A stretch of 45,364 nt of DNA, taken from Actinomycetes bacterium (GTDB taxonomy: Bacteria > Actinomycetota > Coriobacteriia > Anaerosomatales > Anaerosomataceae). The translations under genes were made by a program, and so were the position numbers. Below, one piece after another: positions 1 through 45,364 of this stretch (the stretch's first letter is position 1; every line of letters starts with the position of its first letter). Where the stretch lies: assembly GCA_021373175.1 (NCBI GenBank), contig JAJFTE010000077.1:1-45364 (forward strand), given 5' to 3'. The notes under the pieces are model-generated. The model made no database searches. It was not told the origin of the DNA and saw nothing but the letters and a program-made list of their open reading frames with translations.

Positions 1-54
1 CCCCACGGCCGCCGGAATGACGTACGACGGACCAAAGACGAACCGAGCGGGCCC

Positions 55-251
55 TTGCACTTACTCTGGCAGAGACGCTGAGGAGGGCTTGGCTTGCTAT
101 GCCCGGAGAACCGCGGCACCCGCCACGCGAGCCGCCCTGCAAGGGCAGCTCGCCCTCCGCCGCAGCACAGGAACCGACCCCTGAGCAGCGAATTCTTGCA
201 CTAAGTGTGGCAAGTGATCAGGTGGGCTCGGTCGTTGCACTGACTTTGTCA
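55..251 (+). repeat. Three direct copies of a 17-bp motif
   Basis: A 17-bp motif with consensus TTGCACTNACTNTGGCA occurs at 55-71, 196-212 and 235-251, all in the same orientation, in a stretch with no convincing gene. All three share TTGCACT; the second half varies at a few positions. The middle copy extends into an inverted repeat, CTTGC at 195-199 and GCAAG at 210-214. These look like protein-binding sites or promoter elements for a gene beyond the left edge, but no regulator is identifiable. The rest of 1-274 shows nothing else I can support. Confidence 0.4.
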
Positions 252-274
252 ATCAACCGCTTTCTGGTCTGCTC

Positions 275-1558
275 TTACGCGTGAACGCCGTTCGAAGGGT
301 CCGTTCGCGTCAGAGTCGGTGTGGGAGCTTCTGTGTGCTCGCGATTGCGCCCCCTGAGACCGAGCATCAGTGCTACAAGCAGAAGCATCAGAGGCACGGC
401 ACAGAGCCAGATCGGCGTGTCGGTCAGGCTCTTGAGCGTCCTGCGGACGGCACTGCCGCCCGTCCCCGGGATCCGGATGACCTGCAGGCGGTTGTTCGAG
501 GTGTCCGCCACGATCACCGTGTCCCGGTCTTTGTCGTATGCCACTCCAGTCGGGTAGGTGAATTGGCCGTCCTGCACGCCCTGTTCGCCGAACCGCGCTG
601 TGATGAGACCCTTCTTCGCTGGATCGAGCACGATGACGTCGAACGTGAAGGCGTCGACCATCAGGAGTCTGCCTGCTCCGTCCTGGGTAAGCCCACAGGG
701 AAGCTGCATGGCCTGGCTGACGCCGTTGATCACGGGTGCCGTGCCCTCGGTGCTCATGAGGTTCTTCCCGACTGTGCTAGGGTCCGCATTGGTCCACAAG
801 AGACGCCCGCCCTGGTCGTACGCCTTGACTCTGCGGTTCTGGGTGTCCGCAACATAGATGTTGCCATCATCACCGATGACGATGCCATGGGGCACATCGA
901 CCTGGTCCTGCTTGCTGCCCCGACTGCCCCACTTCGCAACGAGCACGCCCTGGGTGTCGAACAGGCCGATCCCGTTCGTTGCGGCTATCGCCACCGTGTT
1001 GCCCTTCACATCAACGACCTGCGGCAGTTGAACGCCCCAGGACCGCAGGAAGGCGCCAGCCGGCGAAAAGACATCTACCGCGTTATTGCCGAAGTCGGTC
1101 ACATAGATGGCACCGTCATCGCCCACGGCGATTCCCTCGAGCGACGTGACTTGGCCAGGCTGCTGGCCTACCGCCGGAGAAATAACCTTCCGCACCTGGC
1201 CGCTTGGCGAGTACCCCACGATGTAGCGCTTACTTGCAAGGGTCCAGATCGTGCCGTCCGGACCGATGTCGACTGCCGTGGGTGTGTTGAGCATCTGCTC
1301 CGGTGAGGGACCCCATGCGTACAGCGATCGGACCCAGGTGATGCCCGCGGGTAGCGTATCCGCTGTGGGGGCCCCGGCTGGACGGGCACTCCGCACCAGG
1401 AAGTACCCAACGCCCACGAGCAGCAGGATAAGAATCACAAGCAGGAGCGCAAGCACCGTCCGGGTACGACGGGTATCGACGTACTCCACGACGGTCTCCT
1501 CGTAGTAGCCGTCACTCTCCGGAGCCGTGTCAAAGCTCCCATGCTCTTCATCGATCAC
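275..1558 (-). CDS. Membrane-anchored NHL-repeat beta-propeller protein
   Basis: 427 aa. A short acidic cytoplasmic head (about residues 1-33) is followed by a transmembrane helix (about 34-57), then a large extracytoplasmic region of NHL repeats (about 75-375). One repeat reads GIVIGDDGNIYVADTQNRRV, and others have the same G-x-DxxGxIYVADxxNNRV pattern. A second hydrophobic helix (about 388-407) sits near the C-terminus, so both ends are predicted in the cytoplasm. NHL propellers usually bind proteins, RNA or ligands; no catalytic motif is visible. The start is GTG at 1558, preceded by GAGGTG eight bases upstream. The TPR membrane gene lies 48 bp upstream and is probably in the same transcript. 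The specific role is unknown. Confidence 0.8.
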   Translation of the reverse strand: MIDEEHGSFDTAPESDGYYEETVVEYVDTRRTRTVLALLLVILILLLVGVGYFLVRSARPAGAPTADTLPAGITWVRSLYAWGPSPEQMLNTPTAVDIGPDGTIWTLASKRYIVGYSPSGQVRKVISPAVGQQPGQVTSLEGIAVGDDGAIYVTDFGNNAVDVFSPAGAFLRSWGVQLPQVVDVKGNTVAIAATNGIGLFDTQGVLVAKWGSRGSKQDQVDVPHGIVIGDDGNIYVADTQNRRVKAYDQGGRLLWTNADPSTVGKNLMSTEGTAPVINGVSQAMQLPCGLTQDGAGRLLMVDAFTFDVIVLDPAKKGLITARFGEQGVQDGQFTYPTGVAYDKDRDTVIVADTSNNRLQVIRIPGTGGSAVRRTLKSLTDTPIWLCAVPLMLLLVALMLGLRGRNREHTEAPTPTLTRTDPSNGVHA

Positions 1559-1606
1559 GTGGAAATCACCTCAAAGGGGTCTGCGGGCTGCGTGAACCGT
1601 CGCGTG

Positions 1607-2368
1607 CTACTCACCCTGGATTCTCTTGATGCCGTCGAGAGCAGGCTCGTAGTTCGGAATGTAGGCGAGAGCGGCCTTATAGTCAGCCAGGGCTTTGTCC
1701 TTCTCGCCAAGGTGCTCGTGGGCGGAGGCACGATACACGAGCAGGTCCGAACCTTGAGGATCGAGCCTCAAGGTCTCGCTGAGAACTTTCTCAGCGGTCT
1801 TCCAGTCGCCCAACACTCCAGATGCGCGGGCGCTCGTGAACAGAATGAGGATGCGGTGCGTTTGATCGAACTGCGCGTCGGTCACGATCGTCTGCTTGGC
1901 TGCCGCTGCCGTGATTATCTCCTTGCGCGCGGCGTCGTCAGAGGCAATCCCCTCTTTCGCCAGATCGATGGCGCCCTTGTAGTCTTCGGCATCGAAAAGC
2001 AGCGTGACGCCAGCCGCGTAGACCGCGGTCTTCTCGACGCCCGTGACCTCCGTGAGCGCGCTCTTGTATTCCTTCGTGGCCGCGGCAGGCTGTCCGCTCG
2101 CTTCGAGCGCGAGGATATATGCCTGGCGAGCCGAGCCGGACCCCGGATACTGTCTCGCCGCGTCTCGCAGCAGAACGACTTGCGATTCGACCAGGGTCCG
2201 TGGCGTCGAGCCGGCGCCGAAGACACCCGCGAGAAGCCCGTAAATCACCCCAACCAGTCCGAGGACTACGACAAACCCAATCGCCAGCATGAGCCATCCC
2301 GTGACCGGGTCGCTCTGCCGCTGTTTCTCGTAGATAATCTGGTGGGGAGCATCCTCCGGTTCAGGCAT
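1607..2368 (-). CDS. Membrane-anchored TPR protein
   Basis: 253 aa. One N-terminal transmembrane helix (about residues 23-48) is followed by an extracytoplasmic helical region. The last third (about 175-250) has clear tetratricopeptide repeats, with A-x-LGDWKTAEKVL and LGEKDKALADYKAAL phasing. TPRs mediate protein-protein contacts; there is no enzymatic signature. ATG at 2368 is chosen because AGGAAG lies eight bases upstream; an in-frame TTG at 2371 is the alternative. It precedes the NHL-propeller gene in the same direction, and the two probably form a membrane complex or scaffold, which is inference from adjacency and shared topology. Confidence 0.75.
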   Translation of the reverse strand: MPEPEDAPHQIIYEKQRQSDPVTGWLMLAIGFVVVLGLVGVIYGLLAGVFGAGSTPRTLVESQVVLLRDAARQYPGSGSARQAYILALEASGQPAAATKEYKSALTEVTGVEKTAVYAAGVTLLFDAEDYKGAIDLAKEGIASDDAARKEIITAAAAKQTIVTDAQFDQTHRILILFTSARASGVLGDWKTAEKVLSETLRLDPQGSDLLVYRASAHEHLGEKDKALADYKAALAYIPNYEPALDGIKRIQGE

Positions 2369-2468
2369 CAAGCGATCTTCCTTTCGCCTTCATCCAGCAA
2401 CGGACCGGTCCATCTGGTGCGTAGGAAACTAATAGTAAGTCAGTACAGTAACGCGACCAGAACCTGAT

Positions 2469-2474
2469 ATTTTA
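2469..2474 (-). promoter_or_regulatory. Possible -10 element for the TPR-NHL gene pair
   Basis: TAAAAT on the minus strand, about 100 bases upstream of the TPR gene, in the 2372-2571 gap. The -35 region is weak (GCTTCC at 17-bp spacing), so this is only a candidate. Confidence 0.3.
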
Positions 2475-2571
2475 GCATGCGGCGTACCATCGGAAGCATC
2501 CCAAACTCAGACACCAAGTGAACACGCGCGGCAGCGTCACCCCTACACGCCAAAGCCGCGGTCGAGCACGG

Positions 2572-3840
2572 TCAGTCCAAGTCTTCCGGCAGCGCGATAT
2601 GTCCGGCCACCGCAGTTGCCGCGGCTACGGCTGGCGAGCCCAGATACACCTCGCTCGTGGGATCGCCCATACGGCCGACGAAGTTGCGGTTCGTGGTCGC
2701 CATCGCGCGCTCCCCCGCCGCAAGAATGCCCATGTGCCCGCCAAGGCACGGTCCGCACGTGGGCGTGGAAACCGCGGCGCCCGCGTCCAGGAAGATGTCG
2801 AAGAGTCCCTCGTGCATCGCATCGCGATAGATCTGCTGCGTGGCGGGCAGGATGATGAGCCGCACGTCCGGATGCACGTGGCGACCTTTCAGAATCCCGG
2901 CGGCGACGCGCAGATCCTCGAGCCTCCCGTTCGTGCAGGAGCCGATCACGACTTGGTCGACCGTGATGCCTCGCGAGTCCTCGGCCAGGCGCGTGTTGCT
3001 CGGCAGATGCGGGAACGAGACCGTCGGCTTGACGCTTGCCGCGTCAATCTCGTACACGTGCGCGTAGACGGCGTCGGCGTCCGAGAAGTACTCGGTCCAG
3101 GGGCGCTCCGTGCGCCCTTTCATGTACGCGCGCGTGGTGTCGTCCACAGCGATGATGCCGCTTTTCGCACCGGCCTCAATCGCCATGTTGCAGATGGTCA
3201 TGCGTCCTTCCATGCTGAGACCGTCGATCGTGTCGCCGGTGAACTCCATCGCCTGGTAGAGCGCGCCGTCCACGCCGATCATCCCGATGATATGCAGGAT
3301 GATGTCCTTCGCGCTCACCCAGGGCCGCAGCTTACCGCTCAGGTTGAACTTCAGGCTTGCGGGTACCTTGAACCACGCCTCGCCTGTCGCCATGCCCACG
3401 GCGGCGTCGGTGGAGCCGACACCGGTGGCAAACGCTCCAAGAGCGCCATACGTGCAGGTGTGGCTGTCGGCACCGATGATCACGTCGCCCGCGCCCACAA
3501 CCCCCTGTTCGGGCAGAAGCGCGTGCTCCACACCCATGCAGCCGATCTCGTAGTAGTGCGTGATGCCCTGCGCCTTCGCGAACTCGCGCATCATCTTGGC
3601 TTGCTCGGCGCTCTTGATGTCCTTGTTCGGCGCGTAGTGGTCGGGTACAAGCGCGATCTTCCCAGCGTCCCAGACGTGCTCGACGCCGATCTTCGCGAAC
3701 TCCTTGATGGCGATGGGCGCCGTGACGTCGTTGGCGAGCACAAGATCGAGCCGGCAGTTAACAAGCTGTCCAGGCTCGACCTCGGACAGGCCCGCGTGCG
3801 CCGCGAGGATCTTCTCGGTGATGGTCATTGCTCGCGGCAT
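2572..3840 (-). CDS. leuC: 3-isopropylmalate dehydratase large subunit
   Basis: 422 aa, the usual length for the bacterial/archaeal short LeuC subfamily. It isomerises 2- to 3-isopropylmalate in leucine synthesis as a heterodimer with LeuD. The [4Fe-4S] ligands are visible in GSCTNGR (about residue 300) and CGPCLGGH (about 360), and the active-site segment [13 protein letters not shown] is present. Start ATG at 3840 follows GAGGAG with good spacing and lies 3 bp after leuA. It is the last gene of the T-box operon. No leuD follows it: the only leuD-like gene in the window is at 17252-17752, in the second cassette, so the small-subunit partner is either that one or encoded elsewhere. Confidence 0.88.
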
Positions 3841-3843
3841 GGG

Positions 3844-5397
3844 TCAGATCTCCTCGTGTACGGTCGGTGCCTGCGAGACAAGCAGCCGGTTGAGCGCGTT
3901 CGTGTAGGCCTTTGCTGAAGCTACGATGATATCCGAATGCGCACCCCGGCCGGTGAAGATCCGACCATCGGCGCTCTTGATGCGGATGGTGACCTCGCCA
4001 AGGGCGTCGATGCCGCGCGTCACGGCCTCGACCCGGAACTCCGTGAGGTCGTTGTCCACCTCCACGATGCGGTTGATGGCCTTGTACACGGCATCGACCG
4101 GACCGGTCCCGTGGCTCGAGTCGATGAGATGCTCGCCTGTTTGGGTGACGAGCTCGACGGTGGCGGTGGGGATTCCCGGCTCGCCGCTTGTGAAGTGGAT
4201 CTGCGCGAGGTGATAGACCTCGTTCAGGGTCCGTTCGTTCTCGCTCACGAGCGCTTCGAGGTCCTCGTCGTAGACCTCCTTCTTCTTGTCGGCAAGCTCC
4301 AGGAACGCGGCATAGACGCGGTCGAAATCGCCCTCTGGCATCTCGAAGCCACGCTCGCCGAGTCGGTGCTTGAGCGCGTGACGTCCGCTTCGCGCCGTGA
4401 GCACGATGCTCGAGCCGCCGGCCCCGACGTCGGCCGGGTCGATGATCTCGTAGGTGCTGCGCTCCTTGAGCACGCCGTCTTGGTGGATACCGCTTGAGTG
4501 CGCGAATGCGTTCGTGCCCACGATCGCCTTGTTCGGCTGCACGATGATACCGGTGATGCCCGAGACCAGCCTGGACGTCCGCGTGATCTCGCGCGTATTG
4601 ATGCGCGTATCCACGCCAAAGACATCAGGACGCTGCTTGAGCGCCATCACAACCTCTTCAAGCGCCGTGTTGCCGGCCCGCTCGCCGATGCCGTTGATAG
4701 TGCACTCCACCTGCCGGGCGCCCGCCTTCACGCCCGCAAGCGCGTTCGCGGTAGCCATGCCAAGGTCGTTGTGGCAGTGCACCGAGACGATCACGTCCTC
4801 GATACCGGCGACGTTGTGCATAAGCCCGCCGATAAGCTCGCCGAAGACCTCGGGATACGAGTAGCCGGTCGTGTCAGGGATGTTCACCACCGTCGCTCCT
4901 GCCGAGACGACAGCCTGGATGACCCGGTAGAGGTACGCGGGCACCGCCCGGCCCGCGTCCTCGGCGTAAAACTCCACGTCATCGACGAGGTTGCGCGCGA
5001 ACCGCACTGCCGTGACAGCCCGTTCGAGCGCCTCGTCCTGCGATATGCGGAGCTTGTCGCGCAGGTGACTCTCGGAGACCCCGATGCCCGTGTGGATCCG
5101 CGGCCGCTTCGCTGTGGCGAGCGCATCGGCGGCGACCTCGATGTCTTTGGGGATCGCGCGTGAGAGCGCGCAGACCACGACCGCGTCGTGTACCTCGGCC
5201 GCGATCGTGCGAACGCTCTCGAAATCTCCCGGGCTCGAGACCGGGAACCCGGCCTCGATCACGTCAACGCCAAGCCTGACGAGCTGGCGCGCGATCTCGA
5301 GCTTCTCCCCGGTGTTCATGCTTGCGCCCGGCGATTGTTCGCCGTCCCGCAGCGTGGTGTCGAATATCTGGACCCGATCGATATCTGTCCTCATCAT
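3844..5397 (-). CDS. leuA: 2-isopropylmalate synthase
   Basis: 517 aa. Condenses 2-oxoisovalerate with acetyl-CoA, the committed step to leucine. The catalytic TIM barrel (about residues 5-275) shows [33 protein letters not shown] and NGIGERAGN. The C-terminal LeuA dimerisation/allosteric domain (about 375-505) is present, which separates it from the shorter homolog at 19060-20265. Start ATG at 5397 overlaps the serA stop and has TGGAG nine bases upstream; ATGs at 5412 and 5394 are also in frame. Translational coupling to serA is likely. Confidence 0.92.
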
Positions 5398-6977
5398 AGC
5401 TCGATGCTCCAAGCATCCGTCATCCCGGCTGCGCCCTTGATACGGCCGAGGAGGTCTTCGGAAAGCGCGGAATCCACCACCATCCCCATGAGGGCGGTGC
5501 CGCCGGCGGCGGTACGACCGACCTGCATGGATGCGATGTTGATTCCCTCGTCGCCCAGGATCGTGCCGACCTTGCCGATCATGCCAGGACGGTCGGGATA
5601 CCGGAAGAACGCCATGAACGCGCCGGGTGCCATGTCAAGATCGTAGCCAAAGAGCGAGACCAGCCTTGGCTCGTTGCTCTTGCCGATGAGCGTGGCCGCG
5701 ATCTCGACCGGCTCACCGGCGGTGGTGGCCCGCACGATGACCATGTTCGTGTAGTCGTGGGTCTCGGCGCGCTTGGTCTCGGTCACCTTCAGGCCGCGCT
5801 GGTCGGCGAAATACTCGGCGTTCACGAAGTTGACCGGCTCGTCCGAGACCCTGCCGAGGAGCCCCTTGAGCACCGCGGTCTTGAGAATGCGCGTGTCTGT
5901 CTCGGCAAGTAGGCCGACCGTGAGCACATCGAGCTCGCCGATGCCGCCGGGCGCGAACTGCGCTATCGCCGAACCGAGTCTTTCCGCAAGCGTGATGAAC
6001 GGTCCGATCTTCTCCATCACGTCGGGCGCCACCGGCACCGCGTTCACCGCCGTCGGCACCATCTCGCCCTTGAGCCCGGCGATGACAAGCTCGGCGATCT
6101 GGTCGCCCGCACGGTCCTGTGCCTCATCGGTGGATGCGCCCAGGTGCGGCGTGAGGATGACGTTCGCGAGTTCGTGCAGCGGCGACTCGGTAGCCGGCTC
6201 GACCTCGAAGACGTCAATGGCCGCCGAGGCGACCTTGCCGCTCTTGAGCGCGGCCACAAGCGCGTCTTCCTGGTAGATACCGCCGCGCGCGGTGTTCACC
6301 AGCCGCACGCCGTCACGCATCTTGCCAAACTGCTCGGTGCCGAACATGCCGATGGTCTCTTTCGTCTTGGGCAGGTGCACCGTGAGGAAGTCGACCTTGG
6401 GGAGCAGCTCGTCAACGGTAGCGACGAGTTCCACGCCGAGAGCGGCCGCACGTTCCTCGGAGATGTAGGGGTCGTAACCGACAAGCCTCATCCCGAGGCC
6501 GCGGGCTCGCTCGGCCACAAGCGTGCCGATACGGCCGAGGCCGACGATCCCGAGCGTCTTCTCGTAGACCTCCGTGCCGGTGAACTTGGAGCGCTCCCAC
6601 TTGCCCGCGTGCATGCTGGCGTTCGCCTGCGGCGTGTTGCGCGCGCTTGCCAGCAAGAGCGTGATCGTCTGCTCGGCGGCAGAGACGATATTGCTTGTGG
6701 GCGCGTTGCACACGATGATGCCGCGCTCGGTGGCGGCCGTCACGTCGACGTTGTCGACGCCCACGCCGGCGCGACCGATGATCTTGAGCGTGCGGCCGGC
6801 CTCGATGATACGCCGCGTCGCTTTGGTGGCCGAGCGGACCACCATCGCGTCGTAGCCGCCGATGATCTCGACGATCTCGTCCTCGGCAAGCCCGGTCCTC
6901 ACGTCGACGTCCAGGCCCGCGTCCCTGAGCTTCTGGATGCCGCTGTCCGATATCTTGTCAGCTACCAGTACCTTCAT
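5394..6977 (-). CDS. serA: D-3-phosphoglycerate dehydrogenase
   Basis: 527 aa, the long SerA type. Oxidises 3-phosphoglycerate to 3-phosphohydroxypyruvate, the first step of serine synthesis. The Rossmann motif [17 protein letters not shown] lies at about 146-162. The catalytic Arg is in NTARGG and the catalytic His in PHLGAST. An intervening ASB domain (about 315-450) and a C-terminal ACT domain (about 455-527, [20 protein letters not shown]) suggest serine feedback. Start ATG at 6977 overlaps the aminotransferase stop by four bases (ATGA) behind GGGGGAGG. The position next to a class V aminotransferase points to a serine-branch pair inside a branched-chain operon. Confidence 0.93.
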
Positions 6978-8128
6978 CGGTCCTCCCCCATGAAGACGGC
7001 TTCGGCGGCCTTGATGCCACTGCCGCGCTCGAAATCGTAGCCGAGCTCGGCAAGCGTCATCTCAAGCGCCGCGAGCGTGGTGATGATGTCGAACGGCCCG
7101 AAGTAGCCGAGATGCCCCACACGGAAGATCCGGCCCGCATAGTCGTCCTGGCCGCCGGCGATGGTGACGCCGTACTTGTTCTTCATGATCTTGACGATCG
7201 CCTTGCCATCGATGCCGTCGGGCACCCAGACCGGCGTGACCGCGCTGCCCCGGCCCTCGGGCGGCGCGAAGAGCTTCATGCCGAGCGCCTCGCAGCCTCT
7301 TCGGGTGGCCTCGGCAAGCGTACTGTGACGCTCGATGATGTTCTCAATCCCTTCGTCGAGCATCATCCGAATAGCCTCAGTCAGCCCGATGATGAGCGAG
7401 ACCGGCGGCGTGAACGGCGTCGTTTCCTTCTCCAGGTTCTTCTTGTACTTCATCCAGTCGAAGTAGTACTTGGGGAGCGTGGAGCGTTCGTAGGCCTTCC
7501 ACGCCTTTGGCGAGACCGTGAGCGCCGCCAGGCCCGGGGGAAGCATGAGCCCCTTCTGCGAGCCGGTCATGACGACATCCAGGCCCCACTCGTCGGTCTT
7601 GCACGGCACGGCGCCAATGCCGGTGATGCTGTCCACGATGAACACGCAGTCATGGCGCTCGCGCACGATGGCGCCGATCGCCTCAACGTCGTTCAGCACG
7701 CCAGAAGAGGTCTCCGACTGCACGACGACCACACTGCGCGCGGCGGGGTTCTCGGCAAGCGCCCGCTCGATGTCGGCGGGCTTGACGGTCTCGGTCCACT
7801 CGTAGGACAGATCGACGACGGAGAGGCCGTACACCTTGGCGATCTGCACCATGCGGTCGCCGAACTTGCCGTTGCGCGCCACGATCACCGTGTCGCCCGC
7901 GCAGAAGCAGTTGGCGAACGCGGACTCCATCGCGCCGGTGCCGGAGCACGAGAAGATGAGCACGTCGCTCGCCTGCGTCTGAAAGATCACCTTCAGTCCT
8001 GCGACCGCTTCCATGAGGATCGCCGAGAAGTCCGGCGTGCGGTGGTGGATCATCGGGCGGGCCTGTGCGAGAAGGACTTCGGCGGGTACCGGGGTCGGCC
8101 CCGGCGTCATCAAGTACTGCTTCTGCAT
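6974..8128 (-). CDS. Class V aminotransferase, likely phosphoserine aminotransferase
   Basis: 384 aa. A PLP-dependent class V (alanine-glyoxylate/serine-pyruvate type) aminotransferase. The start region MTPGPTPVPAEV, the segment FSCSGTGAMES and the Schiff-base lysine in TGSQKGLMLPPGL (about 195) are characteristic. Relatives in archaea act as phosphoserine aminotransferases, and coupling to serA by a 4-bp overlap supports that role here; this is inference, and alanine-glyoxylate activity is the alternative. The ATG at 8128 has GGGAG at good spacing, and the open frame upstream of it lacks homology-like sequence. The 98-bp gap to ilvC contains a perfect 7-bp hairpin. Confidence 0.82.
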   Translation of the reverse strand: MQKQYLMTPGPTPVPAEVLLAQARPMIHHRTPDFSAILMEAVAGLKVIFQTQASDVLIFSCSGTGAMESAFANCFCAGDTVIVARNGKFGDRMVQIAKVYGLSVVDLSYEWTETVKPADIERALAENPAARSVVVVQSETSSGVLNDVEAIGAIVRERHDCVFIVDSITGIGAVPCKTDEWGLDVVMTGSQKGLMLPPGLAALTVSPKAWKAYERSTLPKYYFDWMKYKKNLEKETTPFTPPVSLIIGLTEAIRMMLDEGIENIIERHSTLAEATRRGCEALGMKLFAPPEGRGSAVTPVWVPDGIDGKAIVKIMKNKYGVTIAGGQDDYAGRIFRVGHLGYFGPFDIITTLAALEMTLAELGYDFERGSGIKAAEAVFMGEDR

Positions 8129-8160
8129 GGTTAACGCTCCCTGTCCGCTACATGACTGCT

Positions 8161-8182
8161 GCCGTCGCCCGGCATCGACGGC
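8161..8182 (-). other. Intercistronic hairpin between ilvC and the aminotransferase
   Basis: GCCGTCG at 8161-8167 pairs perfectly with CGACGGC at 8176-8182 around an 8-base loop. No T-run follows on the minus strand, so it is more likely an mRNA stability or processing element, or a partial attenuator, than a classic terminator. Confidence 0.35.
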
Positions 8183-8226
8183 GTTCGTAGCCGGGTATTG
8201 CCTGAGTCCGTTGCGTGCCTCGTGCC

Positions 8227-9267
<1,041 letters not shown>

Positions 9268-9756
9268 TTATGATGCGTCCTTCGAGCCACGTGCAAGCGC
9301 GATCTTGCCGGTTCTGGTGAGTTCCTTGATGCCATACGTGCGCAGCAGGTCCTCCATGGCCATGAGTTTGTCACCCGCCCCGGTGGCCTCGATGGTGACG
9401 CTCTGTCTGCCTACATCGATGATTTTGGCCCTGAACACGTTCGCGATCTCGATGATCTCGTGACGGCGCTCGGGCGGAGCGTTCACCTTGAACAGAACCA
9501 GTTCGCGGTCGATCATCTCTTTGGGATTCAGGTCCTGGATCTTGATGACATTGATGAGCTTGTGCAGTTGCTTCGTCACCTGCTCGAGCAGCGCGTCCTC
9601 TGCCGCGACGACGATGGTCATGCGAGAGAGCGTGGGGTCCTCGGTCACTCCGACGGCAAGCGAGTCGATGTTGAAGCCGCGTCGTGCGAAGAGCGACGCG
9701 ACGCGCGTGAGCACACCCGGCTTGTTCTCCACGAGAACGGACAGCGTGTGATTCAT
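9268..9756 (-). CDS. ilvN: Acetolactate synthase small (regulatory) subunit
   Basis: 162 aa, the normal length. The N-terminal ACT domain (HTLSVLVENKPGVLTRVASL, residues about 2-75) binds branched-chain amino acids for feedback inhibition of IlvB, and a C-terminal ALS_ss domain follows. ATG at 9756 overlaps the ilvB stop as TGATGA and has GAGGAGG ten bases upstream; the in-frame GTG at 9765 abuts that site and is less likely. The two subunits are translationally coupled. Confidence 0.94.
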   Translation of the reverse strand: MNHTLSVLVENKPGVLTRVASLFARRGFNIDSLAVGVTEDPTLSRMTIVVAAEDALLEQVTKQLHKLINVIKIQDLNPKEMIDRELVLFKVNAPPERRHEIIEIANVFRAKIIDVGRQSVTIEATGAGDKLMAMEDLLRTYGIKELTRTGKIALARGSKDAS

Positions 9757-11504
9757 CACTCCCACACCTCCTCAAGGAACTCGTCGTCAAGCATCTCGCT
9801 CACCGGACCCCCGGGTATGCCACCCAGCATCTCGTCGATAGAGCCCCCGGGAGCGACCATCGGATACACGTTCTCGCTCGTGGGGACCCGGCAATCCACG
9901 ATGACCGGGCCATCGAAGTCGAATGCCCGAAGCAGCGCCGCGTCAAGCTCGGCGGGATCGGTGACGCGCAGCCCAAGACAGCTGTACGCCTCGGCAAGCT
10001 TCACGAAATCGGGCACTTCCTGGTCGAGCACGGAGGACGCGTACCGCTCGCCGTAGAACAGCTCCTGCCACTGATGCACCATGCCGAGCACGCCGTTATT
10101 GAGGATGATGATCTTGACGGGGATGTGGTTGATCTTGGCGGTGGCAAGCTCCTGGATGTTCATCTGGATACTGCCATCTCCGGCTATGTCGATAACGAGA
10201 TAGTCGGGCCGTCCGAGCTGCGCGCCAATCGCGGCGGGGAATCCGAATCCCATCGTGCCGAGACCGCCGGAGGAGACCCAGGTCCGTGGCTCCCGGATAC
10301 GCGTGTACTGGCACGACCACATCTGGTTCTGGCCCACCTCGGTCGTGATGACCGTCGGACGGTCTTTGGTGAGTTCGCGGATCCGCTCGACAACGTACTC
10401 TGGCATGAGCACACCTTCGGGCGCGTGGTAGTGCAGCGGGTAGCGCGAGCGCCAGTCATCGATGACGCGCATCCAGGCGTCGGTGTGCGGCTGGGCGGTC
10501 ATCTTGCGAAGCTCGGCGACCATCGCCGCGAGCACGTTCTTCGCATCGCCCACGATCGGGACATCCACGGCCTTGTTCTTGCCGATCTCGGCCGGATCGA
10601 TGTCGACGTGAATCACCTTCGCCTTGCTGGCGAAACTGGACAGCTTCCCGGTGACCCGGTCATCGAAGCGAACGCCTACCGCGATAAGCAGGTCCGTCTC
10701 GGTGATGGCATAGTTGGCGTACTTCGCGCCATGCATGCCAGGCATCCCGGCGAACAGGTAGTGGTCCTCCGGGAAGACCCCCTTGCCCATGAGTGTGGTC
10801 ACAACGGGCAGCTGCATGAGTTCGGCGAGCTCCTTGAGCTCTTTCCATGCCGAGGAGGCAAGCACGCCGCCACCGGCGTACAGCAGCGGTTTGCGCGCCT
10901 TCGAGATCAGCGAGGCGGCCTGCTTCACTTGCTTCGTGTGGCCCTTGTACGTCGGTTTGTAGCCGGGAAGGTTCAGCGTCTCCGGGTAGACGTAGTCGAT
11001 CTCGGCCTTGCTGACGTCGACGGGCAGATCTATGAGCACCGGACCAGGCCGACCCGTCGTAGCGATATGGAACGCTTCCTTGATGGCGTCCGGCAGGTCT
11101 TCGGCGTTCTTAACCAGGTAGTTGTGCTTGGTGATCGGGATAGTGATCCCCGTCATGTCCGACTCCTGGAATGCGTCGGTGCCAATAACGTGGGTGGCGA
11201 CCTGAGCCGTGAAGACCACCATCGGGATCGAGTCCATGAACGCGTTCGCGATGCCCGTGACGGTGTTCGTCGCACCGGGGCCGCTTGTCACGATGACCGC
11301 TGCCGGCCTGCCCGTGACGCGAGCGTAGCCATCCGCCGCGTGGACCGCGGCCTGCTCGTGGCGGACAAGGATCGTCCGGGGGCTCACGACGTCGAACAGG
11401 GCGTCGAACATCGGAAGCGCGACGCCGCCCGGATACCCGAAGACGACCTCGACTCCCTCATTCTGAAGGGACCGCACCAGAGCTTCCGCGCCTGAGATCC
11501 TCAT
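9756..11504 (-). CDS. ilvB: Acetolactate synthase large subunit
   Basis: 582 aa. A thiamine-diphosphate enzyme condensing two pyruvates, or pyruvate with 2-oxobutyrate. The catalytic Glu is in LVRHEQAAVHAADGYAR (about residue 48). The FAD-contacting middle domain is present, and the ThDP motif GDGSIQMNIQELATA runs to ILNN in the C-terminal third. ATG at 11504 follows AGGAGG. It overlaps ilvN. A short acidic tail of about 15 residues ends the protein. Confidence 0.95.
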   Translation of the reverse strand: MRISGAEALVRSLQNEGVEVVFGYPGGVALPMFDALFDVVSPRTILVRHEQAAVHAADGYARVTGRPAAVIVTSGPGATNTVTGIANAFMDSIPMVVFTAQVATHVIGTDAFQESDMTGITIPITKHNYLVKNAEDLPDAIKEAFHIATTGRPGPVLIDLPVDVSKAEIDYVYPETLNLPGYKPTYKGHTKQVKQAASLISKARKPLLYAGGGVLASSAWKELKELAELMQLPVVTTLMGKGVFPEDHYLFAGMPGMHGAKYANYAITETDLLIAVGVRFDDRVTGKLSSFASKAKVIHVDIDPAEIGKNKAVDVPIVGDAKNVLAAMVAELRKMTAQPHTDAWMRVIDDWRSRYPLHYHAPEGVLMPEYVVERIRELTKDRPTVITTEVGQNQMWSCQYTRIREPRTWVSSGGLGTMGFGFPAAIGAQLGRPDYLVIDIAGDGSIQMNIQELATAKINHIPVKIIILNNGVLGMVHQWQELFYGERYASSVLDQEVPDFVKLAEAYSCLGLRVTDPAELDAALLRAFDFDGPVIVDCRVPTSENVYPMVAPGGSIDEMLGGIPGGPVSEMLDDEFLEEVWE

Positions 11505-11544
11505 CTCGTCACCTCCTGCGACAGTCGTGTCTGTCCGCGGCCGT

Positions 11545-13209
11545 TCATGAGAGCACCGCGCCCTTGTCGGCGCTCGAAACGAAGCGCGCGTAGCGCGCCA
11601 GGTACCCTTGGCTCACCTTCGGCGGCGGCTGCGTCCAGTCGCGATGCCGCATCGCCAGCCGCTCCTCGGTCACATCGAGCGTGAGCGTCCCGGCGTCGAT
11701 ATCGATCTCGATCGTGTCGCCTTCTTCCACAAGCGCGATCGGACCGCCCTCGGCGGCCTCCGGGCTCACGTGCCCGATCGAAGCGCCGGACGTAGCGCCG
11801 GAGAAGCGCCCGTCGGTGACAAGCGCGACGCTGCCTGCGAGCCCCATGCCCTTGACCGCCGAGGTCGGCCCCAGCATCTCGCGCATACCGGGACCGCCTT
11901 TGGGCCCCTCGTAGCGGATCACGATGATGTCGCCGGCCACGATCTTCCCGCCGAGAATGGCTTCGGAGGCCGCTTCCTCGGAATCGAAGACCCGGGCGGG
12001 ACCGATGTGGTGCCGCATCTCCGCCGGGACCGCTGACTGCTTGACCACGCATCCCCGTGGCGCGAGATTGCCCTTGAGCACGCGCAGGCCACCCTCGGCG
12101 TAGTACGGGTTGTCGATTGAGCGGACCACGGTGCCGTCTACCGGTCGCGCGTCCTTGAGGCTGTGCCGCAGCTTCTCGCCGGTCACCGTCATGACGCTCT
12201 CGTCGATGAGGTCCCGCCTGGTGAGCTCGGCGAGGATCGCCTGGATGCCGCCGACGAAGTAGAGGTCTTCCATGTGGAATTCGCTGGCTGGTGACACGCG
12301 CACGAGGTTCGGCGTGCGGGCGCTTACCTCGGCCCAATCGTCGAGGGTGATATCGGCCCCCGCCTCGTGCGCGATGGCGGTGAGGTGAAGCACCGTGTTG
12401 CTCGATCCGCCGAAGGCCATGTCAAGCGTCATCGCGTTGCGGATCGCCGCCGGTGTCATGATGTCGCGCGCGGTGATGCCCTTCTTCAGGAGTTCCATCA
12501 CCTGCATGCCTGCGTGTTTGGCAAGCCGGATGCGCTCCGAGTAGACCGCCGGGATCGTCCCGTTGCCCGGCAGACCCATGCCGATCGCCTCGGTGAGGCA
12601 GTTCATCGAGTTCGCGGTGAACAGGCCGGCGCAACTGCCGCACGTGGGACATGCCGCGTTCTCGAGCTCGCACATCTCTTCCTCGGTCACCGTTCCCGCG
12701 CGCACGGCGCCGACGGTGGAGAACACGGTGTCCAAATCGACGTCGCCGCCCTGCCACCTGCCTGCAAGCATGGGGCCGCCTGAGACGACGACGGTCGGGA
12801 TATCAAGGCGCGCCGCAGCCATGAGCATGCCAGGGATGATCTTGTCGCAATTGGGGATCATGACCATCGCGTCGAACGCATGGCCCTGCACGACGAGTTC
12901 GACCGAGTCGGCGATGATCTCGCGGGATGCAAGCGAGTACCGCATACCGGCGTGTCCCATCGCGATACCGTCGCAGACGCCGATCGTGGAAAACTCGAGC
13001 GGCGTGCCGCCGGCCATGCGGACGCCCGCTTTGACCGCGTCGGCGATAGCGCCGAGCTGGAGGTGTCCGGGAATGATCTCGTTCGCCGCGTTGACGACGG
13101 CCACGAGCGGGCGGGAGATCTCCTCATCGGTAAGTCCGTCAGCCTTGAGCAGGCTTCTGTGCGGGGCTTGGGTGAGCCCCTTCTTCATTCGGTCGCTTCG
13201 CAGCTCCAT
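11545..13209 (-). CDS. ilvD: Dihydroxy-acid dehydratase
   Basis: 554 aa. Dehydrates dihydroxyisovalerate and dihydroxymethylvalerate using an Fe-S cluster. Cluster cysteines are seen in [11 protein letters not shown] (about 120) and [19 protein letters not shown] (about 190), and the C-terminal [20 protein letters not shown] motif is intact. The frame is open to 13302, but family length and the AAGGTGG site favour ATG at 13209. That Shine-Dalgarno sits inside a 6-bp hairpin (13213-13218 with 13230-13235). It is the first gene of the operon, downstream of the T-box. Confidence 0.95.
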
Positions 13210-13212
13210 GCA

Positions 13213-13235
13213 TCCACCTTTTCCCGGGCGGTGGA
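13213..13235 (-). promoter_or_regulatory. Hairpin sequestering the ilvD ribosome-binding site
   Basis: In the minus-strand transcript TCCACC (13235-13230) pairs perfectly with GGTGGA (13218-13213), which is the ilvD Shine-Dalgarno, around an 11-base loop. This would hide the site and could be the output of the T-box at the level of translation. Confidence 0.4.
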
Positions 13236-13308
13236 GCCGCTTTCGCCGCATGCAACGCGAGTGTGACAGGGTGTCCGGATACGACAGAACCGCGCAGAGC
13301 ATGCTTCG

Positions 13309-13570
13309 ACCCTGTCAGGGACGAGAACATTCGCTCCCGCGGTACCACCCCGTTTGGCGCGCGCCTGTAGGCGTACGCCCTCTCATGCGGCAGGTAACGG
13401 ATGCCACCGACCCGATCTACTTGTTCCGGCTGCTGCGAAGGTCGTTCGCGATCGCGCGCCGGTCCGTTCGTCCGGGCGGCTCAGGGGTGAGTTTCGAAGC
13501 GTCCCGCGCCGGGTTCCCACCGTCCCCGGCTCTCTGCTGCTGGGATTGACCTCTACTGTCCCCGTCAACG
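13309..13570 (-). promoter_or_regulatory. T-box riboswitch, predicted leucine (CUC) specifier
   Basis: The minus strand at 13351-13335 reads GGGGTGGTACCGCGGGA, the T-box antiterminator signature, followed by TCGTCCCTG, the usual 3' strand of that helix. The UGGU bulge matches tRNA ending in ACCA (A73). Upstream are a Stem I with an AGAGAG motif and a GCCGGG/CCCGGC distal hairpin, then GAAACTCACCCCTGAG. There the likely specifier is CTC at 13491-13489 (leucine), the same codon used by the known leucine-responsive ilv-leu T-box of Bacillus subtilis. Stem II-like sequence GGTGGCATCCGTTACCTGCC follows. No poly-U terminator is visible downstream, so the output may be translational. The 530-bp gap 13210-13739 is otherwise occupied only by promoters and leader. 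Confidence 0.85.
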
Positions 13571-13599
13571 CCATTTCCATATGTGGAGATTAGGTTCGG

Positions 13600-13629
13600 A
13601 GTATAGCCGAGCACACCCGGAACGCGCAA
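13600..13629 (-). promoter_or_regulatory. Promoter of the ilv-leu operon
   Basis: On the minus strand TTGCGC (13629-13624) and TATACT (13605-13600) are separated by 18 bp, a good sigma-70-type match. Transcription would start near 13593, just ahead of the T-box Stem I. Confidence 0.6.
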
Positions 13630-13739
13630 ACGAGGAAGTGGCCTTGCGGAGAATGTCTTTCGAACGCAGCTTCAGCCACGAGACGATACGGGTCGCTGGC
13701 CGGGTATCTTACTCTGGAGACCGGCAGCGGAGGTTCTTC

Positions 13740-14738
13740 ATGCGTGTGTCGTTGGTCTATCGCGATGAGCTCGCCGCGTATGACTTCGGTCCGGCGCATC
13801 CGCTCCGGCCGGAGCGGTTTACCGGCGCCGTGGCGCTGATGCGGCAGCATGGACTCATCGGCGAGGGTGCAATGGCCGTCGTTGAGCCGCAGCCCGCCGC
13901 CGAGGAGGACCTGCTTCGCGTGCACGACGCCACCTACATCGCGGCGGTGCACGAGGCCGGGCGCGACCCGCGGGCGTTCGTCCCCGGCCACGGCATCGGG
14001 CCCGGCGATAACCCGGCCTTCGCCGGCATGCACGAGGCTGCGGCGCTTGTGTGCGGGGCGGCCGTCAGCGCTTTCCAAGAGGTTCTGGAGGACAGGTGCG
14101 ACCGCGCGTTGTCACTGGCCGGAGGTCTGCATCACGCTCACCGGGACCGAGCGGCTGGCTTCTGCATCTACAACGATCCGGCCGTGGGCATCGCGTGGGC
14201 CCTTGAGCGCTATCCCGACCTTCGCATCGCCTCTATCGACATCGACGCCCACCATGCCGACGGCGTCCAGGAGGCGTTCTGGGACGAGCCGCGCGTTCTC
14301 ACGGCATCGATCCACGAATCGGGGCGTTACCTGTTCCCCGGCACTGGGTTCGCCGACGAGCGCGGCGGCCCGCACGCGCAAGGCTCCGCACTCAATATCC
14401 CCCTGGAACCGTACACTGGCGATGCCGAGTATCGGAACGCGTTCGACTCAACGATCGCGCTGGCCGTGCGCACGTTCAGGCCGAATCTCATCGTCACGCA
14501 GAACGGCGCTGACGCTCTGGCCGACGACCCGCTCACGAGTCTCGGGCTCACGCTGTCCGGCTACCGGGACCTGGTGACACGCTTGGCGGCCCTTTCCGAC
14601 GAGCTCACGGGAGGTCGGATGGTCGCCTTCGGGGGCGGAGGCTACGCATGGCGCGAAGCGGTGCCCAGAGCATGGACGATCCTGGCGATGTCGCTCATGG
14701 AGTGCGCGGTGCCTAACGAGCTCACTGCGGAACGCTAG
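13740..14738 (+). CDS. Histone-deacetylase superfamily (AcuC-like) deacetylase
   Basis: 332 aa. A zinc-dependent amidohydrolase of the HDAC/AcuC/acetylpolyamine family. The active-site His pair appears in AGGLHHAHRDRA, zinc ligands in SIDIDAHHADGV, and the second zinc Asp in QNGADALADDPL; the terminal GGGGYAW motif is present. In B. subtilis AcuC deacetylates acetyl-CoA synthetase; substrate here is unknown, and acetylpolyamines are an alternative. The frame opens at 13581, but ATG at 13740 has GGAGG nearby and starts at the family's normal N-terminus. It stands alone on the plus strand between two minus-strand operons and ends somewhat shorter than AcuC of Bacillus. Confidence 0.85.
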   Translation: MRVSLVYRDELAAYDFGPAHPLRPERFTGAVALMRQHGLIGEGAMAVVEPQPAAEEDLLRVHDATYIAAVHEAGRDPRAFVPGHGIGPGDNPAFAGMHEAAALVCGAAVSAFQEVLEDRCDRALSLAGGLHHAHRDRAAGFCIYNDPAVGIAWALERYPDLRIASIDIDAHHADGVQEAFWDEPRVLTASIHESGRYLFPGTGFADERGGPHAQGSALNIPLEPYTGDAEYRNAFDSTIALAVRTFRPNLIVTQNGADALADDPLTSLGLTLSGYRDLVTRLAALSDELTGGRMVAFGGGGYAWREAVPRAWTILAMSLMECAVPNELTAER

Positions 14739-14922
14739 CGTCGTGTTCGGCTGGCTGTGCGCCCTCAGCACCCCAATCGCTTTTCGGTACCCCTCGTCTA
14801 TCATCAGGTGCTGTGCGATGTCCAGAACACGCAGAAGATACTTGGTCGGCTCGTCTTCCACGGGCTTCGATCTATCCCCCATGACGCGCTCGGCAGATGC
14901 CTGACTTTGGAAGCCGGGTAGC

Positions 14923-16101
14923 CTAACGGCTTGCGCCCTCAACGACGATCGTGCGTCCGGTGCCGTCCGCGCGAACCGCCATGAGTCTCGTAGTCTCGCC
15001 TTGCCAGGCGTTCCCTTCGATGAAGTACAACCGGCCGTCGCATCCCCAGCACAGCGGATAGTCGTCGCGCCGCACCGAGAGCGGCACCGGCGTGCCCCCG
15101 TCCGGCGCGTCAAGTGCGAACAGTCGCGAGTAGCCGTCGTCGCCCGCCTCGGCGTACGCGATCCAGTTGCCGTCACCCGAGACGCACAGGTCCTGGAACG
15201 ATGCGCGAGCCCCCGCCTGCGTGCCGCTCTTGAGCACGCTGCCGCCGCGGCCTGAGAAATCCATCGAGCGCACCTGGGCGGCTGCAAGGTCATCGGCTGC
15301 CACCGCATACACGACGCGTGTCTGGCTGAGCGCGACGTCGGTGACAAAGCCGCTCACCGCGATCGTCGTCGCCGTGCCGCCGCGCATGATGACCACGGCC
15401 GAGGATCCGTCTGCGTTCGCGCGGATCCCCGCGATGGTCTCGCCGTCCGCGGAGACCGACGGCGATGTGCCCGAGAAGAGCGCCCTGGCGCCTTTGCCGT
15501 CCCGTGACACCCGTCGGACGCCGGACTGAGCGGCGGCGCCCGTGTAGACGCACCATCCGGAGCCGAACGGCCACGCTGGCTGCTCGAGCGCGGCCGGCCC
15601 CACATCGGCGTGCGTACCGCTGGCAACGTCGACGAGCGTGAGCACGCGGCTCGTCGCATCCACGTACGCGATCGTGCGCGTGTCGGGCGAAAGCGCAAAG
15701 ACGCCCTCCGCACTGGTCGCGACCACGCTCTCGCCCGAACCGTCAAGTCTCGCGACGCGGAGCTTGCCATCGCGCCGGAAAGCGACCATGCACTGAGCGG
15801 GCGATGGGGGTTGGGTCTTCGGACCCCGCGCTGCACCGGTTGCGACAGCTCCTGGCGCGGCCGTCACATCGATGCTGGCTGTCGCCACGCCCGTGACGGC
15901 TTCGGTCGGCTCCGTCGAGCTCGGGATCGGTTCGTAGGTCGCCGCATTCTCGGCCCTCGGCGCCTGGCCGAAGAGCAGCCACGCGCCAGCTGCCACGATG
16001 ATAACGCCCGCAGCTATTCCCGATCGGAGCAGTATCGTACGGCGGCGCTCGATGCGCGCCCACTGCGCGGCGTCTGTCGGCTGTGGAGGCCGTTCCTCCA
16101 T
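14923..16101 (-). CDS. Membrane-anchored TolB-like beta-propeller protein
   Basis: 392 aa. A short basic cytoplasmic head, one transmembrane helix (about 26-46), a Pro/Thr/Ala-rich linker (about 50-105) and a C-terminal six-bladed-type propeller (about 108-392). The propeller has WD40-like/PD40 blades such as VFALSPDTRTIAYVD and CVSGDGNWIAYAEAGDDGYS. No enzymatic residues are recognised; such proteins usually bind other envelope proteins. It starts 17 bp after the isocitrate dehydrogenase stop, so it is probably co-transcribed with a metabolic cassette to which it has no obvious link. The 14739-14922 gap next to it holds no gene I can support. Confidence 0.75.
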   Translation of the reverse strand: MEERPPQPTDAAQWARIERRRTILLRSGIAAGVIIVAAGAWLLFGQAPRAENAATYEPIPSSTEPTEAVTGVATASIDVTAAPGAVATGAARGPKTQPPSPAQCMVAFRRDGKLRVARLDGSGESVVATSAEGVFALSPDTRTIAYVDATSRVLTLVDVASGTHADVGPAALEQPAWPFGSGWCVYTGAAAQSGVRRVSRDGKGARALFSGTSPSVSADGETIAGIRANADGSSAVVIMRGGTATTIAVSGFVTDVALSQTRVVYAVAADDLAAAQVRSMDFSGRGGSVLKSGTQAGARASFQDLCVSGDGNWIAYAEAGDDGYSRLFALDAPDGGTPVPLSVRRDDYPLCWGCDGRLYFIEGNAWQGETTRLMAVRADGTGRTIVVEGASR

Positions 16102-16118
16102 CTGATGCTCCGCTGTCG

Positions 16119-17207
16119 CTAGAAGGTGGCGATGATCGCGTTGGCGTACGCCTGGGTGCCCACAGCGCCTTCAGTCGAGCCGGTGTTCGTTCGCTTGATG
16201 TCGTAGGTGACGCTCACGCCCTCGGCTAGCACGGTCTTCACGCCCGAGAGGATCTTCTCGGCAGCGTCACACTCGCCGAGGTGCCGAAGCATGAGAACCG
16301 CGCTGAGGATCTCTGCGGTCGGGTTCGCCATGTCCTTGCCGGCATATTTCGGCGCACTGCCGTGGACCGGCTCGAAAACCGCGCTCTCGACACCGATGTT
16401 CGCGCCAGGCGCCATGCCCAGACCGCCGATGAGACCGGCGGCCAGGTCGCTCACGATGTCGCCGTACAGGTTCGGCAGCACAAGGACGTCGAAGGTCTCC
16501 GGGTAGAGCACCAGCCCCATGCATGTCATATCCACGATGCGGTCCTCGAACCCGACGCGGCCCTCATACTCGGCTGCGACCGCTCGGGCCACCTCAAGGT
16601 ACAGGCCGTCGGAGTACTTGAGGATGTTGGCCTTATGCACCGCGGTGACCTTCTTGCGGCCATTGGCGAGCGCATACTCGAACGCGTAGCGCACGATACG
16701 CTCTGAACCCGTGATCGAGATCGGCTTGAGCGAGATGCCCGAGTCGGGGCGGATGATGCCGGCACCCTTCTCAGCCACGAACTTGATGAGCTCGAGCGTC
16801 TCGGGCTTGCCCTGTTCGAACTCGACGCCGGCGTACAGGTCCTCGGTGTTCTCGCGCACAATGACGATGTCGACGTCGTCGTAGCGCGCGCCGGTGCCGG
16901 GGATCGAGAAGGCCGGGCGCAGGTTCACGTACAGGTCGAGCGCCTTGCGGAGCGCGACGTTCACGCTGCGGAATCCCGTGCCGACCGGGGTGGTCACGGG
17001 GCCTTTGATGGCGACCGTGTTCGTGCGGACCGACTCGATGACGTGCTCGGGGAGCGGCGTGCCGAACTCGGCCATGACGTGCTCGCCAGCGTCCGCGACC
17101 TCCCACTCGATGTCCACGCCGGTCGCGTCGACCACACGGCGCATCGCCGTCGTGATCTCAGGACCGATGCCGTCGCCCGGAATGAGCGTAACGGTGTGCT
17201 GAGCCAT
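16119..17207 (-). CDS. icd: Isocitrate dehydrogenase, probably NADP-type
   Basis: 362 aa, of the beta-decarboxylating dehydrogenase family shared by isocitrate, isopropylmalate and homoisocitrate dehydrogenases. The substrate helix reads FRSVNVALRKALDLYVNLRP, matching the Ser-x-Asn-x3-Arg that holds the extra carboxylate of isocitrate in E. coli Icd. LeuB would show a Leu-rich helix and RELTGG instead, and here the latter position reads VRENTEDLYAG. The cofactor pocket has HGSAPKYAG (Lys-Tyr) and VTYDIKR (Tyr and Arg), the NADP-binding residues of E. coli Icd; NAD enzymes have Asp-Ile. Start ATG at 17207 follows AGGAGG. It is the fourth gene of the hydratase cassette, 44 bp after the leuD-like gene. 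It is probably annotated as leuB in some genomes. Confidence 0.78.
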   Translation of the reverse strand: MAQHTVTLIPGDGIGPEITTAMRRVVDATGVDIEWEVADAGEHVMAEFGTPLPEHVIESVRTNTVAIKGPVTTPVGTGFRSVNVALRKALDLYVNLRPAFSIPGTGARYDDVDIVIVRENTEDLYAGVEFEQGKPETLELIKFVAEKGAGIIRPDSGISLKPISITGSERIVRYAFEYALANGRKKVTAVHKANILKYSDGLYLEVARAVAAEYEGRVGFEDRIVDMTCMGLVLYPETFDVLVLPNLYGDIVSDLAAGLIGGLGMAPGANIGVESAVFEPVHGSAPKYAGKDMANPTAEILSAVLMLRHLGECDAAEKILSGVKTVLAEGVSVTYDIKRTNTGSTEGAVGTQAYANAIIATF

Positions 17208-17251
17208 ACGTCGGCCTCCTGGGTTCCGTGGGCGGTTGACGGCGACGCGCC

Positions 17252-17752
17252 CTACAGCGCGAACCCGCCGTGCTTCTTGAAGTGCTCGACGAGCCCGCCG
17301 TCGGCCAGCAACTGCGCCATGACCGGAGGCAGCGGCGAGAACGTGATCTCCCTCCCTTGGGTGACGTTCTTGAGCACGCCGCCCTGAAGGTCGAGCTCGA
17401 GAGTATCACCGTCGTCGATGAGGTCGGTGTCGCACGCCACGACAGGCAGGCCGGTATTGATCGCGTTGCGGTAGAAGATGCGCGCGAAGCTCTTTGCGAG
17501 CACCGCCTTGGTGTTGGCGTGGATGAGCACAAGTGGCGCCTGCTCCCTGCTGGATCCCAGGCCGAAATTGGTGCCCGCAACAAGGAACCCGCCTTCGGGT
17601 TTCACTTTCTCGTAGTAGTGCGGATCGAGTTCTTCCATCGCATGGACGGCCATGGCCTCCATGTCGGCGGACTTGAACTTGTACTTGCCGCTGATGATGT
17701 AGTCGGTGTTGATGTTGTCGCCGTACTTGAAGGCGCGTGCCGAGACGGTCAT
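17252..17752 (-). CDS. LeuD-like aconitase-family small subunit
   Basis: 166 aa, the normal LeuD swivel-domain length. It partners a LeuC-like large subunit to hydrate/dehydrate a tricarboxylic or isopropylmalate substrate. The NFGLGSSREQAPLVL motif with its active-site Ser-Arg is intact. The substrate-specificity loop after NTDYIISG reads KYKFKS, unlike the YL-starting loop of typical isopropylmalate isomerases (YLNT, YLVY) or homoaconitases (YLRT). This suggests a different substrate, perhaps citrate/isocitrate; that is inference. ATG at 17752 overlaps the leuC-like stop by 4 bp. Confidence 0.8.
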   Translation of the reverse strand: MTVSARAFKYGDNINTDYIISGKYKFKSADMEAMAVHAMEELDPHYYEKVKPEGGFLVAGTNFGLGSSREQAPLVLIHANTKAVLAKSFARIFYRNAINTGLPVVACDTDLIDDGDTLELDLQGGVLKNVTQGREITFSPLPPVMAQLLADGGLVEHFKKHGGFAL

Positions 17753-19053
17753 CGTGCCGCACCTCCGCCGAAATACGCACGCGGGTCGGTGATGCGACCC
17801 TCAATCACCGAGGCGGCCACCGTGGCCGGGCTCGCGAGGTAGATGAATGCATTGCTGTTGCCCATGCGCCCCTTGAAGTTGCGGTTCGCGGTCGAGATCA
17901 CGTTCTCGCCGTCGCTCGGCACGCCGTTGTGCGTGCCCACGCACGGGCCGCAGCCCGCCGTCACCAGCGCCGCGCCAGCCTCCACAAGCGTCTGGATGTA
18001 GCCGGCCGCAATCGCGTCGAGCAAGATCTGTCTCGATGCGGGCGCTACGATGAAGCGCACATCCCGGTGCACCGTGCGGCCCTTGAGGATGCTCGCCGCG
18101 ATGGCGAGGTCCTCGAGCCGCCCGTTCGTGCAGGTGCCGAGGAAACCCTGGGCGATCGGCGTGCCCTCGACCTCCTCGACAGGCGAGACGTTGTCGACAG
18201 CGTGCGGCTTGGCGACCTGCGGGCCGATTCCGCTCGCGTCGAAGGTGAGCTCTCGCTCGTAGACGGCGTCAGCGTCCGGGTTCTGCGGGTGCGGCGTCCT
18301 TTGGCCGCGACCGGCGAACCAGGCAAGCGTCTTGGCGTCGGCCTTCATGAGACCGGCCTTCGCGCCAAGCTCGATCGCCATGTTCGAAATCGTCATGCGG
18401 GCCTCCACCGACAACCCGTCGATGACCGGTCCTCCAAACTCGAGCGCCTCGTAGGTTGCGCCGTCCGCGCCGAGCTCACCCGCGAGATGCAGGATGAGGT
18501 CCTTGCTGAAGACGCCCGGCGCAAGCGCACCGCTGTAGGTGACGCTAACGGTCTCGGGCACCTTGAACCACAGCTTGCCGGCGGCCATCGCCGCCGCGCC
18601 ATCGGTGGAGCCCACGCCGGTTGAAAAGACGTTGAGCGCGCCGTAGGTGCATGTGTGGCTGTCGCAGCCGACCATGAGGTCGCCCGGCACGACGTGACCT
18701 TTCTCGGGGATGAGCTGGTGACACACGCCCTCGCCCACATCGTAGATGGTCGCCCCGGTCCGCTTGCCGAAGTCGCGCATCATCGTGTGCAGTGCCGAGA
18801 CGCCCTCGAGCGGGCTCGGCGAGCTGTGATCCATGACGAGCGCGACCTTTGCGGCGTCGAAGACCCCGCTCACGCCCATCTCCTCAAGCGCCCGGATCGC
18901 AAGGGGTGAGGTGCCGTCCTGACCCATCACGAAGTCGACGTCGGCGACCACGATATCGCCAGCGCGGGCGTCGGTTCCGGAGTGCGCCGAGAGAATCTTC
19001 TCGGCGATCGTCTTGCCGGGCAGAGGGATCACGCTCCTTGGTCTCGCATGCAC
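17749..19053 (-). CDS. LeuC-like aconitase-family large subunit
   Basis: 434 aa. Has the cluster cysteines in GTCTNGR and CGPCVGTH and the [13 protein letters not shown] segment, so it is a catalytically complete [4Fe-4S] hydratase. It differs throughout from the leuC at 2572-3840 (for example VMDHSSPSP against VPDHYAPNK) and is paired with its own small subunit. Context with a citrate/homocitrate-synthase-type enzyme upstream and isocitrate dehydrogenase downstream suggests it acts as aconitase; homoaconitase or a second isopropylmalate isomerase are alternatives. The start is uncertain: GTG at 19053, seven bases from the upstream gene, or GTG at 19032 immediately behind AAGGAG. Confidence 0.8.
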   Translation of the reverse strand: MHARPRSVIPLPGKTIAEKILSAHSGTDARAGDIVVADVDFVMGQDGTSPLAIRALEEMGVSGVFDAAKVALVMDHSSPSPLEGVSALHTMMRDFGKRTGATIYDVGEGVCHQLIPEKGHVVPGDLMVGCDSHTCTYGALNVFSTGVGSTDGAAAMAAGKLWFKVPETVSVTYSGALAPGVFSKDLILHLAGELGADGATYEALEFGGPVIDGLSVEARMTISNMAIELGAKAGLMKADAKTLAWFAGRGQRTPHPQNPDADAVYERELTFDASGIGPQVAKPHAVDNVSPVEEVEGTPIAQGFLGTCTNGRLEDLAIAASILKGRTVHRDVRFIVAPASRQILLDAIAAGYIQTLVEAGAALVTAGCGPCVGTHNGVPSDGENVISTANRNFKGRMGNSNAFIYLASPATVAASVIEGRITDPRAYFGGGAAR

Positions 19054-19059
19054 TGCGAC

Positions 19060-20265
19060 CTACGTAGCACGAAGAGCGCCGTCATGGGCGTCGACGAACT
19101 CCTTGTAGATCTTCACCAGTTCTTTGTCGAAAAGCGAGCGGTTGAACTCGACCGCTTTCGCGCGCACGGTCGGCAGCAGCGCCGCCGCATCCTCGCGGGA
19201 GACCGCGATGCCATATTCAGCAAGCTTCATTTCGATGGTCTTGGAGCCCGAGTGCTTGCCAACGACGATCTGCCGCTCAAGGCCGACTTCGTCAGGCGGG
19301 AAGATCTCGTACGTCTTCGGGTTCTTCATGACACCATCGGCGTGGATGCCGCTTTCATGCGCGAAGATATTGCTGCCGACGATCGGCTTCCACGCCGGAA
19401 TCGTGCGGCCGGCGGCGCGCATGACGAAGTCGGTGACCTCGTGGAAGATCGTGGTGTCGGTGCCCAGATCCACACCCTCCAGGTACTTGAGCGCCATCAC
19501 GACCTCATCGAGCGCCGCGTTGCCCGCGCGCTCCCCAAGGCCGCCGATGGTGACATTCACCCAGTTGGCTCCGGCGTGGATGCCCGCAAGCGCGTTGGCG
19601 ACCGCCATGCCGAAGTCGTTGTGCGTGTGCATCTCGACCTCAAGACCGGTCTCGTCGATGAGCGCCTTCACGACCTGGTACATGCGGAACGGCTCCATGG
19701 CACCGATGGTGTCGCAGAATCTGATGCGGTCGGCGCCCTCGGCTTGCGCGGCTTTCGCATACTCGATCAGGAAGCCGAACTCGGTGCGCGATGCGTCCTC
19801 GGCATTGACCGAGACGTACACGCCCTTGCTCTTCGCGAAGGCGACGCACTCGCGAATGGACTTGATCACCCACGGGCGGTCCTTCTGCAGTTTCGTCTTG
19901 ATGTGGATGTCGCTCGTGGCGAGCGATATGGCCACGGCGTCGCAGCCACAGTCGATCGAGGTCTGGATGTCCGGAATCGCGGCGCGGTTCCAGCCGAGGA
20001 TCGACGCGTTGAGCCCCATGTGCGCGATCTCTTCGATGACCTCACGCTCGTCGCCACCCATAACCGGGATGCCGGCTTCGATCTGCTGAACCCCGAGCCT
20101 GTCGAGCATCCGGGCGATCTTCAACTTCTCATCGTTGGTGAACACGACGCCAGCGGTCTGCTCACCGTCGCGAAGCGTGGTATCGTCGATCTTGATCTGG
20201 ACGTCTTTCATCTTGCTGTCGATCGGCAAGAGCGCGTCGAGTTCCATGACTTTCGTGCGTTCCAA
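19060..20265 (-). CDS. Homocitrate synthase / Re-citrate synthase family protein
   Basis: 401 aa, a DRE-TIM metallolyase with [20 protein letters not shown] at the start of the barrel, EMHTHNDFGMAVANALAG as metal site, and a NifV-like C-terminal extension. It lacks the LeuA allosteric domain, so it is not a canonical 2-isopropylmalate synthase. Family members make homocitrate (NifV, lysine pathway) or, in some anaerobes, citrate with Re stereochemistry. Because the cassette ends in an enzyme with the isocitrate signature, citrate formation from oxaloacetate and acetyl-CoA is favoured here by context, not proved. The start is TTG at 20265: GAGGAGGG lies seven bases upstream, whereas ATG at 20247 has no site. 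It is the first gene of the cassette. Confidence 0.72.
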   Translation of the reverse strand: MERTKVMELDALLPIDSKMKDVQIKIDDTTLRDGEQTAGVVFTNDEKLKIARMLDRLGVQQIEAGIPVMGGDEREVIEEIAHMGLNASILGWNRAAIPDIQTSIDCGCDAVAISLATSDIHIKTKLQKDRPWVIKSIRECVAFAKSKGVYVSVNAEDASRTEFGFLIEYAKAAQAEGADRIRFCDTIGAMEPFRMYQVVKALIDETGLEVEMHTHNDFGMAVANALAGIHAGANWVNVTIGGLGERAGNAALDEVVMALKYLEGVDLGTDTTIFHEVTDFVMRAAGRTIPAWKPIVGSNIFAHESGIHADGVMKNPKTYEIFPPDEVGLERQIVVGKHSGSKTIEMKLAEYGIAVSREDAAALLPTVRAKAVEFNRSLFDKELVKIYKEFVDAHDGALRAT

Positions 20266-20335
20266 GACAAGTCCCTCCTCGTGCGGACAGCCCTTGCTGG
20301 GACGAGGTCAACCGTACAGCTGAGCGATGGAACAA

Positions 20336-20351
20336 CGGCGTCTGGACGCCG
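20336..20351. promoter_or_regulatory. 16-bp palindrome in the leader of the citrate cassette
   Basis: CGGCGTC-TG-GACGCCG, a perfect 7-bp inverted repeat with a 2-base centre, lies between the predicted -10 and the TTG start of the first cassette gene. It suits a dimeric repressor operator better than a terminator, as the centre is too short for a stable loop. Confidence 0.4.
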
Positions 20352-20372
20352 GTCGTGATTCGCGGAAAATCC

Positions 20373-20401
20373 AGTGTACGCTACGAGCGGAGTACCGACA
20401 A
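20373..20401 (-). promoter_or_regulatory. Promoter of the synthase-hydratase-dehydrogenase cassette
   Basis: On the minus strand TTGTCG (20401-20396) and TACACT (20378-20373) are separated by 17 bp. The leader would be about 100 nt and contains the palindrome at 20336-20351. Confidence 0.55.
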
Positions 20402-20482
20402 CGCACAAACGGCGCTTTTCGTCAGTGCATCCTGCCGATTGGAGCGCCTGCGCGTACGCGCCGACACATACCGGGAGCGCAC

Positions 20483-20992
20483 ATGCCAACGATGATTCGC
20501 ACGGCCGTCCCGCAGGACGCGCCAGCGATCGCAGCGATCTACAACCATGCGGTTCTCACCACCACGGCCACCTTCGACACTGAGCCGAAATCCGTCGAGA
20601 ACCGGCTGGAGTGGCTCGCCGGACGGGCGCGCCGGCATCCGGTGATCGTTGCCGAGCACGATGGTTTCGTCGTTGGCTGGGGCGCCCTGTCCCCTTGGTC
20701 GGATCGGCCCTCATATGCCGCCACGGTCGAGATCTCGGTCTACGTCGATCCCGACCACCGCCGCGAGGGGCTCGGGACAGCGCTTTCACGCGAACTGCTG
20801 CGTATGGCGCCCGTCATCGGCATCCACACCGTGCTTTCGCGGATATCTTCCGAGAACGCCGCCAGCCTCGCGATGGCCGAGCGCCTTGGGTTCACGACAG
20901 TCGGCACGATGCACGAGGTCGGACGCAAGTTCGACCGCTGGCTGGACGTCGTCATGCTTGAGCGCATCGTCGCTGCACGTCCGCACGTCTGA
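20483..20992 (+). CDS. GNAT N-acetyltransferase, phosphinothricin-acetyltransferase type
   Basis: 169 aa. A single GNAT domain. The N-terminal motif IRTAVPQDAPAIAAIYNHAV and the segment TATFDTEPKS are characteristic of the Pat/Bar/methionine-sulfoximine acetyltransferase group; the acetyl-CoA loop is DHRREGLGTAL. Substrates of this group are small amino compounds such as methionine sulfoximine; the actual one is unknown. ATG at 20483 has GGGAG upstream, although the frame opens at 20327. It is divergent from the citrate cassette and 58 bp before the ferredoxin gene. Confidence 0.82.
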   Translation: MPTMIRTAVPQDAPAIAAIYNHAVLTTTATFDTEPKSVENRLEWLAGRARRHPVIVAEHDGFVVGWGALSPWSDRPSYAATVEISVYVDPDHRREGLGTALSRELLRMAPVIGIHTVLSRISSENAASLAMAERLGFTTVGTMHEVGRKFDRWLDVVMLERIVAARPHV

Positions 20993-21050
20993 TTCGACAG
21001 CGGCCGGGGTACTTTCCCGGTGTCAATACCCCACGCCGGGAGGTGGAGCG

Positions 21051-21245
21051 ATGAGGCCGATCGTAGACAGGGATCTTTGTATCGGCTGCGGGCTGTGCGA
21101 GGACACCTGCCCAGAGGTCTTCGCCATCGGCGATGACGGGATCGCGTACGTGATCGACGAACAACCGGCCCCCGAGACCTATCCCGATATAGAGGCCTGC
21201 GTCGAGCTGTGTCCCGTGGTCGCGATCAGCGTCACGACCTCGTAG
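21051..21245 (+). CDS. Single-cluster [4Fe-4S] ferredoxin
   Basis: 64 aa. Cluster motif CIGCGLCEDTCPEVF near the N-terminus and CVELCP near the C-terminus supply the four ligands; the second ferredoxin cluster is missing, as in the short clostridial-type or Desulfovibrio-type ferredoxins. Cytoplasmic low-potential electron carrier. The ATG at 21051 follows GGGAGGTGGAG. The gene is short and flanked by unrelated genes, so its redox partner cannot be told from context. Confidence 0.9.
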   Translation: MRPIVDRDLCIGCGLCEDTCPEVFAIGDDGIAYVIDEQPAPETYPDIEACVELCPVVAISVTTS

Positions 21246-21250
21246 CGAGT

Positions 21251-22558
21251 TCAGTAGCCGGACGCCGCAGTGAGTTCGTAGAGCCGCTCGACGGCGTCGA
21301 CGACGTGCTCGAGGGCGTGCGGTTGTACGTCCGCCACGCAGTTGCGACCCAATCGCTGTCGCAGCGCGCCGTCGGTCACAACGCGCTCGATCGCGCGCGC
21401 GAACGCCTGCTCGTCGAAGGGCGGGACCACGATGCCGTCCCGGCCAGTGCGCACGATCTCCGGGATCGCGAGCGCCCTTACCCCTACGACCGGCAGCCCT
21501 GCAGCCATCGCCTCAAGCAGCACGACTCCTTGCGTCTCGATCGTACTGGCAGTGACGAAGCAGTCGTACTCCCGGTACAGTGCGGCAAGCTCGGTCCGAT
21601 CGATGAAGCCGAGAAAGCGAACCCGGGATGAGAGTCCGAGCTTGCCGACGAGGAGCTCCAGACTCTTGCGGGCGGGTCCGTCGCCGGCGATGTCCAGGAC
21701 CACGCCCGGGAGCGTCGGCGCGATGCGCGCGAACGCCCGAAGGAGAACATCGACGTTCTTCTCGGGACCGAGTCGGCCTGCATGCAGAATCCGCCCGGAT
21801 GCCTCGTACGATTCCTTGCGCGGCATCAGGTCGAGATCGATGCCGTTGCTGATGTGATTGACGGGAGCTGTCACGCCATGCCGCATCAACTCGCGCTTGA
21901 GCGTGAGCGACGGTGTCACGACCTGGTTCGCAAGGTTGTAGAGCATCCGCGTGTAGCGCCAGGCCAGACGCGTGGTGAACTCGGGCCGTTCCGCCTCGAT
22001 CTGATCGGTCGCGCCGAGCAGCGCGTCCACCACGTCGTCGGCCTCCTGTTCGATGAGTGCCCGGGAACGCACGATCCGCTGCCACGCGCCAGACGCGATC
22101 AACCGCTCAAAGACCATGGAGTTCGTGATCCGATCCTGCAGACTGTCGATGCCCAGAAGCCGCGAGGGCTCCACGTACTGCATGAAGTCAGGGATGTATG
22201 TGTGGTAGGTCTGGATGTTGGGCAAGCGCATCGCGCGGCAGGCGAGCAGGGCGACGACCCCTATCGACAGCGGCGTATGTATGTGCACGACATCGGGCTC
22301 GAAACCTGACAGCTGCCGGGACATCGACATGATCGTGGGAAGCGCGATGTGCGTGGCCTTGTTCGTGACGAAGCTGAAGCTCGGATAGCGCCGTACGCTT
22401 ATCCGATCGACGGGCGCGTCTTCGTACGGTCCGTATTTGGGTGCGATGATGAGAATCTCGTGTCCCCGGGACGCCAAGATCCGGGTGTGGGCGCCGATGG
22501 TTGTCACAACACCGTTGACTTCCGGCGCGAACGTATCCGTCACGTATGCTATGCGCAC
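21251..22558 (-). CDS. GT4-family glycosyltransferase
   Basis: 435 aa, GT-B fold. The N-terminal domain begins MRIAYVTDTFAPEVNGVVTT, typical of GT4 enzymes that glucosylate diacylglycerol or phosphatidylinositol. The C-terminal donor domain has HAGRLGPEKNVDVLLRAFA and the E-x7-E-type motif STIETQGVVLLEAMAAGLPV. Likely acts at the cytoplasmic membrane face on a lipid acceptor, which is inference from the subfamily. The start is GTG at 22558 with AAGGTGAG upstream, four bases after the GNAT stop. It is the last gene of the NYN-led operon. Confidence 0.85.
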   Translation of the reverse strand: MRIAYVTDTFAPEVNGVVTTIGAHTRILASRGHEILIIAPKYGPYEDAPVDRISVRRYPSFSFVTNKATHIALPTIMSMSRQLSGFEPDVVHIHTPLSIGVVALLACRAMRLPNIQTYHTYIPDFMQYVEPSRLLGIDSLQDRITNSMVFERLIASGAWQRIVRSRALIEQEADDVVDALLGATDQIEAERPEFTTRLAWRYTRMLYNLANQVVTPSLTLKRELMRHGVTAPVNHISNGIDLDLMPRKESYEASGRILHAGRLGPEKNVDVLLRAFARIAPTLPGVVLDIAGDGPARKSLELLVGKLGLSSRVRFLGFIDRTELAALYREYDCFVTASTIETQGVVLLEAMAAGLPVVGVRALAIPEIVRTGRDGIVVPPFDEQAFARAIERVVTDGALRQRLGRNCVADVQPHALEHVVDAVERLYELTAASGY

Positions 22559-22562
22559 GGTC

Positions 22563-23381
22563 TCACCTTTCTGGCTGGACCATATCGACCCGCGTGTACA
22601 CGATCCGGAAGCCGAGACGCTCCATGTTGCGTTGCGAACCGCTCCCCGGGTACGACTCGGTGACCGCCAAGCCGCAACCGGCTTCGCGAGCAAGCTGCAG
22701 TCGACGGCGCTGCATCGCCGTCTGAATGCCTCGGCCACGAAATCTCGCACCGGTCGTATCCGCCGAGAACCACCCCACGCCCTCTCGGATCGCGAGCTCT
22801 CCGGTGCCCGCCGGCTCTCCGTCGACCCACGCCAGCAGGCGCACGATGTCCTCCTGCACGGCGACGGCATCTCCAAGCCGCAGCTCGGCGCCCGTGGACT
22901 CTCCGTTCACGGCGAACCCCCGGGCGACCTCCCGGCCCCAGAGCGCAGCGTCGTCGGCCTCCACGATGCGGATGTCGACGGCTGGATCAGGCTCGGGCAA
23001 CACATCGCTGTCCAGGATCTCACGCACGAGCATATTCTCGAAGCCATCCACCGCGTATCCCCGACGCGAGAGCTCCGCAACAAGCGAGGCGTCGGCAAGC
23101 GGGCAGACGTTGACGCGCACGCGTGCGCCGTGCCGGGCGAAGAACGCCTCGATCCGGTCGATATGAGCGGGAAGAACGGGTCCGGCGAATCCCAGCCCCG
23201 ACACCTCGTTGAGCGGCCCGCCAGGAGTGCAGAACGCCGCACAACCACCCGCCACCCATATCGCCTCGGCATCGTCCTCGGGATGCGCGCGTGACGCCGC
23301 ACGCGCGAAGCGCTCGTTCTCGGCGGCGGAGAGGCGCTCCAGGCGTGCGGCAAGGGCCGCGTCCGCGAACACAACCGGCAT
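22563..23381 (-). CDS. GNAT acetyltransferase with N-terminal extension
   Basis: 272 aa. The C-terminal half (about 138-268) is a GNAT domain with the acetyl-CoA loop GARFRGRGIQTAMQ and a downstream SGSQRNMERLGFRIV. The N-terminal half resembles a degenerate second GNAT-like lobe, beginning with an alpha-helical region. Substrate unknown. It starts right after the D-cysteine desulfhydrase-like gene and ends four bases before the glycosyltransferase. Confidence 0.75.
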   Translation of the reverse strand: MPVVFADAALAARLERLSAAENERFARAASRAHPEDDAEAIWVAGGCAAFCTPGGPLNEVSGLGFAGPVLPAHIDRIEAFFARHGARVRVNVCPLADASLVAELSRRGYAVDGFENMLVREILDSDVLPEPDPAVDIRIVEADDAALWGREVARGFAVNGESTGAELRLGDAVAVQEDIVRLLAWVDGEPAGTGELAIREGVGWFSADTTGARFRGRGIQTAMQRRRLQLAREAGCGLAVTESYPGSGSQRNMERLGFRIVYTRVDMVQPER

Positions 23382-23383
23382 CG

Positions 23384-24535
23384 TCAGTTCCCTTCCCCGT
23401 CCAACGGCTGAACGCCGGTCTCGAAGAACACGCGGGCTTCCTCGGGCAATGCACGGTAGTCTACGCCAGCGGTAAGCGTGGCGATATCTCGAGAATTGTA
23501 GGTGTCCCAGAACAGCACGGTCTGGCCCTCAAGCGCTCCGGACCGCGCATCGGCGATAAGCGCCGACATCGTCTTGCCGGTGTACGTTCCGTCCAGAACC
23601 AGGTCTTCCTCGGCAGCAGCCAGGCGCACCGCCTCCATGCCACGTGGCGTGAAACAGGCGTACCCCTCGCCGAGGAACCCCTCGACGATCTCGACGCGAA
23701 CGCGCGACGCAAGCTCCGGTGGAATCGAAGGATCACCGGCACGAAGTGTGCCGGCGCTTGAAGCCAGCAGCTCCCGAAACGCTCGCTCACCGGCCATCGT
23801 GTCCGGCACCACGCTCACGGCGCGGACGAGAGGTCGCACTCCTGCGAGCGCCAGACCAAGCGCGATGCCGGCCGCGGTCCCCATCGAACCGAGTGCCACA
23901 TACACCACATCGGGCTCGGGCAAGCTGCCCTCGGCCACCTGCTCCGCAAGCTCGAATCCCGCGTTCACGAACCCTGCCGTACTCATCGGCGTGGTACCGC
24001 CGAACGGGATGAAGTAGGGTTCCGCCTCCCCGCGCTCGCGAATCGTCGTGCTGAGTTCTGCCGCGTCGCGCATCGCTGAATCACGGTCGGCACACATGCG
24101 CACGGACGCGCCGACAGCGAGGTGACCGAGCAGATTGCGCCGCACGTAGGAGGCGTTCGGCTGCGGGGTGAGTATCGACGTCACCTCGAAGCCGAGGGCC
24201 GTGCCGTAGATGGCGGTCGCGAGCGCATGGTTCGAACCCGCGGCGCCGAACGTGATCAGCTGTCTTGAGCCTCGCGCCAGCGCGTCGCCAAGCACGATCT
24301 CGAGCTTGCGCACCTTGTTTCCGCCGAATGGCAGCGCACTCAGGTCATCGCGTTTGACGTACAGCGAACCGGCGCCGATCGCGGCGGCCAGGTGCGGCGC
24401 CTCATCCACGGCCGTCGGCCACAGGCCGAGGGGAGCTCTTGGCAGCGCACCCGCTAATCGGGGATACGCCGAGAAAAGCGGATACGGACGCTGCCCAGGC
24501 GTTACCAGGGCAACGGACACGTGCGAATCCGTCAT
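23384..24535 (-). CDS. D-cysteine desulfhydrase / ACC-deaminase-family PLP enzyme
   Basis: 383 aa, fold-type II PLP enzyme. The Schiff-base lysine lies in LPFGGNKVRKLE (about residue 73), the SNHALATA loop binds the substrate carboxylate, and GSMGTAAGIALG holds the phosphate. The family includes D-cysteine desulfhydrase and 1-aminocyclopropane-1-carboxylate deaminase; the substrate cannot be assigned. The protein is 40-50 residues longer than most at the N-terminus. The start ATG at 24535 overlaps the NYN gene stop by 4 bp. Confidence 0.75.
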   Translation of the reverse strand: MTDSHVSVALVTPGQRPYPLFSAYPRLAGALPRAPLGLWPTAVDEAPHLAAAIGAGSLYVKRDDLSALPFGGNKVRKLEIVLGDALARGSRQLITFGAAGSNHALATAIYGTALGFEVTSILTPQPNASYVRRNLLGHLAVGASVRMCADRDSAMRDAAELSTTIRERGEAEPYFIPFGGTTPMSTAGFVNAGFELAEQVAEGSLPEPDVVYVALGSMGTAAGIALGLALAGVRPLVRAVSVVPDTMAGERAFRELLASSAGTLRAGDPSIPPELASRVRVEIVEGFLGEGYACFTPRGMEAVRLAAAEEDLVLDGTYTGKTMSALIADARSGALEGQTVLFWDTYNSRDIATLTAGVDYRALPEEARVFFETGVQPLDGEGN

Positions 24536-25350
24536 TTCTTCTCCGAAAACCCCACAACGACCCAGGTTCCGGAACGCTGATCCGTCCGCAGCGTGATCAG
24601 GCCGAGCCTCTCGGCATCCTGCAGCAGCTCCGAGAACGAACGGTACCCGTAGCTCGCCTCGGAGAACTGCGGCTGCTTGCGCTTCATCGTGTCCTTGACC
24701 ATTGATGAGTACATCACGTCTTTGTTCTCGCGCTGGAGGGCCTGGATCGATTCCGTGAGCAGTGCGATCGCCGGGCGCTTCGCCTTGGGAACGGTCGTCG
24801 CCGGCACGCGAGGTGCTGCGACCGGGCCCTGCACGATGTCCTCGTAGTAGATGAACTCATCGCAGTTGGCGGCAAGAAGGTCACTTGTGGAATCCTTCAT
24901 CCCCACCCCGATGACGGACTTGCCGTTCTCCTTGAGCTTGGCAACGAGCGGCGTGAAATCAGAGTCGCCTGACACCACGACGAACGTGTCGATGTGTTCC
25001 TTGGCGTAGCACAGGTCTAGCGCATCCACAGCGAGCTGGATGTCGGCGTAGTTCTTGCCGGTCATTCCGCGCTCGGGGATCTCCATCATCTGGATGCCCA
25101 GATCGTGCATGACCTCGCGGTACTTCGAGAAGCGGCCCCAGTCGGCGTACGCACGCTTGACGATGACCTTGCCCTTCTCTACCAATCGCTCGATGACGAG
25201 CCGAACCTCGAAGCCGGAGTCACCTGTCGGCTTCGGGAGCCGCCGGCTGCGTCCTCCGGGAGCACTTGCGGGGGCGCCGGAGCGTTCGTAGCCAAGCGCA
25301 AGATTCTCGAAGTCTATGAGCACGGCAAGTGAATGTGCTTCGTCTGCCAT
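24532..25350 (-). CDS. NYN-domain protein with C-terminal LOTUS/OST-HTH domain
   Basis: 272 aa. The NYN (PIN-like nuclease) domain spans about residues 7-165, with acidic active-site residues in VLIDFENLALG, the aspartates of YADIQLAVDALDL and VVSGDSDFTPLV. The C-terminal part (about 195-272, ending SGTWVVVGF) fits a LOTUS/OST-HTH fold, an RNA/G-quadruplex-binding winged helix. NYN-LOTUS proteins (LabA/DUF88 group) are thought to act on RNA; no target is known. It leads a four-gene operon whose other members are metabolic, and has a strong GGGAGG site before ATG 25350. Confidence 0.85.
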   Translation of the reverse strand: MADEAHSLAVLIDFENLALGYERSGAPASAPGGRSRRLPKPTGDSGFEVRLVIERLVEKGKVIVKRAYADWGRFSKYREVMHDLGIQMMEIPERGMTGKNYADIQLAVDALDLCYAKEHIDTFVVVSGDSDFTPLVAKLKENGKSVIGVGMKDSTSDLLAANCDEFIYYEDIVQGPVAAPRVPATTVPKAKRPAIALLTESIQALQRENKDVMYSSMVKDTMKRKQPQFSEASYGYRSFSELLQDAERLGLITLRTDQRSGTWVVVGFSEKK

Positions 25351-25420
25351 GATTCCTCCCGGTAGATAGTGGACAGCGTTCTCCCTGCCCCTTGTCCATC
25401 GTACACCACTCCGTACGGAA

Positions 25421-25445
25421 GAGAGCGACCCGCAGGGTCGCTCTC
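25421..25445 (-). terminator. Terminator hairpin after the minor-pilin operon
   Basis: A perfect 11-bp stem (GAGAGCGACCC with GGGTCGCTCTC) and a 3-base loop lie 16 bases past the last pilin gene. The following sequence (TTCCGT) is only weakly T-rich. Confidence 0.7.
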
Positions 25446-25460
25446 AGACTGACTCGGCGC

Positions 25461-26738
25461 CTACTGCTCTACCCAGGTCGACACCTTAAGAGAGCCATCG
25501 CGGAGCATCGGGTAATAGGGCGGCGGATACAGCTCAAGCCTGGGATCGTAGATGTAGCTCCTCTGACGGAACCCGGCGGTGACGGTGTTACCCGAGTACA
25601 GCGCGAAATAGCCATACGTGTTGTACGCCATGGAGCCCCGGATCGTGATCTTTGACTTCGTCACCCCTGAGCGATAGTCGCCGTAGATGGTGCCGGTCTG
25701 TGCAAGCATCGCCGCATCGAGCTCCATGACCTGCGGCATGCCCGGATACCACGAAGGCACGATGATGCTTCGCTGCGAGACGAGGCCGCACGTGAACGGA
25801 CGGTTCGGCTGAGAAGGCGCCAGATCGTCCGCGACGTAGATGTCGCGCGCACCGCCGATGGTGACCATCGTCGAGTAGTTGCCTTGCACCCATACGTCTT
25901 CGTCGAAGAAGAGAACGCCCTGGGACGGCACCGTGAGGGTTCGGATCAGCGTCGTCACAAGGTTGCCGGTGGTCGTGCCGCCCGTGACCTTTTCCACCCG
26001 CGCGCTGCTACCGTTCAGGATCACCCTGAACCCGTAGCCGCCGGAGTTGTTGAAGTACGCGCTCGAGGCCGTGGCCACCGTCCTCATATTCGCCATGTCC
26101 ACGGTCACCTGGCTGAAGTCTATCCTCGGCACATGCGCCTCGTAGCCCTGGTCGAACGTTCCGCCGCCGCTCACATTGCCCGATGCGGACACCTTGCCGG
26201 TGACGTGGCCGGAGTTGACGACGTTACCGTTGCTGCGGACCTTGCCATCGATCACGGCATCCGCACCGATGTTGAGGTCAGCGTTGGAGAGGAACATGTA
26301 CTCGGCATAGGTCGGGAACCGAACCGAGGCCACCACGATCCGCGTGACGCTCATCGACGGGATCGTGCCCGTCGCGGTGAGCTGCAGCGGCACGTTTTGC
26401 GCCGGAGCCACAGCCGTCACCGTCCACACGCCGTCTTCTTGCGAGGTAGGGCCGAGCGTCGGATGGTTCACGAAGTAGGACGGGTCTCGGCGCAGTTCGT
26501 ACAGGTAGGCGTTCAGCCCGGCGTCCGCCATATGGAGCGCCTTCGTTCGGCCCTCCTGCGACCGGGTGTTGGATACGAGATTGTTCGCCAGGATGATGAT
26601 CATCGTGGCGAGCAGGAACAGGATCGCCGAGACGGCCACCACCGTCGCGAGCGCGATACCGCTATCGTCACGCAGGTAGGCGCGCAAGCCCGGCAGCTTC
26701 GTTCGTATTCTCGATAGCATGCGTGTCCCCATCAGCAC
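25461..26738 (-). CDS. PilX-like type IV pilus assembly protein
   Basis: 425 aa. An N-terminal prepilin-like signal DDSGIALATVV precedes a long hydrophobic helix (about 27-52); the Glu normally at position 5 is absent, as in GspK/PilX-type initiator pilins. A large extracytoplasmic region follows, with repeated beta segments (for example NADLNIGADAVIDGKVRSNG) that resemble a right-handed beta-helix. ATG at 26738 is used; ATG at 26720 is also possible. It lies eight bases after the PilW-like gene and is the last of three pilin genes. Confidence 0.75.
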   Translation of the reverse strand: MLMGTRMLSRIRTKLPGLRAYLRDDSGIALATVVAVSAILFLLATMIIILANNLVSNTRSQEGRTKALHMADAGLNAYLYELRRDPSYFVNHPTLGPTSQEDGVWTVTAVAPAQNVPLQLTATGTIPSMSVTRIVVASVRFPTYAEYMFLSNADLNIGADAVIDGKVRSNGNVVNSGHVTGKVSASGNVSGGGTFDQGYEAHVPRIDFSQVTVDMANMRTVATASSAYFNNSGGYGFRVILNGSSARVEKVTGGTTTGNLVTTLIRTLTVPSQGVLFFDEDVWVQGNYSTMVTIGGARDIYVADDLAPSQPNRPFTCGLVSQRSIIVPSWYPGMPQVMELDAAMLAQTGTIYGDYRSGVTKSKITIRGSMAYNTYGYFALYSGNTVTAGFRQRSYIYDPRLELYPPPYYPMLRDGSLKVSTWVEQ

Positions 26739-26745
26739 ATCACGC

Positions 26746-27369
26746 CTAGTCGATCGTGTTGTGAACGGCGCGGATCTTCACCCATGTCGACAAATCGACG
26801 AAAGCCGTCGTCCTGTTGACGGTCTTGCCGCTCACCAGCCGCAGCTTTACCGCAGAGATGTCCTCCGGGTGACCGCTGCTGACCTCATGAGCGGGATCCT
26901 CGTTGTCGTAGTACGTGAAGACGTTGCCCGTGAAGCCACTGTCAAGCGAGCCCGCGACCACGACCTCGGGACTCGGTGACCCGAAAGTGTACGGGGGAAC
27001 GCTTACGGTGGATCTAGCCTCAGATCGGTAAAGCGTCTGACCCTGCACCCGATACTCGATGAGCTCAGGAACGCCGTCGTGATCCACATCAGCATAGAAC
27101 GCGCACTGCCTCGGCTGCGCCCTTAAGAACACGCCATGGCCGTCGACGATCTCCTGAGCCTGTCGCAACTCCCGCGTGATCCGATCCATGACCACGCGGT
27201 TCTCATCTGCCGCGATCGTTTTTGCCTCCAGCGTATCGGCGCTCGAGTTGACCGCGCCCATCACCATGTACACGAGCCCAAGCACCATTCCCATGAGCAG
27301 GGTGACGACCAGCATCTCAGTGAGGGTGAACCCCTCGTCGCTGCGTATGCGTCGGCTCACCATGGCCAT
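26746..27369 (-). CDS. PilW/GspJ-like minor pseudopilin
   Basis: 207 aa. The prepilin peptidase site DEG|FTLTEMLVV (cleavage after Gly13) with Glu at +5 and a hydrophobic helix of about 25 residues are clear. The rest is a pseudopilin globular domain containing an Asp-rich DVDHDGVPEL stretch that may bind calcium. The start overlaps the upstream pilin gene by 13 bp; the frame gives ATG 27369 or 27363, and no good ribosome site is seen, so translation is probably coupled. Confidence 0.82.
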   Translation of the reverse strand: MAMVSRRIRSDEGFTLTEMLVVTLLMGMVLGLVYMVMGAVNSSADTLEAKTIAADENRVVMDRITRELRQAQEIVDGHGVFLRAQPRQCAFYADVDHDGVPELIEYRVQGQTLYRSEARSTVSVPPYTFGSPSPEVVVAGSLDSGFTGNVFTYYDNEDPAHEVSSGHPEDISAVKLRLVSGKTVNRTTAFVDLSTWVKIRAVHNTID

Positions 27370-28838
27370 GGCAGATTCACATTCACGATCGATGTCTGAC
27401 CGGCCTGAACGTTGACCGTGCGAATCCCGCCACCGTTGCTGGGCTTGACACTGTACTCTCCCGGACTCAGAGACGTGACTATGATCACATCGGGAGTGCT
27501 GGAGCTCGATTTGAAGCTCGCGTTATAACCGCTCGAGTTCCACACAGTCACCCACGTGGGCTGTGTGACAGGATTGCCGTTATGTTTGAATATGTGAATC
27601 TCGAGCGTCCCGTATTGACTCAGGCCTAGCACCAGGACCGGCACGGTCGTACTCGATCCGTCATATGCCACCTGTAATGGCGTGGCGTCAGTCATGCCGC
27701 TCTTCGTGGCGGTAAGCGTGTAGGTTCCGTCTGCCAGGACGCCGAAGGAGATCTCTCCGTTGCTTGCTGTGTTCTGCGGACTGCCGGAGATATTCGAGGT
27801 CGAAGGACTGGGGCCGCGGACGTTGACAGTGGCTCCCTGGACCACCGCGTCAGAGCCGTCTATCACGCGAACGGTCAGCCCCACGCGCGGCGACAGTGAA
27901 AGGGTGGCGTCGTACGTTTGACCCCCGACCGCCACATTGACGATGCCACTGGCCGTGGTGCGACCGGTGTATGTCGCGACGATCTGGTAGTTGTCGACCA
28001 GGAGATTGGCGAACGTCGCCACACCTGCGCCGTCGGTGTATTGCGTGAGCACTGCTCCGGATGTCGACGTGAGCCTGACCTGAGCGTTGACAAGCGCGGT
28101 AGACGCACCGTCGTTGACGTGGACGTTCACGGTGCTCGGGTGCTGCGCGTAGGCGACAACCGAGGTGAGCAGGTCGGACTGAACGCTCACTGAGCCAAGC
28201 ACGGCAGAATCGAAGATGTAGTCGTCTTTGGCGATGGTCACCGAGTACGTGCCTGACGGCAGGTATCCGTAGAAGGCTTCGCCGTCAGCGCCGGTCGTGA
28301 CCACGCGATCGGCACCAGATTGGGGCCTTACGGTGACCTGAGCTCCGGGGACAACCTCGTTGGTGTCGCGGTCTCTGACGACGATGGACAGGTCGCCGGC
28401 GTTCACCAGGTTGCTCTTACCGAAGACGCTCGTGCTCACGTCGACGTGTCCACCACGACCTTCGGTCCAGGCGACCGTTACGTGGACGTTCTTATACAGC
28501 GCGCGGTTCGTATCGGGATCTCGCGCCCACGTGACCGCTGTGGTGACGGTGAACCGTGTATCCACGACTTCCGGAGTCGGGATCGTGCCGCCCGGGTTGC
28601 CCTGTGTGCCGTTCGAATACGTGACCCCGACGTTGTCGTACGCGAGGTTGCGCGTCTGCTCCAGGCGTTGGTTGGCGAGATTCAGAGCAGTGACCCTGAT
28701 CGTACTGGCCTGCGTGCTCTGGGCTGCGAAGGTAAGCACGCTGTAAACGCCCATCACCACGATGAGCATGATCGCGGAAGACCAAACAAGCTCGATGACC
28801 GTGAAACCCTCTTCACGGCCTACCTGTATGCGTGCCAT
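27357..28838 (-). CDS. Minor pilin with carboxypeptidase-regulatory-like domains
   Basis: 493 aa. The N-terminus has a prepilin site REEG|FTVIELVWSS (cleaved after Gly11, Glu5 present) and a hydrophobic helix, with a PilV-like globular part to about residue 145. Then come several beta-sandwich domains of about 80-90 residues (about 147-228, 232-310, 313-395, 398-490). They share a DGEAFYGYLPSGTYSVTI-type motif, typical of CarboxypepD_reg/SdrB-like folds. The pilin seems to carry a stalk or adhesin on the pilus tip, which is inference. First gene of the pilin operon, with a promoter upstream at 28884-28911. Confidence 0.8.
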   Translation of the reverse strand: MARIQVGREEGFTVIELVWSSAIMLIVVMGVYSVLTFAAQSTQASTIRVTALNLANQRLEQTRNLAYDNVGVTYSNGTQGNPGGTIPTPEVVDTRFTVTTAVTWARDPDTNRALYKNVHVTVAWTEGRGGHVDVSTSVFGKSNLVNAGDLSIVVRDRDTNEVVPGAQVTVRPQSGADRVVTTGADGEAFYGYLPSGTYSVTIAKDDYIFDSAVLGSVSVQSDLLTSVVAYAQHPSTVNVHVNDGASTALVNAQVRLTSTSGAVLTQYTDGAGVATFANLLVDNYQIVATYTGRTTASGIVNVAVGGQTYDATLSLSPRVGLTVRVIDGSDAVVQGATVNVRGPSPSTSNISGSPQNTASNGEISFGVLADGTYTLTATKSGMTDATPLQVAYDGSSTTVPVLVLGLSQYGTLEIHIFKHNGNPVTQPTWVTVWNSSGYNASFKSSSSTPDVIIVTSLSPGEYSVKPSNGGGIRTVNVQAGQTSIVNVNLPWPW

Positions 28839-28883
28839 AACCGCCTCACCAGTCAGGTACGTTCATGCCACTATGTCCCTCTG

Positions 28884-28911
28884 TATCTAGTATCGTACTC
28901 TGGCGTGACAA
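28884..28911 (-). promoter_or_regulatory. Promoter of the minor-pilin operon
   Basis: TTGTCA (28911-28906) and TAGATA (28889-28884) on the minus strand with 16-bp spacing, about 45 bases upstream of the first pilin start. Confidence 0.5.
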
Positions 28912-28954
28912 GCTTTACCAAAAACATTGGTGTATGCGTCTTCATGCCGCACGA

Positions 28955-28986
28955 AAGGAGGACGACCGGCTCCGGTCGCCCTCCTT
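28955..28986 (-). terminator. Terminator after the secreted Gly-rich protein gene
   Basis: AAGGAGG-A-CGACCGG pairs with CCGGTCG-C-CCTCCTT around a 2-base loop, 14 bp with one mismatch. On the minus strand it is followed by a short T-run (CCTTTCG). It lies about 20 bases past the stop at 29008. Confidence 0.7.
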
Positions 28987-29007
28987 CGTTGATGCGAATC
29001 CGCGCGC

Positions 29008-29532
29008 CTACTGCACTGGCGCGGCTACACACGTGCCGCCGCCGGCTCCGCGGCCACCCATGCCGCCACCAGAACCACGACCGCCACCGGCCCAGCTCGG
29101 CGCGCCGACGTCCTCAGAGGTGACGCGGCCGGCGATCCGCTCGCTCATCTGAGTGTACGCGGCATCCGCCGCAGCTTGGGTGATCGTGCCGTCCTTGACC
29201 TTCGCGTCGAACACCGTCTTGCGCGCCTCAAGCGCCTTGGCGACAACAGCGTCAGTCTCGACGCCGTTCGCGTGTGCGATGGCCGCGATCGACTGGCCGT
29301 CAGCGCGCTCGGCCTTGATCTCATCGGTGGTCAGACCCGTCATCGATGCGAGGACGTCGATCAGACGCCCGCCCGCGTCGCGGACGCTCTGGCCGAGGTG
29401 GAGCCCGCTTGTCAACACGGGATTGGCCGGCTGTGTGTCAGCCGGAGCGGCGTACGCGAACCCTACGCTGCCAAGAACAAGACCGGCGATGAGACCGGCG
29501 GCTACCATGGCGATAGACTTGCTTCGTTTCAT
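29008..29532 (-). CDS. Secreted helical protein with Gly-rich tail (DUF2680-like)
   Basis: 174 aa. A basic start and hydrophobic core (MKRSKSIAMVAAGLIAGLVLG) form a signal peptide ending near FAYAAPA. Mature part: two helical segments with the pattern GLTTDEIKAERADGQSIAAI and then a third helical stretch. Then a Gly/Ser/Met-rich tail (residues about 145-165). The repeat pattern is found in secreted DUF2680-type proteins of Firmicutes and Actinobacteria of unknown function. ATG at 29532 has GGAGGTG six bases upstream; the frame extends to 29550. Monocistronic, with its own terminator. Confidence 0.72.
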   Translation of the reverse strand: MKRSKSIAMVAAGLIAGLVLGSVGFAYAAPADTQPANPVLTSGLHLGQSVRDAGGRLIDVLASMTGLTTDEIKAERADGQSIAAIAHANGVETDAVVAKALEARKTVFDAKVKDGTITQAAADAAYTQMSERIAGRVTSEDVGAPSWAGGGRGSGGGMGGRGAGGGTCVAAPVQ

Positions 29533-29664
29533 TTCGTGCACCTCCAACATTGAACCGGGTGGGTGGAACTCCTTACGCTACTGAGTGTCTCGTCCGGGTA
29601 TGTAGGCCGTGTGAACCCCCGGTTGCCCTCTTGTGAAGCTGCTAACGAACCTTGGAGAACCCAG

Positions 29665-30243
29665 ATGACCGCACACCGCTTCAACCCGGCCAAACTCGAC
29701 AGGCTGAACGACGTTGGCAGACTGACCGATCTTGTGCCCGACGCCATGTGGGACGCATTCGGGACGCCAGATGCTCACGTTGCTGTGGAGATCGGCGCCG
29801 GCACCGGAATGTTCGCACGCGAGTTCGCTGCGCGCATGCAAGCGGGCACGCTGTATGCCGTGGACTCCGAGCCGAGCGCGCTCCGATGGATGCACGAACA
29901 TCTGGAGGCGGAATACCCGGCCGATATCGTCGTCACGGAGGCGGACGCCGGGTCGATCCCGCTGAGCGATGGGATCGCGGACCTTGTGTACTCGGTGAAC
30001 CTGCATCATGAGCTGGAAGACCCCGCGGGCATGCTTGCCGAGGCGAGACGGCTCCTGCGACCCGGCGGAACCATCGCGATCGTCGACTGGAAGCGCGAGC
30101 CCACGCCGAAGGGACCGCCGCTGGAGCACCGGGTCGGCACAGCCGAGCTGGAACGCCAGCTTGCGGCCGCAGGCTTCACCCGGGTAAGGGTGCACAACGC
30201 GCTCCCGTATCACAACGTGGTGACCGGCGCGTCGCCCGCTTAG
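29665..30243 (+). CDS. Class I SAM-dependent methyltransferase
   Basis: 192 aa. Motif I VAVEIGAGTGMFA (about residue 38), motif II acidic residue in YAVDSE, and motif post-I with ADLVYSVNLHHELEDP fit the Methyltransf_11/UbiE-like group. The target is unknown. ATG at 29665 follows TTGGAGA; the frame opens upstream at 29563 without a good site. Its stop overlaps the stop of the small membrane protein gene by four bases, convergently. Confidence 0.8.
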   Translation: MTAHRFNPAKLDRLNDVGRLTDLVPDAMWDAFGTPDAHVAVEIGAGTGMFAREFAARMQAGTLYAVDSEPSALRWMHEHLEAEYPADIVVTEADAGSIPLSDGIADLVYSVNLHHELEDPAGMLAEARRLLRPGGTIAIVDWKREPTPKGPPLEHRVGTAELERQLAAAGFTRVRVHNALPYHNVVTGASPA

Positions 30244-30563
30244 TCCTCGTCCCACAGAGGCGGGATGTCGACCTGTTCAAGCTCGGGTGCCTCGAGACTG
30301 CCCGGTCCGACCGTCTTACCGCGGCCGTACTTCAGGCCGGTGAGCGCTGCGGGCAGGAACGCGATGGAGGCCATCCAGAGCCACGTCTGGCGCGAGGCAA
30401 GCCCCAGCATGTTCCCCGCGAATCCGAGTACCACAACGACGGCGTTGAGAGCCCAGTATCGCCACGGGCGCCTATCGCTGACGATCACGCCGAGCCGGTG
30501 CCCGGCGAACCAGCCCGTCGCCCCACCTGCAGCACAGCCGAGCAGGATGAAGATGACTTCCAC
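30240..30563 (-). CDS. Small membrane protein of unknown function
   Basis: 107 aa. Three probable transmembrane segments (about 1-22 with a Gly-rich AAGGATGWFAGHRLG stretch, 38-56 and 62-80) and an acidic C-terminal tail. I do not recognise the family. Start GTG at 30563 has GGAAGAAGG upstream, so it is probably real despite its size. Confidence 0.6.
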   Translation of the reverse strand: MEVIFILLGCAAGGATGWFAGHRLGVIVSDRRPWRYWALNAVVVVLGFAGNMLGLASRQTWLWMASIAFLPAALTGLKYGRGKTVGPGSLEAPELEQVDIPPLWDED

Positions 30564-30780
30564 GATGGCCTTCTTCCGAAAGACTATCCCTATGGTGACA
30601 CAGTGGTCGAGGTGCCGGAAGCCGTGCCGGTAACGATGCGCTTCCTCGCACTCGCGTCAAAGCGTATGCTTACATAGCACGTCGATGAGCGGGCTGTTAT
30701 GCGCTCGTGTCGCGAATCTATGCAAACAAGTGAACCGCCCGGCCGTGACCCGTTTCCCATCCAATGACGAAGGAGCTCGC

Positions 30781-32112
30781 ATGGCTCGCATACGCACGGT
30801 CATCATGGGTGCCGCCGGTCGTGACTTCCACGACTTTCTCGTCCGCTATCGCGATGATGAGAGCACGGAGATCGTCGCGTTCACGGCGACGCAGATCCCG
30901 GGCATCGAAGGGCGCACGTTCCCGCCGGAACTCGCCGGCCCGCTGTACCCCACGGGCATTCCGATCGTGCACGAGCGGGAGTTGTCCTCGCTTATCAAGG
31001 ACCAGGGCGTCGAGCGCGTCATCTTCGCCTACAGCGACATCGCGCACGTGGACCTCATGCACAAAGCCTCACAGGTGATCGCTGACGGCGCTGACTTCAC
31101 CCTCCTTGGCGCCGATTCGACGATGCTGCCATCAAGCAAGCCCGTCATCTCGGTGTGCGCCGTGCGCACCGGCGTTGGCAAGAGCGGCATCTCGAAGCGA
31201 GTCGTCGAAGCCCTCAAGAAGCGCGGGCTGCGCGCCGTCGACATCCGTCACCCCATGCCGTATCGCGATCTGCTCAAGATGCGCGTGGAGCGCTATGCGA
31301 GCATCGAGGACCTCGACGACTACGGCGTCACCATCGAGGAGCGTGAAGAGTACGAGCACCTCGTGATCGAGGGCATCGTCGTGTACGCCGGCGTCGATTA
31401 CGAAGCCATACTCCGTGAGGCCGAGAAGGAAGCGGACGTGATCATCTGGGACGGCGGCAACAACGACCTGCCGTTTTACAAGTCCGACCTCGAGATCGTC
31501 GCGCTCGACCCGCATCGAGCCGGTCACGAGCGGCTCTATTACCCGGGCGAGTCGAACTTCCTTCGGGCGGACGTGCTCGTCATCAACAAGGTGAACACGG
31601 CCGACCCGGCGGCGGTGGCCGGGCTGCAAGAGGTTTCCGCGAGGCTTAACCACAATGCGATCCTGGTCGAGACTGCATCGACGATCACACTTGACGACCC
31701 GGCTGCGGTGCGCGGCAAGCGCGTGCTCGTCATTGAGGACGGCCCGACGGTCACCCACGGCGGCATGGCGTACGGCGCCGGAGCGATCGCCGCCCGCGTG
31801 GCAGGAGCCTCCGTGCTCGTCGATCCCCGGCTCTCGGCCGTCGGCTCGATCGCGAGCACACTCGAAGCGTACCCCCACCTCACAGAGGTGCTACCAGCAA
31901 TGGGCTACTCGGCACAGCAGCTGCAGGACCTTGAGGCCACCGTGGCCGCCGCGGACTGCGACATCGTGATCGTGGCGACCCCGATCGACCTCTCGCGGCT
32001 GATCGACCTATCGCATCCCACCGTGCGTGCCACCTACGCCGTGACCGATGTGTCCGAGCCTACGCTCGACGACATCGTCGATGCGTTCTGCCAGCAGCAG
32101 GGTCTCGCCTAG
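30781..32112 (+). CDS. Cyclic 2,3-diphosphoglycerate synthetase family GTPase-like protein
   Basis: 443 aa. A family of P-loop proteins shared by archaea and bacteria. The Walker-A-like CAVRTGVGKSGISK lies at about 126, after an N-terminal Rossmann-like domain starting MARIRTVIMGAAGRDFHDFL. The segments AFTATQIPGIEGR, IIWDGGNNDLPFY, VINKVNTADP and VIEDGPTVTHGGMAYGAG are hallmarks. In Methanothermus the relative makes cyclic 2,3-diphosphoglycerate, a thermoprotectant; bacterial members have no proven role. ATG at 30781 follows GAAGGAGC; the frame opens at 30685. Confidence 0.85.
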   Translation: MARIRTVIMGAAGRDFHDFLVRYRDDESTEIVAFTATQIPGIEGRTFPPELAGPLYPTGIPIVHERELSSLIKDQGVERVIFAYSDIAHVDLMHKASQVIADGADFTLLGADSTMLPSSKPVISVCAVRTGVGKSGISKRVVEALKKRGLRAVDIRHPMPYRDLLKMRVERYASIEDLDDYGVTIEEREEYEHLVIEGIVVYAGVDYEAILREAEKEADVIIWDGGNNDLPFYKSDLEIVALDPHRAGHERLYYPGESNFLRADVLVINKVNTADPAAVAGLQEVSARLNHNAILVETASTITLDDPAAVRGKRVLVIEDGPTVTHGGMAYGAGAIAARVAGASVLVDPRLSAVGSIASTLEAYPHLTEVLPAMGYSAQQLQDLEATVAAADCDIVIVATPIDLSRLIDLSHPTVRATYAVTDVSEPTLDDIVDAFCQQQGLA

Positions 32113-32137
32113 CGCTCGGCGCCCCAAAAGCTCACAA

Positions 32138-32158
32138 GCGTGAAGTAGCCGTTCACGC
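32138..32158. terminator. Hairpin between convergent genes
   Basis: GCGTGAA (32138-32144) pairs perfectly with TTCACGC (32152-32158) around a 7-base loop, between the plus-strand synthetase-family gene and the minus-strand degV, ending within the latter's last codons. It could serve as a terminator for the plus-strand gene; there is no T-run. Confidence 0.3.
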
Positions 32159-33115
32159 GCGTGCGGTTTGCTTCGGCTCACACCGTGCGATGCGATCCCG
32201 CGTTGCGGCCATCCTGAACGCCTCGTCCAAGGCGCTAGGGGGTATCCGCGCGGTCGTTGGCATTTCTTCTGCGGTGCTGTAGACCAGCCCGACGGTGCCC
32301 GGGCCCACATGCGTCCCAATCACCGGACCGATGCCGATGACGCGCGGCCACACGCCCGTGACAGCCTCGACCATAGCCGCAAGTCGAGCGCCTCCGGATT
32401 CGTCATCGATATGGTGAACGATCGCATCCACGAAACCTCGCGCTTCCACGTCACGCCGGAACGCCGCCACTACCTCCGCGAGCGCCTTGACCTTGGTGCG
32501 CACCCTCGCGAAGACCTCGGTTTCCCCCTCCACGACCGTGAGTATCGGCCTGATCTGCAGAAGCGTGCCGAGCAACGCCTGCGCTCCACCCATCCGCCCG
32601 CCACGGTGGAGGTACTCAAGCGTGTCGGGCACGAAGAGAAACCGCGTCCGATCGATCATGCGCAGTGCAGCATCGACGACCTCGGCGAGCGTGCCGTCAG
32701 CATCCGCAACACGCGCCGCGGCGAGCACCGAGAACCCGAGCTCCATGCAGTTCGAGCGAGAATCGACGACCTCTATCGCGGCCTCTGGATACCGTTCGAG
32801 CACCATATCGCGAGCCATAAGGGCAGTCGAGTACGTGCCACTCATCTCGGATGACAGAAAGACGGCTGCAACTGAATCGCCCCGGGCTACCGGCGCTTCA
32901 AATGCATCGATGAGCGCCGTGACTCCCGCCTGCGACGATGTTGGGAAGGACTTCGATTCGGCAAGCGCGCGATAGAAGCCTTCCACGACGGGCGTGTCCT
33001 CGACGTACTCGACGCCGTCAAGCGTCACCGACAGCGGCACCACAGCAATACCGTATCGCTCGCGCTCATCGAGCGGCAGGTACGACGTACTGTCCGTTAC
33101 GATGCTGACCGCCAT
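32153..33115 (-). CDS. DegV family protein (first copy)
   Basis: 320 aa. Fatty-acid-binding protein family that delivers fatty acids to the FakA kinase in Gram-positive bacteria. Family motifs are visible: VTDSTSYLPLDERERYGIAVVPL at the N-terminus (TDSTSYL), PTSSQAG, SSEMSGTY, VVDSRSNCMELGF, and LEYLHRGGRMGGAQALLG. ATG at 33115 has AGAAGGAG six bases upstream; the frame runs to 33151. No fakA lies in the window. Confidence 0.88.
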   Translation of the reverse strand: MAVSIVTDSTSYLPLDERERYGIAVVPLSVTLDGVEYVEDTPVVEGFYRALAESKSFPTSSQAGVTALIDAFEAPVARGDSVAAVFLSSEMSGTYSTALMARDMVLERYPEAAIEVVDSRSNCMELGFSVLAAARVADADGTLAEVVDAALRMIDRTRFLFVPDTLEYLHRGGRMGGAQALLGTLLQIRPILTVVEGETEVFARVRTKVKALAEVVAAFRRDVEARGFVDAIVHHIDDESGGARLAAMVEAVTGVWPRVIGIGPVIGTHVGPGTVGLVYSTAEEMPTTARIPPSALDEAFRMAATRDRIARCEPKQTARA

Positions 33116-33149
33116 GGTTCTCCTTCTGAGGCGCCTAAGCGACCTTCCC

Positions 33150-33453
33150 ATGTTCGCGCTTCAGAATCCGCGCGTCCAGGCGACGGCGGCAACAAGACCA
33201 TCTTCACTTCGCTCTCCCTTGGTACAGCGACTGCACTCACCATCCAGTCGCTGCTGGCTTCCAGGTCGAGTGGTTCCTCTGGCAGTGGGGTGCTCAAAGC
33301 GTCTGGCACCTGCCCGACCTCACGTGGGGTTTCAAGTTCGACCTCGACCTCATCCAGATGGCGGCAATCGCCGGGGTGGCGCTCCTCGGGCCTCCTTCGA
33401 CGTACCTCGTCGGACGGTTCCACCCGCGGGTTGCAAGCGACCGTCCGTCGTAG
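33150..33453 (+). pseudogene. Frameshifted remnant of a small membrane-protein gene
   Basis: Three plus-strand frames hold consecutive protein-like pieces. MFALQNPRV starts at 33150, GDGGNKTIFTSLSLGTATAL begins at 33179 in a second frame, and from 33256 to a TAG at 33451-33453 a third frame reads EWFLWQWGAQSVWHLPDLTW, then a hydrophobic helix. Together they would give a roughly 100-residue protein with two membrane segments broken by at least one and probably two frameshifts (near 33178 and 33252). Five Trp codons in 65 codons make chance unlikely. Family not recognised. Sequencing error is the alternative to decay. Confidence 0.35.
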
Positions 33454-33463
33454 CGCCAGTCCT

Positions 33464-34045
33464 CTACGGGCGTTCGCTCAAGCGCTCAAGGAGCCACGCG
33501 ACGTTGCGGCCAAGCGTTTCCATCGTGCGAAGCCCTTCATCGTCGGCTTCGACAGCACCGGGCGGTCCGCCGACGCCCAGGTTCCAGTAGGAGGACCCGG
33601 GCACGATCATCTCGGCGATCAAGAAGAGGTGATTGATGGTGTCAAAAGCGTGCATGGCACCGGCACGGCGCTGGGCGATCACCCCGGCACCCACCTTGCG
33701 ACGCAGCATCTCGGGGTTCGCACGGCCCACATAGCCGAGACGTTCGATGAGCGCCTTGGTCGCGGCAGTGACATCGGCGAAGTAGACGGGAGATCCAATG
33801 ATGATGCCGTCGGCCGCGTCCGCCGCCTCGATACACGCATTGCCAAAGTCGCTGAGCCCCGGGCAACGACGGTCCCTGGTCTCATGGCATCTCATGCATG
33901 CGGTGCAGCCGTGAACCTTCTTGCCCGCCATCTGAATGAGCTCGGTCTGGATCCCGGCCGAGCGAATCTCGGCGAGCACCCGCCTGAGGAGGATGGCGGT
34001 GTTGCCGTCCTTGCGGGCGCTGCCGTTGAATGCCACCACCTTCAT
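33464..34045 (-). CDS. Iron-sulfur flavoprotein / FMN reductase family
   Basis: 193 aa. A flavodoxin-like fold binding FMN (MKVVAFNGSARKDGNTA, then IIIGSPVYFADVTAATKALI). A compact cysteine motif, CTACMRC plus a fourth Cys seven residues later (DRRCPG), matches the CX2CX2CX4-7C of iron-sulfur flavoproteins, which pass electrons from ferredoxin or detoxify oxygen species. ATG at 34045 has GAGAGGAG upstream; the frame extends to 34165 inside the pncA gene. It lies 19 bp after pncA, so it may be co-transcribed with NAD salvage. Confidence 0.8.
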   Translation of the reverse strand: MKVVAFNGSARKDGNTAILLRRVLAEIRSAGIQTELIQMAGKKVHGCTACMRCHETRDRRCPGLSDFGNACIEAADAADGIIIGSPVYFADVTAATKALIERLGYVGRANPEMLRRKVGAGVIAQRRAGAMHAFDTINHLFLIAEMIVPGSSYWNLGVGGPPGAVEADDEGLRTMETLGRNVAWLLERLSERP

Positions 34046-34064
34046 CGAGCGCTCCTCTCCCGGA

Positions 34065-34679
34065 TCAGATCTCGCGACAAGTGAGTATCCTGGCGCCTTC
34101 GCTGTGCATCGCCGCGAAGGCCCGCTCCCCGTCGCCGGGAGAAAGATCCACCGCCCGGCATCCATCGATAACCACTGTCACACCGAAGCCGAGCCCGATC
34201 GCGTCTGTCACCGTGGCGCGCACGCAATAATCGGTCGCGAGCCCCAGCACCACGATCTCATCGACCGCCCGCTGTGTGAGCAGGTCGCCAAGACCGGTCG
34301 CCGAGCGTTGGTCGCTGTCGAAGAAGCCACTGTAGGAGTCGATGGCCGGATCGGTGCCTTTGCGAACGACCTGGTCGATACGAGCGACCTCGAGCGCGGA
34401 GTGGAAGCTCGCGCCGGGCGTGCCTTGGACGCAGTGGTCGGGCCAGAGCACCTGCTCCACAGCGCCCAGTTCGATGACATCGCCCGGCGAGGTCCCGGGG
34501 TGATTCGACGCGAACGACCCGTGCGTGGGCGGGTGCCAGTCCTGTGTGGCCACGACGAGGCTGAACCTCGGCATCAATGCATTGGCGACAGGGACCACCG
34601 CATCACCGTCGGCGACGGGCAGAGCGCCGAAGGGCATGAAGTCGTTCTGGATGTCCACTACGATGAGCGCCTTCATCAT
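34065..34679 (-). CDS. pncA: Nicotinamidase
   Basis: 204 aa, normal length. Hydrolyses nicotinamide to nicotinate for NAD recycling. Visible active-site groups: Asp in IVVDIQNDFMP, the metal-binding segment TQDWHPPTHGSF, Lys in VVRKGTDPAIDSYSGFFD, and the nucleophile Cys in GLATDYCVRATVTDA. Starts in an ATGA overlap with the pncB stop, so translation is coupled and the product feeds the adjacent enzyme. A second ATG follows immediately. Confidence 0.93.
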   Translation of the reverse strand: MMKALIVVDIQNDFMPFGALPVADGDAVVPVANALMPRFSLVVATQDWHPPTHGSFASNHPGTSPGDVIELGAVEQVLWPDHCVQGTPGASFHSALEVARIDQVVRKGTDPAIDSYSGFFDSDQRSATGLGDLLTQRAVDEIVVLGLATDYCVRATVTDAIGLGFGVTVVIDGCRAVDLSPGDGERAFAAMHSEGARILTCREI

Positions 34680-36154
34680 GCACCACCTTCCGCCCGGGCG
34701 AGCCCCCTCGCCTTTAGGATCAGACTCGTTCGCAGTTCCTGGAGTCCAAGCTCCACACCAACCGAGTATGTATGCGGGTTCAGGAAGCGCTTCACACCAT
34801 CGTCGAGCATGCCAAGCTGAGCCCCTGCACGCTCACGCGCATCACAGAGCGACGGCAGCTCCGAGACCGGCTCGCCCCGCCGCAGGACGGGCCGCAGCAG
34901 GTCGTCGGCAGGCTCTCCGCTAAACGCCTTGCGACGCGTGGAGTCATCCGGATCAACCATCGTACAATCGGCTGCCGGAGCGTGGTCCTCGTTGTAGATC
35001 ATGTCGCCGTCGAATCTTCCCTCGCGAGTGAAGCGCCTCACCTGCAACACCCCGGGCATCGTCACTTTCGAGGCCTGCTCGGAAACCTTTATGCGGGGCT
35101 CCCACGCTCCGCCCGGCTCCCTCATCGCCGAGAGTTTGTACACACCGCCCAGCGACGGCTGTCCCTCGGCGGTCGCCAGGCGCGTGCCGACCCCCCAGAC
35201 GTCGATGGCCGCCCCCTGCTCCTTCAGGCTCTTGATGAGGTACTCGTCGAGCTCGTTGCTGGCGTAGATCTTCACCTCGGCAAGGCCTGCCTCGTCCAGG
35301 ATCTCGCGCGCGCGGTTCGAGAGCCACGCAAGGTCGCCCGAGTCGATCCGAATGCCGATCATCGAATGACCCAACGCGGCGAGGTGCCGCGCGACCGCGA
35401 CGGCGTGCCGCACGCCATCGAGCGTGTCGTACGTGTCCACCAGCAACGTGACGTTGTTCGGCATCGCGTCCGCATATGCCAGGAACGCTTCCAGCTCGGT
35501 GTCGAACGCCATGACCCAGCTATGCGCGTGCGTCCCGCCAACCGGAACGCCCCAGCGCTGCCCGGCGAGCACGTTGCTCGTAGCGGCACAGCCGCCGATG
35601 TACGCCGCCCTGCTCGCCGAGAGCCCACCGTCCGGGCCCTGCGCCCGACGCAGCCCGAACTCGAGGACCGGGTCGCCCTGGGCAGCCGAGCACACGCGTG
35701 CCGCCTTAGTCGCGATGAGCGTCTGGAAGTTCACGATGTTAAGCAGCGCCGTCTCGACGATCTGGCACTGGAGGATCGGGCCCGAGACCCGCACGAGCGG
35801 CTCGCCGGGGAAGACGACCGTGCCCTCGGCAACCGCATCCACGTCGCATGTGAAGCGCACGTCGCGAAGCATAGCAAGGAACTCCGGGGAGAACAGCGGC
35901 CTGGCGTCGTTGCCGGAGAGCGTCGCGAGGTAAGCGACGTCCTCCGCCGAGAAGCGAATGCCTGTGAGGTACTCCACTACCTGCTCCAGGCCGGCGGCCA
36001 CAGCGTATCCGCCGCCGAAGGGATTGCGCCGGAAGGACGCATGGAAGCATGCGTCCTTCTCGGCGATGCCCGCCCGCCAGTATGCGTAGGCCATGGTGAT
36101 CTGATACAGATCCGTAAGCATCACGGGCACGTGCGGCCGACCCTCAGCAGTCAT
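34676..36154 (-). CDS. pncB: Nicotinate phosphoribosyltransferase
   Basis: 492 aa, typical bacterial type. Makes nicotinate mononucleotide from nicotinate and PRPP, with ATP turnover. Family segments: LTDLYQITMAYAYWRAG at the N-terminus, EFGLRRAQGPDG, the GTHAHSWVMAF segment holding the catalytic His region, and IRIDSGDLAWLSNRAR; a Cys-rich/regulatory C-terminal region is present. ATG at 36154 follows GAGAGGGGGCGG; the frame runs to 36226. First gene of the pncB-pncA(-flavoprotein) group; the 36155-36354 gap separates it from a divergent exporter. Confidence 0.93.
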   Translation of the reverse strand: MTAEGRPHVPVMLTDLYQITMAYAYWRAGIAEKDACFHASFRRNPFGGGYAVAAGLEQVVEYLTGIRFSAEDVAYLATLSGNDARPLFSPEFLAMLRDVRFTCDVDAVAEGTVVFPGEPLVRVSGPILQCQIVETALLNIVNFQTLIATKAARVCSAAQGDPVLEFGLRRAQGPDGGLSASRAAYIGGCAATSNVLAGQRWGVPVGGTHAHSWVMAFDTELEAFLAYADAMPNNVTLLVDTYDTLDGVRHAVAVARHLAALGHSMIGIRIDSGDLAWLSNRAREILDEAGLAEVKIYASNELDEYLIKSLKEQGAAIDVWGVGTRLATAEGQPSLGGVYKLSAMREPGGAWEPRIKVSEQASKVTMPGVLQVRRFTREGRFDGDMIYNEDHAPAADCTMVDPDDSTRRKAFSGEPADDLLRPVLRRGEPVSELPSLCDARERAGAQLGMLDDGVKRFLNPHTYSVGVELGLQELRTSLILKARGLARAEGGA

Positions 36155-36354
36155 GATCCGCCCCCTCTCTCCGATTGTGTCCACGGTACCCCGAAACACT
36201 CGTGTCGCGCACGCCTTTACGGACACTCAACGCAGACCGCCCAACCGCAACGCATCGGTTTGGTCGATGCCGAGGCCAGACGCCATCCGAGCGTTGCCGT
36301 ATACTTCCATATTCGGATTGCATATCTTGGAAAGCGTTGCGCGCGGAGGGACGT

Positions 36355-37614
36355 ATGGCACGCAAACGCGACATAGCGCGCGTCATCGCCGCGCGATACC
36401 TCTCGCGTGCGGGAAGCGAGGCCGCATTCTTCGTGGGAGTCTGGGGCAAGGCCGCATACGACCTTCATGCGACCTCGTCGCAGATCGCCGCGCTCATGCT
36501 CGTCTTAAGCGTCGTATCGATCGTGGGAAGCGTCTTCGGCGGCGTCCTCGTCGACAGGTACGGCCCCAGACGCGTGCTCATCGGCGCCGAGGTGCTCTTC
36601 GTACCCGCGTCGCTCTCGGTCGCACTGGCGCATGACCTGGGATCGCTCACCGCGCTTGTCGCACTGTGGGGCCTTGCCGGTGCGCCGGTGATGACGTCTG
36701 GAGCGTCGTTCGCGCCGTTCCTCGCGGAAGATGACGAGGGCGACCTGCGCACGATGAACTCCTGGATCGAGTCCGCCGGATCGGCCGCGTTTATCACCGG
36801 ACCAGCGCTCGGCTCGCTCATCGTGCACTACGCCAACGTCGACTGGGTCTTCTTCATCGATGCGGCCACCTCGCTTATCGCTGCCGCTCTGGTCGCCCGG
36901 ACCACGCTGGCCCATCGGAAGCGGCAACGAGATCGCGGTACGGCGTTCACCGAGTTCCGTGACGGCGTGAGCGCCGCGTATAGCACCAGATCGCTTCGCT
37001 TCTACGTGCTGGGCGGCTCCGTGGTATGGCTTGGGTTCGGTGCGTTCAGCGCGCTTGAACCGCTCTTCTACCGCGACGTCGTAAAGACCGGTGTGGAGGC
37101 TATCGGGTACATGAACTCGATCTTCGGCGTGGGAATCCTTGCGGGCGCGCTCCTGTTGCAGCGCCTACCGAAGAAGATCGTCTCGGCGAGAGGGCTGTGT
37201 GTCACGGTCGTGCTCACCGGGCTCGGCGCTGTCGCGTATGTGGGGACTGCCGACATCCGCGCGATCGCTCTGGGCGCCGCTTTGTGGGGCATCGCGATCG
37301 GCGTCATGGAGCCGTTGCTGCGAACGCTGCTGCACCGGGATTCGCCGGCGAACATGGTTGGACGTATCACCGGCACCGCGCAGGTACATCGGCAGGCGGG
37401 CGAGCTCTTGCCGCTCGCATTCGCGCCCACGCTCGCTGCGCTCTTCGGCGTGCAGGCGACGCTCGTCGGCGGCGGCGTCATCGTGGCCGTCGTCGCGTTC
37501 TTCGCGCTCTTTGAGGCGAGCGCCATCGACCGCAGCACACGGATAAGTCCCCCGGCCGAGGTGGAGATGGCGCGACTGAGCGCCACGGACGAGCCGATCT
37601 CGCCGAATCAGTAG
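36355..37614 (+). CDS. MFS transporter, EntS/MFS_3-like exporter
   Basis: 419 aa with about 12 membrane segments. The loop 2-3 signature GGVLVDRYGPRRVL (about 62-75) is the conserved MFS motif. A long cytoplasmic central loop is rich in Arg/Lys (HRKRQRDRG, about 182). Related proteins export siderophores or macrolides; the substrate is unknown. ATG at 36355 follows GGAGGG. A -10-like TATACT at about 36299 lies upstream in the divergent gap. Confidence 0.82.
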   Translation: MARKRDIARVIAARYLSRAGSEAAFFVGVWGKAAYDLHATSSQIAALMLVLSVVSIVGSVFGGVLVDRYGPRRVLIGAEVLFVPASLSVALAHDLGSLTALVALWGLAGAPVMTSGASFAPFLAEDDEGDLRTMNSWIESAGSAAFITGPALGSLIVHYANVDWVFFIDAATSLIAAALVARTTLAHRKRQRDRGTAFTEFRDGVSAAYSTRSLRFYVLGGSVVWLGFGAFSALEPLFYRDVVKTGVEAIGYMNSIFGVGILAGALLLQRLPKKIVSARGLCVTVVLTGLGAVAYVGTADIRAIALGAALWGIAIGVMEPLLRTLLHRDSPANMVGRITGTAQVHRQAGELLPLAFAPTLAALFGVQATLVGGGVIVAVVAFFALFEASAIDRSTRISPPAEVEMARLSATDEPISPNQ

Positions 37615-37647
37615 GGCGTTAGCGTCGATTCAACCATGATCACATGA

Positions 37648-37676
37648 TTTCTACGATATTCATCGTCTTGTATGAT
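37648..37676 (+). promoter_or_regulatory. Promoter of cysK
   Basis: TTTCTA (37648-37653) and TATGAT (37671-37676) with 17-bp spacing, in the A/T-rich patch between the exporter and the cysteine synthase gene. Confidence 0.5.
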
Positions 37677-37732
37677 GCGCGATCTGTGCGTACGCTTGGC
37701 TACAGCGTCCCCAGCTAAGGATGGTAGAGATC

Positions 37733-38686
37733 ATGAGCGCCGAGGAATCCATCATCGCGACCATCGGCGAGACGCCTGCGGTGTTCCTCCATGCAATGAC
37801 GAACGGGCTTGGCGCACGTGTAGCGATCAAGCTGGAGTCACGCAACCCCGGCGGCTCCGTGAAGGACCGCATCGGCTGGGGCATGATCCTCGACGCGGAA
37901 CAGCGCGGTCTCATCGAGCCCGGCCGATCCGTGATCATCGAGCCTACCTCTGGCAATACCGGCATCGCGCTCGCGATGATCGGCGCAGCGCGGGGCTATC
38001 GGGTGATCCTCACTATGCCTGAGAGTTTCTCGGTCGAGAGGCGCAAACTCCTGGCGGCGTACGGTGCCGATCTCGTGCTTACGTCTCGTGCTGGCGGTAT
38101 GAAGAGCGCTATCGAAGCGGCAGACGAGCTGGCCGCCGCGACACCGGATTCTTTCATCCCACGACAATTCGATAATCCGGCGAACCCGGCGGCGCACTAC
38201 CGGACGACCGGGCCCGAGGTGCGGGCGATGCTCGGTAACGACGTCCCCGGTGCCTTCGTGGCCGGCGTGGGCACGGGCGGTACGATCACGGGCACCGGTC
38301 GATACCTCCGCGAGCACTATCCCAACATCAGGCTCATTGCCGTCGAACCCGCCGAGTCGGCGATCATCGGGCAGCGACTCCGCGGCGAGGAGATCACGCC
38401 GGGTCCCCATCTTATCCAGGGCATCGGAGCCAACTTCATCCCATCGGTTCTCGACCTCGACCAGCTCGATGGGGCATTGCCGGTTCCTGGTGAAGTCGCG
38501 ATCACCACGGCCCGACGACTCGCAGCGGAGGAAGGCATCTTCGTGGGGATATCGTCAGGCGCCAACGTCGCGGCGGCCCTTGAGGTGGCAGCGTGGCCTG
38601 AGATGGCGGGCACTACGATCGTGACAGTGGCGCCGTCCACCGGTGAGCGCTATCTCTCTACGCCACTGTGGGAAGACATCCTCTGA
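37733..38686 (+). CDS. cysK: Cysteine synthase (O-acetylserine sulfhydrylase)
   Basis: 317 aa. PLP fold-type II. Schiff-base lysine in NPGGSVKDRIG (about residue 45), substrate loop EPTSGNTGIALAMIG, phosphate loop GVGTGGTITGTGRYL, and C-terminal SSGANVAAALEVA. Joins sulfide to O-acetylserine; cystathionine beta-synthase activity is a lesser alternative, but no extra domain is present. ATG at 37733 is chosen by family alignment; an in-frame ATG at 37721 is nearly as good. No cysE is adjacent. Confidence 0.88.
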   Translation: MSAEESIIATIGETPAVFLHAMTNGLGARVAIKLESRNPGGSVKDRIGWGMILDAEQRGLIEPGRSVIIEPTSGNTGIALAMIGAARGYRVILTMPESFSVERRKLLAAYGADLVLTSRAGGMKSAIEAADELAAATPDSFIPRQFDNPANPAAHYRTTGPEVRAMLGNDVPGAFVAGVGTGGTITGTGRYLREHYPNIRLIAVEPAESAIIGQRLRGEEITPGPHLIQGIGANFIPSVLDLDQLDGALPVPGEVAITTARRLAAEEGIFVGISSGANVAAALEVAAWPEMAGTTIVTVAPSTGERYLSTPLWEDIL

Positions 38687-38898
38687 CGTGCGTGTCTCAC
38701 AGCGCCTAGACTACTCGCTCCGTCTGCTTATCGGCTTGCCCAACAATCCTTAGCTGTTGGTGCGGTTCTCGGCACGCGCCTGGCGCCGGTCACGCTCGCC
38801 GACCTGGCGATGCGGCAAGGCGTTCTGGACTCTGAGCGCGCTCCGGTCCGAAACCACGCGCGCAAGCTGCTCCAGAAGTTTCCTGAACGCGGCCGGCG

Positions 38899-39780
38899 CT
38901 AGCCCCCGTACAGCTTCCAGAGCGCCTGCGTTCCGAGGTCCTCGCCGCCCTGCTCGGCAAGCCGCTCGTAAAGCCGCTTGGCCAGATCGAGTCCTGGCAG
39001 GTCGAGTCCGGCCGTCTGAGCCTCGGTGAGCGCGATGCGCAGGTCCTTGATGAAGTGTTTGACGTAGAAGCCAGGGGCCATGTCGCCAGCCAGGATGCGC
39101 GGACCGTAGTTCGACATCGACCATGAACCCGCGGACCCGGCCGAGATCGCGCCCAGGACGCGCTGCGGGTCCAATCCGGTCGCCTTCGCATACGCGAGCG
39201 ATTCGACCACACTCAGCATCGTCCCTGCGATCGCGATCTGATTCGCCATCTTCGTATGCTGGCCGAAGCCAGCGCCACCCATATGCGTGACGGTCTTGCC
39301 AAGCACCTGAAAGATGGGGAGCACTTGGTCGAACGCCGCCTCGTCGCCACCCACCATGATCGTGAGCCGCGCCTCTCGGGCACCGATGTCGCCGCCGGAA
39401 ACAGGCGCGTCGAGTGCCGAGATACCACGCGCAGATGCCGCCTCGGCGATACGCAGGGCAAGCGTAGGGGTGGATGTGGTCATGTCAATCACGATCGCAC
39501 CGGCGCGCGCCCTGGAGATGATTCCGTCTGATGAGAGGTAGATCGCCTCCACATCGGTGGGATACCCCACGATCGTGATCGTCACGTCCGCGAGCACAGC
39601 GGCTTCTCCCGCGCTCGACGCCCAGCGGGCTCCGCGTGCGACAAGGTCCGACGCCTTCTCCGGCGTGCGATTGAATACCACCAGTGGATACCCGCTGTCG
39701 AGCAGGTGCCCGGCCATCGAGTGACCCATGACCCCGGTGCCGATGAAAGCGACGGTCGGCAGTTGGCGGGCAGTGCTCAT
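38899..39780 (-). CDS. Beta-hydroxyacid dehydrogenase (tartronate-semialdehyde/glyoxylate reductase type)
   Basis: 293 aa. N-terminal NAD(P)-binding motif FIGTGVMGHSMAGHL with NRTPEKA after the second beta strand (Arg suggests NADPH), DAPVSGGDIGAREA as the substrate-binding signature, and the catalytic Lys in FGQHTKMANQIAIAG (about 173). The family includes 3-hydroxyisobutyrate dehydrogenase, tartronate semialdehyde reductase and GLYR-type reductases; substrate not assignable. The start abuts the stop of the small Cys/His gene. Confidence 0.82.
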   Translation of the reverse strand: MSTARQLPTVAFIGTGVMGHSMAGHLLDSGYPLVVFNRTPEKASDLVARGARWASSAGEAAVLADVTITIVGYPTDVEAIYLSSDGIISRARAGAIVIDMTTSTPTLALRIAEAASARGISALDAPVSGGDIGAREARLTIMVGGDEAAFDQVLPIFQVLGKTVTHMGGAGFGQHTKMANQIAIAGTMLSVVESLAYAKATGLDPQRVLGAISAGSAGSWSMSNYGPRILAGDMAPGFYVKHFIKDLRIALTEAQTAGLDLPGLDLAKRLYERLAEQGGEDLGTQALWKLYGG

Positions 39781-40007
39781 CAGCAGGCCCCCGTGTCGTT
39801 GTCGTGCTGGTAATCCGCCCGCCCCACGAGGCTCCAGTCAATCAGCCCTGAGGCACACACCGGACACGGATGCGATGCAAGAAGCTCCAGGAGTTCGAGC
39901 AGGCCATCCTGCCGCGCGGGCACCATATGCGTGAACCGATGGCCGCACGCATGATCGACCTGCGCCGGCTGCTTGAGGACGATAGCTGCATCAGGAAGAG
40001 TCGCCAT
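39780..40007 (-). CDS. Small Cys/His protein, possibly leaderless
   Basis: 75 aa. Contains HACGHRFTH and ASHPCPVCASGL, a C-x-H plus C-x2-C arrangement that could bind zinc. No family recognised. The start ATG at 40007 has no ribosome site; a promoter-like pair places transcription start on or beside the ATG, so a leaderless mRNA is likely. It overlaps the hydroxyacid dehydrogenase start by one base, suggesting co-transcription. Confidence 0.55.
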   Translation of the reverse strand: MATLPDAAIVLKQPAQVDHACGHRFTHMVPARQDGLLELLELLASHPCPVCASGLIDWSLVGRADYQHDNDTGAC

Positions 40008-40013
40008 GGCACC

Positions 40014-40043
40014 AGTGTACTGGAACGTCTCGCGGGATGTGAA
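40014..40043 (-). promoter_or_regulatory. Promoter for a leaderless transcript
   Basis: TTCACA (40043-40038) and TACACT (40019-40014) on the minus strand with 18-bp spacing. The -10 ends six bases before the ATG at 40007, so transcription would begin at the start codon. Confidence 0.5.
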
Positions 40044-40086
40044 GAAGGCCGACCCGAATCACCCGGACGTCATCTGAACAAAGAGG

Positions 40087-40260
40087 TGTCCCGAGAAACC
40101 TCGCCCAGCGAAATCCTCTACTCCGCAGCTTCCCATTTCACACCTTTGAAGCCACCTGACGAGCGGACACTGCTTGCGCTGAGCCTCTCCGTCAAGTACC
40201 CCGCCGGTAGCTACTGGTACGCTGCCTTTCGCGGTTCGCCCGGTCCGACCTCTCGGGACA
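40087..40260 (-). ncRNA. Candidate structured RNA of about 174 nt, 6S-like layout
   Basis: The ends are a perfect 10-bp inverted repeat (TGTCCCGAGA at 40087-40096, TCTCGGGACA at 40251-40260). Nested inside are AACC/GGTT (40097-40100, 40233-40236), GCGAAA/TTTCGC (40108-40113, 40227-40232) and GCAGC/GCTGC (40125-40129, 40221-40225). Further in come a side hairpin GTACC/GGTAC (40196-40200, 40216-40220) and an apical hairpin TGACG/CGTCA (40157-40161, 40190-40194). That gives a closing stem, a wide central bubble and an apical stem, symmetrical to within a base or two, as in 6S RNA. The minus strand is favoured because a promoter at 40267-40295 starts exactly at 40260. No primary-sequence match to a known RNA is recognised. 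The rest of 40008-40427 shows no gene I can support. Confidence 0.5.
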
Positions 40261-40266
40261 ATCACG

Positions 40267-40295
40267 ACGATACGGCATGATTCGCGGGGGCGCAA
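40267..40295 (-). promoter_or_regulatory. Promoter of the candidate RNA
   Basis: TTGCGC (40295-40290) and TATCGT (40272-40267), 17-bp spacing, with six bases to the first base of the 10-bp terminal stem. The -35 hexamer is identical to that of the ilv-leu operon promoter. Confidence 0.5.
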
Positions 40296-40427
40296 GAGGC
40301 ATTTCTCGAATTGCGCGCTTTGTCGCTCAACGGACGCATAGTAACGCCGACCGGTCCCAAACCTACTCCGAACGGTTATCGAAGGGGCTGACCGGGCGCA
40401 AGCGGACCGACACCTCCCTCGATGGTG

Positions 40428-40799
40428 CTATTTCGCTTCGAGCCGGGCCTGAACCACGTTCGCGGCCTGGCGGGCGGCGACGCGCACCGGTTGCCCCGCG
40501 CCCTCACAACGCTCGATAGCCCTGAGCGCCGACAGCTGTCTTTTCGAGTCTCCCGCCTCGAGGCTCTTCACCGCGCCAAGGCGGATCGTCGTCAGCCGAT
40601 GCTCACACGCGACGTACATGAGCGTCTCGGCGTTGAGCTGCCCGAACTCTCGACGGTTCTGAACGGCGAGCGCCCTGCGGCGACACGACTGCACGTAGCG
40701 CGCGCCGGACGCCGAGCCACCCGAAGCCTGCCGGGTTCGCCCGGCGCCGTCCGCGGGTTGCGATCCGGGTCGCTTCGGCTTGCGTTGCTTGCCGGCCAT
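40428..40799 (-). CDS. Small basic protein of unknown function
   Basis: 123 aa. A Lys/Arg/Gly-rich unstructured N-terminus (MAGKQRKPKRPGSQP, to about residue 35) is followed by a helical region (about 40-120) with many Arg and Ala and a heptad-like Leu spacing. No family recognised. GAGGAG lies six bases before ATG 40799, and the gene begins 13 bp after the second degV, so it is likely a real co-transcribed gene. Confidence 0.55.
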   Translation of the reverse strand: MAGKQRKPKRPGSQPADGAGRTRQASGGSASGARYVQSCRRRALAVQNRREFGQLNAETLMYVACEHRLTTIRLGAVKSLEAGDSKRQLSALRAIERCEGAGQPVRVAARQAANVVQARLEAK

Positions 40800-40812
40800 T
40801 TAGGCTCCTCAC

Positions 40813-41682
40813 CTACGCCGAGACCGGGAGCACGGCGACTCCCCAGGCAGTGCCCGTGTGTGTGGAAACCACAGAACCCGCCTCATACATGATGATGTCG
40901 ATCGCATCGAAGCGTGCCGCGATCGCGTCGCGGATCCTGACCGCACGTTCGGCGCTCATGGCGTGCCCGACCGCGAACGTTCCGGAGCGGGTCCCACCCA
41001 TGGCATCCTCAATCCAGTCGAGGGTGTGGGCGATGGCGGCGCTTTCGCCGCGGGTCCGCTTGACCGGCGTGAACTTGCCCTCTTCATCAAGCGTGAGCGT
41101 CACCTTAAGATTAAGAAGCGAACCGAGAAGCGCCGAGACCTTCCCGATCCGGCCGCCGCGCGCGAGATTGTCGAGCGAGTCCAGGCCCACGATCATCTTC
41201 GCTCTCCGGCGCGTGGCCTGGAGTCTGGTGAGCGTCTCTTCAGCCGAGAGCCCGGCGTCCGCGGCATCTGCGGCGTCGAGCACCTGCAGGGCCAGACCAC
41301 CCGAAAGCGTGAGCGAATCGAAGACGTGCACCCGGCCCCCGAAGCGCTCGGCGGCCTGGCGTGCGGATGCGACGGTTCCCGAGAGGTTCGATGAGATGTG
41401 CATGGACACCACCTCGCCCGCACGCGCAAGCGCGCGCTCGAAGACCTCGACGAACGCGCCGACCGAGGGCTGCGACGTGGTCGGAAGCTGCGGAGAAGCC
41501 GCCATGCGCTCAAAGAACTCCTGCTGCGTGAGCGTGCCGTCGGGGAACGAGTCTGCCCCGAAACTGACGAGCAGCGGCACGACCTCGATGCCCCGACGCT
41601 TCGCCAGGTCGGGCGGCATATCAGCCGTGCTGTCGGTGATGATCGCAAAACGACGCTCGATGGTGTCTGTCATGTCAATCAT
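40813..41682 (-). CDS. DegV family protein (second copy)
   Basis: 289 aa, typical length. Same fatty-acid-binding family as the gene at 32153-33115, with IITDSTADMPPDLAKRRGI, PTTSQPSVGAF, HISSNLSGTVASARQ, VFDSLTLSGGLALQVL and LDNLARGGRIGKVSALLGSLL. The two copies are clearly different in sequence, so they are paralogs and may serve different acyl chains. Starts in an ATGA overlap with the gatB stop. Confidence 0.88.
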   Translation of the reverse strand: MIDMTDTIERRFAIITDSTADMPPDLAKRRGIEVVPLLVSFGADSFPDGTLTQQEFFERMAASPQLPTTSQPSVGAFVEVFERALARAGEVVSMHISSNLSGTVASARQAAERFGGRVHVFDSLTLSGGLALQVLDAADAADAGLSAEETLTRLQATRRRAKMIVGLDSLDNLARGGRIGKVSALLGSLLNLKVTLTLDEEGKFTPVKRTRGESAAIAHTLDWIEDAMGGTRSGTFAVGHAMSAERAVRIRDAIAARFDAIDIIMYEAGSVVSTHTGTAWGVAVLPVSA

Positions 41683-43205
41683 CCCATCTTCTTGACGAGG
41701 ATCTCGTTGACGAGCGCAGGGTTCCCCTGCCCTCGCATCTCCCGCATCACCTGGCCGACGAACCAGCCAAGGAGCGCGGTCTTCCCGCTGCGATACTCGG
41801 CGACCTCGTCGGGGCTCGCCGCGATCACCCGGTCGACAGCCGCTTCGATCGCGCCGACGTCGCTCACCTGCTTCATGCCGCGAAGCTCGACGATTCCACC
41901 GGGCGCGTCACCCGAGGCGACCATCTCGGCAAAGACCGCCTTCGCTTGCTTGCCCGAGATGGTCCCCGCGTCGATGAGCTCCACGAGCTCGGCGAGCATC
42001 GCGGGCGTGACCTTCGCTTCGCTCACGGCGACGGATCCCGCGTTCAGATATGCCGAGAACTCCCCGAGCGCCCAATTCGCGAGCGGTTTCGCGAGCACAA
42101 CGCCTGCGATAGCAACGGCCTCCTCGAAGTACCCGGCGAAGTCGGCGTCCTCGGAAAGCGCGCGAGCGTCACTCCGGGAAAGACCGAACTCGAGCATGAA
42201 CCGCTCGCGGCGAGCGTCCGGAAGCTCAGGCAGCCGGGCGCGGATCGACTCGATCCACTCGGAGGTGAACTCGAAGGGCACCATGTCCGGCTCGGGGAAG
42301 TAGCGGTAGTCGTGCGCTTCTTCCTTGGAGCGCAGCGTGCTCGTCCTCTTTGCGCCCACGTCCCAGTGACGGGTCTCCTGCACGATGCGGCCACCCTCGT
42401 CGAGCACGTCGGCCTGCCGGACGATCTCATAGGCGAGAGCGTCGTGCAGAGCACGGAACGAGTTCATGTTCTTGACCTCGGTCTTGGTGCCAAGCCCGGT
42501 CTTGCCGCGCAGGCGGACCGAGACGTTTCCATCCACGCGCATCGATCCCTCTTCCATGCTGCAGTCGCTCACACCGAGATTGAGCATGATGAGCCGCAGC
42601 TTCTGAGCGAAGCGGCGTGCCTCCTCCGGTGTGCGAATGTCCGGCTCGGTCACGAGCTCCATAAGCGGCGTGCCGGCACGGTTGAAGTCGACGAGCGAGT
42701 GATCCGCGCCGGAGATGCGGCCCTCGGCACCACCCACGTGGATCATCTTCCCGGTGTCCTCTTCCAGGTGAATGCGCGTGATGCCGATGCGGGTAGCGTA
42801 CGCCCCGCCGTCGAGGTCGACTCTTTGGGCCGCACCGTCGGCGTCAATCTCGATATCGAGGTAGCCGAGGCCACAGAACGGCAGGTCATACTGCGAGATC
42901 TGATAGTCCTTGGGCATGTCGGGATAGAAGTACTGCTTGCGGTGAAACTGCGAGAACCGCGCGATCTCGCAGTCCAGCGCGAGTCCGGCAAGCACGGTCG
43001 CCTCGACGGCCGCCTCGTTCGGCACCGGTAAGGCACCGGGAAGACCGAGACACACGGGACACACCCGAGTGTTGGGCTCCCCGCCGAACTCGACCGGACA
43101 GCCGCAGAACATCTTGGAATTGAGCGCGGTCAGTTCGGTATGGATCTCAAGGCCGATCACGGCCTCGTAGCGCTCGAGCACTTCGGTAAGGCGGTCCTTT
43201 GCCAC
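41679..43205 (-). CDS. gatB: Aspartyl/glutamyl-tRNA amidotransferase subunit B
   Basis: 508 aa, normal length. Part of GatCAB, which amidates Asp-tRNA(Asn) and/or Glu-tRNA(Gln). N-terminal VIGLEIHTEL; zinc cysteines in MFCGCPVEFGG and RVCPVCLGLPGALP; the substrate region RKQYFYPDMPKDYQISQYDL; C-terminal helical and YqeY-like tail domain (about 360-508). Start GTG at 43205 follows GGAGGAG. The gatC and gatA genes are not next to it in this window. Confidence 0.95.
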   Translation of the reverse strand: MAKDRLTEVLERYEAVIGLEIHTELTALNSKMFCGCPVEFGGEPNTRVCPVCLGLPGALPVPNEAAVEATVLAGLALDCEIARFSQFHRKQYFYPDMPKDYQISQYDLPFCGLGYLDIEIDADGAAQRVDLDGGAYATRIGITRIHLEEDTGKMIHVGGAEGRISGADHSLVDFNRAGTPLMELVTEPDIRTPEEARRFAQKLRLIMLNLGVSDCSMEEGSMRVDGNVSVRLRGKTGLGTKTEVKNMNSFRALHDALAYEIVRQADVLDEGGRIVQETRHWDVGAKRTSTLRSKEEAHDYRYFPEPDMVPFEFTSEWIESIRARLPELPDARRERFMLEFGLSRSDARALSEDADFAGYFEEAVAIAGVVLAKPLANWALGEFSAYLNAGSVAVSEAKVTPAMLAELVELIDAGTISGKQAKAVFAEMVASGDAPGGIVELRGMKQVSDVGAIEAAVDRVIAASPDEVAEYRSGKTALLGWFVGQVMREMRGQGNPALVNEILVKKMG

Positions 43206-43237
43206 GTCAGAGACTCCTCCAGCGTCAACGAAACATC

Positions 43238-43269
43238 ACGGAGCGCAGACGCCGAGGCCCGCGCTCCGT
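43238..43269 (-). terminator. Terminator hairpin between the surface-protein gene and gatB
   Basis: A perfect 9-bp stem, ACGGAGCGC (43238-43246) with GCGCTCCGT (43261-43269), and a 14-base loop. Downstream on the minus strand the sequence is moderately T-rich (GATGTTTCGTTG). It lies about 30 bases past the stop of the surface-protein gene. Confidence 0.6.
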
Positions 43270-43300
43270 TGATCCTACCGCACTCGACACAGGCGCCGCG

Positions 43301-45241
43301 CTAATGCAGCAGCGCTTTCGCGGCGTTTCTCGGCGTGGCGCCCAGCGCCGACGTGCTGCCAAGGAAGCGGATCTCGTAGATCGAGTCGCGGTTCGCGGTA
43401 AGCGCTGCCGCCGTGTGCGAATCGAGACTGCTCTTCGGTGTGAGCAAGATGACGCTGTAATCGCTGCCCTGAAGCACGCCGCCGGCAAGCGCATCGGGGA
43501 AGTTCGTGCCCACGGCAAGCGCGGGGCGCGACCAGAGCATGCCCATGCCGTCGAAGCCAGCGTTCGCGATCTTGGCAGCGGTATCGTAGCGGTTCGTGCC
43601 GCCGTAGCGGGAGAAGTGAATAAAGGGCGCCGTGTTCAGTGTGGTCGCGACTGCGGAACCCACCGCATCGGTGCTGCCGAGGATATATCCGTGGTTCGAG
43701 CCGTCTGTGGTCATCGCGGTCTTGACCGCCGCTGGCAGGGCGGTCTTCCGCGTCAGGTAGATCGGCCAGCCGTTCGCGGCGGCGATCGGCGAGGCCGCAA
43801 GCGCGTCCGGGAAGTTCTCGCCCGTCGCGACGAACGCCGTGCCATCGTAACCCGCCCCGAGGTTAGCGAGACGTACGACCTCAGCAGCGATGAGGTTCGC
43901 GGTGGCGTAACGATCGCTTCCGCCAAGACGCGTCGGGGGCGCGAGGATCATGAGATCATGCACGGCATCGTACACGTCCGCGCTCACCGCGTCCTCACTG
44001 CCAAGAATATAGGCGGTGGTCGCATGCAGCCGAACGATCTCATCATGAACCGTGGCAGGCAGGGCACTCTTCGCGGTCAGCAGCAGCGGGCCGTGTACCA
44101 TGCCCGCGAGCGCCGCACCTCCCAGCGCGTCCGGCCAGTTCTCGCCGGTCGCGATCACGACCGTCTTCGCACCGTCCGGATACGCGCGCTTCGAGGCCTC
44201 GATCGCTGTGGTGTAGCGCGAGTCACCGGCGACCTGGGTCGCCTCGGTGGCGGTCGCGACGGTCCACTTGGAGATGCGGCTGTTGCCGTTGTCGGCGACA
44301 TAGACGTCCCGGACGAAGCCGACGCCTATGCCGAAGGGTCCTGAGAACTGCTCAGCACCTGATCCACCTGAGCCGGCGACTGCGAGCGGCGCGCCGGATG
44401 CCGAGAACGCCTGGATGCGTTCCGGAGACGCCTCGAGGCTGAACACATGTCCGCCCCCGTCGACGCCAACGTCATACGAGTAGGACAGTTGGCCGGGAGC
44501 CGTGCCTGTCCCGCCCCAGTGCCCCAGGGACGTGCCGGCAGGGTTGTACCGCAGCACGGAGTCAAGATCGCCGGTACCCGTGTGGTCCGTCACCGCGTAG
44601 ACGGAGTCGTCCTGCGACACAGCGGCTCCCAGCACCGGTCCGGATGGCGTCCACGAATTTCGGAATACGCCGAACCTGCTGAATCGCTGCAGCCACTTCG
44701 TGCTCTCAGAGTTGTAGACATCGCCGCTCCAACTGACTGCAAGACCGTTCGACGCGAAGATGTCCCCTGAGCCGGCTGTGTTGTCGCCGGTGATAGCGCG
44801 CAGCGGTGCGGTAGGCGTCTCGCTCACGTACAGACGCGGGTTCCACACCGAGATGCGATTCCCTGGCGTGCCCTCCGCGACGTACACATTGCCCCACCGG
44901 TCCGTCGTCACCATCCGCGGCTCGGAGAGGTACGGCGCGGCGGAGCCGGTCGTGCCGATCGAACGCACGAACACGCCGCTCGCGGTGAACATCTGTACGC
45001 GAAAGTCGTCGGTGCCGCCGCCGGTCACATACACGTTGCCCCACTTGTCCGCAGCGACATCGCGCGGCCAATGGAACGTCCCTGGTGGAAGGCCTGTCGA
45101 TACGCCGTTCGAACCCCAGTTCATGCCGTGTGACAGGGTGACGACGCCGTCGCCGAAAGCCGGTAAGGCCGTGCCGAATAACAGAACCGAGACCGCGATC
45201 ACGAGCGCGATCGCGGCGGACGCGCCTGGACGCACGCGCAT
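43301..45241 (-). CDS. Secreted NHL-propeller protein with three cell-wall-binding (CWB2) repeats
   Basis: 646 aa. Signal peptide (MRVRPGASAAIALVIAVSVL to about residue 30, cleavage near AFG). An NHL beta-propeller spans about 45-325, with GFVRDVYVADNGNSRISKW as the last blade. The C-terminal part (about 330-646) has three tandem CWB2 repeats, seen as RYTTAIEASKRAYPDG, RYATANLIAAEVV and RYDTAAKIANAGF starts followed by GENWPDALGGAALAG, GENFPDALAASPIAA and GTNFPDALAGGVLQG. CWB2 repeats attach proteins non-covalently to the Gram-positive wall. ATG at 45241 has GAGGAGG six bases upstream; the frame extends to 45289. A -10-like TATAGA lies at about 45296 in the minus direction. Confidence 0.88.
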   Translation of the reverse strand: MRVRPGASAAIALVIAVSVLLFGTALPAFGDGVVTLSHGMNWGSNGVSTGLPPGTFHWPRDVAADKWGNVYVTGGGTDDFRVQMFTASGVFVRSIGTTGSAAPYLSEPRMVTTDRWGNVYVAEGTPGNRISVWNPRLYVSETPTAPLRAITGDNTAGSGDIFASNGLAVSWSGDVYNSESTKWLQRFSRFGVFRNSWTPSGPVLGAAVSQDDSVYAVTDHTGTGDLDSVLRYNPAGTSLGHWGGTGTAPGQLSYSYDVGVDGGGHVFSLEASPERIQAFSASGAPLAVAGSGGSGAEQFSGPFGIGVGFVRDVYVADNGNSRISKWTVATATEATQVAGDSRYTTAIEASKRAYPDGAKTVVIATGENWPDALGGAALAGMVHGPLLLTAKSALPATVHDEIVRLHATTAYILGSEDAVSADVYDAVHDLMILAPPTRLGGSDRYATANLIAAEVVRLANLGAGYDGTAFVATGENFPDALAASPIAAANGWPIYLTRKTALPAAVKTAMTTDGSNHGYILGSTDAVGSAVATTLNTAPFIHFSRYGGTNRYDTAAKIANAGFDGMGMLWSRPALAVGTNFPDALAGGVLQGSDYSVILLTPKSSLDSHTAAALTANRDSIYEIRFLGSTSALGATPRNAAKALLH

Positions 45242-45364
45242 GGCGAACCTCCTCACTCGGAACCGGACATAACGAACGGTAACCCTCATGAGGAGTCTAT
45301 ACCATCGCGTGGGAAACGCTACGCGCTGGGCGGCGTCATCTGGAGTCCGAGCGCGCCCTCAAGC

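Follow-up and report, generated by a model that had tools for sequence, protein, structure and literature searches.

A candidate family of free-standing structured RNAs, distinct from 6S RNA, in the Anaerosomatales and a second class of Actinomycetota

Introduction

To our knowledge, few free-standing structured RNAs are kept across bacterial classes. They include 6S RNA, tmRNA, RNase P, SRP RNA, OLE and raiA, and most of those whose roles are known serve basic functions of the cell. 6S RNA (SsrS, RF00013) is transcribed from a free-standing gene with a sigma-A promoter and folds into a single rod, with a stem that closes its two ends and a large, single-stranded central bubble, conserved in shape, which mimics an open promoter; it binds the sigma-A holoenzyme and serves as template for pRNA, and in some bacteria it occurs as a pair of paralogues. 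Bacterial Y RNAs also have their ends paired in a conserved stem, with a variable interior. As for the Actinobacteria, 6S RNA has been stated to be absent from them and to be replaced in many by Ms1, a free-standing structured RNA of 6S-like shape (PMC9130861).

The window analysed here is a stretch of 45,364 nt from a member of the order Anaerosomatales, in which the gene-free gap at 40087-40295 had been proposed to hold a new structured RNA. Comparative analysis indicates that this gap holds a genuine gene for a small folded RNA of ~175 nt, read from the minus strand, and that the RNA almost certainly stands for a true family of free-standing RNAs under selection. The open literature was searched for RNA motifs in this lineage, with subscription papers mostly outside reach, and gave no description of it; the window RNA would be the founding member of an undescribed family.

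Comparison with 6S RNA, Ms1 and other known RNAs

The original prediction of a 6S-like RNA holds for size and rod shape, and the end-closing stem, the free-standing gene, the sigma-A promoter and the paralogue pair are further points of likeness; membership in the 6S family was rejected. The new RNA has a sequence-conserved internal loop, probably instead of an open bubble like that of 6S RNA, and it differs also by its GNRA cap and its invariant closing stem. With the RF00013 model (gathering score of 46.4 bits), the window copy had no match at E ≤ 10, and relatives and distant members had none at E ≤ 1; a separate 6S RNA exists in the window genome, at G000:C139:12624-12802 (L055:1501-1679), with 55.4 bits, above the cut-off of the same model. 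Contrary to the expectation that 6S RNA would be difficult to detect in this part of the phylum, it was present in 37 of 40 carriers of the new RNA, in 32 of them above the cut-off; these deep lineages are an exception to the absence reported for the Actinobacteria.

Regarding the other families of Rfam 15, no gathering-score match was obtained for the RNA in the window or its relatives, and lax E-values likewise gave nothing; sub-threshold F6 and Cyano-2 matches in L032 and L024 lay over neighbouring or edge hairpins and were discarded. Ms1 (RF02566, gathering score of 162 bits), known from Mycobacterium and Streptomyces, did not match at the window locus, and its best score in the window genome, 13.7 bits at another locus, is noise; the two RNAs have in common that they are actinobacterial, free-standing and of 6S-like shape, while Ms1 measures about 300 nt and occurs in other lineages beside other neighbours. 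Finally, unlike the bacterial Y RNAs, the new RNA has no visible tRNA-like module and its carriers lack Ro60/Rsr: no TROVE-domain protein was found in any of the 24 searched genomes carrying the RNA or its closing stem, nor in four to five Coriobacteriia without it.

The RNA gene and its parts

All features described here lie on the minus strand, the original prediction having named none. The core of the gene, from closing stem to closing stem, spans 172 nt at 40088-40259, with its 5' end at 40259, and the covariance model R1 scores 172.1 bits across 40080-40259. The closing stem, P1, is formed by GUCCCGAGAGGUC (40247-40259) on the 5' side, paired in 99.6% of cells, and by GGUUUCUCGGGAC (40088-40100) on the 3' side, as placed by the covariation alignment; it is invariant in most of the order, and compensatory changes are seen between classes. 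The rod that had been predicted is confirmed, with corrections to its parts: instead of a 10-bp closing stem and four further stems, P1 has 13 bp in the window copy (40259-40247 with 40100-40088) and the covarying consensus holds 11 helices. The place of the predicted central bubble is taken by a highly conserved, asymmetric internal loop, and is probably not open.

Moving inwards from P1, the first internal loop consists of GAAA (40227-40230), whose AAA is near-invariant in the order alignment (A3), and of AGUA (40119-40122) on the opposite strand. The central internal loop combines GUACCAG (40214-40220), identical in 43 of the 43 order members (A3), with GAAAUGGGAA (40130-40139; consensus GAAANGGGAA); the 3' strands of both loops were assigned from the alignment. 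The apex is capped by the tetraloop GCAA (40174-40177), which is of GNRA type in nearly all members, with many differing GNRA sequences among them. On the 3' side, P1 is followed by the pyrimidine-rich tail ACCUCUUUGUUC (40076-40087), whose counterpart in AT-rich members is a U-tract directly after the closing stem. The tail sequence ACCUCUUUU was considered as an anti-Shine-Dalgarno element, and this was rejected on account of the U-tract.

Folding of the single sequence gave a rod of -78.3 kcal/mol (z -1.8) for the minus strand and -58.8 kcal/mol (z -1.25) for the plus strand; taken alone this is weak evidence, only mildly better than for shuffled sequences, so that the case for the RNA rests on comparison with its homologues. 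A protein-coding reading was discarded, since in each of the six frames no more than 45% of the members are open, and the lengths are not multiples of three.

Covariation and conserved structure

The homologue search proposed along with the original prediction brought out the compensatory changes that had been looked for. In the order alignment (43 members), 92.3% of cells are paired, against 34-47% when the partners are slid; in the diverse alignment (58 members) the corresponding values are 89.9% and at most 55%. The fit of this second alignment used a model derived from members of the order, which biases it towards the structure; given the size of the margin, this is unlikely to matter. Double-sided changes affect 37 of 48 pairs and 510 cells in the 58 diverse members. 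In 300 simulations along the tree (FastTree, with column-wise change counts), the maxima reached were 73% of cells paired, 35 pairs and 226 cells, the simulated changes being slightly fewer than those observed (8.0 versus 9.2 per column). Alignment folding gave -100 for the RNA strand and -71 for its complement.

The stem between the GAAA//AGUA loop and the GUACCAG//GAAANGGGAA loop is rich in double changes; the central loop is invariant in sequence and has CC/GG pairs inside it, the CC of GUACCAG pairing with GG in all 58 diverse members (A5). From the letters GUA//GAA and GAA//AGUA, we infer that the two loops are sarcin-ricin/loop-E-type modules. Four loci (L147-L150) carry added hairpins at the variable N of GAAANGGGAA, between GAAA and GGGAA, which suggests that this position faces outward. 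Loops that are fixed in their letters, set among stems that covary, make the pattern that would be expected of a binding site.

Promoter and predicted transcript ends

The precisely placed promoter with a 17-bp spacer, another element of the original prediction, is present in the window as TTGCGC-N17-TATCGT. Its -35 element (40290-40295) accounts for the end of the predicted interval at 40295, and its -10 element (40267-40272) lies 7 nt ahead of the first paired base. It matches 7 of the 12 consensus positions, and a generic promoter scan did not flag it. Among relatives, a sigma-A-type promoter TTG[AC]nn-N16-18-TAnnnT occurs in 97 of the 97 loci with enough flank, against 0.28% in shuffled flanks; it ends 4-9 nt ahead of the first paired base (7 nt in 71 of the 97 loci), and its spacer is 17 bp in 86 of them. 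These promoters, the covariation and the breadth of conservation together strongly back the proposal of a new structured RNA. At the other end of the gene, a hairpin and a T-run lie 3' of many copies, the version in the window being weak or degenerate.

Distribution and paralogues

The genome of the window has a single further copy, 73% identical, and no dispersed near-identical copies, the sign of a mobile element that had been named in advance. The window copy is designated type A and the other one type B. Of the 27 genomes of the window's family, 25 have two or three copies. The -35 element reads TTGC in 24 of 24 A-type copies and TTGA in 72 of the 73 others; with such differing elements, the A and B paralogues may differ in strength or control.

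Of 398 sampled genomes of the class, 64 gave a match with the R1 model. All 64 lie in the window's own order, assigned as Anaerosomatales, of which 69 genomes were sampled, and they belong to 16 families. The ~330 other Coriobacteriia sampled gave no match; since searches of more than 40 genomes ran under stricter filters, such a lack of matches does not prove absence. In a sample of the phylum, nearly all the full-length homologues outside the class came from a single further class; of its 36 genomes, 30 match a second model, R2, some of these matches being weak or short. With a G+C content of roughly 39-55%, the members in this second class do not owe their match to composition. The model searches covered this phylum. 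An exact-pattern scan of GTDB contigs returned 58 stretches, nearly all from Coriobacteriia, Anaerosomatales or unclassified actinobacterial MAGs; the few other labels, such as Aeromicrobium sp., are probably bin names. Two matches from a viral scan were both read as chance in coding-looking sequence.

Genomic context

The names of neighbouring genes were read from translations only. In most Anaerosomatales families the RNA is divergent from a gene for a dtxR/mntR-type regulator, after which feoB often comes next, and queD and a ribonuclease H gene lie convergent to the RNA; in one family, copies flank the dtxR gene on both sides (L063, L064, L068, L078 and L102). In the second class, the neighbours include rnhA-like and ubiD-like genes. 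Type A copies, seen in the window's family alone, are found downstream of the gatB region. We infer that B, beside the dtxR-type gene, occupies the ancestral place and that A, beside gatB, is a later duplicate; the window's family keeps both paralogues, a dtxR-side and a gatB-side one, with their differing -35 elements.

Downstream genes vary and have either orientation (queD, MFS, HIBADH, diguanylate cyclase and others). Because the flanking genes differ between lineages, the genomic comparison shows an RNA that acts in trans. One apparent cluster of neighbours (CL 6) proved to be an ORF artefact overlapping the RNA itself. As for the rest of this part of the window, the A-type RNA adjoins a gene for a small protein of 123 aa (40428-40799, minus strand), conserved in the genus (cluster 13), and a 662-aa ORF (43301-45289, minus strand) looks secreted and, by eye, has NHL-type and CWB2-like cell-wall-binding repeats.

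Proposed mode of action and alternatives

At the level of sequence comparison, the data show a selected structure, a dedicated promoter and a trans-acting arrangement. Our preferred reading, to which we give a probability of about 0.5, is that of a free-standing, trans-acting RNA that acts through binding of a protein at the GUACCAG//GAAANGGGAA loop. It would be an RNA of housekeeping type, ~172 nt long plus a short tail, folded as a rod with conserved loops and a GNRA cap. Transcription by sigma-A RNA polymerase would begin at the foot of the RNA's closing stem, and this stem with the pyrimidine tail, often aided by the hairpin that follows, would end the transcript; with both ends paired, the RNA should be stable. 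The invariant central loop would then bind a protein, which the RNA would sequester or scaffold, the closing stem serving as a common handle. The protein-binding step is argued from the conservation pattern, and a role in tertiary contacts, ligand binding or base pairing would keep the loops too. The modest consensus match of the window copy's promoter (7 of 12) and its weak terminator speak against this reading.

An unlikely alternative is a second RNA that binds RNA polymerase, 6S-like in action and outside the 6S family, for which 6S-2 beside 6S-1 in Bacillus and Ms1 in other Actinobacteria are precedents. Size, rod shape, a closing stem at +1, the housekeeping promoter and the paralogue pair all agree with it, as does a conserved loop whose position is close to that of the central bubble in 6S RNA; however, this loop is kept in its letters whereas 6S bubbles are kept in shape, a real 6S RNA is at hand in 37 of 40 carriers, and neither 6S nor Ms1 gives a Rfam score here. 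A base-pairing regulatory RNA, perhaps linked to iron because the ancestral copy diverges from a dtxR-type gene and then feoB, seems rather improbable: the dtxR neighbour recurs in most families of the order, on both sides in one of them, but beyond the order the RNA lies beside rnhA, ubiD and other genes, and the conserved letters sit in structured internal loops and offer no open seed.

The remaining alternatives are less probable by far. A cis-acting leader (riboswitch or attenuator) would agree with the gene that follows in the window (39780-40007), in the same direction and 80 nt away; across loci no conserved same-direction gene was found downstream, the genes there differ and often face the RNA, and queD and rnhA are convergent in most B-type loci. 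This lack of a constant downstream gene argues against such a leader and makes it very improbable. A mobile element with terminal inverted repeats, whether a MITE, the main alternative in the original prediction, or another, is hardly tenable, even if inverted repeats do form the ends and these recur around different interiors: the two copies per genome are diverged (73% in the window genome) and sit at conserved, vertically inherited loci, internal covariation is strong, and neither target-site duplications nor unrelated flanks were found, since the left flank is always the promoter and the right one a pyrimidine tail. The shared closing stem with variable interiors would also suit a bacterial Y RNA that binds Ro60/Rsr through this stem, which is barely credible in view of the 24 searched carriers, all without a TROVE-domain protein.

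Shorter RNAs with the same closing stem

Weak model matches revealed RNAs, 44-160 nt long, that share the closing stem and promoter but have other interiors. Across 396 genomes, a pattern made of the promoter and the 5' strand of the stem was met at 41 places and its reversed control at 3, and most of the new places have a pairing 3' strand and a T-rich tail; four matches without a good closing stem (L227, L245, L259 and L260) were taken as chance. The short forms measure 44 nt in family f64, about 92 nt in f68 and 122-134 nt in f34. The shorter closing-stem RNAs lie at L209-L226, L242-L252, L257 and L258, in several further families of the phylum.

With the same stem and promoter on differing interiors, it may be the closing stem as such that some partner recognises, which is a lead. 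A tentative extension, possible though rather doubtful, is that GUCCCRAGARGYC//GRUUUCUYGGGAC is the shared handle of a superfamily of 44-172 nt RNAs in deep Actinomycetota, read by one protein.

Significance

The presence of the RNA in nearly the whole order and in most of the second class, side by side with a true 6S RNA, speaks for a housekeeping ribonucleoprotein. The part of the Actinomycetota to which the carriers belong is large and for the most part uncultured. Strains of the order have by now been brought into culture (PMC9686372), and they make the transcript, its partner and the loss of its function accessible to testing. If the closing stem is indeed a handle common to the whole superfamily, these lineages would possess a new ribonucleoprotein system, and the window RNA would be its best conserved long form.
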